Positions 1 to 63,606 of a stretch of DNA of 63,606 nt are shown here, one piece after another (positions within the stretch are counted from its first letter, which is position 1; the number at the start of each line of letters is the position of its first letter). The notes beneath the pieces were generated by a model. It ran no database searches. It was not told the origin of the DNA and saw only the letters and a program-made list of their open reading frames with translations. This DNA comes from Phycisphaerae bacterium (GTDB lineage Bacteria; Planctomycetota; Phycisphaerae; Phycisphaerales; Phycisphaeraceae): positions 1 through 63,606 of the forward strand of contig JAUHZU010000017.1 in NCBI GenBank assembly GCA_030425705.1. Direction: 5' to 3'. The position numbers and the translations under genes were made by a program.

Positions 1-127
1 CACGTTCGCCTGGCTGGGCAACTTCCGCCGGCTGGTGGTGCGGTATGACCATCAGATCAAGGTGTATCGCGCGTTCTTCCATCTGGCCTGTCTTCTGATC
101 ACGTTGAGACAGTTATGAAACCGCTTC
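1..127 (+). mobile_element. IS5-family insertion sequence, right end (partial)
   Basis: Only the last part of the element is inside the window. It contains the transposase C-terminus ending at 118. The sequence just after the stop reads into the end of the cytochrome c gene on the other strand. The right boundary is inferred to lie at about 120-130, because that is where the cytochrome reading frame stops resembling its family. The terminal repeat and target duplication cannot be defined without the left end. Confidence 0.6.
2..118 (+). CDS. IS5-family transposase, C-terminal fragment
   Basis: The first 38 codons, open at the window edge, encode TFAWLGNFRRLVVRYDH followed by a hydrophobic end reading AFFHLACLLITLRQL and a TGA stop. 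The W-L-x-N-F-R-R-L and RY(D/E) pattern, then a short hydrophobic helix and LR(Q/R)L end, is typical of the DDE transposase C-terminus of IS5-family elements. The last catalytic acidic residue would lie upstream, outside the window. Whether the element is intact cannot be judged. It is read toward, and overlaps, the 3' end of the cytochrome c gene on the minus strand. Confidence 0.75.
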   Translation, partial: TFAWLGNFRRLVVRYDHQIKVYRAFFHLACLLITLRQL

Positions 128-688
128 CAGCCAGATCTGTTCCCGGGCGAGGGTCTGGTTGAACGCTGGCATCTGGACGACATCGCCCTGCTCGTTGTAG
201 GGCGTCCCGGTTGCGCCTTCATTGAGGATGCGGAACCACTTCTTTGGCGCACCGCCGTGGAGCGTGACGGCGAAACGGTCCCCGAAGCTGTGGAAGCCCA
301 ACTCGGGCATCGGCGCGGGCAACTGCGAGCCGCGGCCGTCTGCATCCAGGCCGTGGCAACTGGCGCAGTGGGACTCGTAGATCACCGCGCCGCGGCTCAC
401 CGCGGACGGGTCGTGACGCGCGGAAAAGGGGTTGCTGCGGGTGGGCAGTTCGAGGTCGCGCTGCTCGGCGTCTGAGGGGCTGATGCCCAGTTCTTCCGCG
501 CGTCGGGCGTAGAACGCGAGCCGGGGTGAGTCTTCACCACGGCTCAACAGTTGGACGTAGGCGTCCTGGTCCTCGGCGCGGATGGCCCGGGACAGGGGCT
601 GCGGCCCGGAACACGCCGCGACCCAGGACATCAGGACCGTGAGCAATAGTGACACGGTGGTCAGGCGGAAAAGGCGGGCATTGTTCAT
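113..688 (-). CDS. Lipoprotein cytochrome c, C-terminus truncated by an IS element
   Basis: A 191-residue exported c-type cytochrome. A signal peptide ends in a lipobox (VAAC, Cys26), so it is probably membrane-anchored. The haem motif is CASCH (Cys108, Cys111, His112), and a likely axial Met sits in VVQMPAFNQ. The start overlaps the upstream RND gene by four bases (ATGA), so it is the last gene of the minus-strand operon. In class I cytochromes the segment after MPAF...IW continues as a helix of about 10-15 residues. Here it ends after IWL with EAVS and a stop that lie at the edge of the IS5-family element. I infer that insertion removed the last helix, so the protein may be unstable, or haem-binding but shortened. 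An electron-carrier role in the operon is inference. Confidence 0.8.
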   Translation of the reverse strand: MNNARLFRLTTVSLLLTVLMSWVAACSGPQPLSRAIRAEDQDAYVQLLSRGEDSPRLAFYARRAEELGISPSDAEQRDLELPTRSNPFSARHDPSAVSRGAVIYESHCASCHGLDADGRGSQLPAPMPELGFHSFGDRFAVTLHGGAPKKWFRILNEGATGTPYNEQGDVVQMPAFNQTLAREQIWLEAVS

Positions 689-2520
689 GTCGCGAGTACT
701 TTCGGGGTGAGAGGGTTTGACTCGGGGTTTGTGGGACGGTGTGGGATCGCGTCGAGCGCCGCCGGCAGAACGATGAGGTCCGCGACGAGCGCGGCCATGA
801 TCATGCATGCCAGGAGCAGGCCGAACTCGGCGGTTGGGGCGAATGGAGCGGTCATCAGCCACGCGACACAGCCCGCCGCAATGAGCGAACTGTGTACACA
901 AGGGCAGCGGCAGGCACGCACGGCCTCGGCCGTACTTGTCCGGCGGCGGTGGTGGAGGATGTGGAGCGTGTCATCGACCGCGACCCCGAGCGCGATCGCG
1001 CCCGACATCAGCCCCGTCAGCGAGACCGGCAGGCCGAGGGCCGAGACGGCGGTCATGATCCCCATGACCGGGATCAGGCAGACCCACAGCCCGAGCAGCG
1101 CGGCGATCCAATCCTGTGCGACCCAGAGCAACGCCGCCAACACCAGCAGCGACATGAATGGCAGGGCCCAGAGCGCGGTTGCGATGACACTCTGGCCCAT
1201 GGCCGACACCTGGGCGCCGGGGCCCGACCATTCCGCACCGCTCGCCGCGACGGCGTCGGCCATGCCACGCACCGAGCCGTTGCGCGACAGGACCAGCCAG
1301 GTCTCGCCGCTCGCCGTCACGCTCGCGTTCGGTACCGCGACCACCTGCTCTACACCCGGCCAGGCTCCGATGTCATCGGCTGTCAGGCCGGCGGTTTCGG
1401 TATGGACCAGTGAAGGCAGGGTGCCGACGAGGCGGCGGTCGATCTGTTCGGTATCCCGCCGTATCAGGGAACCCGCGGGCAGTCCCGACATCGGGTTGTC
1501 GCGGACCGTGAGTGTTGCGGCGGCCGGGATCGTCAGCAGCGTGAGTGCCACGGCACCGCAGAGCACCATCGTGCGCATCGGTGAAGTGGCGATGCGCGCC
1601 GCGTTCTGAGGCTGTGTTGCTTCGCGGCCTTGAGCCGACGCGGGCACCCACACCATGACGCTCAGCCAGGCCAACGTGATCCCGGCCGCCCCCCACGTAG
1701 CAAACGCGCGGATCGCGGGGGCATTCGACCACGCCAGCGTCATGAAACCCGCCGCGGTCGTCGCGCCGCACAGCAAGATCGGGACCCGCGTGTCGGACCG
1801 CGCGGTCCGGTGCATGGCAAACGAGAAACCCAGGGCCATCATCAGTGGCGGCACGGCTGAGAGCATCATGTCCATAGGCACACCCAGCCACGACAGGGTG
1901 CCCGTCAGCAGGAGTTGGCTGCCGAACACGGCGACACTCACCCGCAGCGCCAAGACGAGCCGTCGCGAAAAGAGCCAGACGCCAACGAGCCCGGTCACGC
2001 CGATGAGCAGGCTCGCGGTCTGCAACCCGCGTTGGCTCCAGTCGTCCAGCGCGGCGCTGATGGCGGTCGGCCCGGACAGGTAATAGGCCGATCGCTCCAA
2101 GCCCGCCGACCGGCATGCCGTATGGACCCGGTCGATCAGCGTTGCGCGCGGGATGCTCGCCTCATGGAGGATCAACACGCCGGTGAGGCAGCGTGGGGCG
2201 GTGCGATCTGCCACCGGTGCTACATGCGCCGCGAGCAGGAGTTCCTGAACCGGTTGGCACCGCTCGACTCCGACTACCGCGGTGAGTTCAGAGCGCAGTT
2301 GCTCCTCCTGCGGCCCAGAGCGCCCGGGCTCCCAAGCCAGAACCAGCATGCCGGGCAACGACCGGGCATGCGCCTCTGCCGTCGACCACTGCGACAGGTC
2401 GTTTTCGACGCGGTAACGGCTCAGCCCCGCGGCACAGATCGCCACGACCAGGAGCCACACCGCCATACCGACCGCCTGCGGTAACGGCGTCAATCGGTTT
2501 CGGCGAGTGTGGTCAGTCAA
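685..2520 (-). CDS. MMPL/RND-superfamily exporter
   Basis: A 611-residue inner-membrane protein with one N-terminal membrane helix, a periplasmic loop, a block of helices (about residues 150-340), a second loop and a second block (about 455-590). This is the duplicated layout of RND/MMPL transporters. The second half contains GVAVDDTLHILHH, matching the acidic proton-relay segment of this superfamily. It is much shorter than AcrB-type pumps (about 1000 residues) because the periplasmic loops are small, as in MMPL exporters of lipids and aryl polyenes. The start is TTG and overlaps the glycosyltransferase gene by eight bases, which favours co-translation. The role proposed is export of the lipid-like product of the operon; the substrate is unknown. 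Confidence 0.8.
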   Translation of the reverse strand: MTDHTRRNRLTPLPQAVGMAVWLLVVAICAAGLSRYRVENDLSQWSTAEAHARSLPGMLVLAWEPGRSGPQEEQLRSELTAVVGVERCQPVQELLLAAHVAPVADRTAPRCLTGVLILHEASIPRATLIDRVHTACRSAGLERSAYYLSGPTAISAALDDWSQRGLQTASLLIGVTGLVGVWLFSRRLVLALRVSVAVFGSQLLLTGTLSWLGVPMDMMLSAVPPLMMALGFSFAMHRTARSDTRVPILLCGATTAAGFMTLAWSNAPAIRAFATWGAAGITLAWLSVMVWVPASAQGREATQPQNAARIATSPMRTMVLCGAVALTLLTIPAAATLTVRDNPMSGLPAGSLIRRDTEQIDRRLVGTLPSLVHTETAGLTADDIGAWPGVEQVVAVPNASVTASGETWLVLSRNGSVRGMADAVAASGAEWSGPGAQVSAMGQSVIATALWALPFMSLLVLAALLWVAQDWIAALLGLWVCLIPVMGIMTAVSALGLPVSLTGLMSGAIALGVAVDDTLHILHHRRRTSTAEAVRACRCPCVHSSLIAAGCVAWLMTAPFAPTAEFGLLLACMIMAALVADLIVLPAALDAIPHRPTNPESNPLTPKVLAT

Positions 2521-3712
2521 GGATCACCGCCTTGGGCGACAGCGCATACCAGGTACCGCGCCAACAGATCCGCCGATTGAACGACATCGTGATCAGGCAG
2601 CGGGCAAGGATTGATAAGACCATGAACGCGGAGAGCGGATACAGCCAGAGGTAGCGCCGGTCACACCCGCCCCAGCCCCAGAACCGGTAGCTGACTAGAT
2701 AAAGCAGGATGATGTGGCTGAGACAGACAAGGAGGATGGCGGTCAGCGTACTGTCGATCGGTGTGCCCTCGGCCAGCATGGCAAAAACAAGGATCGGCAA
2801 AGCGATGAACGGCAGAAGCGATCCCAGCAGAACCCAGAGCAGCGAGAGCAGAATTTTGAGCCGGCTGCGCAACGCACCGAAGTAGATCCGCTCCCACCCG
2901 GTGCGGATCGCGCGGAGCGAGTCGTACATGCGGACGGAGAAGAGCTGGGCCCCACCACCCGCCCAGCAGCGCAGGCCGTGTTGCTTTGCGTGCGCCCCGA
3001 GCGGGACGTCCTCGATGAGGCATCGGCTGACCGCTTCGTGACCTCCGATGGCTTCATAGGCCGCCTGCCGGATGAGGATGAACTGCCCGTTGGCGAAGCC
3101 CGGACCGCGTGTAAGGTCTTTGCGGTTCGCGGTGCCGAACCACAGCGCGATGACGCCGCCCAGCAGCGGGATCAGCAGGTGCTCCCAGAATCCGCCCCCA
3201 CGGTGCCGGGGCCACAGTGTCAGGAGGTCGCAACCGCGCTCACGAGCGGCTTCGATGGCGGTCGCGATCGCATCCGGTTCGAGGTGGCAGTCCGCATCAA
3301 TAAACAGGAGCCAATCGCAAGCAAGGCCGCGTGTACCGTGCCAGAGCGCGTACGACTTGCCCATCCATGCGTCGGGACGCTGCGTGACCTGCAATAACCG
3401 GAGACGCGAGTCATCGTCCGCGTGCTTTCGCACGACCGACGCCGTGGCATCTTCGCTCCGGTCATCGACCACCACCCCGTACCAGTTGGGGTAGGTCTGG
3501 CCGCGGAGATGCCGGAGGCACGCCCCGATCGCGTTGGCCTCGTTCCGCGCGGGGATAACCACCGCGACCCGCGGTGCCTGGCCGTTCGCCCAGCACTTAG
3601 GCCGGAGCAGCAGCCCCCGCCGGCGCGCCCCCGACTGCGCCATCCACAACCCAAGCCAGATGTTGCAAATCACCGACCAGGCCGCGAGCAGGATGATAGG
3701 CGCAGGATCCAA
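2513..3712 (-). CDS. Membrane-bound GT2 glycosyltransferase (HpnB/CrtQ-like)
   Basis: A 399-residue family-2 glycosyltransferase. It has an N-terminal membrane helix, the nucleotide-sugar-binding start VAVVIPARNEA (residues 49-59), VVDDRSEDAT, a DxD metal motif (DAD, 139-141), an acceptor-side segment with IEDVPLGAHAK, and three to four C-terminal helices. This arrangement is seen in hopene-associated HpnB and in carotenoid glycosyltransferase CrtQ, which transfer sugars to membrane lipids. The start is TTG, 35 bases after the lipoprotein gene, and the 3' end overlaps the RND exporter. I infer that it glycosylates the product of this operon before export. Donor and acceptor cannot be read from the sequence. 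Confidence 0.8.
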   Translation of the reverse strand: MDPAPIILLAAWSVICNIWLGLWMAQSGARRRGLLLRPKCWANGQAPRVAVVIPARNEANAIGACLRHLRGQTYPNWYGVVVDDRSEDATASVVRKHADDDSRLRLLQVTQRPDAWMGKSYALWHGTRGLACDWLLFIDADCHLEPDAIATAIEAARERGCDLLTLWPRHRGGGFWEHLLIPLLGGVIALWFGTANRKDLTRGPGFANGQFILIRQAAYEAIGGHEAVSRCLIEDVPLGAHAKQHGLRCWAGGGAQLFSVRMYDSLRAIRTGWERIYFGALRSRLKILLSLLWVLLGSLLPFIALPILVFAMLAEGTPIDSTLTAILLVCLSHIILLYLVSYRFWGWGGCDRRYLWLYPLSAFMVLSILARCLITMSFNRRICWRGTWYALSPKAVILD

Positions 3713-3746
3713 GCCGTGCTATTCCGTTCAATAGTGAAAGCAGTGA

Positions 3747-5288
3747 TCAGAAGCCGGACGGGAGGCGCATCGTCTTTTCGAGCAGCCGGGGGTCATCAAA
3801 GTCGTAAGCATCAAAGAGGATGAGCTGGGTCCCGCGTTGGCGGGGCTGGCCGGCACTGAGCATCCCGCTGGCGGCCAGCAGCACGCCCTCACGACGCTCC
3901 GCGCCCTTCACCAGGCCGTTGGCGTGGAACATACTCGTCACGCCACCCCCGGGCAGCCCCAGCGTTTCAAGGTGGGCATAGGGATAAAGCGTGTAGCCCA
4001 TCTCACCCGACAGCGTGGGGGCCGCCCGAGGCGCGAGCGAGACATCCACAACCAGGTGCTGCTGTGCGGCGCACCAGAACGTCAGCGGTGTGTCCTCTAC
4101 CCCGCCCACCAGCAGCCCAGGGACATCCAGCGCGGCCGCACCCGCGAGGTCACGCTCGATGCTGTATCTATGGCCGGGTACGGGTGGACCAAACTCCTCG
4201 GCGGCGGCATCGTCCAGCCGCCTGGCGGGATAGATGCCGTGGTAGCAACCGCAGTTGGCCACGGTCTCGACAAACGCCACGTACCCATCGTGGCCGAGCG
4301 TGACCCGGACGGTCACCCCGTCGATGTCGCCCGCCTCCGGGTCACGGGGATACGCGGGGGGGTGCTCGGGATACCAGAGCGTGTATACGAGTTGCCGGTG
4401 CTCGCTGCCGTTCACAAAGATCGAGCGCGTGTAGCCGTAGACCGCGGGTCGCTCGGTCACTACGCCGATGTGTTCCGCATCGATCGCCACCACCTCACCC
4501 AGCAGATCGCTGTCGGGGTCATAGTCCGACGAGGGGTTGTGCTCCTGGTATATCACTGGGGCGTAGCGCACCAGCAGGGCCCAGTCCTCGGGCGTTTCGT
4601 CCGGGCCGCTCGGGGCCGCTTCCGCCATGCGGTAGCAGAACGCCTGCTCAAAATCGGCCGAGAATTCCCGGGCTTCCAGGTCCTCCCGGATCCCGTTGAT
4701 CGCGATCCGGGTGGGGATCGCGAACGGCGACAGCAGCAGGCGGCGGAGGGACCGGCCACGCTCGCTGGCGGCGACGCGCAGATTCGCCCGGATGGGCGCA
4801 AGCACCCCCCGCAGCGATTCGACGCTGCTCGCCTCCTCGGCGGCATGCCGGAGGAACCAGTAGTGCTGGTCGGTGCGGGTGAGATATGCGTCGACGAGAT
4901 GGGATTTTGTCGCCTCGTCCGGAGAAACCGACACCCCAAAGTAGCGCGTGGCCAGCTCTTCCCAGCCCGCATCGTCCAGGCGTTCCAGTTCCTGCCGGGT
5001 CGACTCGGCGGACAGGCGGTGCGCGTCCTCGAGGAACGACAGCGCCAGGCCCCGGGCCAAGCCAAGATCGTCTTCCGCCAACGCGCGGTCGATCCGATCG
5101 ACGAGTTCGGCGTCCAACCGCAGGCACGGCCAGCCCTCGACCCGGCGGGCCTTGCCGTCCGCAACGCCGTGACGCTCGGTGACATCCTGAACCCCATCGA
5201 TGTATCGAGCCGGAGCGCTGCTGCACCCGACAAGTAAACCGAGTAGAGCACAATACAGAATGGATAACACGGTGGTCTTAGCCCGCAT
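3747..5288 (-). CDS. Large lipoprotein of unknown function
   Basis: A 513-residue protein with a signal peptide and lipobox (LVGC, Cys22), so probably lipid-anchored. I do not recognise a family. The N-terminal third is helical and charged. The C-terminal two thirds are rich in beta-type segments, with a hydrophobic LVRYAPVIYQEH stretch, VYTLWYPEHPPAYP, a HDGYVAFVETVANCGCYHG segment, and a late QQHLVVDVSL strand. The conserved-looking His, Cys and Tyr residues in the middle could be catalytic or metal-binding, but this is not established. The start at 5288 was chosen over an upstream one at 5309 because the Lys/Arg-then-hydrophobic signal peptide begins here. It overlaps the aminotransferase gene by 11 bases, so it belongs to the operon. 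Confidence 0.75.
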   Translation of the reverse strand: MRAKTTVLSILYCALLGLLVGCSSAPARYIDGVQDVTERHGVADGKARRVEGWPCLRLDAELVDRIDRALAEDDLGLARGLALSFLEDAHRLSAESTRQELERLDDAGWEELATRYFGVSVSPDEATKSHLVDAYLTRTDQHYWFLRHAAEEASSVESLRGVLAPIRANLRVAASERGRSLRRLLLSPFAIPTRIAINGIREDLEAREFSADFEQAFCYRMAEAAPSGPDETPEDWALLVRYAPVIYQEHNPSSDYDPDSDLLGEVVAIDAEHIGVVTERPAVYGYTRSIFVNGSEHRQLVYTLWYPEHPPAYPRDPEAGDIDGVTVRVTLGHDGYVAFVETVANCGCYHGIYPARRLDDAAAEEFGPPVPGHRYSIERDLAGAAALDVPGLLVGGVEDTPLTFWCAAQQHLVVDVSLAPRAAPTLSGEMGYTLYPYAHLETLGLPGGGVTSMFHANGLVKGAERREGVLLAASGMLSAGQPRQRGTQLILFDAYDFDDPRLLEKTMRLPSGF

Positions 5289-6525
5289 CAGCGACTCCCA
5301 GCCCCACACATTCGAGAATAAGCCCGACCTCAGCCGTGTTGATCGTCAGCGGCGGCATGAAGGTCAGTACGTTCCGGTCAGCACCGGTCTTCCCCGCCAA
5401 CAATCCATGGTCTTTGAACGACTCCAGCATCATGTCGGTCCGGACGGGGTCCGGACGACCGGACGCGTCAGTGACCGGGCACCCCAGCATCAAGCCAATC
5501 CCCCGCGGTGCACCGAAGCTGCGGCACCGGCGAGCGATAGACCGCAGCCCATCACGCAGTTCCGCGCCGCGTGCACGGGCGTTCTCGCCCAAGCGCCGAT
5601 CTTGGTGGAAACGGATTGTCGCCAGGGCCGCGGCCGCGCAGACCGGGTTCCCCCCGTACGTCGATGCACCGGGGCGGGTGTAGCTCGCGGCGACCGTGTC
5701 GTTCGTGATGAATGCCGCGATCGGGAAGCCGTTGCCCAACGCTTTGGAAACCGCCAACACATCGGGGACCACACCCCAGTGCTCGCAGGCGAACCAGTGC
5801 CCGGTACGGTTGAACCCGGTCTGGACCTCGTCGAACACCAGGAGGATGCCGTAGCGGTCGCACAGCCGACGCACCGCGGGCCAGTAGCCGGGATCGGGCA
5901 CCCGCACGCCTCCGTTGCCCTGGATCGGCTCGGCGATCAGCGCGGCATACCGTTCGCCCTCGGCCGCGAGGCACTGTTCCAATGCCTCGATGTCGCCGAA
6001 CGGGACATGTGTTACCCCGTCGATCGGGTCCGGGTCGGTCCGCCACATCTCCAGGCCGGTGACGTTCATCCCCCATCGGGTCCGGCCGTGCAGCCCGCCG
6101 TTCATCGCGAGGACCTGACGCCTTCCGGTATGCAGGGCCGCGAGCAGCAACGCCCCCTCGACCGCCTCGCTGCCGCTGGCGCAGAAGAAGCTGCGGCATA
6201 GGTCGCCGGGCGTGATAGACGCCAAGCGTTCTGCCAACCGGAGCACCGGCTCGGTCAGATAGATCGAGGTCGTGTGCTGCAGCGTCCGCATCTGCTCGGT
6301 CACCGGCTCGATGATGGCTGGCTCACAATGCCCGGCACTCATCACAGTCACACCCGAGAAGCCATCGATGTAACGCCTGCCCGTGCTGTCGATGAGATAG
6401 GCCCCCTCGCCCGAGACAATCGCCAGTGGACGCTGATAGAAGTGATACACACAGGGGATCAGGTAGCGCTCCTTCAACGCGAGGAGGTCTGCAGCACTCA
6501 CCGCCGGGCAGGCCGTATCAACCAT
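5278..6525 (-). CDS. Class-III PLP-dependent aminotransferase
   Basis: A 415-residue fold-type I aminotransferase of the ornithine/alanine-glyoxylate/omega-amino-acid group. It has the phosphate-binding CASGSEAVEGAL (115-126), IAEPIQGNGG (198-206), FDEVQTGFNRTG with the PLP-pyridine Asp232, and the PLP lysine Lys261 in AVSKALGNGFP. Length is normal for the class. These enzymes move an amino group to or from aldehydes or keto acids; HpnO, which makes aminobacteriohopanetriol, is one member. The gene overlaps the MqnD-like gene and the lipoprotein gene. Next to a thioester reductase, the likely role is to convert an aldehyde to a primary amine. The substrate is inferred from context only. Confidence 0.85.
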   Translation of the reverse strand: MVDTACPAVSAADLLALKERYLIPCVYHFYQRPLAIVSGEGAYLIDSTGRRYIDGFSGVTVMSAGHCEPAIIEPVTEQMRTLQHTTSIYLTEPVLRLAERLASITPGDLCRSFFCASGSEAVEGALLLAALHTGRRQVLAMNGGLHGRTRWGMNVTGLEMWRTDPDPIDGVTHVPFGDIEALEQCLAAEGERYAALIAEPIQGNGGVRVPDPGYWPAVRRLCDRYGILLVFDEVQTGFNRTGHWFACEHWGVVPDVLAVSKALGNGFPIAAFITNDTVAASYTRPGASTYGGNPVCAAAALATIRFHQDRRLGENARARGAELRDGLRSIARRCRSFGAPRGIGLMLGCPVTDASGRPDPVRTDMMLESFKDHGLLAGKTGADRNVLTFMPPLTINTAEVGLILECVGLGVADAG

Positions 6526-7402
6526 CGATCACCTCGAATCCCTCCAGACGAGGCGCGATCCCCAGGTCGGCCACGCGATTGAACATCATGGCCATGGCGT
6601 CACGCACATCCCCCGGCAGGCGGACGGTGTCGCCATTGCTGAACATCGCGACATGGTCACCCGCACACCCGCGACCGAACTGCGACGCGAACGCGAACGC
6701 CTCATCAAAATGCGCGTGGCCGTACTCCAGCGAGGCGCGGCAGGCACGATCAATCTCCAACGCCAACGCCCGACCCAGACGCTTGTTCACCAGGTTCAAC
6801 CCCACCGGCAGCGGCAGGCCCGTGTCCTCACACCACGCGACACCGAGGTCGAGCACACACCCAAGCCCCTTCTCCCGGTAGAACAGCAGTTCTTCATGGA
6901 TCATCACCCCGGCATCAAACGCACCGCACTTGATGCCGTCGGCGATCTCGTCGTAGGGGTGTTCGATAAACTCGGCGCCGCGGCAGTACATCATCGCTAA
7001 CGCGCCACCGGTTGTCGGGATCCCCGCGACCGCGACACGCTTCCCTGCCAGATCTTCGACACGCTGGTAGCGCTCCGATACCAGCACCGGCCCGTAACCC
7101 CGGCCGATGCTGTTGCCTACCGACAAGACCCAGTACTGGTCGGCTAGCCGGGGGTAGGCGACCGAAGAGACCGCCACGACATCCAGTTCACCGCGTAGCG
7201 CAGCCCGGTTCAGGGCGATGATGTGGTCGCGTTCAAACCGAACGCGCACTCCTGGATCGTCCATGCTGACGCGATTGTGCTCCAGCGCGTAGTAGTTGAA
7301 CGCGTCGTCACTGTCGGGTGTGTAAGCGAAGCGTAGCGTCCGGGTCTTAGCCGAATGAGCACGTGAATGAACATCGCGGACCTGCATATCTGTAGGGGGC
7401 AT
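6518..7402 (-). CDS. MqnD-like protein (1,4-dihydroxy-6-naphthoate synthase family)
   Basis: A 294-residue protein of the MqnA/MqnD periplasmic-binding-like fold. It matches MqnD across its length: AYTPDSDDAFNYYAL near the N-terminus, GELDVVAVSSVAYP (71-84), GRGYGPVLV (100-108), and GVMIHEELLFY with His169 at the position of the catalytic histidine of MqnD. DLGVAWCEDTGLPLPVG follows. The N-terminal extension of about 20 residues is unusual. In the futalosine pathway MqnD releases dihydroxynaphthoate from cyclic dehypoxanthine futalosine. No mqnA, mqnB or mqnC is in the window, so this may be a neofunctionalised paralogue. An AAGGAG ribosome site precedes the ATG. Confidence 0.75.
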   Translation of the reverse strand: MPPTDMQVRDVHSRAHSAKTRTLRFAYTPDSDDAFNYYALEHNRVSMDDPGVRVRFERDHIIALNRAALRGELDVVAVSSVAYPRLADQYWVLSVGNSIGRGYGPVLVSERYQRVEDLAGKRVAVAGIPTTGGALAMMYCRGAEFIEHPYDEIADGIKCGAFDAGVMIHEELLFYREKGLGCVLDLGVAWCEDTGLPLPVGLNLVNKRLGRALALEIDRACRASLEYGHAHFDEAFAFASQFGRGCAGDHVAMFSNGDTVRLPGDVRDAMAMMFNRVADLGIAPRLEGFEVIDG

Positions 7403-7419
7403 CGTGCGTCTCCTTGTGG

Positions 7420-8502
7420 CTAGTAGAGTCCGGACGCGACCGGCAGCCGTTCACGTTCAAGGGGGTGAGGGTCCAGCAGGCCGTCTTGGTAGAAGCCGAT
7501 CGGGGCACCGGCGGGGAGGGTGATGCGTGTTGCCTCGTCCCGCTCGAGCAGGTTGCAAAGGAAGAAGTCCGGGTCCAGGCGGGTCGCACTCACCCGGCCA
7601 ATCTCACCGTTTGCAACCGGTCGGCCTGCGGTGTCGTGAAGTGCGTACTGCATCCGTTGCCCGTAGGGGAAGTAGGCCGGGCCACGCCCCGGAGAGACGC
7701 AGAGTTCCGGTGCGCAGCCCAGCAGAGTGTTCCCATAGCCGGACAGGTGGATGGCGTTGGGGAAGCGTTCTCCGAGTTCGTCGCGCACTTCCGCGGTCAG
7801 CCGCATCCCGCCGTAGTGCAGGCCACGGACAGCTTCCCGCTGTACCGCCGACATCGCGTCCGCGAGCGACAAGCCCAGCGGCGGGGTGACGAAAAGCACA
7901 CCGACCGGCGTCACCTCCAACACCCCCACGCACTGCTCGATCAGGTGCGCGATGTAGCGCTCCCGCGCGAATGCGCTCCCGCCGATCCGCCGGGCCCAAC
8001 GCGGGTCGAAGTCGATGCAGAATGGCTCCGGGCTGCCGACCGCGCGGGCGATCGCACGCGCCGCCCGGCCGATGATGTGGGGGCCGCTCGGGCCGACATA
8101 CAGCCAGCGCTCGCCCATGGGGAACCCCGCCGCCCGTGCCGCGGCCACGAACGGCGCAACGAATGCCTCTTGGAACCGCTCGGTCTGGTACAGGGTCCAT
8201 GTCCCCCGTCCCGTGGTGCCGCCGGTCTGTGCAAACAAGTATCGCGATAGGTCACTAGCCACCGAGCGCGGGATAAACATGTCCAACGGGCAGGAGGCGA
8301 TGTCGCGGGGTGTGAGGGTCCCCAATACACGGAGGTCCTCAAGCGAGCGCAGGTCATGTAGCCCATCGACCCCACGCTGTGCCGCACGGTTCAGCCAGAA
8401 CGGCGAGCCCCACCGCGGGTCAAACTGGGTCGCCACGGTCTCTCGCAGCAGGTCATCGGTAGACGTTTCGTTAGCGATGGGTTGATGCGCGACAGCCGTC
8501 AT
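7420..8502 (-). CDS. LuxE/PaaK-like adenylate-forming enzyme
   Basis: A 360-residue protein resembling acyl-protein synthetase LuxE and phenylacetate-CoA ligase PaaK. The P-loop-like AMP-binding signature is FAQTGGTTGRGTW (residues 90-102). LHYGGMRLTAEVRDELGERF and HLSGYGNTLLGCAPE match the later adenylation motifs, and the C-terminus is short (DPHPLERERL). It is shorter than PaaK (about 430 residues). Such enzymes activate a carboxylate as an adenylate and pass it to CoA or to a protein thiol. The ATG start lies inside the hydrolase gene (32-base overlap). It is placed to supply the activated acyl group to the reductase encoded by the first gene of the operon; the acid is unknown. Confidence 0.7.
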   Translation of the reverse strand: MTAVAHQPIANETSTDDLLRETVATQFDPRWGSPFWLNRAAQRGVDGLHDLRSLEDLRVLGTLTPRDIASCPLDMFIPRSVASDLSRYLFAQTGGTTGRGTWTLYQTERFQEAFVAPFVAAARAAGFPMGERWLYVGPSGPHIIGRAARAIARAVGSPEPFCIDFDPRWARRIGGSAFARERYIAHLIEQCVGVLEVTPVGVLFVTPPLGLSLADAMSAVQREAVRGLHYGGMRLTAEVRDELGERFPNAIHLSGYGNTLLGCAPELCVSPGRGPAYFPYGQRMQYALHDTAGRPVANGEIGRVSATRLDPDFFLCNLLERDEATRITLPAGAPIGFYQDGLLDPHPLERERLPVASGLY

Positions 8503-9193
8503 TCAATACCCCCCCTCGCTCAATGCCTGCGGCCTGAACACACAGCCGCAACGCCACATGCTCGTACCCGCGGAGGAAGTGGTCGGTGTCTGCGATCCGT
8601 TCGTAACACACCGGGCTGCGCCGATCAACGAAGCGGTCCAGGGCCTTGTCCGTACAGGTGAAGTCGTCGCCGGCCGCGAGAATATGCAGCGGCACGCCAT
8701 CGCCCGCATCCGCATAGGTATGCCGGCCGAGCGTGGGGCACAGCAAGACCCGTGCATCGGGAACGGGTTGCTCACACCGATCCACCGCGAACGCGCCGAA
8801 GCTGTACCCAACAAGCAGCCGAGCACCGGGAACGGAATCACACGCCCAGGCCCATGCAGACGCGACCTGCGCGATCATGCTCTGATCCGCGGGCGTCTGA
8901 CCCGAGGCCCAGAACTCGGCGATCTGTGCCAGGCGGCCCTCCCGGGCCTCCGGGTCGTCTGACTCGTTCTGCCCGTAGCCGCCGTAATCGAAACAGACGG
9001 TCGCCAGCCCCTTGGCGGCAAGCCCTTCTGTCAATGCACGGACTACGTTGTTCTCCATCGAGCCGCCCATCAGCGGGTGCGGGCCTGCGACCAGCGCGAC
9101 ACCGACCGGGTCGTCACGGTAGGCCAGACGCCCGCGCAACTCGCCGCCCGTCACCGGGATCGCAACGGATTCCACCGTGGACGTATCCATCAT
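8471..9193 (-). CDS. Alpha/beta hydrolase
   Basis: A 240-residue alpha/beta-hydrolase. It has the oxyanion/His-Pro-Leu turn (GPHPLMGGSMENNV, 38-50), a strand-turn VCFDYGGYGQNES, the nucleophile elbow GYSFGA with Ser131, a likely acid in ILAAGDDFTC and a late His in ADTDHFLRGYEH. The pattern is close to the small dienelactone-hydrolase-like proteins grouped as COG2945 and to exosortase-associated hydrolases. ATG at 9193 was chosen because it makes a four-base ATGA overlap with the reductase stop and follows GGAGGCGG. A role as thioesterase or esterase of the pathway intermediate is inferred from position. Confidence 0.75.
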   Translation of the reverse strand: MMDTSTVESVAIPVTGGELRGRLAYRDDPVGVALVAGPHPLMGGSMENNVVRALTEGLAAKGLATVCFDYGGYGQNESDDPEAREGRLAQIAEFWASGQTPADQSMIAQVASAWAWACDSVPGARLLVGYSFGAFAVDRCEQPVPDARVLLCPTLGRHTYADAGDGVPLHILAAGDDFTCTDKALDRFVDRRSPVCYERIADTDHFLRGYEHVALRLCVQAAGIERGGVLNDGCRASTHR

Positions 9194-10761
9194 GCCACCG
9201 CCTCCATGCGGGGCGCTTCCAGCATCTGCCGGGTGCACGGGAACTCGCGGTTGAACTCGCGTAGCACCACCGCCATCTTCATCGCCCGCTCCAGGTCGCC
9301 GGTGATCGAGGCGGAACCCTCGAGAAAGACCGCCTGGGGATCGACTTCTCCTCGGATCGATTCCCAGAACAAGGCGCGGGTGGTCTGGTAGGTGAAGTCC
9401 ACACTTTCCGCGGCCGAATCCCCGTCACGTTCGACCCGGCTCAGGGCACCCCCGACAAAACGGCAGACCCAGTCCCCGCCCATGATGTCGAGCAGGCGGA
9501 ACCGGACCGTGCAGGTGAGTGCCGTCATCCGCGCTACCTGGGACCTGACGAGGTGAGCGGGTAGATACTCAAAGAAGTACCGGTTGTACAACGCCAGTTC
9601 GTCGCGGCTGACCGGCCGGGGCTTGGGACGCTTGCCCCAACTCATGCGATCGGCCGCGCGGAACATCTCCGCAAGCTCACCGACCGAGTAGCGCGGGCAG
9701 GCCAGCCCCGCGGCCCGCTCCAGCCGGTCGGCCTCGTGCCGGAGAAATGCGGGCTGGTGATCCAGATACGGCAGCAGCGGCTGCATCGCTTCATCGAAGG
9801 TGGCCTGCCACGCGGTAGGGGTACTCACATGCTGCGGCTTGTCGGCCCAGTGCCCACCGTAGACAGAGAACGCCTGCTCGATCGCCCGCTTGATCTCGCC
9901 GTTGGTCGGCGGGGCGGGGTGAGTTAGGTGGTACGTTCGGCCGTGCCAACGCGGATTCCGCACGGCGTGACCGATCATCCGGGCGACATAATCCACGGGC
10001 ACGAGGTTCTGCTCGCTGTCGGGGCTACCGGTAAGCTCCAGCGGGAGACGTCCCGGCCGCCCCGGACGGTCCGGTCCGGCGGTGTCGGCCAGCATCTTCA
10101 CCGCCCGCGCGACCAGATAGACCCCGGCCAGCCGAGTAACCCGGCCATCGCGGCGCGCTCCGACGACGATCGAAGGGCGGTACACCGTTACCGAGGCCTT
10201 GTTGAGCCGGCCCCACACCCGCCAGGCACACTCGGCCTCCCACTTGCTCCGTTCGTAGGTGTTGTGGAACGACGGCGGCGGCGTGGCGTCCTCCGCGACG
10301 GGCGAACGCATCCGTCCGCAGCGATAGGCGGAACTGACAAGGTGAAGCTCCCGAACACCTTCCTGCTCGGCGAGTTCAAGCAGTTGGTGAGCGCCGCCGT
10401 AGTTGATGTCAAACGTCTCATCGGCCTTCGCCTCGTCCAGCCGGGACTGTCCTGCGCAGTGGACGATGCGTGTAACCCGTACGCCGCGCGGTGCAATCGG
10501 CCCCGCGCCTAGTGCGCCTTCGAAGAACGCCAGGCGACCGTGCGCAACCTCGCGTTCCAGATCGATGCCCAGGGGCTGCATTAGCTTCCCGAGCCGGGCG
10601 ACCGAACGCGCTAGTGGGGCCCGGAGCATCGCGACGCACCGCTGGTGATGCGATAGCAGTTCGGCCAACACGTAGTGGCCGATGAAGCCGGTTGCGCCCG
10701 TCACCAGTGTCGTGTGCGGCGGGCAGCGCTCAGCGGTTTGTTGTGTCGTTTCGTTCCGCAT
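9190..10761 (-). CDS. SDR-type thioester/fatty-acyl reductase with C-terminal SCP2-like domain
   Basis: A 523-residue protein. Residues 18-270 form an extended short-chain dehydrogenase of the male-sterility/thioester-reductase type: TGATGFIGHY for NAD(P) binding (21-30), IVHCAGQSRLDEA, SSAY, and the YxxxK pair Tyr169 and Lys173 (TYERSK). A helical middle part follows. The last 80-90 residues, with FLEGSASITGDLERAMKMA, resemble a sterol-carrier SCP2 fold, suggesting that it holds a hydrophobic substrate. Thioester reductases convert acyl thioesters to aldehydes or alcohols. It is the first gene of the nine-gene minus operon. The SDR-plus-SCP2 fusion is assigned by eye, and the SCP2 part is the less certain. 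Confidence 0.75.
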   Translation of the reverse strand: MRNETTQQTAERCPPHTTLVTGATGFIGHYVLAELLSHHQRCVAMLRAPLARSVARLGKLMQPLGIDLEREVAHGRLAFFEGALGAGPIAPRGVRVTRIVHCAGQSRLDEAKADETFDINYGGAHQLLELAEQEGVRELHLVSSAYRCGRMRSPVAEDATPPPSFHNTYERSKWEAECAWRVWGRLNKASVTVYRPSIVVGARRDGRVTRLAGVYLVARAVKMLADTAGPDRPGRPGRLPLELTGSPDSEQNLVPVDYVARMIGHAVRNPRWHGRTYHLTHPAPPTNGEIKRAIEQAFSVYGGHWADKPQHVSTPTAWQATFDEAMQPLLPYLDHQPAFLRHEADRLERAAGLACPRYSVGELAEMFRAADRMSWGKRPKPRPVSRDELALYNRYFFEYLPAHLVRSQVARMTALTCTVRFRLLDIMGGDWVCRFVGGALSRVERDGDSAAESVDFTYQTTRALFWESIRGEVDPQAVFLEGSASITGDLERAMKMAVVLREFNREFPCTRQMLEAPRMEAVA

Positions 10762-10805
10762 GTGGGAGGTTGTATCGCCACAAACCCCCGCCCGATGTAG
10801 CTTTC

Positions 10806-10837
10806 TGCAGAGATTGCAGACTGCAGCCTTTGCAGAC
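10806..10837. repeat. Tandem 16-bp repeat, candidate operator
   Basis: Two adjacent copies, TGCAGAGATTGCAGAC at 10806-10821 and TGCAGCCTTTGCAGAC at 10822-10837, agree at 13 of 16 positions. They lie in the 135-bp gap between the divergent reductase operon and the histidine-kinase gene. The block ends about 31 bp upstream of the kinase -10 box, where an activator would bind. A related 16-mer occurs at 13927-13942. Confidence 0.5.
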
Positions 10838-10868
10838 CGGAAGCCCACACAACACCACGCCGACGATT

Positions 10869-10874
10869 TAGAAT
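10869..10874 (+). promoter_or_regulatory. -10 box (TAGAAT) of the histidine-kinase operon
   Basis: TAGAAT lies 22 bases before the kinase ATG. The predicted start of transcription, near 10881, would leave a short leader containing the AGGA ribosome site at 10884. No good -35 hexamer is visible, which fits an activator-dependent promoter using the repeats just upstream. Confidence 0.45.
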
Positions 10875-10896
10875 GGCCGGACCAGGAAGCTGCACC

Positions 10897-12414
10897 ATGA
10901 CGCTGCGAACCCGTTTGATCTCCGGCTCCGCGTTGATGGGGCTCTGTCTGCTGATCGTCGCGGTGACCACGGTGTGGGCACTGGTGGGCATGTCGCGGAG
11001 CATGGGCCAGGTGGAGGAGGAGTACGAAGAGCGAGCCGAACTCGCGGAGGTCCGCGAGCTGGTCCAGAGCGCCCACGCGATCCTTTCGACGCAGCGCCCG
11101 GACGCCGATGTGTTGCGCGACATCCTGAGCCGGGCCGACGAGGAGCTGGCCGAGTTCATCGAGGAGCAGTCGGAGCAGGAGGCCGGGGGCGAAGCGCACC
11201 AGGCCTCTGAATCGGCCGCGGCCGAACGGACGCGTGACGCGATCCGTGGCGTTCAGGCTCGGCTGGCCGAGCCCGGCGGGCTGGATGCGGCGCGTCTTCA
11301 TGACGTCCGAGCGGAACTGAACGAGGTCAGCAGCAGCATGCGCCTGATCGTGGGCGCCGCCGACGAACAGGTCCGTCAGGCGGGCGGATCGGCCCAGCGT
11401 GAGCTCCGGTACGGGCTGGTGCTTTTCGGTTCCAGCACGCTGGTCGCCCTGCTCATCGGCATCATGGGCGCGGCATACACGTACCGCTCGGTGATGTCGC
11501 CGATCCGCGAGCTCCGTGACCAGATCCGTCAGGCCAGCCACGCCGCCAAGGGGCACGCGCCGCCGTCGGGCCCGGTCGACGAGCTGTCGGCGATCCGCTC
11601 AGACTTTGTCGATGTCGTCGGAGAACTCAACGACCTCTACCGCACCCTGGAAGAACGTGTGAACAACAAGAGCCGAGAGCTGGTCCGTGCCGAACGTCTG
11701 GCAAGCGTGGGCTACCTCGCCGCAGGGATCGCTCACGAGATCAATAACCCCCTCAATGCGATCAGCGGCTATAGCGAGATCGTCAGCCGGGACCTCAAGT
11801 CGGCCGACAACCCCGCACGGTGGGAAGACGCGGTCGAGTCGCTGGCGATCGTGCAGCGCGAGGCCTTGCGGTGCAAGGCGATCACCGACCGGCTCCTGTC
11901 GCTGTCGCGCAAATCGCCGGATGCCCGGGGGCGTGTCGACCTCGGCAAGGCGGTGAAGCAGACAATCGACCTGATCAACGGGCTCCCGCACCTGTCCGGC
12001 CGATCGATCCGCAGCTACCTGCCCGAGGGCCGCGACGCCGGGCTGTCGGTGATGGGCGTGCCTTCGGAGTTTGTGCAGGTCTTTCTGAACCTGGTCGTGA
12101 ACGCGGTGGAGGCGTGCGAGCCCGGCCGGGGCGAGGTGGAGATCACGGGCAGGCGCATGGACGGCCGGGTCGAGGTGACGATCCGGGACAACGGTGCCGG
12201 GATGTCTCCCGAAACCCTGGACCGGCTGTTCGAGCCGTTCTATACCCAGAAGCGAGGGCAGCAGGCCGCCGGCACCGGGCTGGGGATGTCGATTGTTCAC
12301 GCGATCATCGTGGAGTATGGCGGGACCGTCGAGGCCACGAGCGATGGGCCCGGGCAAGGAACGACCGTCACGTTGACTCTCCCTGCTTATCCGTCTGAGG
12401 AAACCGATGCGTAA
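10897..12414 (+). CDS. Membrane sensor histidine kinase (NtrB-like)
   Basis: A 505-residue sensor kinase. It has two membrane helices (about 5-28 and 168-188) enclosing a helical periplasmic domain, a HAMP segment, and HisKA with phospho-acceptor His280 in AAGIAHEINNPLNAISG. The HATPase_c domain follows with the N box (FLNLVVNAVEA), G1 box (DNGAGMSPETL), F box (LFEPFYTQK) and G2 box (GTGLGMSIVHAI). The HEINNPL form is typical of kinases that pair with NtrC- or ActR-type regulators. The ATG at 10897 follows AGGA; an in-frame ATG at 10873 overlaps the -10 box and was rejected. It overlaps the response regulator gene by eight bases. The signal sensed is unknown. It is divergent from the amine/lipid operon and may regulate it. 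Confidence 0.9.
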   Translation: MTLRTRLISGSALMGLCLLIVAVTTVWALVGMSRSMGQVEEEYEERAELAEVRELVQSAHAILSTQRPDADVLRDILSRADEELAEFIEEQSEQEAGGEAHQASESAAAERTRDAIRGVQARLAEPGGLDAARLHDVRAELNEVSSSMRLIVGAADEQVRQAGGSAQRELRYGLVLFGSSTLVALLIGIMGAAYTYRSVMSPIRELRDQIRQASHAAKGHAPPSGPVDELSAIRSDFVDVVGELNDLYRTLEERVNNKSRELVRAERLASVGYLAAGIAHEINNPLNAISGYSEIVSRDLKSADNPARWEDAVESLAIVQREALRCKAITDRLLSLSRKSPDARGRVDLGKAVKQTIDLINGLPHLSGRSIRSYLPEGRDAGLSVMGVPSEFVQVFLNLVVNAVEACEPGRGEVEITGRRMDGRVEVTIRDNGAGMSPETLDRLFEPFYTQKRGQQAAGTGLGMSIVHAIIVEYGGTVEATSDGPGQGTTVTLTLPAYPSEETDA

Positions 12415-13027
12415 ACCCCGGTACTATGACCCGCGCCTTCCCCGCTCCGTCCTGATCGTTGAAGACGAGCCCGTCCAGCGCGGCATGCTGCTCAAGGCCA
12501 TGCCCGATATGGGATTCGAATGCGCCGCCGCTGCATCGGGCGAAGAGGCGCTGAAAGAACTCGAACAGGCGGCCTACACGGTTGCCATCCTGGACCTGAA
12601 CCTGCCCGGCATCAGCGGCATGAAGCTGTTCGACCTCATCCGGGAGCGATGGCCGGGCATGAGCGTGGTCATCATGACCGGGTACGGCGACCTGTCTACC
12701 GCGAAGCAAGCCATCCGCATGGACGTCGTGGACTTCCTCACCAAGCCGACGACGCTCGGCGAGATCGAGCAGGCGCTCGACCACGCCTACCGCCGTGCCC
12801 TCGTGGTCAACGCCGATCCGGCGCAACTCCTGCCGCCGCGACCTAAGCCGGACGCGCTCCCCGCCGCTCAGGAACGCGACAACCTCAACCTCCAGCACCT
12901 CGAGCGCGACGCGATCATCGAAGCGCTCAAGCGCGCCGACGGGAACCGTACCGACGCCGCCAAGTCGCTGGGCATCAGCGTCCGAACGCTCTACTACCGG
13001 CTGTCTCAATACAACCTGGACCTCTAA
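12407..13027 (+). CDS. Response regulator with Fis-type HTH (ActR/RegA-like)
   Basis: A 206-residue regulator. The receiver domain covers about residues 14-130, with acidic-pocket Glu19/Asp20, phospho-acceptor Asp63 in ILDLNLPG, a Thr in MTGYG and Lys113 in LTKP. The C-terminus has a Fis-type helix-turn-helix (about 165-206: ERDAIIEALKRADGNRTDAA, then GISVRTLYYRL). There is no AAA+ domain, so it resembles ActR/RegA/PrrA rather than NtrC and should act with ordinary sigma-70 promoters. It overlaps the kinase gene, so the two form a cognate pair. The nearest candidate binding sites are the TGCAG repeats at 10806-10837. Confidence 0.9.
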   Translation: MRKPRYYDPRLPRSVLIVEDEPVQRGMLLKAMPDMGFECAAAASGEEALKELEQAAYTVAILDLNLPGISGMKLFDLIRERWPGMSVVIMTGYGDLSTAKQAIRMDVVDFLTKPTTLGEIEQALDHAYRRALVVNADPAQLLPPRPKPDALPAAQERDNLNLQHLERDAIIEALKRADGNRTDAAKSLGISVRTLYYRLSQYNLDL

Positions 13028-13081
13028 GCCCCACCGCAACGCTGCCCACCGATGGCGTGTGGCATCACCCAGGAGAGTGGT

Positions 13082-13861
13082 ATGCAAGAATCAAGCGTTT
13101 TCGCCGATACGCTGACATCCAGTACTTACCGTTTGCCCCGACCGGCCCGCCTGTCAAACGGCGTGGCTCAGGCCACTCTCACAGCATGCGCGGTGATGGC
13201 ATTGGTGACCACCGCCCATGCGGATGTCCTCACATTCGAGCTCGACAACGTCTATACCGATCGCGGCGGCCTGATGACCGGGCAGTTTACCTGGACCTTC
13301 GAGCCCGGCGATTTCGAGAACGGCGTGGGTTTGTTCGCTTCACTGGATGTCCCTCACACCTCTCATGGTTTGGAAGACCTTGTCATCACCATCGAGACCA
13401 CGCAGATCGAGGTGTCGCTGGATGGCAGCTTCCACGACGATGGTGTCGACATCACCCTTGTGCTGGTCCAACCCTTTTCCCCTGACGCACCGGCCGCCCT
13501 GGACCTCACGCCGACCGAGAGCAAGTACTCGATCGGGGGCAACGGATTTATCGATGGCGGGTTTATCGGTGGGGCCGTAGCCCTGGTGGTACAGCAACTC
13601 GCGGGAGACATCACGAGCGATGGCTATGTGGATGTGGAAGACCTGGACGTGCTGCTCGCGCACTGGGGCAACACGGTCGGTGCTGACGCCTGGGCCCTGG
13701 GCGACCTGACTGGCGATGGGCTTGTCGGGCCGGACGACCTGGATCAGGTCCTGAACAACTGGGGCAGTGGTACCCCGCCTGTTGGGTTGATCCCTGAACC
13801 GCTCACGCTGTCACTCATCGGCCCGGTCGGCATGTTCTTGCTCCACCGTCACCGCGGCTGA
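13082..13861 (+). CDS. Secreted protein with dockerin-like repeats and PEP-CTERM-like tail
   Basis: A 259-residue exported protein. A signal-like hydrophobic stretch (TLTACAVMALVTTAHA) precedes a beta-rich domain of unknown function. Then come two calcium-loop repeats of dockerin type I, GDITSDGYVDVEDLDVLLAH and GDLTGDGLVGPDDLDQVLNN. The tail is IPEPLTLSLIGPVGMFLL followed by HRHRG, a weak PEP-CTERM sorting signal. The ATG at 13082 was chosen because AGGAGAG lies just upstream; the more distal ATG at 13052 has no such site. The protein is probably on the cell surface. It sits 55 bases after the response regulator and could be read from the same promoter. Confidence 0.75.
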   Translation: MQESSVFADTLTSSTYRLPRPARLSNGVAQATLTACAVMALVTTAHADVLTFELDNVYTDRGGLMTGQFTWTFEPGDFENGVGLFASLDVPHTSHGLEDLVITIETTQIEVSLDGSFHDDGVDITLVLVQPFSPDAPAALDLTPTESKYSIGGNGFIDGGFIGGAVALVVQQLAGDITSDGYVDVEDLDVLLAHWGNTVGADAWALGDLTGDGLVGPDDLDQVLNNWGSGTPPVGLIPEPLTLSLIGPVGMFLLHRHRG

Positions 13862-13883
13862 CCCCAAAAGACAAGCAGCGATA

Positions 13884-14984
13884 ATGCACGCCACATCCCG
13901 TCACAGCGGGCCTAGCGAGGCGGCTCTGCAATCTTTGCAGAAGATCGATCGGCCACGAGATGCGCATCCTAGACTCGCGCGGATCAAGGCGGCAGCAAAC
14001 CATTTTGAAGGCCGACCCAAAGCGCACCCATGGCGAGCGGCCGCCCGGGGCGGCAGGCGGCGAAGGCGCGTTGTGCTGTGGGCGGTGCCCCTGGTGCTGC
14101 TGGGCTATCTCTCAGGGTTCTGGGGCTGCAAGTATCGGGTCCAGACCACCCACCGAGAAGCCCTTGCCGAGGTTGTGGCTGTCGGCGGGCGGTATGAAGT
14201 GAAGCGGGCGAAGGACTGGCCCCGGCACCTCGGCCCGGTCGTGCATATCGACCTCTCCGGGTGTTCGGTCCCGGGATCCTTCGTCGGAAACCTCGGCGCG
14301 ATCGCGTGCCTGGAACGGCTCGATCTGGACGATACCGGGGTGACCGATGCCGACCTGCAGGCGCTCGCCTATCACCCCCGGCTCCGCGTGCTGCGTCTGG
14401 ACCGAACCCGGGCCACCGACCAGTCGCTCCAGACGGTCGCGTCGATCCCGACGATGCGTTCGCTCTACCTTGTGGATTGCCGGGTCGGGGACCGTGGCGT
14501 GGCGCATCTGCGTGAGTTGGAGCACCTCCGCGACCTGGACCTCTCGGGGACCGGGGTCACCGACGCTGGCTTGGGGTCCCTGGCCGGGATGGAGGAACTC
14601 GTCGACCTGGAGCTGAACCGGACCGCGGTCGGTGACCCCGGGATGCACTGGCTCGCGGAGATCGGCAGTCTACGCGACCTGGACCTCAACGAGACCCGCG
14701 TTACCGACTCGGGTGTGCAGTCCCTGCTTAGACTCAGCCGGCTTGAGGAACTGGAACTCTCCGGCACGGCCATCGACGACCGCGGACTGGCAACCCTCGG
14801 GCGGTTCCCCCGGCTCGACGAGGTCGAGTTGCGGGGCACGTCGGTGACCCGTGTGGGGCTTGCTCACCTGGAAGGCCTCCGGCATCTGGCATATCTCGAT
14901 GTATCGGAGACCTCGCTGACGGACCAGGACGTCGCTGAGTTTCGAGCCGGGCGGGCGGTCCGTGTCATCCATAACACACCCTGA
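13884..14984 (+). CDS. Single-pass membrane protein with leucine-rich repeats
   Basis: A 366-residue protein. It has an Arg-rich cytoplasmic N-terminus (GGRRRRRVV), one membrane helix (about 63-80), and then about eight to nine repeats of the type L-x-x-L-x-L-x-x-T-x-(V/I)-T/D-D-x-G-L over residues 125-350. The repeats LDLSGTGVTDAGLGSL and LDLNETRVTDSGVQSL are nearly regular. The pattern is that of the bacterial leucine-rich repeats common in planctomycetes and probably forms a curved protein-binding solenoid outside the membrane. The first 50 residues are poorly convincing as protein and contain the 16-mer at 13927-13942, so translation could start later. Confidence 0.75.
   Translation: MHATSRHSGPSEAALQSLQKIDRPRDAHPRLARIKAAANHFEGRPKAHPWRAAARGGRRRRRVVLWAVPLVLLGYLSGFWGCKYRVQTTHREALAEVVAVGGRYEVKRAKDWPRHLGPVVHIDLSGCSVPGSFVGNLGAIACLERLDLDDTGVTDADLQALAYHPRLRVLRLDRTRATDQSLQTVASIPTMRSLYLVDCRVGDRGVAHLRELEHLRDLDLSGTGVTDAGLGSLAGMEELVDLELNRTAVGDPGMHWLAEIGSLRDLDLNETRVTDSGVQSLLRLSRLEELELSGTAIDDRGLATLGRFPRLDEVELRGTSVTRVGLAHLEGLRHLAYLDVSETSLTDQDVAEFRAGRAVRVIHNTP
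13927..13942. promoter_or_regulatory. Third copy of the TGCA-TTTGCAGA 16-mer
   Basis: TGCAATCTTTGCAGAA shares 13 of 16 bases with the second repeat at 10822-10837. It lies inside the 5' end of the leucine-rich-repeat gene as drawn, which would be an unusual place for an operator unless the true start is downstream. It may be chance. Confidence 0.25.
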
Positions 14985-15022
14985 TACCCTCAGCTCTCCG
15001 GACATCAGTAAGAGGCAAACCC

Positions 15023-15709
15023 TTGACAGGAAATGAGACCGAGGTGACGACGGTGGGCCTGGATGATGCACCGGTCAGCCGCCTGCGCGGCGAGCGGTAC
15101 TCCCTGCGGATCGCCCGCTGCGCGTTCTACCCGGCACTGCTGGGGGTTTTGGCATGGGGGGCCGGCTGGACCGTGCTGCTCGATCTCAATGGCGGCAACG
15201 CCTCCGGCGGGGGGCCGGGTCTGGCTTGGCTGCACAAGGGGGTGCTCGAGGCCGCCTCGCTCTGGACGCTTGGGGCCGCGTTGCTGGTCGCGTTGATCCG
15301 TTGGGCGGCCACGCGGCGGACCGACCTGCTATGGCTCACGGCGGTGGTCGGCGTGTTCTTCTGCCGCGAGGTCCACTTTGCGGGGACTTCCGAGGCGGTG
15401 TACCTGGGCACCGCCATCCTCTTCGGGGTTGCGTTGTGGCGGCCGGCCTGGACGGAAGCGCTTCTCGCGACCCGGCGCGGCGCGACACTGTTCATGGTGG
15501 CGTTTGCCTGCTACCTTTTTGCGGTATCCCTCGATGGCCGGTGGTGGTTCGACTGGAGCGATCGCTGGAAGGACGCCGCCGTGCTCTCAGAAGAGGTGAT
15601 GGAGATGACCGGCCACCTGATGATCCTCGCGCTGACGGTGGCCGCACCACGGCTTGCGTCGGCTCGGGCCGTTGCGGTGGATACGACGGACCTTGCCTGC
15701 ACTGATTGA
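15023..15709 (+). CDS. Polytopic membrane protein of unknown function
   Basis: A 228-residue protein with about six hydrophobic segments: around 33-52, 75-93, 103-115, 125-138, 155-172 and 193-208. Acidic and aromatic loops separate them (CREVHFAGTSEAVYLG, DGRWWFDWSDRWKD). I do not recognise a family. Short His- and Glu-containing motifs in the membrane region (REVHF, LSEEVMEMTGHLM) look conserved-like and could be functional. The start is TTG, with AGAGG about eight bases upstream; no ATG in frame gives a better start. It lies between the LRR protein and the giant surface protein on the same strand. Confidence 0.65.
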   Translation: MTGNETEVTTVGLDDAPVSRLRGERYSLRIARCAFYPALLGVLAWGAGWTVLLDLNGGNASGGGPGLAWLHKGVLEAASLWTLGAALLVALIRWAATRRTDLLWLTAVVGVFFCREVHFAGTSEAVYLGTAILFGVALWRPAWTEALLATRRGATLFMVAFACYLFAVSLDGRWWFDWSDRWKDAAVLSEEVMEMTGHLMILALTVAAPRLASARAVAVDTTDLACTD

Positions 15710-15777
15710 ACCCGACTACCCCGTTTCGTTTCGGCTCCTCCGGGCTTGAATCCATCTGTACCCCTTGGAGATCGAAC

Positions 15778-18700
15778 ATGTTGTGGACCGACTTCCTCAC
15801 CCTCCGTTCCGGGGACCGGTCACAGAGCGCATCACTGGGGCTGCTGCCGCTGGAGCCCCGGCTGCTGTTCACGGCCGTGCCGCTCATCACCGAGTTCCTC
15901 GCGTCGAACCAGACCGGGCTGACCGACGAGGATGGGGACACGTCCGACTGGATCGAGCTGCACAACGCCGGCGATACCGCCCTCGATCTCGCCGGCTGGC
16001 ACCTCACCGACAGCGCCGCCGACCCGACCCAGTGGACCTTCCCGTCGGTCTCGCTTGCTCCGGGCGCGTATGTGGTCGTCTTCGCGTCGAACAAGGACCG
16101 GGCCGACGCGGACGGGACCGAGTTGCACACGAACTTCGCGCTCAGCGCGGCGGGGGAGTACCTCGCGCTTACATCGCCGACGTCCGATGTTGTCTTCGCC
16201 TACGACGCGTTCGACGGGGAGTACCCCCCGCAGTCGGCCGATCGCTCGTACGGCCTCGACGCGCTGGGCAACTCGGTGTTTTTTGACACACCTACACCGG
16301 GTTCGGCGAACCCGCTCGGGGGAGGGCCCAGCGGGGGTGTGATGATCTCCGAGATCATGTACCACCCCGCCAGCGAGAACGACCTCGAGGAATACATCGA
16401 GCTCTACAACCCGACGGCGACGGCGGTCGATCTGACGGGATGGCAGTTCGTGGACGGCGTATCGTTCACTTTCCCGGCGGCAACCATCGACCCCGGCGGA
16501 TACCTGGTGGTCGCGGCGGATACCACGGCGTTTGCCGCGGTGTATCCGGGGGTGGGGGAGGTCGTAGGGGGATGGACCGGTCGGCTGAGCAACGCGTCGG
16601 AGACGATCCGCCTGGCCGACGCGGCGGGTCAGACGGTGGACCTGGTCACCTATGCCGACGAGGGCGACTGGGCCCAGCGCGAGCGCGGGCCCGATGACGT
16701 CGGGCACTTCGGCTGGGTGTGGTCCGATGCTCACGACGGGCTCGGCCGTTCGCTCGAGCTTGTGAACTCTGCGCTGCCTAATGACTACGGCGCGAACTGG
16801 TCGGCGAGTGCGGCCAACCTCGGCACGCCGGGCAGTGTCAACTCCGTAACCGAAACCGATTCGGCCCCGCTGATCCTGGAGGCCACCCACTTCCCGGTCA
16901 TCCCCGGTTCGACGGACCCCGTCACGGTCACGGCCCGCATCCTCGACGAGTCGATGGTCGGTGTCAGCGCCTCGGCGTTCTACCGCGTCGACGGGGCACC
17001 GGTGTTTACGGAGGTTGCCCTGTTCGACGACGGGCTGCACGGCGACGGTGCCGCCGGGGACGGGCTGTTCGGCGGGGCGTTGCCCCCCCAGGCGGACGCT
17101 ACGGTGGTCGAGTTTTACATCCAGGCGAGCGATGCGCTGGGCCACACCCGCACCGCGCCAAATGCGACACAGCCGAGCGGCCTGCAGGAAGCCAACCTGC
17201 TCTATCAGGTCGATGATAGTTTCGACCCGAACGCCGTGTTCCTGCCCGGCGACATGCCGAGCTACCGCCTGATCATGACCGAGGCCGAACGGGCCGAACT
17301 CCAGCAGATCGGTTCCAACCCGGTTGAGGGCTACAGCCGGGCGCAGATGAATGGCACGCTGATCAGCATAAATGAGAACGGGGTCCAGCTCCGGTACAAC
17401 GTCGGGATCCGCAACCGCGGTGAGAGCAGCCGAGACGACCTGCCCAACAGCTACCGCGTCAACCTCGCCTCGGATCGGCCGTGGGAAGGGGTCACCGCGT
17501 TCAACCTGAACACACAGTTCACGCACAACCAGCTTGCCGGGCTTCTCTTCTTCGCGGAGGCCGGGCTGGTCGCGGAAGACGCCGCGGCGGTACTTGTGAC
17601 GGTCAACGGTGCCGACCTCTCCCTGGCGGGCAGCCCGTCTTACGGCGTGTATGTCCAGATCGAAGCGGCCAACAGCGAGTTCGCCAGCAACCACTTCCCG
17701 GGCGACGACAACGGCAACCTCTACAGCGCCAAGCGCACCTCTTCGGGCAACGACCCGGCCGACCTCTCGTACCTGGGTACCGACCCGGACGACTACCGAG
17801 AGATTTATCAGAAGCAGACAAACACGGCCGAGGATGATTTCAGCGATCTGATCCAGCTTGTGGATGTGCTCAACAACACACCCGATGCAATGTATCTGGA
17901 GGCCATGTCACAGGTTGTCAACATCGAGCAATGGCTGACCTACTTCGCGGTCAACGCCATCCTGGGCAACGACGAGACGAGCCTGGCGACGGGCTTCGGC
18001 GACGATTACATCCTCTACCGAGGCATCGAGGACACGCGCTTTGTGCTCATCCCCCACGACATGGACACCATCCTGGGCGAAGGGGAGTCCAACGAACTGC
18101 CGACCGGCACGATCTACCCGGCCGTCGGCAACCCCGTCATGGCCCGGTTCTTCAGCCAGCCGGAGATCGCGGCGCGTTACCACGCCATCCTCCATTCGCT
18201 GCTCGTGACCGTTTTCTCGAAGGAGCGGTTCGACGCGTCGCTGGACGCGTGGATCGGCGCGTTCGCGCCGGCCTCGAACATCGCGGACATGAAGGCGTAC
18301 ATGGACGCGCGCCGGGCCTATATCCTCGGCGAGATCAACGCGCCGCTCACCGTGACCAGCGAACTGCCCCTGGTCGGGGGTTTCCACCAGACAGAACAGA
18401 ACATCGCGGCGCTCTCCGGCACCGCGCCGCTCTCGACAACCGGGTCGGTCCTGGTCAACGGACAACCCGCGGACTACGACCCGGTCACCGGGCAGTGGGC
18501 ATTCGGCGAAACACTGGGCGGAGAGGCCCTCACGCTCATCGCCACAGGATCGGTGTGGCAGTACCTCGACGCCGGCCAGGTCCCCCCGACTACGCCCGGC
18601 AACGACTGGCGGGTCGACGACCCCGGCTGGACACAGTCGGGCCCGGCCCAGCTCGGCTATGGCGACGGTGACGAGCAGACCATCGTCTCCTTCATCGACA

Positions 18701-21582
18701 CCGACCCCGGCACCGCGGGCACCCAGCGCAATATCACCACCTACTTCCGCACAACTTTCAACCTTACCGACGCCGCTTCGATCACCGCCGCAACGATCGA
18801 ACTGCTGCGGGATGACGGCGCGGTGGTTTACCTCAACGGCGTCGAGTTGTTCCGCACCAACATGCCCGCAGGTGTCATCACGGACACCACCACCGCGCTC
18901 CAGGCCATCGGCGGGTCCACCGACGAAAACGCGTACCACAGTTTTGTGATCGATCCGGGCCAGTTGGTGGAGGGTGTCAACGTCCTCGCGGTCGAGATCC
19001 ACCAGGCCGGCCCGACCAGTTCGGACATCAGCTTCGACCTGGGATTCACCGCGGTGCGCGGCGACCCTGCCGCGCTGAGCGGGTTGGGCCTGCGCCCCGG
19101 GATTAACCGCATCACCGTGCAGGCGACCAGCCAACCCGATGGGCTGGGGGAGGTGCTGGAAACCGCGCTGATCGATGTCTGGTACGACACGGGCGTAACC
19201 CAGGCGGTCTCCGGCGTGATCGACACAGACACGACCTGGACCGTCGCTGGCGGGCCGTACCTCGTCACGGGCGACCTGACCGTGACCGCGGGTGCGACCC
19301 TGACGATTGAACCGGGCGTGACTGTGTTCTTTCAGGCCGGCACAGGGATGACGGTCAACGGCGAAGCGCGGGTGTTGGCCGAGGGCACGCCGTTCGAACG
19401 CATCCGCTTCACCTACGACCCGCTGACCGGGACGGGCTGGGACGGGCTGCGATTCGAAGATACGGACGCGGAGTCCCGGCTGACCTACATCGATATGGAG
19501 GCCGGCGACGGGCAGGGTGAGGCGATGTACATCGACCACGCACGCCTGCTCATCGACCACGCCGCGTGGTTCGGTAGTAATCGGCAGGTGCTCAACCTGT
19601 TCCACACCAAGCTGACTGTCAGCCACTCGGATATCCCCGGAATCAGCGGGGATGAGACCGTGCACCTCGTCGGGCTCGAAGCCAATGACGGCGAGTTCCT
19701 CATCTTCGACGACAATGTGTTCGGCCGAAACACCAGCGGTGACGACGTCATCGACCTCAGCCACAGCACCCTCACCCCCGCGACGATCATCTTCCGCAAC
19801 AACACATTCCTAGGCGGCTTTGACGACGGCATCGACACCGATGGCTTCCCCGTCCTGATCGAGAACAACTTTTTCACCGACTTCCACCTCGACAGCGCCC
19901 GTCCAACCACGTCTAACGCGGTATCGACCGGCAGGGTCGAGGTCGGTGGAGAGATCATCTCCAGCGACGTCACGCTGATCGGCAACATCTTCTTCGACGT
20001 CGACCACGCGCTGCTGCTCAAGGACTTCGCCTCCGCGACGCTGATGAACAACACGATCGTTGGCGCAACGATCGGCGCGATCCAGCTTTCCGAGCCCGGC
20101 GGGACCAGCGTCATCGGCCCCGGGGCGTCTGTCCACATCGACGGCGTCCTCTTCTGGGACAACGCCGCGCTGTTCGCGAATGTAGACCCCGCGACGGTCA
20201 TCACACTCGACCGCTCGATCGTTCCGGCCGAGTACATCGGGCTCGGCACCGGCAACCTTGCCGCCGACCCGCTCCTGGCTGACCCCGCCGGCGGAGATTT
20301 CAGCGTGCTTGCCGGTTCGCCTGCGCTCTTGGCAGGGCCCGACGGCACTGATATCGGCGCGGTCCAGGCCCCACGCTTTGAGACCCTCCGCATCAGCGAA
20401 CTGCACTACCACCCCGCCGGTCCGACCCCGGCCGAGCTGGCCGCGGGCTTCACCGACGCCGATCAGTTCGAATTCATCGAACTGGTCAACACCAGCGACG
20501 CCCAAAAGCTGGACCTCGGCGGCGTGGCGTTTGTCGACGGCATCAGCTTCAGCTTTGCGGAAGGTACGACGCTCCTGCCGGGCGAGCGGCTGGTGCTGGT
20601 CGCGGACCTTGACGCTTTCGTGGCACGCTACGGCACCGGCGTCGAGGTCGCGGGCGTCTACAGCGGGCAGCTCAGCAACGGCGGCGAGTTGATCGAACTC
20701 GTCTCGCCCGTCGGCCTGACAATCCAGTCCTTTACCTTCGGCACCGCGGCCCAGCCCAACTGGCCGACGACACCCGACGGTGACGGTCCTTCCCTGGTTG
20801 TGATCGACACCGACGCCGACTACAACGACAGCAACAACTGGGCAGCCAGTTCGTTCACCCACGGCACACCCGGGACCGACGAAACCCAGAGCATCCCGGG
20901 TGACATCACCGGCGATGGCTACGTCGGCATCGAGGATCTCGACGCGCTTCTGATGTTCTGGGGCGACAGCGCCGCGTCGAGTGCTGGAGCCGATGCGGCC
21001 GATCTGAACCAAGACGGCACCGTGGGTTCCCCGGACTTGGACATTGTGCTTGCGAACTTCGGCCAGGGATTGCCACCCAGCACGGCGACCTCCAACGGCA
21101 ACGTGCCCGATGATCCAGTTGCGACCTCGGAGGCGGGGCGCGACCCCCAAGGCGCTGACGCGGGTGACCAGACTGGTGGCGACGGAGAACCGGGTGCAGA
21201 CGGACCCGCGCCTGGTATCCCTGACCCGGTCGGCGGTATTGAGCCGCGACCAGACACATCACCGACGACGGACCCACGACGCCCGGCGGGTGGTGGCGAC
21301 ACGTCCAGGCCATCAGCCCCGACGTCACGACCCATCGGCGGTGCGTCCGGGCCGGCCGTTACGAGCCCAGCATCTCGCCCCACGGACACGGTGGCGAACT
21401 CGCTACCCATGACGGATGCCCTCGCTGCGGCCGCGTGGGATCTTCAATTCTCGGATCGTAGTGCGGTTGCCGCGTTGGACCTCACGCGGCCGAAGAGGAA
21501 CGAGCCACCGATCGCCGTGTCAGCTCTTAGATCGAGTCGAGATGTTCTGCAACGGAGGTTTGACGCCCTCGAGATGGACTGA
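15778..21582 (+). CDS. Giant LEPR-XLL surface protein with lamin-tail, CotH, beta-helix and dockerin domains
   Basis: A 1934-residue exported protein. The N-terminus has the LEPR-XLL sorting motif (LEPRLLFTA). Approximate domains are: lamin-tail 34-177 and 187-358, an Ig-like module 361-474, a CotH kinase-like domain 488-858 with HDMD near 760, and a galactose-binding-like module near 920-1095 (DDGAVVYLNGVELFRTNMP). A right-handed beta-helix-like region follows at 1150-1520, then a third lamin-tail 1535-1695 and two dockerin-like calcium loops (GDITGDGYVGIEDL, DLNQDGTVGSPDL). The end is a Pro/Thr/Asp-rich linker and an Arg-containing tail. The start at 15778 has GGAG eight bases upstream; an upstream TTG at 15706 was rejected. 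It is probably cell-surface or extracellular. A paralogue starts at 60870. Confidence 0.85.
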   Translation: MLWTDFLTLRSGDRSQSASLGLLPLEPRLLFTAVPLITEFLASNQTGLTDEDGDTSDWIELHNAGDTALDLAGWHLTDSAADPTQWTFPSVSLAPGAYVVVFASNKDRADADGTELHTNFALSAAGEYLALTSPTSDVVFAYDAFDGEYPPQSADRSYGLDALGNSVFFDTPTPGSANPLGGGPSGGVMISEIMYHPASENDLEEYIELYNPTATAVDLTGWQFVDGVSFTFPAATIDPGGYLVVAADTTAFAAVYPGVGEVVGGWTGRLSNASETIRLADAAGQTVDLVTYADEGDWAQRERGPDDVGHFGWVWSDAHDGLGRSLELVNSALPNDYGANWSASAANLGTPGSVNSVTETDSAPLILEATHFPVIPGSTDPVTVTARILDESMVGVSASAFYRVDGAPVFTEVALFDDGLHGDGAAGDGLFGGALPPQADATVVEFYIQASDALGHTRTAPNATQPSGLQEANLLYQVDDSFDPNAVFLPGDMPSYRLIMTEAERAELQQIGSNPVEGYSRAQMNGTLISINENGVQLRYNVGIRNRGESSRDDLPNSYRVNLASDRPWEGVTAFNLNTQFTHNQLAGLLFFAEAGLVAEDAAAVLVTVNGADLSLAGSPSYGVYVQIEAANSEFASNHFPGDDNGNLYSAKRTSSGNDPADLSYLGTDPDDYREIYQKQTNTAEDDFSDLIQLVDVLNNTPDAMYLEAMSQVVNIEQWLTYFAVNAILGNDETSLATGFGDDYILYRGIEDTRFVLIPHDMDTILGEGESNELPTGTIYPAVGNPVMARFFSQPEIAARYHAILHSLLVTVFSKERFDASLDAWIGAFAPASNIADMKAYMDARRAYILGEINAPLTVTSELPLVGGFHQTEQNIAALSGTAPLSTTGSVLVNGQPADYDPVTGQWAFGETLGGEALTLIATGSVWQYLDAGQVPPTTPGNDWRVDDPGWTQSGPAQLGYGDGDEQTIVSFIDTDPGTAGTQRNITTYFRTTFNLTDAASITAATIELLRDDGAVVYLNGVELFRTNMPAGVITDTTTALQAIGGSTDENAYHSFVIDPGQLVEGVNVLAVEIHQAGPTSSDISFDLGFTAVRGDPAALSGLGLRPGINRITVQATSQPDGLGEVLETALIDVWYDTGVTQAVSGVIDTDTTWTVAGGPYLVTGDLTVTAGATLTIEPGVTVFFQAGTGMTVNGEARVLAEGTPFERIRFTYDPLTGTGWDGLRFEDTDAESRLTYIDMEAGDGQGEAMYIDHARLLIDHAAWFGSNRQVLNLFHTKLTVSHSDIPGISGDETVHLVGLEANDGEFLIFDDNVFGRNTSGDDVIDLSHSTLTPATIIFRNNTFLGGFDDGIDTDGFPVLIENNFFTDFHLDSARPTTSNAVSTGRVEVGGEIISSDVTLIGNIFFDVDHALLLKDFASATLMNNTIVGATIGAIQLSEPGGTSVIGPGASVHIDGVLFWDNAALFANVDPATVITLDRSIVPAEYIGLGTGNLAADPLLADPAGGDFSVLAGSPALLAGPDGTDIGAVQAPRFETLRISELHYHPAGPTPAELAAGFTDADQFEFIELVNTSDAQKLDLGGVAFVDGISFSFAEGTTLLPGERLVLVADLDAFVARYGTGVEVAGVYSGQLSNGGELIELVSPVGLTIQSFTFGTAAQPNWPTTPDGDGPSLVVIDTDADYNDSNNWAASSFTHGTPGTDETQSIPGDITGDGYVGIEDLDALLMFWGDSAASSAGADAADLNQDGTVGSPDLDIVLANFGQGLPPSTATSNGNVPDDPVATSEAGRDPQGADAGDQTGGDGEPGADGPAPGIPDPVGGIEPRPDTSPTTDPRRPAGGGDTSRPSAPTSRPIGGASGPAVTSPASRPTDTVANSLPMTDALAAAAWDLQFSDRSAVAALDLTRPKRNEPPIAVSALRSSRDVLQRRFDALEMD

Positions 21583-21697
21583 TTCTCTACTGATATCAGT
21601 GAATGGACAATAGGCCGAGCAATACGGCTGCGCCGCCGCAGCAGCGCTTGCCCAGTGGTTGACCCCGGTTGGCCATCCCTGACAAGAACCGACGAGA

Positions 21698-21770
21698 TGG
21701 AGCCGAAGGGGATCGAACCCTCAACCTCTGCATTGCGAACGCAGCGCTCTCCCAATTGAGCTACGGCCCC
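21698..21770 (-). tRNA. tRNA-Ala (anticodon CGC)
   Basis: On the minus strand the gene reads GGGGCCG at the 5' end and CGGCTCC plus discriminator A at the 3' end, pairing as the acceptor stem with one G-T pair. The D arm (GCTCAATTGGGAGAGC), the anticodon stem-loop with loop TTCGCAA (anticodon CGC) and the T arm (GAGGGTTCGATCCCCTTC) are intact. Length is 73 bases and CCA is not encoded. It decodes GCG, a frequent codon in this GC-rich genome. Confidence 0.95.
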
Positions 21771-22143
21771 GTGGAACGGGGTATTGTCACGCGGGTCAAC
21801 GGCCGGGTCAAGCGCTGCCTTGAGATGGGCTGTGGGTAGATTTTTCTGGACGGGGCGGGGGGTGGTACGATAGGATGCATTAGCGAGCCCGCCGCCTTGA
21901 CGCAGGGAACCGACAGGGGTCTAATGCGTCCGATGAGGCAGTGTGTGGTGCGTCTCGGCAAGATCATTCCTTCCTTCATGCCGTGTACGACGCTCGAGCA
22001 ACCCGAACCAACTGATTGGCACCGCGCCCGCGGTGCATGGCGTCTCGGCGAGGTCCTCGCCGCGTTCGTCGGATATGTAGTACCCTCACCGGGCCAGTTG
22101 TCGCCGGTGAGACCGCTAGGCCATTGAATCTCAGGAGCTTACC
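21771..22143 (+). promoter_or_regulatory. 373-bp leader/promoter region of the PilM-type operon
   Basis: No convincing gene is present. A possible -10 element (TACGAT) lies at 21866-21871, which would give a leader of about 265 bases. A TCAGGAG ribosome site directly precedes the ATG at 22144. A small frame at 21897-22127 has no ribosome site or hydrophobic pattern and was not called. The leader is long enough to hold a structured RNA, but I recognise no known riboswitch consensus. Confidence 0.35.
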
Positions 22144-24498
22144 ATGGCCCGCAAGAACGAAGCATGGGGCATCGAGGTCGGATCACAGGCGATCAAAGCC
22201 CTCAAGCTCTCCCGCCAGGGCAACGGCGTCGCGCTGGAAGACTTCGACGTCCTCCCCTTTAAGCAGATCCTCACGACCCCGGACATCAACGTCGAGGAGG
22301 CCGTCCGGGTCAACCTCGACGCGCTGATCCAGAAGCACGAGCTGGACAAGTCGCAGGTCGTGGTCTCCGTGCCCGGCCACATGGCGTTCGCCCGCTTCGC
22401 CAAGCTGCCGCCCGTCGAGCCCAGCAAGGTCCAGGGCATCGTCGAGTACGAGGCCCGCCAGCAGATCCCGTTCCCGATCGAGCAGGTGGAGTGGGATTAC
22501 CAGGTCTTCGCGCAGGACGACGCCCCCGACGTCGAGGTCGGCATCTTCGCGATCACCAAGGAGCGGGTCGCCCAGTTCCTGTCGAACTACCGCGCGGTCG
22601 ACCTGCGGGTGGATGCGCTGACGCTCTCGCCGATCGCGGTCTACAACGCCTTTGCCTACGAGACCGCCCAGGGCGACCAGGCCGACGGCACCGTCTACCT
22701 CGATATCGGCACCGTCTCGACCGACATCATCATCGTCGAGTCCGGCGGCATCTGGCTTCGGACCCTGCCCCTGGGCGGGAACCACTTCACCGAAGCCCTG
22801 ATGAAGCAGTTTAAGATCAGCTTCGCCCGGGCGGAGAAGCTGAAGAAGGAAGCCTCGACCAGCAAGTACGCCAAGCAGATCTTCCAGGCCATGCGCGGCG
22901 TCTTCCACGACCTGGTCCAGGAGATCCAGCGTTCGCTGGGCTTCTACCAGTCGATGAACCGCGATGCCGAGCTCGAGCGCGTCGTCGGTGTCGGCTCGAC
23001 CTGGAAGCTGCCGGGGCTCCAGAAGTACCTGAAGCAGCACCTGCAGATCGAGGTGAGCCGGCCCGACGGGTTTGCACGGATCGAGGCCGACGGCAAGCGT
23101 GCTGCCGACTTCTCCAGCCAGGCGATGACAATGGCGACGGCCTACGGGCTGGCGCTGCAGGGGCTGGGCCTCGAGTCGGTGTCGGCCAACGTGCTGCCGC
23201 AGGTCATCCTCCGCCAGCGGATGTGGAAGGCCAAGCAGCCCTGGATCGGGGCCGCGGCCGCGTGTGTCGCGATCGGGGCCGGCGTCGCCGGGGTAACCCA
23301 CTACGTCAAGGCCTCGGGCTACGACGCCATCGCCAGCGAAGGGCTCGCGGAAGTCGACCAAACGATCCGGCAAGCCAATGGATTCAAGACCGACATCAAC
23401 GAGGTCGTCAGCGAAGACCCCCGGCCGGAGATCGAGAACTACCGACGTGCGTTCGACTACCGCGACCTGATGCCCAAGCTGTCGGCCGACCTCGCCCTGG
23501 CGCTCCAGGCGATCGAGCCGCAGGACGAGATCCTGTCGGGCGATCCCGAGCAGATCGCGACGATCCCGCGTAGTGACCGTCGGCAGATCTGGATCGACGA
23601 GATGACTGCCGAGTTCAAGCCGGTGCCCGCCTCCTCCGAGCTGCCATCGGACCTGGCGGGACAGGCGGCCACGGGGCAGACGTTCTTCGTGGACGCGACC
23701 GAGACCACGCCGCGCAGCGGACCGACGATCACGCTGACCATCCGCGGCCGCACGCCGATGGACCGTATCCAGGCCTCGGAGCTGATCGAGAGCCGGCTCG
23801 TGCAGTGGTATCGCGACAACGCGGTGCAGGCCGACCGGCCGTACGAGTATGTTGTCGCCGAACGCGCCCGCGACTTCCTGCCCAGCCTGATCCAGGTCGG
23901 CTCGCGTGCGGAACGCACCGGTACACTCTTGGGCAATGTCGGCAACAGCGGGGGCGGGCTCAGCGGCCGCGGCGGCACCGGGTTCCCCGGCCTCGGCGGT
24001 CTGGGGGGCAGCCCCGGCGGCCGTGGCGGCTTAGGCGGTACCACCCCAGGGGGCCGCGGCGGGCTGGGTGGCACTACACCCGGCGGACGCGGCGGCCCCG
24101 GCGGCCTGCAGGGCCCCGGCGGCCTCCAAGGGCCCGGCGGGCTGCAGGGCACCGATGGGCTGAACAACCCCGGCGGTACCGGCACCACCGAGACGCAGGC
24201 ACCGACGATCCAGACCGCCGGCGGCACGACCTACGCCCTCGGCACCAACGGCTGGTCCCTCGCGGCACTGCTGCCCGAACGCCCGCTGTCGAACGAAGAC
24301 AGCAGTCAGGACATGAGCTTTACGATCACCTTCGACGTGATCCTCGTCCCCCCGGTCGAGGCACGCCGCACCATGACCCCGGCCGGCCGGGTCCTCCCCG
24401 ATGACGACTCGGCGCAGCCCGAGCCCTCCGCAGACGCCGCCAACCCGTCGGTGGGTCAAACACCGATCGATCTTGAACAAGAGGAGCAAACGTCGTGA
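22144..24498 (+). CDS. pilM: PilM-type pilus assembly ATPase-fold protein fused to a PilN-like part with Gly-rich insert
   Basis: A 784-residue protein. Residues 1-350 are PilM (actin/FtsA-like fold): GIEVGSQAIKALKLSR, VVSVPGHMAFARFAKLPPVE, YEARQQIPFPIEQVEWDYQ, YLDIGTVSTDIIIV and GVGSTWKLPGLQKYL. PilM normally ends here (about 350 residues). This one continues with a membrane helix (about 362-382) and a PilN/PilO-like periplasmic part containing ITLTIRGRTPMDRIQASELI. A Gly-rich low-complexity insert (residues about 600-680, repeats of GGRGGLGG and GPGGLQ) interrupts that part, and the tail is acidic. It is the first gene of a three-gene operon, with a four-base GTGA overlap to the next. It probably forms the inner-membrane alignment platform of a type IV pilus or type II secretion-like machine. 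Confidence 0.85.
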   Translation: MARKNEAWGIEVGSQAIKALKLSRQGNGVALEDFDVLPFKQILTTPDINVEEAVRVNLDALIQKHELDKSQVVVSVPGHMAFARFAKLPPVEPSKVQGIVEYEARQQIPFPIEQVEWDYQVFAQDDAPDVEVGIFAITKERVAQFLSNYRAVDLRVDALTLSPIAVYNAFAYETAQGDQADGTVYLDIGTVSTDIIIVESGGIWLRTLPLGGNHFTEALMKQFKISFARAEKLKKEASTSKYAKQIFQAMRGVFHDLVQEIQRSLGFYQSMNRDAELERVVGVGSTWKLPGLQKYLKQHLQIEVSRPDGFARIEADGKRAADFSSQAMTMATAYGLALQGLGLESVSANVLPQVILRQRMWKAKQPWIGAAAACVAIGAGVAGVTHYVKASGYDAIASEGLAEVDQTIRQANGFKTDINEVVSEDPRPEIENYRRAFDYRDLMPKLSADLALALQAIEPQDEILSGDPEQIATIPRSDRRQIWIDEMTAEFKPVPASSELPSDLAGQAATGQTFFVDATETTPRSGPTITLTIRGRTPMDRIQASELIESRLVQWYRDNAVQADRPYEYVVAERARDFLPSLIQVGSRAERTGTLLGNVGNSGGGLSGRGGTGFPGLGGLGGSPGGRGGLGGTTPGGRGGLGGTTPGGRGGPGGLQGPGGLQGPGGLQGTDGLNNPGGTGTTETQAPTIQTAGGTTYALGTNGWSLAALLPERPLSNEDSSQDMSFTITFDVILVPPVEARRTMTPAGRVLPDDDSAQPEPSADAANPSVGQTPIDLEQEEQTS

Positions 24499-26201
24499 AA
24501 AACGCTCTAGACTGGATCAAATCCAACCCGATCAGTGCCGCCTCCGCCGTGGGTGCGTTCATCTTCATCCTGGTCTTTGCCTACGTGTTCTTCATCCTGG
24601 CGCCGTCGTTCCGGGCGCGTGTAGTTGAAGAAAACGGCAAGCAGGCCAACGACCTCAACGCGCTGATGCGTGCAAGTGTCGAACTGCCCAACCCCAACCC
24701 CAACGACCCGCCGCTGGAGATCTCCAATCTGGTGATCAACCAGCAGGTGATCGACTACGTCCAGAACGTCTACGACACTGTCGGCCGACAGTCAGCGCAG
24801 ATCAAGAACACGTCGTTGGACATCAACCGTCGTCAGCACGAGAACTTCACGTTCGTTGGCCGACGCGTCTTCGGCAACCCGTCGACGCCCTCGGCGACCG
24901 ACCTGATCTCCGCGACCGAGGCGTACCGCAACTCCTTCCTGGCGATGTTCAAAGACGGCTACCCCGCACTGAACATGCCGCGTATCGCGGTCGGCCTCCC
25001 GCCGACGTTGGAAGAAGTCACCGCGGACCTCGACCGTGTGGTGTACGAGTACATCGACAGCGTCGGCGCCGAAAGCACCGGCGACCTGACCCAGGCGCAG
25101 GCCGAGGAGCTTTACCAGCTCCAGCAGGTCGCGGTGATGGAGATCCTCAAGGGCCGGGCCGAGAGCGTCTCGCTCTACGCGGACGTGATGCCGATCGTGC
25201 GCGAGGCATCAGATACCGGCACACCCGGAGCCCCGGGGACACCGGGCGCGCTCGGAGGGTCCGGCGGGCAGACGGGCGGCTCGGGCTTCGCGGAGTACAG
25301 CACGGAGTACCCCTTCACGATCGCGGAATGGGCCTACTCTGCCGAGACGCCGGCTCTCGACGAGTTGTGGGAGGGGCAGGTCCAGATCTGGATCATCCGC
25401 GACATCATGACCGCCATCATGCGGACCAACAGCACGCAGGTGCCCAACCCCGCCGATGGGTCGGTGACCTACCAGCCGTTGAATGTTATCGAAGCCCCGG
25501 TCAAGCGATTGATCAGTCTGGAAGTGATCGACGGGTATGTCGGCCTGCACTCGGGCGGCGGGATCAATACCGTAGCCGGCACCGGTACCGGCACAGGTGC
25601 AGGCGTCGCGGGTCCCGGCGGGCTGGGTGCTCCGGGCAGCGGCCGAGGCGGGGCGTTGGGCGCACCCGGTGGTCGGGGCGCCATGCCGGGTGGCCGGGGC
25701 GCGATGCCCGGTGGTCGCGGTGGCCTGCAGGGCGGCCGCGGCGGCATGCCGACGGCAAACACCGAAGACGATGGCACCGGAGGCTTGGGCGCGACACCCG
25801 AGCCCGTGGCCGAAGTCTCAACGGTCTATAACGAACCCGCGGTCGCGACGCTGCCGAATGAGCGGCAGGCCATTATCGACAGCTTCCACTTCGGCCCGAC
25901 CGGACGGTTCTCCAACAGCGTGTTCGATGTCCGCCACGCCCGGCTGACGATCCACATCGCGTGGGAATCCCTGCCGGAGTTCTTCGAGCAGCTCCGCCTC
26001 ACGAACTTTATGACCGTGATCGATATGCAGTTCCGCGATATCGACGAGTACAACGCGCTCGCCAGCGGGTACGTCTACGGCGAAGCGGACGTGGTCGAGG
26101 TGGACCTGGTCATCGAGACCCTCTGGTTCCGCGGGTGGACGGTGCCCCTCATGCCGGAGATCGTCAAAAAGGCGCTCGCGGTATCTGAAGAACAGCCCTG
26201 A
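24495..26201 (+). CDS. Pilus-operon inner-membrane protein with Gly-rich insert (PilO position)
   Basis: A 568-residue protein with one N-terminal membrane helix (about 15-35, AASAVGAFIFILVFAYVFFI) and a long periplasmic part, so it has the topology of PilN/PilO. I see no strong match to a named family. Gly-rich low-complexity runs lie at about 243-266 (GTPGAPGTPGALGGSGG) and 353-432 (GGRGAMPGGRG repeats). The C-terminal domain (about 450-568) has FDVRHARLTIHIAWESLPEF and a GYVYGEADVVEVDLVIETL strand pattern like the ferredoxin-like fold of PilO. The start is GTG, overlapping the pilM stop and preceded by GAGGAG. Confidence 0.7.
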   Translation: MKNALDWIKSNPISAASAVGAFIFILVFAYVFFILAPSFRARVVEENGKQANDLNALMRASVELPNPNPNDPPLEISNLVINQQVIDYVQNVYDTVGRQSAQIKNTSLDINRRQHENFTFVGRRVFGNPSTPSATDLISATEAYRNSFLAMFKDGYPALNMPRIAVGLPPTLEEVTADLDRVVYEYIDSVGAESTGDLTQAQAEELYQLQQVAVMEILKGRAESVSLYADVMPIVREASDTGTPGAPGTPGALGGSGGQTGGSGFAEYSTEYPFTIAEWAYSAETPALDELWEGQVQIWIIRDIMTAIMRTNSTQVPNPADGSVTYQPLNVIEAPVKRLISLEVIDGYVGLHSGGGINTVAGTGTGTGAGVAGPGGLGAPGSGRGGALGAPGGRGAMPGGRGAMPGGRGGLQGGRGGMPTANTEDDGTGGLGATPEPVAEVSTVYNEPAVATLPNERQAIIDSFHFGPTGRFSNSVFDVRHARLTIHIAWESLPEFFEQLRLTNFMTVIDMQFRDIDEYNALASGYVYGEADVVEVDLVIETLWFRGWTVPLMPEIVKKALAVSEEQP

Positions 26202-26298
26202 TCGCTATTGACCCCTTTGAACAACACGGCCGTTCACCGGCCAACACCCGCCCGGCATCGGGCCCCGGTTCCACCGGGACAACACGGAGACAGGCGAC

Positions 26299-28302
26299 AT
26301 GAAAGTTAAAGACGCCGGCTTCTTCACCCAACACATCGAAAAGCTCATCCTCGGCGCGGGGGTGCTGTTCCTGATCGTCGCGGTCGCGGTGGTCGGCTTC
26401 GGGCTGATCATCAACCCCTACCAGGTAACCGTGGGCAACCAGACCTACGATGACCCCGCCGACATCATCCCGGAGCTGCAGGAGGTCTCCGAGCGTCTTG
26501 ATAACCGTTTGCACTCTGGCGATGGCCGGCCCGAGGAGTTCCCCGAGGACTACCAGCCCCCGGACCTGGAGACCGACTTCAGCCAGATGGTCCGCCAGCC
26601 GGTGGTGCAAGACTTCGGCTTCAAGCCGGTATCGCAGGACGGTCTACTTGAGACTGATCTCTGGATCGAGGAAGTCAAGCCCCCGGTGTACTACCTGCCG
26701 ACGCCGCCGGTGGTGACCGACATCCGCGTCAAGCACGGCTTCGAGGTGCTTGGGCTCGAGGACGAGGAGCTCGCCGAAGAGTTCTTTGACATGTGGGGCC
26801 AGCGCTGGCAGGAGCCCGCGGACTTCCAGTACGTCTTTGTCGAGGGGGTCTTCGACCTCGGCGAGTGGATCGAGCGTCTGCAGGACACCCGGAACCACCC
26901 GGACATGGTGCCGCTGGGCATCTGGACCCGGAAGCTGGGGCTCGCGTCGGTCTACCTGATCCGCGAGGAACTCGACCCGGTGACCGGAGAGTGGGGCAAT
27001 CAGACCACCGTATCGATGCTGCCCGACTATGTCGGGGTCCGTCCCGGCGTGCAGATGTCCCCGGCGATGGATATCGCCAACTCGAATATCGAGTGGCTGC
27101 TGGGCCGGCAGGAACGGATCGCGATGCCTTTCCCGCCGCCGCTGGCCGACGGGGACGAGCTGCTGTCGCCGAGCGACGACCCGATGATGCAGTTCGATGC
27201 CGAAGAGCTGGAAGCGATGGAGGCCGAGGAGCGCGCAGCCGAGCGTGCCCGGCGAGCCGCGGAGCGGGAGGCCGAGCGTGCCCGCCGCGCCGCCGAACGC
27301 GATGCCGAGCGGAACAACGACCGTGACGGCGGCGGCGGCCTTGGCGGGCCGGGCGGCCGAGGCGGTGGACGCGGCGGCGGTGGCAGCGGCGGGGGACGTG
27401 GTACCGACCCCGGGCCGGGTGGCGCGCTGGGCGAACCCGGCGGCGGGCGCGATTCGCGCCCGAACCGTGGTACCGATGAGCCGACTGGCCGGCCCGCGCC
27501 AGGACGCGGCACGGACAACGTGACCCCCGGCGGCCGCGGCACCCCCGGTGGCCTGGGCGGCGTTGAGCAGGAAGACGAACTGGACCCCTACCAGATGCGG
27601 GTCTGGGCGATCGATGTCTCGGTCGAGCCCGGCAAGACCTACCGCTACAAGCTGGTCGCCGCGGTGATCAACCCGCTCTACGGCGTCCAGCGGCTGGAAG
27701 ATTCGCAGCTCAGCGAGAACGCCGAGCGGGCGGCCCTGCCCCCGTCCCAGACGGACCTGGACAAGATGGCCTGGATCGATCCCATCGAGGTCGAGCCGAC
27801 CACCCGGTTCTTCGTTACCTCCGCCAGCGAACGGGGCGCGCGGGTGAACATCTGGCGTGTCTTCAACGGCAAGCGCTACAACCACCAGTTCGAGGTCAAC
27901 CCCGGCGACCGCATCGGCGGCGTCGCCACGATCGAGGACGAAGAGCACGGCGAGCAGGAAGTCGACATGGCGGTCAGCGCGACCGTCGTCGACATCGACC
28001 GCCGTCGCGATGTCAGCGGCAACACTGTCTGGACCCTCATCTACATCGATGAGTTCGGCGAGCTGCACGAGCGTGCCCTCAACACCGACCAGGCCCTGTC
28101 GAGCCAGTTCGAACGCTTCGTCCGTGAAGAGCGTGAGTTCGAGCAGCGCATGCGGGACATGATCCCCGAGAACGGTGCAACACCCGACGGCCGGGGCGGC
28201 CCCGGCGGGCTGGGTGCTCCGGGCCCGGGCGGGTTCTCTGACCCCGCCGACCTCGGTGCCCCCGGCGGGCGCGGTGTGCCCGGCCGTGGGGGCGGACGCT
28301 GA
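26299..28302 (+). CDS. Pilus-operon membrane protein with charged helix and Gly-rich insert
   Basis: A 667-residue protein with one N-terminal membrane helix (about 14-38) and a periplasmic remainder. Residues 298-340 form a highly charged helix of Glu-Arg-Ala repeats. This is followed by a Gly/Arg/Pro-rich stretch to about 425 (GGRGGGRGGGGSGGGRG) and a second Gly-rich tail (625-667). Between them is a folded domain with VWAIDVSVEPGKTYRYKL and VNPGDRIGGVATIEDEE, which resembles a beta-sandwich. I do not recognise the family. It lies 97 bases after the previous gene, in the same direction and before a strong terminator, so it is taken as the third gene of the PilM operon. It may occupy the PilP/lipoprotein position. 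Confidence 0.65.
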   Translation: MKVKDAGFFTQHIEKLILGAGVLFLIVAVAVVGFGLIINPYQVTVGNQTYDDPADIIPELQEVSERLDNRLHSGDGRPEEFPEDYQPPDLETDFSQMVRQPVVQDFGFKPVSQDGLLETDLWIEEVKPPVYYLPTPPVVTDIRVKHGFEVLGLEDEELAEEFFDMWGQRWQEPADFQYVFVEGVFDLGEWIERLQDTRNHPDMVPLGIWTRKLGLASVYLIREELDPVTGEWGNQTTVSMLPDYVGVRPGVQMSPAMDIANSNIEWLLGRQERIAMPFPPPLADGDELLSPSDDPMMQFDAEELEAMEAEERAAERARRAAEREAERARRAAERDAERNNDRDGGGGLGGPGGRGGGRGGGGSGGGRGTDPGPGGALGEPGGGRDSRPNRGTDEPTGRPAPGRGTDNVTPGGRGTPGGLGGVEQEDELDPYQMRVWAIDVSVEPGKTYRYKLVAAVINPLYGVQRLEDSQLSENAERAALPPSQTDLDKMAWIDPIEVEPTTRFFVTSASERGARVNIWRVFNGKRYNHQFEVNPGDRIGGVATIEDEEHGEQEVDMAVSATVVDIDRRRDVSGNTVWTLIYIDEFGELHERALNTDQALSSQFERFVREEREFEQRMRDMIPENGATPDGRGGPGGLGAPGPGGFSDPADLGAPGGRGVPGRGGGR

Positions 28303-28343
28303 TCCGCATCGACCGGACCGCCTGCTGAACGCAGACCCAATCA

Positions 28344-28368
28344 CCGGCACCTTCGGGTGCCGGTTTTT
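28344..28368 (+). terminator. Intrinsic terminator of the PilM-type operon
   Basis: A perfect 8-bp stem (CCGGCACC / GGTGCCGG) with a UUCG tetraloop is followed by TTTTT. It lies 42 bases after the third gene stop. Confidence 0.9.
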
Positions 28369-28384
28369 CATTGGCCCTCGCCGC

Positions 28385-29041
28385 TCACACCCCACGCACC
28401 CCGAACACCGCGACGGTGCACCAGGTGTTTCCGATCCGGTCGGTCAGCGGGATGCCACGCACCGCCGGCGGGCCGACGGGGAATCCCTTGCGCAGGCACC
28501 GCTCGTGCCAGACGGCGAGGTCGTGCTCCGCGACCTCGTGCCCGGCCGTGAACAGCACCAGCAGCAGCCCGCCGTGCCGGATGACGCCGTCGGACCAGAT
28601 CTTCTTGACGTCGTTCGCCACCGGCGACAGGAGCTCCGCGGAGTACCGCTTGAAGGGGCCGCTGGTCTCGTGCTGCGCCACGGTCTTGATCTCGAGCCAG
28701 TACGCGGCCTCCGCGTCGCAGGCGCTGCCGTCGTCGAAGAGGGTGCTCTTCACCTCGGGGTCTCGCAGCGGGACGCCGTCCGGCGTCAGCACCAGGTCGC
28801 AGCGTAGCCCGTGGCTTTTCTTGCGTTTGTGCCAGTGCCCGGGGTACCGCTGCTCCGGCCACGCCCCCATCCCCGACCCGCGCAGCGCCTCCGCGATGAG
28901 CGGGTGCAGCCCGAGTTCGTCCAGCGCATCGAAGCCGTACACCGCATGCTCCGCGTCGTCCGCCTGGGCGCGCTGTTCCAGCCCGGCATGGACGGCCTCG
29001 GCGATATCGGCAACAAACCAACGCATCGGCACACGGTACAC
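28385..29041 (-). CDS. Orphan protein with PD-(D/E)XK nuclease-like motif
   Basis: A 218-residue soluble protein. GLRCDLVLTPDG followed by AYWLEIKTVAQHE gives the D-(X)n-E-X-K spacing of the PD-(D/E)XK nuclease-like fold. Further conserved-looking residues are in KRYSAELLSPVANDVKKIW and GLLLVLFTAG. Many proteins of this fold are nucleases, but some are inactive or have other roles. No methylase or helicase is next to it, so a restriction system is not indicated. The start is GTG at 29041; ATG at 29026 is the alternative. It is convergent with the pilus operon and shares the direction of the CNNM/CBS genes. Confidence 0.6.
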   Translation of the reverse strand: MYRVPMRWFVADIAEAVHAGLEQRAQADDAEHAVYGFDALDELGLHPLIAEALRGSGMGAWPEQRYPGHWHKRKKSHGLRCDLVLTPDGVPLRDPEVKSTLFDDGSACDAEAAYWLEIKTVAQHETSGPFKRYSAELLSPVANDVKKIWSDGVIRHGGLLLVLFTAGHEVAEHDLAVWHERCLRKGFPVGPPAVRGIPLTDRIGNTWCTVAVFGVRGV

Positions 29042-29074
29042 GATCCAACGGCACTCGCGGCAGGGACGCCGAGG

Positions 29075-30067
29075 TTACCAGTGCTGGATCTCGCCGGTCA
29101 GCGGCTCGACCAGGTCCTTCACGGTCACCACCCCGATCGGTCGGCTCGATGGACCGGTGATGATCGCCAGGCCGATGTGTTCCTTCTGGAGCTGGGTCAG
29201 GGCGTAGCGGACGGTCCGGTTCGCGGCGACGCTTACGGCCGGGCGCATCACCTCACGCACCCGCCGGTCGCCGGGCTCGCCGTCGGCGAGGGCATCGATC
29301 ACGTCGATCGTGCCGATGATCTTGCCCTTGCCGTCCACCACCGGGAAGCGGGAGTGCTTGGACCGGCGGGCGAGCGCGGTGAGCGCGGTAATGTCCTGGT
29401 CGGCGCGGATCGTCTGGACCTCTGCCCAGGGGGTGGCCTCGTCCTCGACCTTGCGGTTGGACATCGCGAAGGCCCGCTGCGCCATCGCCGACTGTTCGTC
29501 GCTGATCAGGCCCTGGCCTGCGCCGTGGCGGACCATCTCGACCACGCGCAGCCGGGGCGAAACGATCCGCGCCTGGTCGCTCGCGATGAGCCGGACCGCC
29601 ACGCGGCTGACGAACACCACCGCCGGGAGGATCAGGGTCGCGGTAAAAACCCACCGCATCAGCCGGAGCACGCGGGCGAGCGGGTACATGAACCGGTCCG
29701 CGTGCGTCGCGAAGAAGTCCTTGGGCAGCGTCTCGCCGAAGATCAGGAGCAGCGTTGAGACGACCAGCGTGTTCGCGACGATGACCTGCCAGGGGCTGAG
29801 CGCCAGCGAGCCCATGATGATGCCCAGCGCCGCGGTGCCGAGGTAGTTGGCGATGTTGTTGCCCACCAGCAGCGTGCCCAGCAGCGTGGTCGGCTGGTGG
29901 ATCAGCCGGTCAAGGATGACCGCCGAGCGTTCCTTCCGCGCGGAGCGCACATAAAGCCGCACCCGGTTGAGTCGGTAGCAGCCGATCTCCATACCAGAGA
30001 ATAGTGCCGAGCCGGCAAACCCCAGCAGCATCAGCCCGCACCAGAACAGGTATTGCCCGGTGGTCAT
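29075..30067 (-). CDS. CNNM/CBS-domain membrane protein (CorC/HlyC family, short form)
   Basis: A 330-residue protein. Residues 1-180 are the CNNM (DUF21) transmembrane domain, with GSALFSGMEIGCYRLNR, LLVGNNIANYLGTAALG and IFGETLPKDFFA, the family signatures. A CBS pair follows at about 200-330 (FPVVDGKGKIIGTIDVIDAL and GLAIITGPSSRPIGVVTVKDLVE). It lacks the C-terminal CorC_HlyC domain present in its neighbour. Members are linked to magnesium or sodium transport. Its start overlaps the stop of the neighbouring CNNM gene by four bases, so the two are translated together and may form a heteromer. Confidence 0.85.
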   Translation of the reverse strand: MTTGQYLFWCGLMLLGFAGSALFSGMEIGCYRLNRVRLYVRSARKERSAVILDRLIHQPTTLLGTLLVGNNIANYLGTAALGIIMGSLALSPWQVIVANTLVVSTLLLIFGETLPKDFFATHADRFMYPLARVLRLMRWVFTATLILPAVVFVSRVAVRLIASDQARIVSPRLRVVEMVRHGAGQGLISDEQSAMAQRAFAMSNRKVEDEATPWAEVQTIRADQDITALTALARRSKHSRFPVVDGKGKIIGTIDVIDALADGEPGDRRVREVMRPAVSVAANRTVRYALTQLQKEHIGLAIITGPSSRPIGVVTVKDLVEPLTGEIQHW

Positions 30068-31398
30068 CCTGCACCCCCCGCGTTGCGTGCGGTGGGTACC
30101 GGGTCCCCGACACCCGCGCGTTCATGTCGCAGCAGCGTGATGGTCAGCTTGTCCATCCGCCGGCCGTCCATCGCGTCGACCGTGAGGCGGATGTTGCTCA
30201 CCCTGGCGCTGTCGCCGACCTCCGGCACCCGGCCGAGCAGGCGGAACATCATCCCGCCCACCGTGGAAGCGCCCGACGCGGCACCCGCCAAGAGCGGGTT
30301 GTGCCCGAACCACTGCGCCCATTCGTGTACCGGCAGCCCCGCGTCGACCCGGTACACGCCGTCGGCGATCTGCTCGACGGCGTCCGTTTCGCCGGCCTCG
30401 TACGCACCGGGGATCTCGCCAACGACGTGCTCGACCACGTCCTCGAGGGTGATCAGCCCCGCCGTGCCGCCGTACTCATCGACCGCGATGGCGAAGACGA
30501 TCGCGCTGTCGCGCAGCCGCGCAAGGAGGACATCGGCCGGCGCGATCTCCGGGACGAACCGGACCGGCCGGACCATCGCGCGCACCTGCTTCACGGTGGC
30601 TGGCGGGTCGAGCAGGACGTCCCGCGAGAGGACCACACCCACCACGTTGTCCAGCCGATCCTTGTAGATCGGCAGGTACCGAAGCCGGGTTTCCCTGGCG
30701 AGGGCGGTCAGCTCGGCGGGCTGGGCGTCGATGTCGTGGGCGCGGATCTCGACACGGGGGACCATCAGGTCGCGGACCTTCAGCCGGCCGAGCTCGAGAA
30801 CGTGTGCCAGCAGGTCCTGCTCGGTCTGGTCGATCACCCCGCTGCGCTCGCTGAGGCGGAGCATCGCGCCCAAGTCCTCGGCTGACAGCTCGTCCGGCGC
30901 GGTCGGCGGCGCGATGAGGCGCGACAGGGGGGTGATCGCGACGGCCATCGTGACGACCCGGATCGGCGACAAGGCGCGGTGCAGCCCGAGCAGCGGCAGC
31001 GCGATCCACAGCGACCAGCTGTTCGCGCGTTGCGAGGCGACCTGTTTGGGCAGCACCTCTCCGAAGAGGATCACACCGAGCAACGCCACCACGGCAAGCC
31101 CCGCGGTGGTGCCCGCGCTGATCGTGCCGCTCTCCCGCCAGCGTTCGAGCAGGACGGTGCTTAGCGTGAAGTAGAGCACGTTGATGACCATGTTGCTGAT
31201 CAGCAGCGTGATGAGCAGCGGGGCGGTTTCGCGCAGCAGGCCGATGACGGCGGCGGCGGCGGCGCTGTCGCTGCGCCTCAGCCGTGCCTGCTCGTGCGGC
31301 GTCAGCGAGAACAGCGCGGTCTCCGAGCCGCTGAAGGTCGCGCTGGCGACCAGCAGCAGCGGCAGCGCGATCAGCAGGATGAGCGAGAGGGGGTCCAT
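30064..31398 (-). CDS. CNNM/CBS-domain transporter with CorC_HlyC domain
   Basis: A 444-residue protein with the full family layout. The CNNM/DUF21 membrane domain is at 1-190 (FSGSETALFSLTPHEQARL, LISNMVINVLYF, FGEVLPKQVA). The CBS pair is at about 205-330 (MVPRVEIRAHDID, LPIYKDRLDNVVGVVLSRD). The C-terminal CorC_HlyC domain is at about 345-435 (DEYGGTAGLITLEDVVEHVVGEI). The start at 31398 gives the usual hydrophobic N-terminus; longer versions back to 31614 lack coding character. It is likely an inner-membrane divalent-cation transport or efflux protein, made in tandem with the short CNNM protein. Confidence 0.85.
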   Translation of the reverse strand: MDPLSLILLIALPLLLVASATFSGSETALFSLTPHEQARLRRSDSAAAAAVIGLLRETAPLLITLLISNMVINVLYFTLSTVLLERWRESGTISAGTTAGLAVVALLGVILFGEVLPKQVASQRANSWSLWIALPLLGLHRALSPIRVVTMAVAITPLSRLIAPPTAPDELSAEDLGAMLRLSERSGVIDQTEQDLLAHVLELGRLKVRDLMVPRVEIRAHDIDAQPAELTALARETRLRYLPIYKDRLDNVVGVVLSRDVLLDPPATVKQVRAMVRPVRFVPEIAPADVLLARLRDSAIVFAIAVDEYGGTAGLITLEDVVEHVVGEIPGAYEAGETDAVEQIADGVYRVDAGLPVHEWAQWFGHNPLLAGAASGASTVGGMMFRLLGRVPEVGDSARVSNIRLTVDAMDGRRMDKLTITLLRHERAGVGDPVPTARNAGGAG

Positions 31399-31528
31399 CA
31401 ACGTGCAGTTTGCGGGCGATCCGGCGGTCGACCGGCTCCTTAGTTTATCGGCCGATCGGAGCTGTAGATTGGATCCCAGCCCTACACATCGGTGTCCCGA
31501 GCAACACCGCCGAGGCGATTGCGGCTGT

Positions 31529-32557
31529 TCAATCCCGGATCGCCGCGACGATGCGCTCCGCCGCATCGACCGCCGCGCACCCATCGGCTGCCGAGACCAC
31601 CGGCGGCCGGCCATCGGTGACCGAGGCGAGGAACGCGGCCGCCTGTGCGGTGAGGGGGTCGTCTTCGCCCGCGGGCATGGTCGTGTCCAGCGGCCGGGTC
31701 TTGAGCAGTTCCAGGTAGTTCATCCCCGAGAGGTCTTCGCCCGCCTTGAGCCGGCTGCGGATGTCGCGCATCGCCTCGGCATTGTCCTGGGTGCTGATGA
31801 ACGTGCCGGTACGCTCGCCATAGTCCAGCGAGACATAGCCAGCCTCCGAGAAGAGACGTAGTCGCCGCTCGGTGCCTGTGGCCATGCGCGAGCCGTGGAG
31901 GCTCGCCACGCAGCCGCCCTCGAAGAACAGCCGGGCATCGCAAAGATCCTCGTGCTCGCCGAGCAACCGGCAGCCCACGGCCTCGACGCGCTCGAGCGGT
32001 CGGCCGACCAGCGACAACACGATGTCCAGGTCGTGGATCATCATGTCCATCACCACCCCGACATCCATCGAGCGGAACGTCATCGGGCTGATCCGCGTCA
32101 CATCAAGGAATCGCGGCGTGAGCCCCAGCGCGCTGACTGCACGGACTACGGGGTTGAATCGCTCGGTGTGACCGACCTGGACCCGTGCGCCGTGCTGATC
32201 CGCATAGTCAGCCAACTCGCGAGCCTCGCGCGAGGAGCCGGCCAGCGGCTTCTCGATCAGGCAGGCGATGCCCCGCTTGAGGAGCGGCTTGGCCGCGTCG
32301 GCATGGAACACGGTCGGCACGGCGACGACCGCGGCACGCAGGCCCGGGTGCCGTTCGAGCAGCGCGTCAAGACTCGGGAACGCCTCGGTGCCGTACGCAT
32401 CGGCCGCCTGGCCGGCGCGCTCCGCGTCGCCGTCCACCACTCCGACCAGGTCGGCCTGTGGCATCTTCGCGAGGGTGCGGGCGTGGTGCCGGCCCATCCG
32501 CCCGACACCGATCACGGCGACGGGTACTGCAGCTTGCGGTTGATCCATAGCCCGCAT
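31529..32557 (-). CDS. Gfo/Idh/MocA-family oxidoreductase
   Basis: A 342-residue NAD(P)-dependent dehydrogenase. The Rossmann part begins VAVIGVGRMGRHHARTLAK and continues to LIEKPLAGSS, where the EKP motif of the family carries the conserved lysine. The C-terminal half has VGHTERFNPVVRAV and MDMMIHDLDIVLSL, with the catalytic-site His in the HD pair. The pattern resembles the UDP-GlcNAc 3-dehydrogenase GnnA, but the substrate cannot be settled from sequence. It is divergent from pdxA with only 43 bases between the starts. An alternative ATG lies at 32548. Confidence 0.8.
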   Translation of the reverse strand: MRAMDQPQAAVPVAVIGVGRMGRHHARTLAKMPQADLVGVVDGDAERAGQAADAYGTEAFPSLDALLERHPGLRAAVVAVPTVFHADAAKPLLKRGIACLIEKPLAGSSREARELADYADQHGARVQVGHTERFNPVVRAVSALGLTPRFLDVTRISPMTFRSMDVGVVMDMMIHDLDIVLSLVGRPLERVEAVGCRLLGEHEDLCDARLFFEGGCVASLHGSRMATGTERRLRLFSEAGYVSLDYGERTGTFISTQDNAEAMRDIRSRLKAGEDLSGMNYLELLKTRPLDTTMPAGEDDPLTAQAAAFLASVTDGRPPVVSAADGCAAVDAAERIVAAIRD

Positions 32558-32588
32558 GGTACCGCCCGGATCGATGCCTGTGGGCTGC

Positions 32589-32600
32589 TAGAATAGCGCG
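32589..32600 (+). promoter_or_regulatory. -10 box (TAGAAT) six bases before the pdxA start
   Basis: TAGAAT at 32589-32594 ends six bases before the ATG of pdxA. Transcription would then begin at or next to the A of the start codon, giving a leaderless mRNA. No Shine-Dalgarno sequence is visible. The same spacing occurs before the Nudix gene. Confidence 0.45.
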
Positions 32601-33695
32601 ATGGCCCCAGCCAGCCACAACCCGACCGACGACACGCCGGCCCGGCCGATCCAACGCCGGCCCGTGATCGGCATCACACTCGGCGACCCGCTGGGCATCG
32701 GGCCGGAGGTCATTGTCAAGGCCCTCGCGGACCCTGCGGTGCGGTCGCTCGCACGCTTTGTCATCTTCGGGATGAATGAGCAGCTCGCCTACGCCGCCGA
32801 CGCCGCGGAGATCGAGCCGTACTGGCACCGCCTCCAGCACGATGCCGAGCGGGCAAGCCACGAACTGGTACACGATGTTGTGGTGCTCGACTACGACGAG
32901 CTGTCGATGCTCGGGTCGTCGCGGCAGCAGCCCAGCCGGCAGGGCGGGCAGGCGAGCCGCCGCTTCATTGATGACGCCCTGTCCGCTGTGCGTCGGCCAA
33001 TCGATTCGGGCGGGATCGACGCGATCGTGACCGCGCCGATCAGCAAGACCTCGTGGAAGCTGGCGGGCTTCGACCGCTGGCCCGGTCACACCGAGTACTT
33101 CCAGCACAAGACCAAGGCCAAGCGGGCGGTCATGTTTTTCGACGCCCCGCAGATCCGCGTCGCCCTGGCGACGGTCCACGTCGGGCTGATGGATGTCCGC
33201 AATGTGCTGACGATCGGCCGAATCTTCGACGCGATCGACCTGGGGCACGAGGCCTGCCGACAGATCGGTGTCCCGTCGCCAAAGATCGCCGTGTGCGGGC
33301 TCAACCCCCATGCCGGGGAGGACGGCTTGTTCGGCGACGAGGAGACGCGGCTGATCCGCCCAGCCATCGAGGTCGCTCGGAAGGCCGGCATCGACGCCCG
33401 CGGCCCGTTCCCCGCCGACACACTCTTTACCCCCGCCAACCTCAAGCGCTACGACTTGTTTGTCGCGATGTACCACGACCAGGGCCTGATCCCGGTCAAG
33501 ATGCTCGCGTTCGACCAGGCGGTCAACACCACGCTCGGCCTGCCCATCATCCGCACCAGTGTGGACCACGGCACGGCGTTCGATATCGCCGGGCAGAACA
33601 GGGCCGACCCCGGTTCGATGAGGGCGGCGATCCGGCTGGCGGCGCGTTTTGCCGGCGGTGCCGCGGCGTCCGGCACGTCCCGCGCCGCGGTCTGA
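32601..33695 (+). CDS. pdxA: 4-hydroxythreonine-4-phosphate dehydrogenase
   Basis: A 364-residue PdxA, the NAD- and metal-dependent enzyme of the DXP-dependent pyridoxal 5'-phosphate pathway. It shows GITLGDPLGIGPEVIVKAL (24-42), VTAPISKTSWKLAGF, the GHTEYFQ motif with a metal-ligand His, the CGLNPHAGEDGLFGDEE motif, PADTLF and the metal-site MYHDQGLIPVKM. VNTTLGLPIIRTSVDHGTAFD is near the end. There is an N-terminal extension of about 20 residues, and the protein is slightly longer than usual (about 330). It probably makes a leaderless transcript. PLP made by this pathway would serve the class-III aminotransferase among others. Confidence 0.93.
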   Translation: MAPASHNPTDDTPARPIQRRPVIGITLGDPLGIGPEVIVKALADPAVRSLARFVIFGMNEQLAYAADAAEIEPYWHRLQHDAERASHELVHDVVVLDYDELSMLGSSRQQPSRQGGQASRRFIDDALSAVRRPIDSGGIDAIVTAPISKTSWKLAGFDRWPGHTEYFQHKTKAKRAVMFFDAPQIRVALATVHVGLMDVRNVLTIGRIFDAIDLGHEACRQIGVPSPKIAVCGLNPHAGEDGLFGDEETRLIRPAIEVARKAGIDARGPFPADTLFTPANLKRYDLFVAMYHDQGLIPVKMLAFDQAVNTTLGLPIIRTSVDHGTAFDIAGQNRADPGSMRAAIRLAARFAGGAAASGTSRAAV

Positions 33696-33729
33696 CCATT
33701 ATGAATCCCCAACCCAACGGAGGCGAATG

Positions 33730-34179
33730 ATGCTGAACATGAAACGCAACGTGCTCCCGCTCGCGCTGGTGCTGGCCGCGATCGCGATGTGGACGGTCCG
33801 CCCGGCGATCGGTGACGACGACGGCGACGGCGACGACCCGGCCCCCTCCGTCGAGCAGCATCTCGCCGACCATGAAGAACGCATCGCCCAGCTCGAACGG
33901 CAGCTCGGCGATCCGGCCCGGGCCGCGGGCAGCATCGACGCCCGGCTGCGCGCCGTCGAGCTCGAGGTCGAACAGCTCGAACGCGACCTCGAAGAAGCGG
34001 GTGAGGGCGATGGAGATGACGACGGCACGATGCTGCGGGCCCTGCAGCGCCGTCTGGAATCGCTCGCGACACGGATCGAGCGGATCGACCGCAACCGGCT
34101 GGTTACCGTCGAGCGCGATATCACCAACCTCCAGCGCGAGGTGCGCGACCTCAACCAGCGTCTCCGCCGCATCGAGTAG
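33730..34179 (+). CDS. Small exported coiled-coil protein
   Basis: A 149-residue protein. A signal peptide (LPLALVLAAIAMWTVRPAIG) is followed by an acidic stretch (DDDGDGDD) and two heptad-patterned coiled-coil segments (about 35-80 and 95-149, ending in DLNQRLRRIE). Probably periplasmic and oligomeric. No family is recognised. Two adjacent ATG codons (33727 and 33730) follow GGAGG at 33719-33723; the second has the better spacing. It begins 34 bases after pdxA and may be read through from it. Confidence 0.65.
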   Translation: MLNMKRNVLPLALVLAAIAMWTVRPAIGDDDGDGDDPAPSVEQHLADHEERIAQLERQLGDPARAAGSIDARLRAVELEVEQLERDLEEAGEGDGDDDGTMLRALQRRLESLATRIERIDRNRLVTVERDITNLQREVRDLNQRLRRIE

Positions 34180-34188
34180 CGAGGCCGT

Positions 34189-35304
34189 TCACTCGCTTGG
34201 CCAGACCACCGTGCCGTCGGTCCGGATGTACCGCACGCTGCCATTGAGCACGACGCGTGCGATGCCGTTCTCAAACGGGCGGGGATCGTTGTACATGCCC
34301 GGGCGCTCGTCGTCGTCGTAGCGTGGGGGGATGACGAAGACCCCGCGGCGGTTGATGTAGCCCCACTTCTCGTTGGGCCGACGCGCTGGCGCGAGACCGT
34401 CAGCACTGAACTCGCGGGCCTCGTCGAACGTCGGCTCGATGACCCATTCGCCCGACGGGTCGATGTAGCCCCAGAGCCCGTGCTCCTTGACCGGGCACAG
34501 GCCCTGCGCGAAGCGGCCGACGCCCTCGAAGCGCGGCCCGATCTCGCGGTCGCCCTTGCGGTCGATGAACCCCCAGCCGGTCGAGCCGGAGAACTCCACG
34601 CCGGCCAACCCCTCGCCAAAGTCCTGGGCCAGGTCGTAGCGTGCGGGGATCACCACCTTGCCCGCCCGGCTGATGTAGCCGTAACGGATGCGCAGGTAGG
34701 TTTCGTCGATCAGGTCGCCGTTGTCGTCACGGTCCAGTTCCCCGTGTTCGTCGACCCGGTTGCGGACGGCGGGTTTCGCCTCGACAAACCAGGCCATGCC
34801 GTCGGAAAAGTCCCCGCACGGGTCGAGTTCGGGGAGTTGCTCGATCGACTCGTAGGTGGGCTCGATAGCCCAGGCCCCCTCGGGGTCGATGTACCCCCAC
34901 CGGCCGTTCTCGTCGCGTGCCGCGGCGAGCCCGTCGAAGAAGCCGCGGGCCGCCACGTCGCCGGCGTCTGACAGTACGAAACGCGGCGCGATCGCCCAGT
35001 CGCCTTCGGCCTTGAAGTCTTCGTCGATGTAGCCCATCACGCGCTGGCCGCCGACCGTCGCCTGCGCCAGGCCCCGGCCGTGCCGGAAGTCGCCGGCCCA
35101 CTCGAAGACCATCGGCGTCAGCGTCTCGCCCTGGGCATCCACAAACCCCCACTTGCCGGTCTCGGTGTCCTGCACCGGGAAGTACGCCGCGTCCTCGGGG
35201 ATGCCCGGCGTCGCCCCGAACCCCAGCAGCCGAAGCGTGATCGGTGTGATCAGCAGCAGCACCCCGGCCGTGATAAGCCCGGTTTTCAGCTTACGTCGGT
35301 CCAT
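34189..35304 (-). CDS. Membrane-anchored WG-repeat protein
   Basis: A 371-residue protein with an N-terminal membrane helix (about 9-28). It then has at least six WG repeats of the form KWGFVDAQGE, RWGYIDPEGAWAIEPTY, GWGFIDRKGDREIGPRF, LWGYIDPSGEWVIEPTF and KWGYINRRGVFVIPPRY. Each repeat gives two short beta-strands with an aromatic-Gly core. WG-repeat proteins occur widely in bacteria and usually have no known activity; some bind other proteins on the surface. It lies convergent to the coiled-coil gene, ten bases apart, with no visible terminator between. Confidence 0.8.
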   Translation of the reverse strand: MDRRKLKTGLITAGVLLLITPITLRLLGFGATPGIPEDAAYFPVQDTETGKWGFVDAQGETLTPMVFEWAGDFRHGRGLAQATVGGQRVMGYIDEDFKAEGDWAIAPRFVLSDAGDVAARGFFDGLAAARDENGRWGYIDPEGAWAIEPTYESIEQLPELDPCGDFSDGMAWFVEAKPAVRNRVDEHGELDRDDNGDLIDETYLRIRYGYISRAGKVVIPARYDLAQDFGEGLAGVEFSGSTGWGFIDRKGDREIGPRFEGVGRFAQGLCPVKEHGLWGYIDPSGEWVIEPTFDEAREFSADGLAPARRPNEKWGYINRRGVFVIPPRYDDDERPGMYNDPRPFENGIARVVLNGSVRYIRTDGTVVWPSE

Positions 35305-35413
35305 ACCCGGGTTATCGGGTAGGGATAGGGGGTGGGTGTACTAAACCGGTGGTACAGGCCCCCCGTGTGTGTGAGGTGCTATATGACAGGCAAGATGCCT
35401 GTGCGACGATCGC

Positions 35414-36751
35414 TTAGTCCGTCGCGGCTTGCAGGGCCTGGACCGCGTAGGCGGTGCACAGGACCGGGCTGTCTTCCATCCAGCGGTTGGCCGTGTTGAC
35501 CCACGAACCGTCCTCGGACTGCATCGACCCGAGCTTGTCGATCAGGTCGTTGGCCCAGTCGCGGGGCCCACGATTAGATTCATGAGACAGCAACACCTCA
35601 TCACCGTCGTGGAAAGTAATCTCCATGTTTTCAGCCATCGTTTCACCTGAGTCCACCACATGCTGAACTACTTCAACCACAGTCATGTTTCTCGGGGCGC
35701 TTGCAGCGACAACAATAGAGTCCATGACCATCACGCTGCTGCTGCCCCAGGCGTCGAGCGCGCGGGCCATGGACAGGTAGTAGTAGTACAGCCCCTGCAG
35801 CTTGACCGCCTCGGGCATGCCGGGGTTGTGGTCGAGCTCGTAGTTGTGGGCGATCCAGCCGAGCACGGCCTGGACGCGGGGGTCGTCGCGCTCGAGGTTC
35901 GCGTAGAGCAGGGTCTTGAAGCCCGAGTAGGTCATCCCGCCGTAAGTGCGGAGGTTGCTGACGGTCGCGCCTTCGAGCGCCTCGTCCATCTGCTCGGGGT
36001 CGGCCTTGGACTCGGGGGTATTGATATTGTCCTGGTTCAGGGACGGGGCGTAGATGAACCCGCCGTGGTTGCCTTCTTCGAGGTTGATCTGCTCGGCGTA
36101 AAGGTCGTTGGATTCGATGGCCTGCGTGCGTTGGAGGAAGACCAGGGCGCGTTGGAAGGCCGGGTCGTCGCAGTCGCAACCGGTGTCGTACATGGCCTGG
36201 AGCGCGAGTTGGGTGTTGGAGAGGTCGGGCCGGCCGTGCTTGCCGTAGCCGAACCCACCGATGTAGGGGTGGTCGCCGGTGATAGGGTCGCCGTTGGGGT
36301 CGGTCATGCCGACGATCCACTGCGTGCCGCGGAGGTAGTCCTGGCCCTTGGCGATCGCTTCACTGGCCTGAGGGTTGTTGTAGACCCGGGCGAGGGCGGA
36401 GAGGCACAGCGCGGTGTTGTAGTTCGCGAGGATGCCGTCCGGCCCGTTGCGGATCGAGCCGTCTTCCTGGGCGTGGGCGAGGATGTAGGCGATGGCCTTC
36501 GCGGCGGCGGGGTGCTCGGCGTCGATCTCGGGGTGGTCGAGCAGCGCGGTCAGCACCAGGCCGGTCACGGCCGGTCCCGGCTCGGGCATCCACGATCCGT
36601 CGTCGTTCTGGGTCTCCAGCAGGTAGGCGACGCCCTTGTCGATGCTGTCCTGGGCGGCCTGCCAGTGGGCGTCATCGATCGCGGCGGCGGGCTGTGGCAC
36701 GAGCAGGGCCGCGAGGAGGGCGAGTGCGAGCAGGGGGGGGGGCAGGCGCAT
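35414..36751 (-). CDS. Exported alpha-alpha toroid protein (squalene-cyclase/prenyltransferase-like repeats)
   Basis: A 445-residue secreted protein with a signal peptide (LLALALLAALLVPQPAAA). QW-type repeats are visible as YLLETQNDDGSWMPEPGPAV, YILAHAQEDGSIRN and LGSMQSEDGSWVNTANRWM, the prenyltransferase/squalene-oxidase repeat of alpha-alpha toroids. It lacks a DXDD motif of squalene-hopene cyclase, so it is not expected to cyclise squalene and is probably a binding or structural protein. Residues 337-395 form a beta/charged insertion with lower GC (roughly half, against about two thirds around it). A TAGAAT -10 box on the minus strand lies at 36794-36799. Confidence 0.75.
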   Translation of the reverse strand: MRLPPPLLALALLAALLVPQPAAAIDDAHWQAAQDSIDKGVAYLLETQNDDGSWMPEPGPAVTGLVLTALLDHPEIDAEHPAAAKAIAYILAHAQEDGSIRNGPDGILANYNTALCLSALARVYNNPQASEAIAKGQDYLRGTQWIVGMTDPNGDPITGDHPYIGGFGYGKHGRPDLSNTQLALQAMYDTGCDCDDPAFQRALVFLQRTQAIESNDLYAEQINLEEGNHGGFIYAPSLNQDNINTPESKADPEQMDEALEGATVSNLRTYGGMTYSGFKTLLYANLERDDPRVQAVLGWIAHNYELDHNPGMPEAVKLQGLYYYYLSMARALDAWGSSSVMVMDSIVVAASAPRNMTVVEVVQHVVDSGETMAENMEITFHDGDEVLLSHESNRGPRDWANDLIDKLGSMQSEDGSWVNTANRWMEDSPVLCTAYAVQALQAATD

Positions 36752-36793
36752 GGCGGGCTCCGGTTTCCAGAGAAGGCGGGCGTATATCGCCCT

Positions 36794-36823
36794 ATTCTAG
36801 GGTGGGGTGCAGGGATTGCACCC
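36794..36823 (-). promoter_or_regulatory. Promoter of the toroid gene with adjacent inverted repeat
   Basis: On the minus strand TAGAAT (complement of 36794-36799) is a good -10 box, about 43 bases before the toroid ATG. Just upstream, GGGTGCA (36805-36811) and TGCACCC (36817-36823) form a perfect 7-bp inverted repeat around GGGAT. It lies where a regulator could cover the -35 region. On the other strand TATAGT (36844-36849) could be the -10 of the divergent flippase-like gene. Confidence 0.4.
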
Positions 36824-36906
36824 TGTTTAGAGCCCCTCAGGCGTATAGTCAGGGCCCCCGAGTGGTCGATAAGGTGCCTGTCCTCGCGTCCAAGGCCCGC
36901 TGAGCG

Positions 36907-38151
36907 ATGAAGAAACACCTGGGACTGATCCTCCGGCTCACGATCGCCGCAGCGGGGATCACCTTCCTCATCCTGAACCTGAACTGGTCCGACCGGGTGG
37001 TGACTCCGGCCGGCACGTCCTACCGCGTGTCCGTGATCACACCCGAGACGCTCACGCTCGAAGGGGTCGCGCCCGACTCGGAGACCCTGTCCTCTTCGAT
37101 GCCACGGGCGGCGCTCGAGACCGGCGAACCGGAACAGCCGCGCTTCGAGCCCTCGGTCACCACGACCGTCCGCGAGGCCGATGCGGCGCTGCTGCTGCTC
37201 GGGCTCGGGCTTCTGTCGCCGATCTACCTGATCGGCTCGGCACGCTGGTACCTGCTCATGCGTGTGCGCGGGATGAGTGTGACCCCGACCAAGACCTTCC
37301 GCCTCACGATGGTCGGGGTGTTCTTCAACCTGTGCATGCCCGGCGCGACCGGCGGCGACCTGATGAAGGCCTACTACGCCGCGAAGGGGTCGAGCCAGCG
37401 CAGCGTCGCCGTGATGAGCGTGGTCGTGGACCGCATGTGCGGGCTGCTCGGGCTCGTGCTGCTGGTGGCGCTGCTCGGGCTGACAATGCTGGACCACCCG
37501 GTGGTCCGGAAGATCACGCTGCTGATGTGGGCCGGGCTCGCGGGGGTGCTGTTGTTCGCCTGGCTGTACGGGCACCCGGCGCTGCGCCAGCGCGTCGGGT
37601 TCGACTGGCTCATGAGCCGCCTGCCCGGCGGAGCGATGCTCCGCAACCTCGACAACGCCGCGGTGGCCTACGGCCGACACAAAGGCACGCTCGCGGGGGC
37701 CGTGCTGATGAGTATGCCGATCCACCTGCTCGTCGCGCTGTCGATCGCTACAGCCGGCTACGCGCTGGGCATCACCCAGCCCATGGGCTACCTGCTCGGG
37801 ACCGTGCCTGTCGCGGTGCTCGTCGGCTCGCTGCCGATCTCCGGGCCGCTGGGGCTGGGGCCGATGGATGTCGTCACCGTCGGGTTGCTCGCGGACGGTG
37901 TCCACGCGACCGCCCACCAGGTCGCGATGATGATGGTGGTTTACCGCGGGTACGCCGTGGTGCTCGGGCTGCTCGGCGCGACCGGGCTGCTCAAGGGCGG
38001 CATCCACCTGCACCCACAGGACCAGGCCGAGCCGACTCGCGGGTCTCCAGACCCACCGCACGTTGCCGGCGAGGATGCGCAGTCGCACGCCACGACCGAT
38101 GCACAGGACACCGAGCCGGAAACGTCGGGTGTTTTGGCGCGGAGCGCATAG
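36907..38151 (+). CDS. Flippase-like integral membrane protein (LPG synthase TM/YbhN family)
   Basis: A 414-residue membrane protein of the lysylphosphatidylglycerol-synthase transmembrane (UPF0104/AglD) group. The first helix (about 6-25) is followed by an 80-residue polar insert, and then about seven to eight helices. Family motifs are ARWYLLMRVRG, GVFFNLCMPGATGGDLMKAYY, SVVVDRMCGLLGL, and LPISGPLGLGPMDVVTVGLL. The PG-x-x-GGD-x-x-K signature is diagnostic. Members are proposed lipid flippases or glycolipid synthases. The acidic N-terminal insert and the polar C-terminal tail are not typical. Function in this organism is unknown. Confidence 0.8.
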   Translation: MKKHLGLILRLTIAAAGITFLILNLNWSDRVVTPAGTSYRVSVITPETLTLEGVAPDSETLSSSMPRAALETGEPEQPRFEPSVTTTVREADAALLLLGLGLLSPIYLIGSARWYLLMRVRGMSVTPTKTFRLTMVGVFFNLCMPGATGGDLMKAYYAAKGSSQRSVAVMSVVVDRMCGLLGLVLLVALLGLTMLDHPVVRKITLLMWAGLAGVLLFAWLYGHPALRQRVGFDWLMSRLPGGAMLRNLDNAAVAYGRHKGTLAGAVLMSMPIHLLVALSIATAGYALGITQPMGYLLGTVPVAVLVGSLPISGPLGLGPMDVVTVGLLADGVHATAHQVAMMMVVYRGYAVVLGLLGATGLLKGGIHLHPQDQAEPTRGSPDPPHVAGEDAQSHATTDAQDTEPETSGVLARSA

Positions 38152-38183
38152 GTCCGGTCGATCCGTTCGGGATCACAACGGTT

Positions 38184-38978
38184 TCAGAACGAAGCGGCGG
38201 CGCGTTCCCATGCGTCCCGGCCGTGTGCCATCGCGCGCTGCGGGTCAGGCACATGGCGGAGATCAAGCACGACGGGGCCGGATCGCCTGGGCGCGAGGTC
38301 CGCACTGATGCGGTAGCCCATGAGGTCAAGGTCGCCGCTGCCGACGGTTTGGCGCGAGCCGTCGGCCAGGCCGAGCCGGGTGTCGCTCAGCCGGGCGACC
38401 GCCACCGCATCGAGCGCTTGCTGCGTGAGGGCGACCGGGTCTTGCCTGCCGGCGAGGTACTCGGCCGGGTCGATCCCCATGCCGGCGACGCCGTCATACT
38501 CCGCCACCCAGCGCGCCAAGGCATCGTGCTGGTCGGCGGCGTGGACCACTAGTGTGACCCCCGCGGCGTCGGCCGCACGCGTCAACGCGCCAGACAGGTC
38601 GCCAGCCAACTCGGCGACCGGTAGGGCGGTGCTCAGCGGCACACGCCCCAGTTCGGCCGCGAAACCGATCGCCGCCAACAAGGCCTCGGCCGCGCGGTCG
38701 AGGTACTCGGCCTCCAGCAGGTGTTGACGCGGGATGAACAGATCGACGCCCGCGACCGCCAGCCCCGCGCGTCGGGCGGTGACCAGCAGGTCGCGGCGCG
38801 CGTTGGTGTCCAGCTCGCGTGGCCGGAGCCCCGGGAGCGCGGCATCGAGTTGGACCGAGGCGAACCCCGCCGCGCCGACCGCCGATAACGCCTTGCGGAT
38901 CGGCAGCCCGGCCGACCGGGCCAGCGGGCCGAGCGTCGGGGCGAGCGAGAGGTCCGAGCCGTGGGTGGGGGGCGGCAT
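38184..38978 (-). CDS. Sugar-phosphate isomerase/epimerase-like TIM barrel
   Basis: A 264-residue protein of the xylose-isomerase-like TIM-barrel superfamily (AP-endonuclease-2 fold). The order of strands is seen in FASVQLDAALPG, LAVAGVDLFIPR, GVTLVVHAADQHDALARWV, VAGMGIDPAEYL and VARLSDTRLG. In typical members Glu, Asp and His residues bind a divalent metal; here a His in VVHAAD and Asp residues are present. The pattern is looser than usual and the activity is uncertain. It is convergent with the flippase-like gene, 32 bases apart. The ATG start is at 38978. Confidence 0.65.
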   Translation of the reverse strand: MPPPTHGSDLSLAPTLGPLARSAGLPIRKALSAVGAAGFASVQLDAALPGLRPRELDTNARRDLLVTARRAGLAVAGVDLFIPRQHLLEAEYLDRAAEALLAAIGFAAELGRVPLSTALPVAELAGDLSGALTRAADAAGVTLVVHAADQHDALARWVAEYDGVAGMGIDPAEYLAGRQDPVALTQQALDAVAVARLSDTRLGLADGSRQTVGSGDLDLMGYRISADLAPRRSGPVVLDLRHVPDPQRAMAHGRDAWERAAASF

Positions 38979-39111
38979 GGGGAGAGTGTAGCGATCCGGA
39001 TGGCAGCAGCGGCATTAAGCCCGGAGCGCTTGTCGCCGATGTTAGAGACAACGCCTGCCCGGTAATGGGAACAGGCGGCCGCCGATCGGCCCGAGACCTG
39101 CGAGGCGCCCC

Positions 39112-39858
39112 TTGAGCAGCAGAGACCAGCGCGACTGGAAGAAGTTCCTCGCCCACCTCGTCAAACGCGATGGGGTCGTGGAGATCGCCCCGCGTGGCGC
39201 TACCGAGAACGAGACGCGGAAGGTCTATAAGAGCCGGCTCTTCAAGGTTGAAGCGGACGGCACGATCATTGTAGAGCGACCCGACAGTTCGGTGATCGAC
39301 CACGCCTTCAGCATCGGCGACACGGTCGAGCTCCTGCTGGTCGTGAACAACCAACGGATGCTCGGGGACTGCAAGCTGCTGGGGATCGAGATCCAGCAGA
39401 TCAACCGCTCGACCCGCGTGACCTGTCTGCGCCTTTCCCCCGCAGCGCGGGTGCGCATCAACCAGCGCCGCGCGTTCTTCCGAGTGAACACCGCGGCGGC
39501 CGACCTCGGCCCGGTCGTCTTGCGTGCCGAGAAGGATGCGCCGGAGCAGGCCGTGTCCGGACGCATGGTCAACTTGGGCGGTGGGGGCGTAGGCGTCGCC
39601 ATCCGTGCGGGGCGTGACGTGCTCCGGCAGGTGCAGCAGCAGACGCGGTATCACTGCCGGATCGAGGTCGAATCCGATGACTCCGTGCTGGAGCTGATGG
39701 CAAACCTCGTCCACATCTCGCCGCTGGATACGACCGGGCTGTACCTCGGGCTCGAGTTCGAGCTGCCCGAGGGCGCGGCGGGCAAGCAGGTCGAGAACCA
39801 GGTCATGCAGTACGCCGCCTGGCTGCAACGCCGACAACTCCAGCGCCGCCGGGCGTAG
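39112..39858 (+). CDS. PilZ-domain-like protein (YcgR-like)
   Basis: A 248-residue soluble protein. An N-terminal beta-rich domain (about 20-110) resembles the YcgR N-terminal domain. It is followed by the PilZ-type binding start RRAFFRV (residues about 122-128, the R-x3-R pattern) and VNLGGGGVGVAI, where the usual (D/N)xSxxG of PilZ is changed to NLGGGG. PilZ domains bind cyclic di-GMP. The missing serine and the short motif make binding plausible but not certain. The start is TTG, and a later start is possible. It lies alone between two unrelated genes. Confidence 0.65.
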   Translation: MSSRDQRDWKKFLAHLVKRDGVVEIAPRGATENETRKVYKSRLFKVEADGTIIVERPDSSVIDHAFSIGDTVELLLVVNNQRMLGDCKLLGIEIQQINRSTRVTCLRLSPAARVRINQRRAFFRVNTAAADLGPVVLRAEKDAPEQAVSGRMVNLGGGGVGVAIRAGRDVLRQVQQQTRYHCRIEVESDDSVLELMANLVHISPLDTTGLYLGLEFELPEGAAGKQVENQVMQYAAWLQRRQLQRRRA

Positions 39859-39977
39859 GTTGTAAAACAACAGTTCAAGATTGTCGCCGTTTAGCTTATG
39901 CTATCGGTGTACCGGGCAGGCCTCTGCGAGGGTCCTATGCGCCGTGGCCCGGTCCGGGGCAGCAGCGGGGACGTTCC

Positions 39978-40436
39978 ATGTCTTTCTGGCGGACAGTCGG
40001 GGCGGTGGTGCTGGGCTTTGTGCTGATCCAGGCCGCGGTCATGGTGACCAACATGGTCGGCGGGGTTATCTTCCACAGCTTGCCCGACCCGGAAACGCAG
40101 AAGATCTCTGCCGAGGCGGACACCCCGGGGCTGTGCTTGTGGAACATCCTGTGGTACCTGCCGTGCTGTGCGGTGGGCGCGTGGGTATCGACCCTGGTCG
40201 CCAAGCCGCGGCCGTGGCGGCCGGTGCTGATCCTGCTCGGCATGGTCGTGGTGCTGGGCGCGGTCTACGCCGTCACGATGCCGGCGTCCTACCGCGAGAT
40301 GGGGGCGGATATCCCCGGCTGGTGCCTCCCGCTGCTGCCGGTCACCGGCGGGCTCGGGCTCGTGCTCGGCGGGTGGCTCGGCGCACGCCGGCTGCGACAA
40401 ACGGCAGCCGATTCCAGCCCTAACGCACCCGCTTGA
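39978..40436 (+). CDS. Small membrane protein of unknown function
   Basis: A 152-residue protein with four hydrophobic helices (about 8-28, 52-70, 78-97 and 118-136), short loops and a polar Arg-rich end. No family recognised. The reading frame was chosen over an overlapping one that starts at 39881 because this one alternates hydrophobic helices with charged loops. It overlaps the 3' end of the phytase-like gene by 17 bases, tail to tail. Confidence 0.6.
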   Translation: MSFWRTVGAVVLGFVLIQAAVMVTNMVGGVIFHSLPDPETQKISAEADTPGLCLWNILWYLPCCAVGAWVSTLVAKPRPWRPVLILLGMVVVLGAVYAVTMPASYREMGADIPGWCLPLLPVTGGLGLVLGGWLGARRLRQTAADSSPNAPA

Positions 40437-41679
40437 ACGCGAAGAGTGCTGCACCCAGGCCGAGCAGGCCCGTCGGCTCGGGGACGGTGACGTCGGGCAC
40501 CGGGCCGTCGCCCCAGTAGTTCAGCACCGTATCGAGGTCCTGCTGGTCCACGGCACCGTCGCCGTTGGTGTCGCCTTGCAAGAGGACACCCGCATCGACC
40601 TCCTCGCCCCAGTGCGCGAGGAGGATGTCCAGGTCCGCGATGCCGACCGCCCAGTCGCCGTCAAGGTCGCCGGGCATCGCGACACCGCTCAGCCGGAGGG
40701 TCGTGAGGTTCTGCCCGTTGAGCCCGCCGCCGCCGCCGTCGTCCGAGACCAGGACGAGCGCGTAGTCGCCGTTGTCCAGCCGCGGGCCGAGGGTGACCCC
40801 CTCGAAGTTCGAGAACCCGGCGTTAAGCGTGTGCAGCAAGGTTTTGTCGACGGCCGTGTACGTCTCGCCGATCAGGCCGCTGAGATCGGACGTATCGGTC
40901 GCGTCCTCAAAGTCAACGAGGAAGAAGTTGATGCGGAACGTGGGCAGCCCGCCGCCGAGTTCACGTTCCATCACGATCACCCGGCCGTCGGGCAGGGCGA
41001 TGAGCCCCGAGACCCCGCTGCGTGCCTGCTCCAGCCCCGAGGCGCGGTGCGGCTCGGTGACGTAGGCGTACTGGCCGGCCGGGTCGCCCTGGGCATCGAA
41101 GCGTTGGAGGCGCACGACCGTGCCTGCCGAGTCGCTGGACAGCGGGCCGTCGACCGTCAGCGCCTCCTCGTTCGCGGTCCACAGGTCGAAGTCGCGTGGC
41201 GCAAGGGAGAGCGCCTCGAACGAGCGGTTGCTGGTCGTGTTGCTGAACACGCTGGGCACGCTGATGCTGCCGAGCACGTCCGCGTTGGCCGGGTCATAGC
41301 GGGTGATGCTGTTGTCGTTTTCGTTGGTCACGAGCACGCTGCCGTCGCGCGGGTCGAAGGCGATGGCCTCGAGGTCGGCGTTCCCGGCCGGGTTCAGGAC
41401 CAGCGAGTTGTCGAGGGTGGGCGTTCCGGAGAACTGCCCGGTGGACAGGTCGATGCCGATCGTGGCGCTGACCAGCAGGCCGTTGACATCGGTGACCAGC
41501 AGGTACTGGTCCCCGCCGAGGTAGGTGATCCCGCTGAGTTCGTGGACGCCCGAGAGCGAGACACCGACCTGGCCCTCGCCCGTGCTCGTGATGTCGACCT
41601 GCGCGTGGGCCGCCGACACCACCAGCAGAAGCGGCGCGGCAGCGGACAACAGACGGCGGGGCGTGGGGCGCAGCGGCAA
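40420..41679 (-). CDS. Phytase/esterase-like beta-propeller protein with dockerin-like repeats and PEP-CTERM tail
   Basis: A 419-residue exported protein. A signal peptide (LLSAAAPLLLVVSAAHAQ) precedes a domain like the esterase-like activity of phytase family. It contains GVHELSGITYLGGDQYLLVTD, NADLEAIAFDPRDGSVLVTNE, RSFEALSLAP and NFEGVTLGPRLDNGDYALVL, the repeated phrase that marks beta-propeller blades. Then come two dockerin-like calcium loops (GDLDGDWAVGIADLDILLAH and GDTNGDGAVDQQDLDTVL) and a PEP-CTERM tail (VPEPTGLLGLGAALFAFKRVR). TTG at 41679 was taken as start because GGAAGAG lies just upstream; the longer form to 41745 lacks this. Probably surface-sorted. Confidence 0.75.
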   Translation of the reverse strand: MPLRPTPRRLLSAAAPLLLVVSAAHAQVDITSTGEGQVGVSLSGVHELSGITYLGGDQYLLVTDVNGLLVSATIGIDLSTGQFSGTPTLDNSLVLNPAGNADLEAIAFDPRDGSVLVTNENDNSITRYDPANADVLGSISVPSVFSNTTSNRSFEALSLAPRDFDLWTANEEALTVDGPLSSDSAGTVVRLQRFDAQGDPAGQYAYVTEPHRASGLEQARSGVSGLIALPDGRVIVMERELGGGLPTFRINFFLVDFEDATDTSDLSGLIGETYTAVDKTLLHTLNAGFSNFEGVTLGPRLDNGDYALVLVSDDGGGGGLNGQNLTTLRLSGVAMPGDLDGDWAVGIADLDILLAHWGEEVDAGVLLQGDTNGDGAVDQQDLDTVLNYWGDGPVPDVTVPEPTGLLGLGAALFAFKRVR

Positions 41680-41754
41680 GGGTCTCTCTTCCTGTGCGGT
41701 AGCGGGTGGTAAGTATGGACGCTGGCGGACGCGGGGCCAATACAAAGGCGTCGG

Positions 41755-42177
41755 CTAGATCGTGCCATCCCAGTTCGCGGGGCAGAGCATGACGGGCATG
41801 TCGGCCGAGCGGATAATGTTCGTGGGCACGTCGCCGGCGATGAGGCGTTTGAGGACGCCCTTGCCCGTGAGTCCGAGGACGATCATCGTGCAGTTGCGGG
41901 CATGGGCGGTGTTGAGGATCGCCTTGGCGGTGTCGTCGGAGAAGAGCATGATCCCCTCGGTGACGACGCCGGCGTCGTGGAGCCCTTTGGTAAGCAGCTG
42001 CAGCGTCTGCTCGCCACGCTGGGTCGCGTCGGCCTCGTGCTCGTCGGCCTCCTGCAGGGTCGCGACGTGGCTGACCAGGACCTCCGCATCCAGACGCGCC
42101 GCCAGGTCCGCGATCGGACCCACCAGCTTCTCACTCGCCCAAGGCGAGGAAACAGCAACCAGGATACGGCTCTTCAA
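41755..42177 (-). CDS. Universal stress protein (UspA family)
   Basis: A 140-residue UspA-fold protein. It starts KSRILVAVSSPWASEKLV, ends IIRSADMPVMLCPANWDGTI, and has the nucleotide-binding motif GLTGKGVLKRLIAGDVPTNII (G-2X-G-9X-G/S/T). This suggests ATP binding. The TTG at 42177 is chosen over the ATG at 42234, because TATGAT at 42230-42235 (minus strand) is a likely -10 box and would overlap that ATG. The usual Usp length of about 140 also fits. Stress-linked by family; partner unknown. Confidence 0.8.
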   Translation of the reverse strand: MKSRILVAVSSPWASEKLVGPIADLAARLDAEVLVSHVATLQEADEHEADATQRGEQTLQLLTKGLHDAGVVTEGIMLFSDDTAKAILNTAHARNCTMIVLGLTGKGVLKRLIAGDVPTNIIRSADMPVMLCPANWDGTI

Positions 42178-42489
42178 GACTGACGGGCTCCGGCGGGCTG
42201 GCCGTATCTCCGGCCGTGGTGGGTCCACTATCATACCCCGGATCAGAACAATGGACAGAAAACTTGGCAAACACTCGACTTAGGGCCCCCGCGATCTGCC
42301 TTTGTGAGCAGCAATAAGGTCGGGGGCATGGGCCTGTAACGCCGTATCGGCCGCCGGGGTCCTTCTCGACCAGGATCCCCATGATCCGCGAACCCAGCCG
42401 ACCCGCAAGCCGTACCAGATACCCCTAACCTATGTGGGCCGTGATCCCCTGCACGGCCGAGCGACCCCCCAACCACCGAAAGGCCCCGT

Positions 42490-43425
42490 ATGACCTTCCA
42501 ACTGTCCCGCACCCTGACCACGGCCGCTGCCGCCGCCGTCCTCGCCGCCCCCGCGTTCGCCGGCGGTGAGAACTGGACCGACAACTACGCCCAGGCCCAG
42601 GACACCGCCGCCGCCGAGGGCAAAGACCTGCTCCTGGACTTCACCGGCTCGGACTGGTGCGGCTGGTGCATCCGTCTCAACGAAGAGGTCTTCTCCCACG
42701 ACGAGTTCAAGCAGTTCGCTGCGGAGAACTTCGTCCTCGTCGAGCTGGATTACCCCAGCCAGAAGCAGCTCTCCGAAGAAGTTGTTGCCCAGAACGCCGA
42801 ACTGAAAGAACAGTTTGCCATCGAGGGCTACCCGACCATCTTCCTGACCGACGCCCACGGCCTGCCCTACGCCCAGACCGGCTACCAGGCCGGCGGCCCC
42901 GAGGTCTACGTCGCCCACCTGCAGGAGCTGCAGGCGATCCGTGTCGAGCGTGACGAGCACATGGCCGCCGCCGCCGATGCTGAGGGGCTGGAGAAGGCCC
43001 AGCTCTTGCACGACGCGATGCAGGCCGTTGGCGATGACCTGGCCGTCAAGCACTACGGCAACGTGGTCGAAGAGATCATGGTGCTGGACGCCGACAACGC
43101 CGCCGGGCTCAAGGGCCACTACGAGATGCTCGCCCTGGCCGAGGAACAACGGGCCGCGCTCAACGCCGCGATGGCCGGCGACGTGCAGGGCGACCCGCAG
43201 GGCGTGATCACCGCGATCGACGAGCTCCTCGCCGACGACGCCCTGACCCCGCCGATCCGCCAGGAAGCGTTGGCCATGAAGTCGCAGATCATGATGTTCG
43301 TGCTCGAAGACAAGCCCGGCGCGAAGGTCGTGCTGGAGCAGGCCATCGCCGTGGACCCCGAGTCCGACATGGGCCAGATGCTGCAGGGCGCGCTCGAGCG
43401 GTTCTTCGGCGACGACGCCGAGTAA
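42490..43425 (+). CDS. Exported thioredoxin-like protein
   Basis: A 311-residue protein. A signal peptide (LTTAAAAAVLAAPAFA) precedes a thioredoxin-fold domain (about 28-145) with the redox motif CGWC (Cys57-Cys60) and the cis-proline loop EGYPTIFLTD. A helical domain of unknown function (about 155-311) is acidic and Ala/Glu-rich. The CxxC pair suggests thiol-disulfide exchange in the periplasm, as in DsbD-gamma or TlpA-type proteins. The helical C-terminal half resembles TPR-type packing but shows no clear repeats. A hairpin terminator follows. Confidence 0.8.
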   Translation: MTFQLSRTLTTAAAAAVLAAPAFAGGENWTDNYAQAQDTAAAEGKDLLLDFTGSDWCGWCIRLNEEVFSHDEFKQFAAENFVLVELDYPSQKQLSEEVVAQNAELKEQFAIEGYPTIFLTDAHGLPYAQTGYQAGGPEVYVAHLQELQAIRVERDEHMAAAADAEGLEKAQLLHDAMQAVGDDLAVKHYGNVVEEIMVLDADNAAGLKGHYEMLALAEEQRAALNAAMAGDVQGDPQGVITAIDELLADDALTPPIRQEALAMKSQIMMFVLEDKPGAKVVLEQAIAVDPESDMGQMLQGALERFFGDDAE

Positions 43426-43463
43426 CCCGACGCTACATCGAGGACGCGAAAACGATTGAACCC

Positions 43464-43493
43464 AGCCCCCGCTGCAAGGCGGGGGCTGTTTCA
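43464..43493 (+). terminator. Hairpin terminator after the thioredoxin-like gene
   Basis: A GC stem of about nine to ten pairs (CAGCCCCCGC against GCGGGGGCTG) with a short CTGCAAGG-type loop is followed by a short run TTTC. The U-tract is weak, so the confidence is moderate. Confidence 0.6.
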
Positions 43494-43533
43494 TGCGCGA
43501 TACGTGCACGGCACACCGCTGCACGCCGCCGTC

Positions 43534-43545
43534 TACAATCCGGCG
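43534..43545 (+). promoter_or_regulatory. -10 box (TACAAT) six bases before the Nudix start
   Basis: TACAAT at 43534-43539 ends six bases before the ATG at 43546. With a start of transcription about seven bases after the box, the mRNA would begin at the start codon and be leaderless. The same arrangement occurs at pdxA. Confidence 0.4.
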
Positions 43546-44037
43546 ATGCAGGACGATGGGCCCGTGATCGAACGCCACGCCGCGCGAGTGCTGCTGCTGG
43601 ATGCGCGGGACCGGCTCCTGCTGTTCCGGTGCGAGGAGCCGGGGGCCGACCGGGCGTTCTGGATCACGCCGGGTGGGGGGCTGGAGCCCGGCGAGACGCA
43701 CGAGCAGGCCGCGCTGCGTGAACTGCGGGAAGAGGTCGGCCTGGTGGTGCCCGACGTCGGCCCTTGTGTCTGGACGCGGACGCACACGTTCCCCTGGCTC
43801 GGCCGGGTGTTCCGCCAGCACGAGCGGTTCCACCTGCTGCGGTGCCAGACGCACCAGGTCTCGGTCGAGGCGCACACGGAGGAGGAGCAGCGCGTGCTGA
43901 CCGCGCACCGCTGGTGGTCGGCCGAGGCGATCCGCGACGCGTCGGCAACCGCGTTCGCGCCGCGCGGGCTGGCCGACTGGCTGGAGCGGTTGCTGACCGA
44001 TGGCCTACCCGAAGCGCCGATCGATGTCGGGGCGTAG
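43546..44037 (+). CDS. Nudix hydrolase
   Basis: A 163-residue Nudix-fold protein. The Nudix box is GGGLEPGETHEQAALRELRE plus EVGL (pattern G-x5-E-x7-R-E-U-x-E-E-x-G-U), with all metal-binding Glu residues kept. The domain begins with AARVLLLDARDRLLLFRCEEP. Substrates of this group include nucleoside diphosphate derivatives; the exact one cannot be told. ATG at 43546 was chosen because the frame further upstream (to 43456) runs through the terminator hairpin and has no start signal. Probably leaderless. Confidence 0.85.
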   Translation: MQDDGPVIERHAARVLLLDARDRLLLFRCEEPGADRAFWITPGGGLEPGETHEQAALRELREEVGLVVPDVGPCVWTRTHTFPWLGRVFRQHERFHLLRCQTHQVSVEAHTEEEQRVLTAHRWWSAEAIRDASATAFAPRGLADWLERLLTDGLPEAPIDVGA

Positions 44038-44042
44038 CGACC

Positions 44043-44069
44043 AAAAAAAAGCCCCGGTGATCGGGGCTT
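44043..44069 (-). terminator. Intrinsic terminator of the TPR/alpha-CTD gene
   Basis: Read on the minus strand, AAGCCCCG and CGGGGCTT form an 8-bp stem around ATCAC, followed by a run of T (complement of the A-run at 44043-44050). It lies 35 bases beyond the stop of the TPR/alpha-CTD gene. On the plus strand the A-run precedes the hairpin, so it acts mainly for the minus gene. Confidence 0.85.
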
Positions 44070-44104
44070 GCGGTGTTTGGTGCTATCGGTGTTTCTGGCC
44101 GGGC

Positions 44105-45019
44105 TTAGTTGTCCAGCGTCCGCAGGCCCAGGCCCATCTCGACCAGCTTCTCCTTGATCTCGACCAGCGAGGTCATGCCGAAGTTCTTGACGCCCATCAG
44201 CTCGGCCTCGGTCTTCATGCATAGGTCGCCCAGCGACGCGACGTTGAGCAGCGCCAGCGCCTTGCGGGCCCGGACCGACAGGTCCAGTTCGTTGACGCTC
44301 TTGGAAAGCAGCGAGCTGTCGCCGGTCTCAGAGGCCAACTGGTCGATGACCTGCTGCTTGACCTCCTCCTGGTGCTGTTCGACGGCTTGGCCCAGGCGCA
44401 GGGACTTCTGCGCGAGCATCGCCTTGATCTCGTCCAGCGACGCGTCGCCGAAGTTCTTGAAACTGCGCAGCTCGGCCTCGGTGACCCGCAGCAGGTCGCC
44501 GAGGGTGCGGATGTTCATCTTCCGCAGCGCGTTGCGGGTGCGGACGGAGAGCTCGAAGTCGGTGACCGGCGTGTTGAGCAGGGCGTCCTGCTTGACCAGG
44601 CGGGCCTCCTGTTCATCATCGATCACCATCGCGCGGCTGGCGAGGATGTCCTTGATGTACAGGCGGGCACGCGGGTGGTTCGGGTCGGTTGTGAGCACCT
44701 GCCGGATGCAGCGCTCGGCCTGGCTGTACTTGCCCTGGTCCTCGTACATCACCGCGAGGTTGACCAGTGCGTTGAGCATCGGCCGCTCGACCCGGCAGCA
44801 CTCCTCGTAGAGGTGGATCGCCTCGTCCTCTTCGCCCAGGAGGTCAAGGTTGTACGCCAGGCGGAAGCAGACCTCGGTGCTGTCGGGGTCGGCAGTGTAC
44901 GCCGCTTCGTAGGCCTTGATGGCCTCGACACGGTCGCCTTTCTCCTCGGCTTCCAGGCCCTGCTTGTAGTACTTGCTGCTGGTCTCGGTGTCACGGACAT
45001 CCATCATCGTGTCAGGCAT
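44105..45019 (-). CDS. TPR protein with two RNA-polymerase alpha-CTD-like domains
   Basis: A 304-residue cytoplasmic protein. Residues 10-125 form three to four TPR repeats. They are followed by two copies of the helix-hairpin-helix C-terminal domain of RNA polymerase alpha: FELSVRTRNALRKMNIRTLG (about 155-174) and LDLSVRARKALALLNVASLG (about 245-264). Each continues with a KNFG...SL-EIK segment matching the alpha helix that contacts UP elements. The Arg equivalent to E. coli alpha Arg265 is kept in both copies and the Ser equivalent to Ser299 is also kept, whereas Lys298 is replaced by Ala or Thr. This suggests DNA-minor-groove or polymerase contact, but no family function is known to me. 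A strong terminator follows. Confidence 0.8.
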   Translation of the reverse strand: MPDTMMDVRDTETSSKYYKQGLEAEEKGDRVEAIKAYEAAYTADPDSTEVCFRLAYNLDLLGEEDEAIHLYEECCRVERPMLNALVNLAVMYEDQGKYSQAERCIRQVLTTDPNHPRARLYIKDILASRAMVIDDEQEARLVKQDALLNTPVTDFELSVRTRNALRKMNIRTLGDLLRVTEAELRSFKNFGDASLDEIKAMLAQKSLRLGQAVEQHQEEVKQQVIDQLASETGDSSLLSKSVNELDLSVRARKALALLNVASLGDLCMKTEAELMGVKNFGMTSLVEIKEKLVEMGLGLRTLDN

Positions 45020-45171
45020 GGAACGCGGTTCCTGGGGTGGGGCGGGTCGGTGGGGGGATGCGGTCGGTCGAACCCGACAAGATAGCCCGGCTCGGGTATC
45101 CGGGCAAACAGCACCCGGGCCGGCCGTGGGAACGGCCCGCCCGGGCACCGGGGGAACGGGTTGTCGGCGGG

Positions 45172-48100
45172 CTACTTTTCCTCGTCGGGGATGCCCGAGC
45201 CGCTGCGGTCCGGGTCGGCCGGCCGCGGGGCCGGGACGAACTGACCACCGTTTTCCAGGGTTTCCAGCAGGACCTCGACGGCCTTATCCATCTGCGGGTC
45301 GATGCCCCGGTGCATCAGCGCCGGGTCGGCGATGACCTCGATATCCGGGTCCACGCCGTGGCCCTCGATGCCCCAGGTGCCGTCGTTCTCGTAAAAGCCG
45401 AAGTTGGGCACGGAGAACTGCCCGCCGTCGATCAGGCCGGGCACGCCGCTGATGCCGACCAGCCCGCCCCAGGTCCGAGTGCCGATGAGCGGGCCCAACT
45501 CGTTCTGCTTGAACAGCCAGGGGAACATGTCGCCGCCCGAGCCCGCGAAGCCGTTGATCAGCATCGCCTTAGGTCCGGGGGCCGAGTCCGGGGGCCACTG
45601 CCAGTCGCGCCCGTTGCGCAGCGCCCAGTGGTTGGTCACCGGGCGGTTGAGCAGCTCGATGAACCGGTCGGGGATCTGCCCGCCGCCGTTGAACCGGTCG
45701 TCCACGATCATCGCGTCCATGTGCATCTGGCCGTAGAACTGGCGGAACAGCTCGTTCTGCCCGTTCGTGCCGGTGTCGGGGACGTAGATGTAGGCGATGC
45801 GTCCATCCGACTTGTCGTAGACGTACTGCCGGTTGGACTCGACCCACTGGCGGAAGCGGAGGTTGTACTCGGCGTTGCCATCGATCAGCGTCAGCGTGAC
45901 CTCGCGGGCCTCGTCGTCAATCACGGGCTTGGACGAGACGGTGAGCGTCACGATGTCGCCGGCCGTACCGATGAACGACGCCCAGGGGTCCATGCTCGTA
46001 TCGATCTCCCGGCCGTTGACCGCGAGGATGAAGTCGCCCTCGCTGATGTCGACGCCCGGCTCGCTGAGCGGGCCGCGGGCGTCCACGTCCCAGGGGCCGC
46101 CCTCGAGGATGTCGGCGACGCGATAGGCGGTGCCTTCCTCGGTGGTCGCGAGTTCGAGGTCTGCGCCGAGCATGCCGACGTCGATGTTCGGCTCGGCCTC
46201 GGCGTTACCGCCCATGTTGTAGGCGTGTCCGACATTCAACTCGCCGATCATCTCACCGATGATGTAGTCGATGTCCTGGCGGTTGACCGAGTCGTCGATC
46301 ATCGCGTCGTAGTGCGCGTGGACCGCGTCCCAGTCCACACCGTGCATGTTCTCGACGTAGAAGAAGTCGCGGTACCGCCGCCAGACATCGCGGAGGACCT
46401 GCCGCCATTCCTCGCGCGGGTTGATGCGGACGAGCATGTTGTCCGTCGGGATCGCGTTGGCGAGGGACTGGCCCTTCGCCGCGTTGATGATCGCCAGGCC
46501 GGACGGCCCGAAGACCCCGAGCTTCTTGCCGTCGCCGCTCATCACATACCCGCCGACGCCCGACACGACGTTGCCCTCGCTCGGGTCGTCCGCGTGCATG
46601 TCGAACAGCTTGATCGACGGCATACCGCCCTCGACCCGCATGTAGATCAACTGGTTGTTGCTGTTGACCGAGAGCATGGTCATCTGACCCTTCGCGACGG
46701 GCAGCAGCATGCCCCGGCTCTCGATGCCTTCGAAGTCGATGACCAGCGGTTCGTCGTCGGCGTCTGCACCGCCGCCCTCGCCATCGCCGGCGTCGTCGCC
46801 GGTCTTGGTCGCTTCCCACGTGCCGTTGAAGCCCAGGTCGGGCAGCGCCCACGTGCCGGTCAGCGTGTCGCCCTCCAGCGTCGCGGTCATGATGGACTTC
46901 ACGCCGTCTTCTTCGTCCGTTACGGTCAGCGTGCCCGTCTCTTCGTCAAACGTGATCGTGCCGGCGTCGTCGGACTCGCCCATGACCTCGGCGGTCGCGG
47001 AGATGTTGCCGTCTTCATCAACAAACACCGTCAGGGAGAAGGCGATCTCGTCGTCCTCGGCCCCCAGCGCCGCGAACCCGCGCATCACGCCTTCCCACGT
47101 GCCGTGCAGCGGGTGCTTCTCGGTGTCGGCGTCCGCCTCTGCGTCTGCGTCCCCATCGCCCTCGCCTTCGGCGTCATCGGCCTGAGCGTCTTCGCCCTCG
47201 GCGGCTTCGTCTTCCGCCGCCTCTTCCTCCCAGGTCTCCTCGTCGCTCTCCACAAGGAACGGCGAAGCGACATCCTCCCGCAACGGCACGGCGACAAGCC
47301 GGCCCGCGCCGCTGTAGACGAAGGTGCGGTACCAGTCGTCGTACTGTGGGTTGGTAAAGTCCATGTACGAGACGTAGTAGAGGAAGTCCCCGGTCCGGTC
47401 GAACGCCGGGGAATCCGCGTGGAAGAACGGCTGGGTGATCTGGTGGGCCTCGCCGGCCTCCAGGTCGTACACATAAATCGAACTGGTCTGCGCCCGGTCG
47501 TCCGGCCGTGAGTACGTGACCCACTTCGAGTCGTGTGACCAGTTCGCCCCGACCCCGCCGCCGCCGGCCGAGGGCATCGTGTCGATGATCTGTGTCGACG
47601 CTTCCGCGTCGCCATCGGGCAGCGTGGTCACGTAGATGTGCCCGCGCTGGTCCTGGAACATGATCTTCTTGGAGTCCGGCGACCACTGCGGCTGGAAGAA
47701 GTACCCGCCGTCGATATCCGTCAGCCGGATCGTCTCGCCCTTGCCGTCGGACTGGGTGATGTAGAGGTTGTACTCCCCGCTCTCGTCGGAGAAGTAGCTG
47801 ACCCACTTGCCGCTGGGGCTCCACGCCGGGGCCCGCTCGGCGACGCCGTCGGTATCCGTCAGGTTGCGCGGCGGGCCGTTCTCCGCGGGCAGGGTCCAGA
47901 CATCGCCCCGCGCCTCCACAACCGCGCGCTGCCCGGTCGACGACACGCCGCCGTCCATGATGTAGTTCGACGCATCGACCATCTGCTCACGCAGCGTCGC
48001 ACGCACGCCCGGCACGATGACCTCCACGGCCTCGGCCTCGCCCGTGGCCAGGTCCAGCAGCATCAGGTCCGCGCCGAGTTGGAAGACGATCTCCCCGCCG

Positions 48101-48927
48101 CCTGCAGGGCCCGGGCCGATCGACGGGAACTTCACATCGTTGTCGGTGTAGTGGGTGACCTGCTCGGACTCGGCGTTGGCCGTGTCATAGACCCACAGGT
48201 TCAGCCGGCCCGACTCGCTGTTGTCCGAGAGGTAGTAGAGCCTGCTGCCGTGCCACATCGGCAGGGTGTCCGTCCCCGCGAAGTCGGTCACCTGCATCGC
48301 CTCGTGGGTCTCGAGGTTGTAGAGCCAGATGTCCTGGGCCAGGCCGCCCTGGTACCGCTTCCACGTGCGGTTCTCACGGATCGACGGCGTGTACGCCAGC
48401 CAGACCCCATCCGCGGAGATCGCGCCGTTGCCGCCGTAGGGAATCGGCAGCTTTTCGGGCATCCCGCCGTCGGCGCTGACGGTGTAGATCCCCGGCCCCT
48501 GGGCATGGCTGCCGGGGTAGATCCACGAGCTAAAGATCAGCCGGCCGTCCGCCGTCCAGTCGCTCAACGACTCGTTGGCCGGGTGGTGGGTGACCCGGTA
48601 GGGGACCTCGCTGTTCAGGTCCACGGTGTAGAGGTCGCGGTCGCCCTCGTAGTTGCCCACGAACGCGATGGTCCGGCCGTCGGCGCTGAAACGTGGGGTG
48701 CTCTCCTGCCCCGGCGGGCTCGCGACGGGCTGTGCCGTGCCGCCGCTGCGGGGGACGACCCACAAGTCGTTGGCGTAGACAAAGGTGATGTGGCTGGCGC
48801 TCACGTCCGGGGTACGCAGCATCCCGGCGTGCGGGCGGGCGTCCTGCGCCAGCGCCGCCATCGGGAGCGAAGCGACCGCAAGGATCGCGGACAGGGACCG
48901 TCGGGACGGCAGGCGGAGTCGTGACAA
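45172..48927 (-). CDS. Tricorn-type S41 protease with acidic insertion
   Basis: A 1251-residue exported protein (signal peptide ILAVASLPMAALAQ). The N-terminal two thirds are WD40-like beta-propeller repeats of tricorn protease (HITFVYANDLWVVPRSGG, STPRFSADGRTIAFVGNYEG, APAWSPSGKWVSYFSDESGE). They are interrupted at about 555-720 by an acidic Glu/Asp stretch and a beta-rich domain. Then follow the core domain, a PDZ-like part (DISEGDFILAVNGREID) and the S41 catalytic region. The nucleophile is Ser1130 in NGFAGSGGDMF, with a putative catalytic His in LNVGHAYN and Glu in GIEGHGVDPD. The Ser found before this His in tricorn is a Gly here. The start is TTG with AAGGAG seven bases upstream. Likely secreted peptide degradation. 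Confidence 0.85.
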   Translation of the reverse strand: MSRLRLPSRRSLSAILAVASLPMAALAQDARPHAGMLRTPDVSASHITFVYANDLWVVPRSGGTAQPVASPPGQESTPRFSADGRTIAFVGNYEGDRDLYTVDLNSEVPYRVTHHPANESLSDWTADGRLIFSSWIYPGSHAQGPGIYTVSADGGMPEKLPIPYGGNGAISADGVWLAYTPSIRENRTWKRYQGGLAQDIWLYNLETHEAMQVTDFAGTDTLPMWHGSRLYYLSDNSESGRLNLWVYDTANAESEQVTHYTDNDVKFPSIGPGPAGGGEIVFQLGADLMLLDLATGEAEAVEVIVPGVRATLREQMVDASNYIMDGGVSSTGQRAVVEARGDVWTLPAENGPPRNLTDTDGVAERAPAWSPSGKWVSYFSDESGEYNLYITQSDGKGETIRLTDIDGGYFFQPQWSPDSKKIMFQDQRGHIYVTTLPDGDAEASTQIIDTMPSAGGGGVGANWSHDSKWVTYSRPDDRAQTSSIYVYDLEAGEAHQITQPFFHADSPAFDRTGDFLYYVSYMDFTNPQYDDWYRTFVYSGAGRLVAVPLREDVASPFLVESDEETWEEEAAEDEAAEGEDAQADDAEGEGDGDADAEADADTEKHPLHGTWEGVMRGFAALGAEDDEIAFSLTVFVDEDGNISATAEVMGESDDAGTITFDEETGTLTVTDEEDGVKSIMTATLEGDTLTGTWALPDLGFNGTWEATKTGDDAGDGEGGGADADDEPLVIDFEGIESRGMLLPVAKGQMTMLSVNSNNQLIYMRVEGGMPSIKLFDMHADDPSEGNVVSGVGGYVMSGDGKKLGVFGPSGLAIINAAKGQSLANAIPTDNMLVRINPREEWRQVLRDVWRRYRDFFYVENMHGVDWDAVHAHYDAMIDDSVNRQDIDYIIGEMIGELNVGHAYNMGGNAEAEPNIDVGMLGADLELATTEEGTAYRVADILEGGPWDVDARGPLSEPGVDISEGDFILAVNGREIDTSMDPWASFIGTAGDIVTLTVSSKPVIDDEAREVTLTLIDGNAEYNLRFRQWVESNRQYVYDKSDGRIAYIYVPDTGTNGQNELFRQFYGQMHMDAMIVDDRFNGGGQIPDRFIELLNRPVTNHWALRNGRDWQWPPDSAPGPKAMLINGFAGSGGDMFPWLFKQNELGPLIGTRTWGGLVGISGVPGLIDGGQFSVPNFGFYENDGTWGIEGHGVDPDIEVIADPALMHRGIDPQMDKAVEVLLETLENGGQFVPAPRPADPDRSGSGIPDEEK

Positions 48928-49175
48928 GGGGGTTCTCCTTCAATCGGGTGATGCAAACGGGAAGCGGGGCACGCAGGGCGGAACCGCCGTGAGGGCTGCC
49001 CCTTAGATGGCCATGATACGCCACAACCCCGCCACGAGTTCGCGCGCCCGTTCCAAGGATGTCAGCGACATGTCTCCGTGTAACCCAATTGCGGAGAGTG
49101 GTTTACATAGCCGCCGACAATATTTGTGAGATGCTTGCTAAGAGTCCGACGTGGGGCGCAACTAGAAGGGCGGAC

Positions 49176-49724
49176 ATGGACACCCCACCGCCGGACAACC
49201 CGCCGCCCGTGCTCTCCGAGGAACTCGCCGCCCGATGGGTGCGGGCCCAGCCGATCCTCACGGCCTACCTGACCTCGATGGTCGGTGACCTATCTATCGC
49301 CGAGGACATTGCCCAGGAGGTCGCGGTCGCGGCGACCCGGCAGTACACCGCCGAGCAGCACGAGCGGCCGTTCATGCCCTGGGTCTTCGGCATCGCTCGG
49401 AATCAGCTCGCGCTGCACCTCCGCAAAAAGTACAAGCAGGCCGTTACTTTTGACTCAGACGTCGTCGACGAGATCGAGGCCGCGTTCGCACGCGTATCGA
49501 CCGAGGTATCCGACCGGCGGAGCGCCCTGGCCGAGTGCGTCAAACTGCTCAGCCCCAAGGCCCAGCGGCTGATCGAGCTGCGCTACAGCCAGGGGAGCAA
49601 ACCCAGCCAGATCGCCACGAAGCTCGGCACGACGGCCAACACCGTGTCGGTCTCGCTCAGCCGGATCCGCAAGACACTGGGCGACTGCATCAGCCGCCGT
49701 ATCGCGGGGAGCGTCAAGCCATGA
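49176..49724 (+). CDS. ECF-type sigma factor
   Basis: A 182-residue RNA polymerase sigma factor of the extracytoplasmic-function class. Region 2 is about 20-90 (YLTSMVGDLSIAEDIAQEV and FMPWVFGIARNQLALHLRKK). Region 4 is about 120-172 (LSPKAQRLIELRYSQGSKPS and GTTANTVSVSLSRIRKTL, with the HTH). The start at 49176 was chosen because upstream codons lack sigma character. It overlaps the FecR-like gene by four bases (ATGA), so the partner is probably its anti-sigma or signal receiver. It leads a module of sigma, FecR, PEP-CTERM and pseudopilin genes mirrored at 58408-60587. Confidence 0.9.
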   Translation: MDTPPPDNPPPVLSEELAARWVRAQPILTAYLTSMVGDLSIAEDIAQEVAVAATRQYTAEQHERPFMPWVFGIARNQLALHLRKKYKQAVTFDSDVVDEIEAAFARVSTEVSDRRSALAECVKLLSPKAQRLIELRYSQGSKPSQIATKLGTTANTVSVSLSRIRKTLGDCISRRIAGSVKP

Positions 49725-51514
49725 CCGATGGCCAAACCCCCGACATCGAGCTGCTGATCTCCCGCCACCTCGACGGCGAACTGTCGCCGGAAGAACTCGC
49801 CGTGCTGCAGGCCTGGCTCCGTGACGACCCCGCGAACGCAGACCACTTCGCCCGCCACGCGATCGACCACCACCGCCTCCACGAGCTCAACGCGGTGCAG
49901 CCGCTCGTGCTCGTCTCCGACGGTCTCGAGAAGCCGTTGTCCGGTATGGATGGTACGGATGAGGGTGGCGATATCTCCACCGCTCTCCAAGCCCTGAGCC
50001 AGGGGCAGGAACATGCGATCCCTGTAGACCTGACCTCAGAACTTAGGCAGCGACAGCTAAGGGAGCGTTACCTGCGCCGTAAAGCTGCGGCGGCCACCGG
50101 ACATCACAAAGAGTGGTCCCTGCCTCGACCGGTCCTGTGGCTTGCGGCCGCTGCCGTGCTCGGGTTAATCGCTTGGCTAGGCATGCCAGAAACCCATCCG
50201 CAAAAGACTCCTGATTCCGTCAGTAAACGCGGGAATTCACCCATGCAAGCGGCCCAGGTCGCATTTATCCGTAGCGAGAACGCGGCATATTGGCGGCAGC
50301 CCGTTGGCTCGGGCTCGTACCTACTAGAAGGTGCCGAGTTACATCTCGATTCTGGTACAGCGGAGATTGTGTTTGGAGGTGGCTCCTCGGTCATCATCGA
50401 AGGGCCAGCGGTTTTTGTCCCACAGGGCGGAGGACGCCTTCAGATCACGCGTGGCCAAGCCGTTGTACAGACCAACGAGGCATCTGCCTTCCCACTCATC
50501 GTGCAGACGCCCGGCGGGTTGCTGACACACGATATGGGTGAGTTCGGCATTGCGGTCGATAGATCGGGGCAATCCTTCGTCAATGTTTTTTCGGGGACAC
50601 TCTCTGTAGACAGTTCTTGGGGACAGTCTCGACCTGCAAGCATTCAAGCAGGCGGCGCATTTGCGATCTCCTCATCCGGCCAGCGGCTTAGTGCCTCCCT
50701 AAACCCAAACACTTTTGTTCGTGAAAAAGAATACTTAGCCCGATTCAACGCGGAACATTCCGCATACGATCGCTGGTTCGCTCAAAGCTGTGCATTACGG
50801 CGGAACCCGCATGTTGTTTTGTATTACGCATTCGAGCAGGAAGATTTTTCCGAAAACACGATCCGCAACCTTGCGGTGAGAACCGATGCTAGTGATTCCA
50901 ACGGCGTCGCCAACCTCGCCGGTACCGGGCCCGGCCGGTTTCGTCATAAACCGGCCGCAAGGTTCAGCAGTGACGGCCACTATGTAGCCGCTGTGCTGGA
51001 CCGTCCGCTCGAGGCCATCACCCTCGCGGGCTGGTATTGGATCGAGGAGATGTCAGGCAAATTTACTGCATTGTTACATACCAATGGGACCGCCCTTGGT
51101 GGTATCCACTGGCATCTCAACGCCAATCATGGCGGTGGCTGGTCTTTCGAATTCGTTCAGATTCGCGAGCGTCGTCAGTTACAGAGATCGTGGTTTGATG
51201 CGCTGTCGTCTGGATGGTCCCCACAATCAATCACTGGAAGATGGGTCCATCTGGCTCTGGTTTACGACACAAGGGACGGATTTGCCGAGCTATACGTCGA
51301 TGGACAGCAGGTAACACGCACATCGGTTTCTGATGGCGTCCCGATCCGTCTCTCTGCTTTCCGGCTCGGCAACTGGTATGCGTCAGTAGAAGAGCGAAAC
51401 AACGACTGGCCCAGACCCTTGTCAGGACGTATCGATGAGTTCGTTGTGCTCGATCGCGCCATGACTCAACAAGAAGTAGCTGGGGTATACGATTCGGGGC
51501 GCCCCGAAAACTAA
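49721..51514 (+). CDS. FecR-domain membrane protein with LamG/ConA-like C-terminus
   Basis: A 597-residue protein. The N-terminal cytoplasmic part (about 1-120) looks like an anti-sigma domain (LISRHLDGELSPEELAVLQA). A single membrane helix (about 140-157) follows, then a FecR domain (about 200-310, SGTAEIVFGGGSSVIIEGPA and GRLQITRGQAVVQ) and a C-terminal ConA-like/LamG jelly roll (about 375-597, ITLAGWYWIEEMSGKFTALL and AELYVDGQQV). FecR proteins pass an outside signal to a sigma factor. The LamG-like part may bind sugar or protein outside. GC falls clearly from about 50200 to 50850 and again after 51040, suggesting a different origin. It overlaps the sigma gene. Confidence 0.85.
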   Translation: MTDGQTPDIELLISRHLDGELSPEELAVLQAWLRDDPANADHFARHAIDHHRLHELNAVQPLVLVSDGLEKPLSGMDGTDEGGDISTALQALSQGQEHAIPVDLTSELRQRQLRERYLRRKAAAATGHHKEWSLPRPVLWLAAAAVLGLIAWLGMPETHPQKTPDSVSKRGNSPMQAAQVAFIRSENAAYWRQPVGSGSYLLEGAELHLDSGTAEIVFGGGSSVIIEGPAVFVPQGGGRLQITRGQAVVQTNEASAFPLIVQTPGGLLTHDMGEFGIAVDRSGQSFVNVFSGTLSVDSSWGQSRPASIQAGGAFAISSSGQRLSASLNPNTFVREKEYLARFNAEHSAYDRWFAQSCALRRNPHVVLYYAFEQEDFSENTIRNLAVRTDASDSNGVANLAGTGPGRFRHKPAARFSSDGHYVAAVLDRPLEAITLAGWYWIEEMSGKFTALLHTNGTALGGIHWHLNANHGGGWSFEFVQIRERRQLQRSWFDALSSGWSPQSITGRWVHLALVYDTRDGFAELYVDGQQVTRTSVSDGVPIRLSAFRLGNWYASVEERNNDWPRPLSGRIDEFVVLDRAMTQQEVAGVYDSGRPEN

Positions 51515-51585
51515 CTGTTTCTCATCCTTCTGCCGGACGTTCCGGCCAAGGAATCTCATTTCTCTTTCCCAAATGGAGGAAGACC

Positions 51586-52290
51586 ATGACTCGTTTCGCA
51601 ACCCTGTCTGTTTTAGCCGCTTCGTGTGTCCTGGCTGTCGGCTCAAACGCCGCCCCTATCACCTGGGAGGGCACCGCCACAGCCGTCACCTCGGCGTCGG
51701 ACATCATTGATGACGGCTCCGCCGCCACAAACGTCAACTACGAATGGGACATCTGGCCCAGCGGCACCTCCTCAGCCATTGCCGCCAATGGCGCGCTAAA
51801 CTTCGGCCCGGCACCCGGTGCCGCGATCAATGGCGTCACCTTCGATGCCGCAGGCGGCAGCGGGCCATTCTGGGCCACGACTGGCGATGCGGATCTCGAT
51901 GCGGTCATCGGTCATCACACCGCATTTGGGAGCACGACCGACACCTGGACCCTAGCCATCACAGGGTTGGTCGAAAACACGGATTACATGATCCAGATCA
52001 TCGGCATCCATGACAACCGCACCGAAGGCGACATCCCCACCCGCCAATACAACTTCACTGGCACCGATGGCGGCGGAACCAGCCCCACCCTCCAGCGGTC
52101 CACCGGCGGGTCGGTCATCGGCACATTCACGACCGGGGCCGGCGAAACCTCGATCACGATTGAGGGCAACGTCGTGTCCGGCAGCGATCCCGGCGCCGCG
52201 GGCGTTGTCCTCCGTGTCGTCCCTGAGCCCGGCTCGCTGGCTCTGCTCGGGCTGAGCGGTATGCTGATCGCTCGCCGTCGACGCGCGTAA
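51586..52290 (+). CDS. PEP-CTERM sorted exported protein
   Basis: A 234-residue protein with a signal peptide (SVLAASCVLAVGSNAAP), a beta-rich domain of unknown function, and a classical PEP-CTERM tail (VPEPGSLALLGLSGMLIARRRRA). The tail is cleaved or sorted by an exosortase, which is not in the window. It follows the FecR-like gene by 71 bases and precedes a pseudopilin-like gene, and is probably read from the same promoter. A related protein lies at 57265-57957 in the mirrored module. Function unknown. Confidence 0.8.
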   Translation: MTRFATLSVLAASCVLAVGSNAAPITWEGTATAVTSASDIIDDGSAATNVNYEWDIWPSGTSSAIAANGALNFGPAPGAAINGVTFDAAGGSGPFWATTGDADLDAVIGHHTAFGSTTDTWTLAITGLVENTDYMIQIIGIHDNRTEGDIPTRQYNFTGTDGGGTSPTLQRSTGGSVIGTFTTGAGETSITIEGNVVSGSDPGAAGVVLRVVPEPGSLALLGLSGMLIARRRRA

Positions 52291-52310
52291 CCCCATCCTC
52301 CTTCACGCTC

Positions 52311-52337
52311 CGGCCGGCCAACGCCGACCGGGGTGTT
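52311..52337 (+). terminator. Possible attenuator or terminator hairpin
   Basis: CCGGCCGGC and GCCGACCGG form a 9-bp stem with one mismatch around CAAC, followed by GGTGTTT. It lies between the PEP-CTERM and pseudopilin genes. It could reduce read-through. The U-run is poor, so it may not terminate. Confidence 0.35.
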
Positions 52338-52372
52338 TCACCTACCCACCGAGACTCGGTAAGGACATCGCC

Positions 52373-53170
52373 ATGAAACACCGCGCCTTTACCCTCATCG
52401 AACTGCTCGTCGTCATCTCAATCATCGCACTGCTCATCGCCATCCTCCTGCCCGCTCTGGGTAGCGCGAAGAAGCTTTCTCGCATGACCCAGTGCCAATC
52501 CAATGAACGCGGCATGGTTCAATCATGGACCGCATACGTGATCGACCACAAAGACGTCCCCGTTGGCTCGGAGAACGTCGAATTCACGGATGACACCGAC
52601 CCCAATGTGTATGTAGACACAGCATGGGTCCGTACACCTCTCGGTGGCCCTGAAACAAATGAACACCTTATGGATGGCGACCTGTACGACTATGTCCGGG
52701 AAACGGAGACTTATCTCTGTCCCGCCGACGACACGACAAATTACACCCTGAGTTCGACCACCCTCCCTCGCGTACGCAGCTACTCCATCAGTACGTTTCT
52801 GAATGGGTATGAGTGGAGTGGGTGGAACGGCAAGTTGAACGTTGCGCGATCATTGTCGCAGGTCCCTAAACCCGACCAGACCCGCGCATTCCAGGATGAG
52901 CCAGACCCTCGGTACAACTATCCGCTGAACTCTTTTGCCATCTCACCCTGGGGTTCACCGGGGGAGTATGGATGGGGGGATTGGCCAGCGTCGTTCCACT
53001 TCGAGGGGGTCCCGCTGAGTTTCGTTGATGGCCATGCCGAGTTCTATCGATTCCGCGACGGCCGCACTTCTGAAATCTATGACTTCGGTGGCCCCGCCCA
53101 TCCCGGCAGCAAAGACTACGAGTACTTTGCCGACACGCTCAATCCCGGTGCGACTCTTGATAATCCGTAA
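52373..53170 (+). CDS. Secreted protein with pseudopilin N-terminus and H-X9-DG motif
   Basis: A 265-residue protein. The N-terminus [18 protein letters not shown] is the type IV prepilin / type II pseudopilin cleavage and helix signature, with Glu after the Leu-Ile pair. The middle is a soluble domain. His209 in FHFEGVPLSFVDG is exactly nine residues before DG, the H-X9-DG motif found in many planctomycete and verrucomicrobial pseudopilin-like proteins. Such proteins probably pass through a type II-like secretion/pilus machine and need a prepilin peptidase, absent from the window. It ends the rightward sigma/FecR module. Confidence 0.85.
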   Translation: MKHRAFTLIELLVVISIIALLIAILLPALGSAKKLSRMTQCQSNERGMVQSWTAYVIDHKDVPVGSENVEFTDDTDPNVYVDTAWVRTPLGGPETNEHLMDGDLYDYVRETETYLCPADDTTNYTLSSTTLPRVRSYSISTFLNGYEWSGWNGKLNVARSLSQVPKPDQTRAFQDEPDPRYNYPLNSFAISPWGSPGEYGWGDWPASFHFEGVPLSFVDGHAEFYRFRDGRTSEIYDFGGPAHPGSKDYEYFADTLNPGATLDNP

Positions 53171-53841
53171 TGGCATCGATCAAGATCACGGCATCTCCTT
53201 AGACTCATCTACGCCCAACAAGATACCTGTTTCAACGCCTGGCACTACGATTGCGTACCGCCGCCGAGATGCGTACTGAGTCAAGCTTGCTCCGTATTCC
53301 GTGTGACCCCACGTCCGTGACCGCCTGTTATCTTCCGGGAAGTGCAGGTGCCTTGCTCGCCCGGAAGCTACAAAATCGATTGGTTGCCAGTATCAACAAC
53401 GCCTCACAAAGCCCGGCACCAAGTCTTTCGCCAGAAGGTGACTCGCTGCGTTGGCATTGTGGCGTAGGTGTATCCGGATGAACACAACTACGCGTGTAAC
53501 GATCCGCCAACAAGACTATCTCTCGCTACCCAGTGTCGTCATCTAAGATTGGAGCGTTAAAGAACAGAAAGAATCCGTTGCAGTCATTACTCGCTCGCCA
53601 ATAATGATCGCTGACGTTGCTTCAGACACTTTCTGACTGTTCATCGACATGGACAATACGGAGTTTGTGATGCCTGAATCCTTTCAGGCATCACTGAGAT
53701 GGCTTCAGAAGGCACTGAAAACGCTGAGTGATGACTCACCGGGATTGCGGGATCGCTGGGGCAGCGTCCGAACGTACGGGGCGGGATTTCGGCATGGCTG
53801 ATAGGTTACTCGACCCCTAAACCGGGCCCATCGGCATGGCC
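53171..53841. other. 671-bp intergenic gap with lower GC and inverted repeats
   Basis: No confident gene. GC is visibly lower than in flanking genes. A perfect 11-bp inverted repeat, GTGATGCCTGA (53667-53677) and TCAGGCATCAC (53684-53694), has a six-base loop and no T-run. A shorter repeat TGAGT-GATG-ACTCA lies at 53725-53738. A 50-codon frame at 53649-53801 (starts MDNTEFVMPESFQASLR) has no ribosome site and is not called. The gap separates the two arms of the mirrored region and could be a former insertion site or the remains of a gene. Confidence 0.5.
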
Positions 53842-55389
53842 TCAGTCCAGATAACCCAGCCGCTCAATCAGCTCCCGATGCTCGGGCTTCAGGCCGACCA
53901 GCCGGTCTGCATGGCGGTGCCAGCGGCCGACGGCTTGGGTATCGATCGTTCGGCGCACGGCCGCGTAGGTCGGGGAATGAACAATCACCGGCTCGCTGGC
54001 GACGGCTGTTCCGCCGGTACTAGAAGTTGCCCAGCCGAGCCGGGCCGCGGTCTCCGAGACGACCTGCTCCGGGTTGGTCGCCAAATCTTCGTAACGCACG
54101 ACGACGGCCTGCTCTTCGGCGAGCTGACCGCGGATACTGTCCCACAGGGCAACGGTATGCATGACCGCGTCGACCGCGCCCTGCAGCGTCATACACGCCC
54201 AGCCGAGCGGGCTCGCGCCGAGGCGCTGGAAGTAGCAGCTGATCGCGATGTCGCGGGGGTCGCGTTGGAGGTAGACCCATGCCGAGTTGGGGAGCATCCG
54301 GTGCAGCGCCGGGAGCGAGTTGCTCAGGCCGGGGTTCTTGTCGATCAGGCGTCGCATGGGTGATGCTGCGTCTGGCGGCAGGTGGTCCTGCAGTTGGTGG
54401 GTGTACTGCGACTCGAACTGATCGATCTCGGACTTGTCCAAACCACCCAGGAACTCAACAAACGTCTGGTCCGCTTCGGCTGATCGAGCGACGAGGCGTC
54501 GGGCCAGCACGCTGAACGCGGGGCACTCGTCGATCCAGTCTGCCTGTCCGGCCCGGCAGAGGTGTCGGCTAAACAGGGAGGTGCCGCTGCGCGGGTGCCC
54601 CAACACCACCGCACGCGGCGCGTTTCCGACGTCCGGCCGCGAGTCAAACCAGTCCGCGGGGAGTTCGCGCATCACCGCGAGGTCACTGGCCCTGCGGGCC
54701 GCGATGTGTTTCTCCAGCACCGCGCCGGGCAGTTGCGTCCGCTCCGCCTGCTTGCAACGGGCCAGGATGTCCATGGCCTCCTCGCCGCGGTCCTGCGCAT
54801 CCAGCAGCCGGGCGAGGCGGTACCCGCACTCCAGGGTGAGCCCGGAGGGGGGCAGGGCGTTGAACACGCGTGACAACCGCGCGGCGGCGGTCTGCCGGTC
54901 CCCGGCCCGTTCATCCAGCACCGCGTGCGCCAGCGCGGCGGTCGGGTCGGGCTGTCGGGTTGCCTTTGTGTTCGGGTGTCGCGCGAGCTCAGCCCGCGCC
55001 TCGTCGAGGCGGTGCGTGCGTTCGAGCAGCAGGACCGCTTCCAGCACGGCCTGAGGGAGGTGTTGACCGCGCGGTATGGAGCGATACAGACGCAGCGCAC
55101 GCCCCGGCTCGCCGGCCTGCACCCAGAGCCGGGCCAACTCCATCGCTAACTCGGCGTCATCATCGGAGGCATCGGGGCTGACCCGGATGCGCCCGAGGTG
55201 CGCCCGCGCCTCGCCGGGTTGGGCGAGGTCACAATGGGTCCGAGCGACCTCCAGGCGGATCGCCATATCGGCCGGGGCTTGTGCCAGGGCCTGCTCAAAA
55301 CACACCAGTGCGTCTTCGGGCAGGTCCTGCTGCCGTGCCTGGAAGCCCCGGACCAACAGGTCGTCTAGCGTCGCCATCTCGAGTTCCAT
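53842..55389 (-). CDS. TPR-sulfotransferase fusion
   Basis: A 515-residue protein. Residues 1-260 are TPR-like helical repeats (ALVCFEQALAQAPADMAIRL). Residues about 255-515 are a sulfotransferase-3-like domain with the PAPS 5'-phosphate loop in VVLGHPRSGTSLFSRHL, a 3'-phosphate-binding region in VYLQRDPRDIAISCYFQ, and a late VRYEDLATNPEQVV. The layout matches the TPR-sulfotransferases common in bacteria. It could sulfate a glycan, protein or lipid. The start at 55389 was used; GTG at 55410 overlaps a possible -10 box. It shares the direction of the leftward module but lies 145 bases from the nearest pseudopilin gene, so co-regulation is not certain. Confidence 0.85.
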   Translation of the reverse strand: MELEMATLDDLLVRGFQARQQDLPEDALVCFEQALAQAPADMAIRLEVARTHCDLAQPGEARAHLGRIRVSPDASDDDAELAMELARLWVQAGEPGRALRLYRSIPRGQHLPQAVLEAVLLLERTHRLDEARAELARHPNTKATRQPDPTAALAHAVLDERAGDRQTAAARLSRVFNALPPSGLTLECGYRLARLLDAQDRGEEAMDILARCKQAERTQLPGAVLEKHIAARRASDLAVMRELPADWFDSRPDVGNAPRAVVLGHPRSGTSLFSRHLCRAGQADWIDECPAFSVLARRLVARSAEADQTFVEFLGGLDKSEIDQFESQYTHQLQDHLPPDAASPMRRLIDKNPGLSNSLPALHRMLPNSAWVYLQRDPRDIAISCYFQRLGASPLGWACMTLQGAVDAVMHTVALWDSIRGQLAEEQAVVVRYEDLATNPEQVVSETAARLGWATSSTGGTAVASEPVIVHSPTYAAVRRTIDTQAVGRWHRHADRLVGLKPEHRELIERLGYLD

Positions 55390-55534
55390 GTCCGTTGGAA
55401 TGCCTTCCACTATACCCGGCGCGGGTCATATACCCGTGGATGGTTGATCGACAGTGGACATGGTTCGATTAGACGTGACTGCTTTCGGATCGTGTACCCA
55501 ACCGGCTACACAACGATTGTTGCGTGCAAGCGGC

Positions 55535-56356
55535 CTAGTAGGTCTCCCGGACCGGGAAGTCGTTGTACCAGTACAGACTGAAAACCGACTTGAGTGGCAC
55601 AAAGCTCGTAGACCCGTCAGCCAGGTTGTAGTGCATGCCGGCGTTCAGCGATTGAGAGTTTCGGCCGCCGCCGTGCCGGGACATTGCCAGGCGATTCAGG
55701 TAGTTGGTCCCGGTCTGCGGGATCGTCAGGTCCGGCGGGAGGGTCATCCAGTCGCGGATGAAGCCGATGTCCGCCCAGGCCGCGTCCATGAATACCGGCG
55801 TGTCGCTGGGTGCCTTCACATCGCTGATCTTCTTGAACAGTTCCGGTGAGTTGACGGTCAGAGGCGAGGTCTCAAACCAGTTGTTGTAGCCGTAGCCCCC
55901 GATGTGGTCGTCCGCCAAGCCGACGTGGTTGGGTCCTGGAAACCAGTTGTTCGCGGCCTGGCCCCACGAGGCGTTGGGGATCGGGTTCACTGGTGCCCCC
56001 GCGGTCGGGCAGCCCAGGACCAGGGATTCATCGCCCGCATAGTCGCGTAGCTGCACGTACCAGTGCTGCCCCGCCCCGGGGATCGAGGGGTCGTTGCCGA
56101 CGGTCTGCCAGCTCGATATCGGCGCGTCTTTGTGATCCGTCGCGTAGGCGTGGAACATGATGCCCCACTGTTTCAGGTTGGACAGGCACTGCATCTCGCG
56201 CGAGCTCTCCCGCGCCGCGCCCAACGCCGGCAGGAGGATCGCGATGAGCAGGGCGATGATCGAGATCACCACCAGCAGTTCGATCAGGGTGAAGCCGGTG
56301 CGGCGGTCCGACCCTTGATTGGCCGCATGGAATTGACGTGCGGTTGGCGTGTTCAC
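55535..56356 (-). CDS. Pseudopilin-like secreted protein
   Basis: A 273-residue protein. A 20-residue leader is followed by [17 protein letters not shown], with the pseudopilin Glu. The soluble part contains [10 protein letters not shown] and, near the C-terminus, [18 protein letters not shown] followed by ADGS. This looks like an expanded version of H-X9-DG in which the His and the DG are farther apart. The start is GTG. It lies downstream of another pseudopilin gene on the same strand (91 bases) and belongs to the leftward mirrored module. Confidence 0.8.
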
Positions 56357-56446
56357 GGGCTGGACCTCGTTAGTCGGCGAGTAGATGTCTCGGTGAGGCA
56401 GAATCGGAGACGTGAAGAGCCGAGGCCATGGCCTGTCAGCGGGGGG

Positions 56447-57178
56447 CTAGTCTTCCTCGTAGTAGTACCAGTCGCTTCCGCCGAAGGGCTCCAGTTCCGA
56501 GTAGGCGACGAAGCTAGCCGAGCCATCGATCTTGGAGAGGTTGAGCCCGTCCATCGGGACCCACTGGCCCCCGCCGGGGATGAACTTTGCGTCGTTCTTC
56601 GGGGCGTGCGGGGCGATGCTTTCCCAGCCGACGCCTGGGGTCGCGGCGTTGTAGACCAGGCAGGTGAAGAGCGTCTGCGAAGTGATGTCGACATCCTCCA
56701 TGGACTCCGGCCCCGTGTAGGTCTCGCCGGGGGTGTTCACCAGACCCGCCCAGCCCGGCTGCCGCCCGCCGAAGTAGTTCCACCCGGTGACCGAGAACCC
56801 CGATCCGAAATAGTTCCATTCGTAGAGGCCGATCGACGACCACTCCGAGCGGATGGTTTCGAGCGAGTTGCAGCCGAATTCGGATTCCAGCAGGCCGTAG
56901 TCCTCAATCAGCTCGGTCCGGGTGACGTCCTGCATCCACGCGTAGCTGGCGATCACGCTCGGGCTGTCGCCCTCGGGGAGCAGGCCCTTGTGGTCGGCGG
57001 ACCAGGCGATGGAGGCCGTGGTCATGCTGCGGATGTTGGCGAGGTCCTGCGTGTTGCGAGCCGAGGCCCGGGCCGCGCCGAGCGCGGGGAGCAGAATCGC
57101 GATCAGCAGGGCGATGATCGAGATCACTACGAGGAGTTCGATCAGGGTAAAGGCACGCGACATGCGGATAGAAGGCAT
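56447..57178 (-). CDS. Pseudopilin-like secreted protein
   Basis: A 243-residue protein with the N-terminal prepilin signature [18 protein letters not shown] after a six- to eight-residue leader (MPSIRMS). The C-terminal part has PHAPKNDAKFIPGGGQWVPM followed by DGLNLSKIDG, a stretched H-X9-DG-like region. ATG at 57178; a second ATG at 57163 (MSRAFTL) is equally possible. It lies between the PEP-CTERM gene and the next pseudopilin. The similar N-terminal third but different C-terminal two thirds suggest divergent cargo. Confidence 0.8.
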   Translation of the reverse strand: MPSIRMSRAFTLIELLVVISIIALLIAILLPALGAARASARNTQDLANIRSMTTASIAWSADHKGLLPEGDSPSVIASYAWMQDVTRTELIEDYGLLESEFGCNSLETIRSEWSSIGLYEWNYFGSGFSVTGWNYFGGRQPGWAGLVNTPGETYTGPESMEDVDITSQTLFTCLVYNAATPGVGWESIAPHAPKNDAKFIPGGGQWVPMDGLNLSKIDGSASFVAYSELEPFGGSDWYYYEED

Positions 57179-57264
57179 TCAGCAGCTCCGGGAACAAGCC
57201 ACGCGATACAGAGGAGAAACCACACGCACCGCTTTCGCGATGCGTGAGGTGAAGGAGGGAAGAT

Positions 57265-57957
57265 TCAGCGACGCCGGCGGAGGATCGCCAGCCCACCCAG
57301 GCCGAGCAGGGCGAGCGAGCCGGGCTCGGGCACGGAGGTGATGATGATGCCGGAGATCGTGCCGCGGACCGTGTTGTTGCGGTCTTCGGTCTGCAGGCTC
57401 AGGGTGTCGGACGTCAGGCCGCCGGAGGTATTGGTCGCGCCGCCGAGCGCGCCGCCGCCGCCGGACGTGCCGTTGGTCAGCGTGGTGAGCAGCGAGCCGC
57501 CGGGGCCGTCGAACACCTGGGTATCGCTGAACGAGGTCGCGTTGTCGCTGCCCTGGAGGACCTGGACCGTGTAGGCCGTGTCGCCGGTGCCCGCCAGCCA
57601 GGCCGCCAGGCCGGAGAGGTCGACCGTTGCGCCGCCGCCGGTATCGTCGAGGTAGCCGAAGAAGACCTCGCCATCGCCGGGGGTGGCGGCGGCAAACTGG
57701 TTCCAGTCGTTGACGATGGTCCAGGCAACGGAAACGCCGCTGACCGTGGTGCTGCCGCTGGCGTTCGCCGCGTCAATGTTCGCCCAGTCGCCGGGGGCGA
57801 TCCCGAAGGCCGTCGCGGTCACCGAGGCACCCGTGGGGGCGTATCCGGTCCCGAGGAAGTTGATCGCGAGGGTGTCCGCCGCGGCACCCATGCCCGCGGA
57901 TGCGGCCAGCGCGGTCGCCATTGCGGTCTTGATACGACTCAGTGAGTTGGTAGCCAT
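57265..57957 (-). CDS. PEP-CTERM sorted exported protein
   Basis: A 230-residue protein. It has a signal peptide (AMATALAASAGMGAAAD), a beta-rich middle domain with alternating Gly/Thr/Asp, and a PEP-CTERM tail (VPEPGSLALLGLGGLAILRRRR). The ATG at 57957 was chosen because AGGAGA lies seven bases upstream. It leads the pseudopilin pair of the leftward module. The tail is nearly identical to that of the protein at 51586-52290, while the middle domains differ. Confidence 0.8.
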   Translation of the reverse strand: MATNSLSRIKTAMATALAASAGMGAAADTLAINFLGTGYAPTGASVTATAFGIAPGDWANIDAANASGSTTVSGVSVAWTIVNDWNQFAAATPGDGEVFFGYLDDTGGGATVDLSGLAAWLAGTGDTAYTVQVLQGSDNATSFSDTQVFDGPGGSLLTTLTNGTSGGGGALGGATNTSGGLTSDTLSLQTEDRNNTVRGTISGIIITSVPEPGSLALLGLGGLAILRRRR

Positions 57958-58407
57958 GTTCTCTCCTAGCAGTAGAGATGATGAATGCTCGTCCTCCTTC
58001 GGAACGCCCGAAACGAGGCAGTCGTGAGATGGCCCGCACGGCCTTGAATTGTGCGGGCCCACGCTCAATGAACTACGTCATCCCGAGCCGGGGTTTGAAC
58101 ATCACAATCTGAAAAAATGTGCCCACGCGGAACATGCAAGATGGCGTTTGCAGCCGGTTTAGATGGGATTTGGGCCAGCCAGGGGCATTTCCCCCGGAAT
58201 CCTCTAACCCCAACAGGTAAGGGGATTTATGTGCCCGAAATCGACAAGCGATCATGTAGTTTCCCCTTCCAACAGGCGGCTGTTCAAAGGGGGAAACTTC
58301 GAAGACGACTGACATCGGAACCCCTACGAAGTGGCTACGCCTGTCGGGTGTACATCAGCTGCGAGCCGTGGTGTACCGATGTAGCGCCCGATTGCGCGTA
58401 ACACGTA
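57958..58407 (-). promoter_or_regulatory. 450-bp gap upstream of the leftward PEP-CTERM gene
   Basis: No convincing gene in either strand. It should contain the promoter of the PEP-CTERM/pseudopilin genes, because the FecR-like gene ends at 58408 in the same direction. No clear -10/-35 pair stands out. A small hairpin-like stretch (AACCCC and AAGGGG) lies near 58205-58225. GC is somewhat lower than in genes. Confidence 0.3.
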
Positions 58408-60045
58408 TCAAGGCCGGTCAGAGAGCTCGGTATAGAGCTGCAGCCCGCTGCCCTGCATCTCGACCCGCAACCCGGTCCCGCCGTTGTCGTTGAGGATCTC
58501 GAACTCGATGGTGTTCTCACCCGAGACGAAGCAATCGGTCAGGGTGAGCTCGGACCAGGCGTGGTACTGCGCCGGGTTATCGCGTCCCAGCTGCGGGTAG
58601 GGCAGGTCGATCCGGCCGGACACCGATCGGCCATTGACGCGTATGCCGGTGACCTGGTTGTCGACCATGATCTTCAAGGCGAGTTCGGCCGACCCCGCCT
58701 CAAAGTTCTCGGGGACCACGACGGTCGTCGAGTAGTAGTAGGTGGTCTGGCGAAGCTCGTCCTGGTAAGCGTTTTCGCGGAACGACAGCCATTGGGACGT
58801 CCGGGGATCGCCATGGTCCCAATCGAGTGCCAGGTACTCGGGCAGGGTCCAATCGTCGGGTGCGATGACGACGGCCGGTGTGGCCTCGGATTCACTCCGC
58901 TTCCGCACGGTCCAGGCCGGGTCTACCTGCCCATGGCGGAGGTGCCGGCCGGTGCTGGGGGTCTCGAAGCCCGCGGTCTGGTTGGTGTACGCGTAGGCCC
59001 GGACCTCGCCGCCGTCCTGGGAGAGGGTCGCGAACTGATCGCTACGGATCGGGACGGCGTCCCCGCGTCGCCCGGCCCGTCGGGGGGTGACGGTGACCAT
59101 GCCCTGCGAAACCTCGATGTGCGAGGGCGTGTCGTCGGACGACACGGGCACCGTCAGCTGAAAGGAGGTCCCGAAATCCGTCACCACGCCCCCGGGAATG
59201 ATCACTTCGAAACCGTGCCCGGAGTCGGGCACAAACGCCGATAGCTGCCCGTGTTGCAACTCGCTGTGGTTGGTGTCCAGGAGGGTAAAGCGGACCGGCG
59301 CATAGAGCGTGACCTCGGCCCCGTCGAGGAGCCGGACCGCAATCGACCCCTCGGAGAGGTTGATTTCGCCGGCCTCCAGCGGCATCCCGACGACCCATCC
59401 TTCGCTCTGGTCGGCCCAGACGGCATCTTCAGAAACCGCGGTCAGGTTGGCAACAAACCGGGGGGTCCCCGGCGGGGCCGAGCCCGGTCCCGTCTGGGAG
59501 GCGGTACTGCCCGGGTCGGCTCCGGGGGGATCCGGTGCGGCGATCAGGTACACCGTCAGCATCAGGAGGGCCGCGATCAGGCCCGTCCCCACATAGGCCA
59601 CGGCGCTCGGGATCACCACCACACGCGGCCCCAGCGGCTCGGCCTCGGGGATCCGGCGGGCACGCCTGGCTTCCTCTTGCTGCTGCCTAAGGTTCTCCGC
59701 CAGTTGCCGGTTCGCCAGGTCCTCGATGTCGTGCAGCTCACGCGTATGGATCGCGGCCTCGATCACCTCGAGGAAGACATCCGGTGTGTCTTCATCACTG
59801 AGCGACTCGTCGGTCAGCTCCGAACCGACCATCTCCCGCGCCCCCAGCCCTTCGGCCATCGCGCGGGCCTGGAGGCAAAGACGGACAAACAGCCGCCGAT
59901 GATCGGCCGATGCGTTGAGTTGCGCCTGCAGACGCTCAAACTCCTCGGGGCTTGCCAGCCCATCGAGGTACCGCATCACCTCCCGTACGAAACGGTCGGC
60001 CGATTCCCGGTCCAGACTGTCATGATTAGAGTTATCGATCGTCAA
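58408..60045 (-). CDS. FecR-domain membrane protein with galactose-binding-like C-terminus
   Basis: A 545-residue protein. A cytoplasmic anti-sigma-like N-terminus (about 1-140) contains FVREVMRYLDGLASPEEFER. One membrane helix follows at about 145-172, then a FecR domain (about 205-350, GSIAVRLLDGAEVTLYAPVR and LQHGQLSAFVPDSGHGF). The C-terminal jelly-roll-like region is about 375-545 (LALKIMVDNQVTGIRVNGRS). The TTG at 60045 makes a four-base TTGA overlap with the sigma stop, mirroring the ATGA overlap of the other sigma/FecR pair. A longer frame to 60075 would overlap more and was rejected. Confidence 0.8.
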   Translation of the reverse strand: MTIDNSNHDSLDRESADRFVREVMRYLDGLASPEEFERLQAQLNASADHRRLFVRLCLQARAMAEGLGAREMVGSELTDESLSDEDTPDVFLEVIEAAIHTRELHDIEDLANRQLAENLRQQQEEARRARRIPEAEPLGPRVVVIPSAVAYVGTGLIAALLMLTVYLIAAPDPPGADPGSTASQTGPGSAPPGTPRFVANLTAVSEDAVWADQSEGWVVGMPLEAGEINLSEGSIAVRLLDGAEVTLYAPVRFTLLDTNHSELQHGQLSAFVPDSGHGFEVIIPGGVVTDFGTSFQLTVPVSSDDTPSHIEVSQGMVTVTPRRAGRRGDAVPIRSDQFATLSQDGGEVRAYAYTNQTAGFETPSTGRHLRHGQVDPAWTVRKRSESEATPAVVIAPDDWTLPEYLALDWDHGDPRTSQWLSFRENAYQDELRQTTYYYSTTVVVPENFEAGSAELALKIMVDNQVTGIRVNGRSVSGRIDLPYPQLGRDNPAQYHAWSELTLTDCFVSGENTIEFEILNDNGGTGLRVEMQGSGLQLYTELSDRP

Positions 60046-60587
60046 GTAGCCCCCCCAATACGACGCTTTACGCAATCCCCCAGGACACGGTGTACGCGGG
60101 AGAGTGCCGTGTACACCGTCCCGACTTTACGGTCCAGGGCATCCGCGAGCGGCTGTCCGCTGAGACCATCGGCGTACCGCAGTGTAACGAGGCGGCGTGC
60201 ATATGGGGTCAATTGCTCGATGCAGGAGCGCAGCGCGACCACCTGGTCCGTCGTGTCCCGCGCTTCTTCCTGCCAGACCTCGTCCAGCAGGTCGAGGGTG
60301 GTAGTGTTGAAGACCATCGGGCTCCGCTGCCGTTTCCGTGCCGTGTTCAATGCCTCAAACCGCGCGGCCTTCCGCACCCACTTGCGGAAGTGCTCGACGT
60401 CTTCGATCTCGTCGGCTTTCCGCGAGGCGATCACGAAAAGTTCCTGGAAGACGTCCTCGGCCAGGTGCTCGTCGTGAACGATCGACCAGATAAACGCCAG
60501 GATCTGGCTCCGCTCTCGGACGAGCTGGCGGACCACGGTGTCGGGGTGAAGGGGCATCGGGCGATTCGGTAGCAAAGGTTGTGTCAC
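60042..60587 (-). CDS. ECF-type sigma factor
   Basis: A 181-residue sigma factor. Region 2 is about 25-95 (FIWSIVHDEHLAEDVFQELF and FRKWVRKAARFEALNTARKR). Region 4 is about 120-175 (LTPYARRLVTLRYADGLSGQ and VGTVYTALSRVHRVLGDCVK). The start is GTG at 60587; ATG at 60557 is a shorter alternative. Its FecR-like partner is immediately downstream. Region 4 differs from that of the sigma at 49176-49724, so the two modules are probably controlled by different promoters or signals. Confidence 0.9.
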   Translation of the reverse strand: MTQPLLPNRPMPLHPDTVVRQLVRERSQILAFIWSIVHDEHLAEDVFQELFVIASRKADEIEDVEHFRKWVRKAARFEALNTARKRQRSPMVFNTTTLDLLDEVWQEEARDTTDQVVALRSCIEQLTPYARRLVTLRYADGLSGQPLADALDRKVGTVYTALSRVHRVLGDCVKRRIGGAT

Positions 60588-60869
60588 TTTAATGCGTCGC
60601 CCGGCCGCGGAATTTGGACATCTAAAAATCCATCAAGGCCGTATGCCATAAGCCACTGTCAATGAATCGCTTAGGGTCTCTTTGGAGATCTTGTTCGTTA
60701 TGGCTTGGTAAGAAATCGGTCAGAAACGACGTATCAAGGCAGTTCATGGTCACACGGGCGGTCGGCAACAGGTCTGGCGCGGTCCCCAGCGCCTACCGCG
60801 CCGGCCCGCCATGTGGGACCGCCGCGGCCGTTTTCGGTGGATTTCACACAGCGCGTTTAAGGAGTTCGA

Positions 60870-63606
60870 ATGCCTGTCGTTCCCAGCAAGTCCCTTGGCC
60901 TGTCTCATGAATGCGGGCTGGAAACGCTCGAGCCGCGTCTGCTGTTCACCGCGGTGCCGCTGATCACCGAGTTTCTCGCGTCGAACGACACGGGGCTGGA
61001 GGATGAGGACGGCGACTCATCGGATTGGATCGAGATCTACAACGCCGGGGACACCGCGCTCGATCTGAACGGCTGGCACCTGACCGACCGTGACACCGAC
61101 CTGTCGCTGTGGACCTTCCCCGCGGTCACGCTCGACCCCGGGGCGTATCTGGTGGTGTTTGCGTCAAACAAGGACCGCGCGGACGCCGACGGGACCGAAC
61201 TGCACACCAACTTCGCGATCGGTGCCAGCGGCGAGTACCTCGCTTTGGTCGAGCCCGATGGGATGACGGTGGCCCACGCTTACGCTCCGGCCTTCCCGCC
61301 ACAGTCCACCGATGTGTCGTATGGGCTGCTGCAGGATACGGTCCATACCACCCTGATCGACGAGGGCGCGGATGCTCGGTTCATTGTCCCGAGCGGACCG
61401 ATCGGCAACTGGAACGCGCCGGGCTTTGATGACAGCGGGTGGTCGGTGGGTCCGACCGGCATCGGGTATGAGACCAGCCCGGCCGAGTACAGCACCCACA
61501 TCGAGTCGATCGTGCCGAGCACGACCCCGTCGCTTTACATGCGGCAGACTTTCTCGGTCAGCGACCCGGCCTCGGTCGACCAACTCGAGCTCCGCCTGCG
61601 ATACGACGATGGGTTCCTGGCCTATCTCAACGGCGTGCTGGTCGCCAGCGAGAATGTGCCGGCATCGGTGACCTACAACAGCCATTCCACCGTCGAGCAC
61701 CCCGACGCCCAGGCGGTCGAGTTCGTCTCGTACAACCTCTCGGCGTTTATCGACGTCCTGACCGTCGGTGAAAACGTGCTGGCGATCCAGGTGCTGAATC
61801 AGCCCAACAGTTCCGACCTGCTGATCGAGCCTAAGCTGATCGCGACCGAGGTCGGCGAGTCGGTTGCGCTGGGCTACATGACCACGCCGACACCCGGGAC
61901 AGTCAATATCATCACCGGGCCGATCATCGAGTCGGTCACGCAGGACCCGCCCCAGCCGAGCGCGACACAGGACCTCGTGATCGAGGCGTCGGTCGTCGCG
62001 AACGCGAACCCGCTGGACCGGGTCGACCTGCACTACCGGGTGAACTTCCTAGGCGAGTCGGCCGTGCAGATGTTCGACAACGGCCTGGGGAGCGACGTCG
62101 TCGCCGGGGACGGCATCTTCACCGGCGTGATCTCCAGCGGGCTCTATGCTGCGGGCGACATGGTCCGCTGGTATGTTTCGGCGGCGGACAGCATCGGTGT
62201 CGTGTCGCGCGCGCCGGTCCTGGTGGACACCGACGGCGAAGACCAGGACCCCGAGTACTTTGGCACGGTGGTCGCCGACCCGACGCTCGCCAGCGACCTG
62301 CCGATCTTCCAGTGGTTCGTCGAGAACCCCAGCGCCGCGGAAGGCACCTCGGGAACGCGGGCTTCGGTCTTCTTCAACGGCCGGTTCTACGACAACGTCT
62401 TTGTGCGACAACGCGGCGCAAGCTCCCAGACGACCGCCAAGAAGAGCTTCAAGTTCGAGTTCAACAAGGGCTACGACTTCGTCTGGAATGAGGGCGAGCG
62501 GCCGGTCGACGAGATCAACCTGAACACCACGATCACCGACAAGGCCTACATCCGCCAGCCGCTCGCGTTTGAGATCTATGACCTCCTGGGCGCTCCCGGT
62601 TCGGACTCCGAACTCTGGCGCGTCGAACAAAACGGCGACTTCTTCTCGGTGGCAGCTTTTATTGAGCAGCCCGATGAAGACCTGCTGATCAGTGAAGGGC
62701 TCGACCCCGACGGTGCGCTCTACAAGAGCTTCAACTCGTTCACCAACGCCAACGGCTATGAAAAGAAGACCCGCGATTTCGAGGACAACTCGGACCTCGC
62801 GGACTTTATCAGCAGCGTCAATGGGCTCTCCGGGACCGCCCTGCACAACTACCTGATGGACAACATCAATCTGCCGGCCGTACTCAACTACCTGGTCGGC
62901 ACCGTGCTGACCCATCAGAACGACAACCCGCACAAGAACCACTACCTGTACCGCGATTCCGAGGGCAGCGGGGAATGGCTCTTCCTCCCATGGGACCACG
63001 ACCTGAGCATCGGGTCCAACTGGGTCGGGACGTCTTTCTCTGACACGATCTATGCCGACAACGACTCCGTGCCCGGCCGGCCCGCGACGGTTGCGCCTTC
63101 ACACCCTTTCGTCAATACCGAAGACTTCCGTGAGTGGAACGACAACTGGAACCGGCTGATGGACGCCCTCATCAACGACCCGCTGATCCGGGAGATGTTC
63201 CTCCGCCGGCTCCGCACCGGCATGGACCTGGTCTTCGGCGATCCGAGTAGCGATGTCTCTCAGAGCTGGTTCAACCAGCGCGTTATCGAGATGCGGGACC
63301 TCGCGGCCGACGATGTTGCCCTCGACTACGACCGGTGGGCCGACCCGTGGACATGGGGCGCGGACCAGTCGTTCAACGACGCGATCAATGTGATTCTTAG
63401 TGACTACGCGGCCCGCCGTCGCCAGCACCTCTACATCAATCACTCGGTCGAGAACCCGGGGTACCCCGACAACGCGGGCATCCCCTCCGCCCAGGCGTTT
63501 TTGCCGTTGCTGTCGATCGGGGCGATTGATTTTGCGCCGGCGGGGGACCAGGGTCGGGAGTACATCCAGATCATCAACCCCAACGCGTACGCGGTGGACC
63601 TGTCGG
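60870..63606 (+). CDS. Giant LEPR-XLL surface protein with lamin-tail and CotH domains, C-terminus beyond window
   Basis: Open at the window end after 912 codons. The N-terminus has LEPRLLFTAVPL and is very like that of the protein at 15778-21582. Domains in order: lamin-tail (about 27-150), galactose-binding-like module (about 155-330, DDGFLAYLNGVLVASENVP), Ig-like module (about 350-450), and CotH-like domain (about 485-860; FVRQRGASSQ and FLPWDHDLSIGSNWVG). The start of a second lamin-tail follows. The ATG at 60870 has AAGGAG five bases upstream. The two giants share modules but in different order, so recombination after duplication is likely. It starts 282 bases from the divergent sigma gene. 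Confidence 0.85.
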   Translation, partial: MPVVPSKSLGLSHECGLETLEPRLLFTAVPLITEFLASNDTGLEDEDGDSSDWIEIYNAGDTALDLNGWHLTDRDTDLSLWTFPAVTLDPGAYLVVFASNKDRADADGTELHTNFAIGASGEYLALVEPDGMTVAHAYAPAFPPQSTDVSYGLLQDTVHTTLIDEGADARFIVPSGPIGNWNAPGFDDSGWSVGPTGIGYETSPAEYSTHIESIVPSTTPSLYMRQTFSVSDPASVDQLELRLRYDDGFLAYLNGVLVASENVPASVTYNSHSTVEHPDAQAVEFVSYNLSAFIDVLTVGENVLAIQVLNQPNSSDLLIEPKLIATEVGESVALGYMTTPTPGTVNIITGPIIESVTQDPPQPSATQDLVIEASVVANANPLDRVDLHYRVNFLGESAVQMFDNGLGSDVVAGDGIFTGVISSGLYAAGDMVRWYVSAADSIGVVSRAPVLVDTDGEDQDPEYFGTVVADPTLASDLPIFQWFVENPSAAEGTSGTRASVFFNGRFYDNVFVRQRGASSQTTAKKSFKFEFNKGYDFVWNEGERPVDEINLNTTITDKAYIRQPLAFEIYDLLGAPGSDSELWRVEQNGDFFSVAAFIEQPDEDLLISEGLDPDGALYKSFNSFTNANGYEKKTRDFEDNSDLADFISSVNGLSGTALHNYLMDNINLPAVLNYLVGTVLTHQNDNPHKNHYLYRDSEGSGEWLFLPWDHDLSIGSNWVGTSFSDTIYADNDSVPGRPATVAPSHPFVNTEDFREWNDNWNRLMDALINDPLIREMFLRRLRTGMDLVFGDPSSDVSQSWFNQRVIEMRDLAADDVALDYDRWADPWTWGADQSFNDAINVILSDYAARRRQHLYINHSVENPGYPDNAGIPSAQAFLPLLSIGAIDFAPAGDQGREYIQIINPNAYAVDLS

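Follow-up and report, generated by a model that had tools for sequence, protein, structure and literature searches.

Can the C-terminal domain of the RNA polymerase alpha subunit (alpha-CTD) work when it is detached from that subunit? A direct test is offered by a protein encoded in a 63,606-nucleotide stretch of DNA from a Phycisphaerae bacterium (contig JAUHZU010000017.1; hereafter the window), in which two alpha-CTDs are joined to TPRs. Based on the sequence, the original prediction held that such a protein could bridge promoter DNA and polymerase or other proteins, acting as a transcription factor of a new type.

Architecture, spread and origin of the protein

The predicted frame proved exact, and Pfam matches both kinds of domain in its product above their cut-offs: RNA_pol_A_CTD (PF03118) in two stretches (131.3 bits, 1e-38; cut-off 23.8) and TPR_2 in three (57.4 bits, 7e-16; cut-off 27). 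The features of the gene and its surroundings, with residues numbered as in E. coli RpoA where equivalents are given, are as follows:

44105 to 45019, minus strand: TPR/twin alpha-CTD protein, 304 amino acids plus stop (open reading frame and Pfam)
44627 to 44989, minus strand: TPR region, residues 11-131 (Pfam TPR_2, TPR_8 and TPR_1; AlphaFold2 helices)
44390 to 44569, minus strand: first alpha-CTD (C1), residues 151-210, with R160 equivalent to Arg265 and S194 to Ser299
44120 to 44299, minus strand: second alpha-CTD (C2), residues 241-300, with R250 equivalent to Arg265, S284 to Ser299 and K253 at the place of Asn268
44041 to 44069, minus strand: intrinsic terminator, an 8-pair stem (44069-44049) followed by T's (terminator scan)
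45079 to 45108, minus strand: promoter-like site TTTGCC-N18-TATCTT, resembling a sigma-70 promoter (pattern search)
45172 to 48927, minus strand: upstream neighbour, 1251 amino acids, peptidase-like by eye only, outside the system
43456 to 44037, plus strand: convergent NUDIX-type neighbour, named via a homologue, outside the system

AlphaFold2 (69 sequences; mean pLDDT 94.3) placed helices at residues 11-131 (TPR), about 150-210 (C1), 211-232 (linker) and 235-300 (C2), the domains being confident and their relative placement uncertain (pTM 0.64). A 441-residue form found in another part of the phylum was modelled with a longer array of helices at the N terminus (pLDDT 91.7, pTM 0.64). The best 50 matches of a fold search against the PDB were TPR structures, uninformative on the alpha-CTDs, and solved alpha-CTD relatives were found by sequence. 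The protein shares with RpoA the domain family, R265, G296, S299 and E302, plus N268 in C1, but it has no alpha-NTD, carries two alpha-CTDs with TPRs instead, and differs at K/R268 (C2), E/D297 (C1) and R267 (both copies). Only the C-terminal part of full-length rpoA models aligns to it, below their cut-offs; with TIGR02027 it scored 123.9 (cut-off 227.8), and the best stretch spans only model positions 222-297 of 298. The sole further alpha-CTD match in the source genome is RpoA, a separate gene.

Among known systems, the BREX kinase PglW (NF033442) also has an alpha-CTD-like stretch outside RpoA, but the window protein reached 32.1 bits against a cut-off of 990 and no kinase domain is among the Pfam matches listed for it. 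SARP activators with TPRs, such as AfsR, are likewise TPR-bearing transcription proteins (PMC10936776, excerpt), whereas the winged-helix SARP domain is absent from the best 25 of 26 Pfam matches of the window protein. The component domains are known; for the combination of TPRs with two alpha-CTDs and for its presence throughout a phylum, we found no paper. Among the open-licence PMC papers listed, titles and abstract openings named neither the protein nor its domain combination or near-universality, and the available part of PMC12283558 does not mention it; the architecture may already be listed in domain databases. Separately, two very long frames (L155:2656-6984 and L156:2068-6576; 1443 and 1503 amino acids) contain a weak alpha-CTD-like stretch and are perhaps PglW-like.

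Of 244 Planctomycetota genomes with a completeness of 90% or more, 241 had the twin alpha-CTD protein (E<=1e-15), with one match in 238 genomes and two in three (G242, G253 and G256), counts from which extra copies could be missing since nine candidates were scored per genome. The G256 protein and the second G242 copy have their alpha-CTD part at the end of a contig. Of the three genomes without a match, G138 had fragments at a contig edge, whereas G198 and G082 (the latter in a contig-terminal fragment) had an RpoA-type domain only. At 1e-20, 57 of 61 near genomes, the source included, had a match, two of them having two matches, one of which was split between contig ends. A contig scan with peptides specific to near relatives gave 28 loci, all Phycisphaerae or Planctomycetota by name. 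The cellular survey covered Planctomycetota only, and a plasmid search with the protein gave no match. Planctomycete genomes also hold small frames whose one alpha-CTD is closest to the RpoA type (L158:1957-2226 and L159:2036-2500; 90 and 155 amino acids).

In a tree of 137 domains and only 60 columns, built from a chosen subset with three test rows and many C1 and C2 rows left out and with bootstrap not settled, C1, C2 and RpoA domains formed separate lineages. The C1 domains grouped together (48 of 49, L107_C1 lying outside) along with two long-branched viral rows, the C2 domains (62 of 62; 98/90) with two viral rows, and the RpoA domains (19 of 19; 98/93) with two small stand-alone domains and one viral row. 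This topology fits a twin arrangement that would have arisen before the sampled phylum diversified.

Residues kept and changed in C1 and C2

In the E. coli alpha-CTD, R265 and N268 contact DNA and are critical for binding, and the N268A or N268W substitution abolishes UP-element activation (PMC11434276, excerpt). We compared these and other positions in 106 homologues, retained from 121 loci after removal of duplicates identical over the last 200 residues, with 17 planctomycete RpoA domains taken from single-domain frames of 300-420 amino acids among 31 loci (the 545-residue L134 and the 73-residue fragment L141 were dropped). Arg265 is near-invariant (C1 105/106, with one Q; C2 106/106; RpoA 17/17) and has thus not been lost from most homologues, while Ser299 is mostly kept (C1 101/106; C2 100/106; in RpoA, S in 9 and T in 7 of 17), so that the expectation that both DNA-contacting equivalents persist, as R160/S194 and R250/S284 in the window protein, was borne out. 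Gly296 occurs in 106/106 C1 and 102/106 C2 copies, and Glu302 in all 106 of each.

The two copies are unequal. C2 has mostly lost Asn268, with K in 80, R in 20, N in 4 and others in 2 of the 106, whereas C1 keeps it in 96 (T in 8, D in 1, S in 1) and RpoA in 16/17. C1 in turn is acidic at position 297 in all 106 copies (E 76, D 30), where RpoA has K or R in 13/17, a change expected to weaken contact with a phosphate. An arginine occupies position 267 in 101/106 of each copy against 2/17 in RpoA, and position 273, unlike that of most RpoA, is hydrophobic in both (M in 103/106 C1, L in 102/106 C2), so part of this surface may be an interface, either intramolecular or with a partner. The lysine at E. 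coli position 298 is not kept in C1 (T 53, A 34, S 15) or C2 (T 100), but planctomycete RpoA has T298 in 17/17, so this position does not separate the twin protein from RpoA.

Positions 259 and 261 of the alpha-CTD contact sigma region 4, and each is acidic in 106/106 C1 copies, compared with 12 and 13 of the 17 RpoA domains. C1 is also the most conserved part of the protein: in a 44-sequence set its mean majority-residue share is 0.80, while C2 reaches 0.63 and the TPR region 0.53; the value for the 17 RpoA alpha-CTDs, which come from a different and smaller genome set, is 0.68. The mean net charge is +1.8 for C1 and +1.1 for C2 (106 each) and -0.5 for the 17 RpoA domains. One RpoA outside the set of 17 (L160:2200-3219, minus strand, genome G254) has an alpha-CTD that, read by eye, is degenerate, with R265 kept and N268, C269 and G296 changed; adding it would lower the RpoA conservation counts, and in the TPR protein of G254 two alpha-CTD matches exceed the cut-off.

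A role in transcription is the likeliest reading of these sequences, and we put at slightly better than even (about 0.52) the probability that the protein is a core transcription accessory protein of Planctomycetota, with C1 on promoter DNA and the TPR region docking a partner. Two alpha-CTDs, already distinct from the RpoA domain when the sampled phylum began to diversify, would sit on a TPR scaffold. Since C1 keeps both the Arg265/Asn268 pair and acidic 259/261, its plainest reading is that it binds A/T-rich DNA upstream of promoters and may touch sigma region 4. With Arg265 retained but Lys/Arg in place of Asn268, C2 may bind DNA differently or dock on another protein. If the TPR region holds a partner, the twin protein would supply extra alpha-CTD contacts in trans; DNA, polymerase and sigma contacts, like the TPR partner, are inferred. 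Basic transcription in Planctomycetota would then include an unrecognised, conserved protein that uses polymerase-derived DNA-binding domains and nearly always occurs as a single match. The basic residue at 268 in 100/106 C2 copies, set beside the effect of the E. coli N268 mutants, counts against this proposal, as do the acidic 297 of C1 and the hydrophobic 273 of both copies.

The same residues can be read another way, in which the alpha-CTD copies would serve chiefly as docking surfaces for proteins such as activators, sigma or further regulators, titrating or re-routing these with little DNA binding. Asn268 lost from C2, the acidic 297 of C1, the hydrophobic 273 of both copies, which most RpoA lack, and the TPRs, which are protein-binding repeats, would all suit such a decoy or adaptor. 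Arg265, however, is a known DNA contact and is invariant in C2 too (106/106), and Arg267 in 101/106 of each copy together with the basic 268 of C2 would be needless in a pure protein decoy; we regard this alternative as unlikely.

Surroundings of the gene in the window and in relatives

The gene has its own terminator, as had been predicted, with the stem at 44069-44049 and the T's lying on its strand; the region holds three terminator-like sites on both strands against a mean of 1.0 in shuffles. Sites related to TTTGCC-N18-TATCTT occurred at varying distances upstream of 18 of 30 members, where 0.9 were expected from mononucleotide shuffles, the pattern having been chosen post hoc from inspected upstream sequences; a stock promoter scan did not report the site. 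A palindrome (GGAACGCGGTTCC, 45020-45032) abuts the start codon, and was rejected as an operator, being absent from the nearest relatives compared. The claim that the gene stands alone holds on the downstream side, where the next gene converges, but not entirely upstream, where the neighbour at 45172 to 48927 runs in the same direction 152 bases away. The NUDIX name of the convergent gene derives from a homologue (L057:2885-3451) that matches NUDIX in Pfam and is linked to the window gene by phmmer; at 6 of the 28 nearer-relative loci a NUDIX gene follows in the same orientation.

Elsewhere in the phylum the surroundings differ. We picked 40 loci (L085-L124) from diverse families of the 244-genome survey and named neighbour families by Pfam. 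In 28 of them, the first labelled gene to follow on the same strand, at most 400 bases away, was ruvA (20), spoIID (5) or tgt (3). Among the other 12, three (L089, L101 and L108) had spoIID, tgt or ruvA in an overlapping frame, L106 had ruvA 499 bases away, L113 had ruvA on the opposite strand, and seven showed none. At any distance downstream within the retrieved sequence, on the gene's own strand, ruvA occurred in 21 of the 40 loci, tgt and yajC in 11 each, spoIID and secDF in 10 each, ruvB in 6 and queH in 4, the entire string ruvA-ruvB-queH-spoIID-tgt-yajC-secDF being present at L103, L109 and L122. In many other lineages the twin alpha-CTD gene thus often heads a ruvAB/tgt/secDF string, none of whose genes was found beside it in the window or in the 28 nearer-relative loci (flanks of at most 4 kb, some cut by contig ends). 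Given the string in the diverse loci, the lone state of the window gene is probably derived.

Such neighbours could mean that the protein is an accessory of recombination or repair whose helix-hairpin-helix-type domains bind DNA and which works with RuvA/RuvB. The alpha-CTD belongs to that fold class (in the window protein HHH_5 matches weakly, at 17.4 bits where the cut-off is 27); ruvA is downstream in 21/40 loci, adjoining in 20, and ruvB in 6. But spoIID (5) or tgt (3) is the next gene in other lineages and the string was not found in the window or the 28 nearer-relative loci, which makes the link look like gene order retained by descent. Signature residues of the alpha-CTD that have no tie to junction binding are kept, moreover, and we consider a recombination role less probable still than that of a decoy. 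The tgt, queH, yajC and secDF genes of the string, which represent tRNA modification and secretion, would suit re-use of the domains outside transcription, for example in a ribosome- or RNA-associated scaffold. We give this the smallest chance of the three alternatives, because C1, the most conserved part of the protein, keeps the DNA-contact positions and 259/261.

C2-type domains on viral contigs

Alpha-CTDs were also found on viral contigs of IMG/VR, where a scan with the protein profile gave 10 loci from 78 candidate stretches and a scan with the C2 profile gave 8 loci from 33, three of these on contigs already found. We scored the viral domains with our own C1, C2 and RpoA models, the last built from 17 planctomycete domains plus those of E. 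coli and B. subtilis, so that RpoA of other phyla is poorly represented and the RpoA rows scored are the rows that built the model. A C2-type domain was present on seven contigs, in five different sequences:

L178/L179 (same contigs as L168/L169): C2 92.5, RpoA 72.9
L180/L181: C2 85.4, RpoA 61.7
L182 (same contig as L170): C2 86.6, RpoA 78.6
L183: C2 76.2, RpoA 59.4
L184, last domain: C2 64.5, RpoA 54.2

The remaining domains scored best as RpoA in L185 (61.5 against 57.2) and L176 (77.1 against 66.2) and narrowly so in L177 (52.8 against 50.7), leaned towards C2 in L171 (54.9 against 47.6), and were near-equal in L174 (53.8; C1 51.6, RpoA 48.2) and L172 (C1 55.8, C2 52.9, RpoA 49.5). L168 and L170, each 65% identical to the best C2, 52% to the best C1 and 50% to the best RpoA, were placed inside the C2 group of the domain tree.

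Other than in L184, the viral C2-type frames are short (75-146 amino acids) with one alpha-CTD each. L184:5113-6252 (plus strand), on a 198-kb viral contig, encodes a 380-residue protein with four tandem alpha-CTDs and no TPR match, of which the second is C1-type (79.8 against RpoA 52.9), the fourth C2-type and the other two degenerate. Three C2-type genes (L169:3986-4210, L180:6001-6216 and L183:699-881) lie 1.0-1.5 kb from a convergent terminase large subunit gene of the same PHROG, and L185 has terminase and portal genes. Among the few proteins scanned, L170/L182 and L184 had no structural gene, and the four-domain L184 protein itself matched a head-morphogenesis family weakly (2e-5). A search for the viral group's terminase across 294 Planctomycetota genomes, meant to link the group to a host, gave distant matches in just 2, and no host was assigned.

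In a search of phage records with the whole protein, 11 were matched, none covering 80% of the query; of the best 10, four were annotated as RpoA and the rest had no annotation. The L169 domain also matched 11 records, all below 60% identity and 10 covering at least 80%: three Salmonella records, of which two bear an RpoA annotation, and eight unannotated records from faecal phages. In BFVD, proteins of uncultured Caudovirales likewise carry the name "RNA polymerase, alpha subunit, C-terminal"; phage alpha-CTD proteins have a single alpha-CTD in short frames, except for the four of L184. Since alpha-CTD genes occur in phages unlinked to the twin protein, viral copies alone prove little about function, and only the C2-type viral domains bear on it.

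A staphylococcal phage protein is known to act by disturbing the contact between alpha-CTD and UP element (PMC4495994, excerpt). The viral C2 copies suggest that a contact of the twin protein may be worth hijacking and provide a ready-made competitor. Free C2-type domains would also suit the competition that a decoy or adaptor implies. The twin protein of nearly all planctomycete genomes surveyed, which joins two polymerase-type DNA-reading tips to protein-binding repeats, and the viral contigs that carry one of these tips on its own point to an unrecognised transcription factor. We tentatively extend this to a phylum-wide component, absent from textbooks, whose TPR scaffold would bring a further two alpha-CTDs in trans to the polymerase's own two, while the loose viral C2 copies and the one four-domain array with C1- and C2-type domains would block or capture the same contacts, a fuller picture that we hold somewhat less probable than not. 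The transcription-factor reading of the original prediction stands in part: two genuine alpha-CTDs, Arg265/Ser299, the promoter-like site and the terminator agree with it, whereas the phylum-wide spread, the unequal copies, the ruvAB/tgt/secDF string of other lineages and the viral C2-type domains were unforeseen.

Two minor groups of viral domains were also seen. The eight unannotated faecal phage records contain alpha-CTD-like stretches 31-43% identical to the L169 domain, and in the viral proteins of L172 and L174 (about 3629-4402) a distinct, long-branched alpha-CTD follows some 90-120 N-terminal residues.
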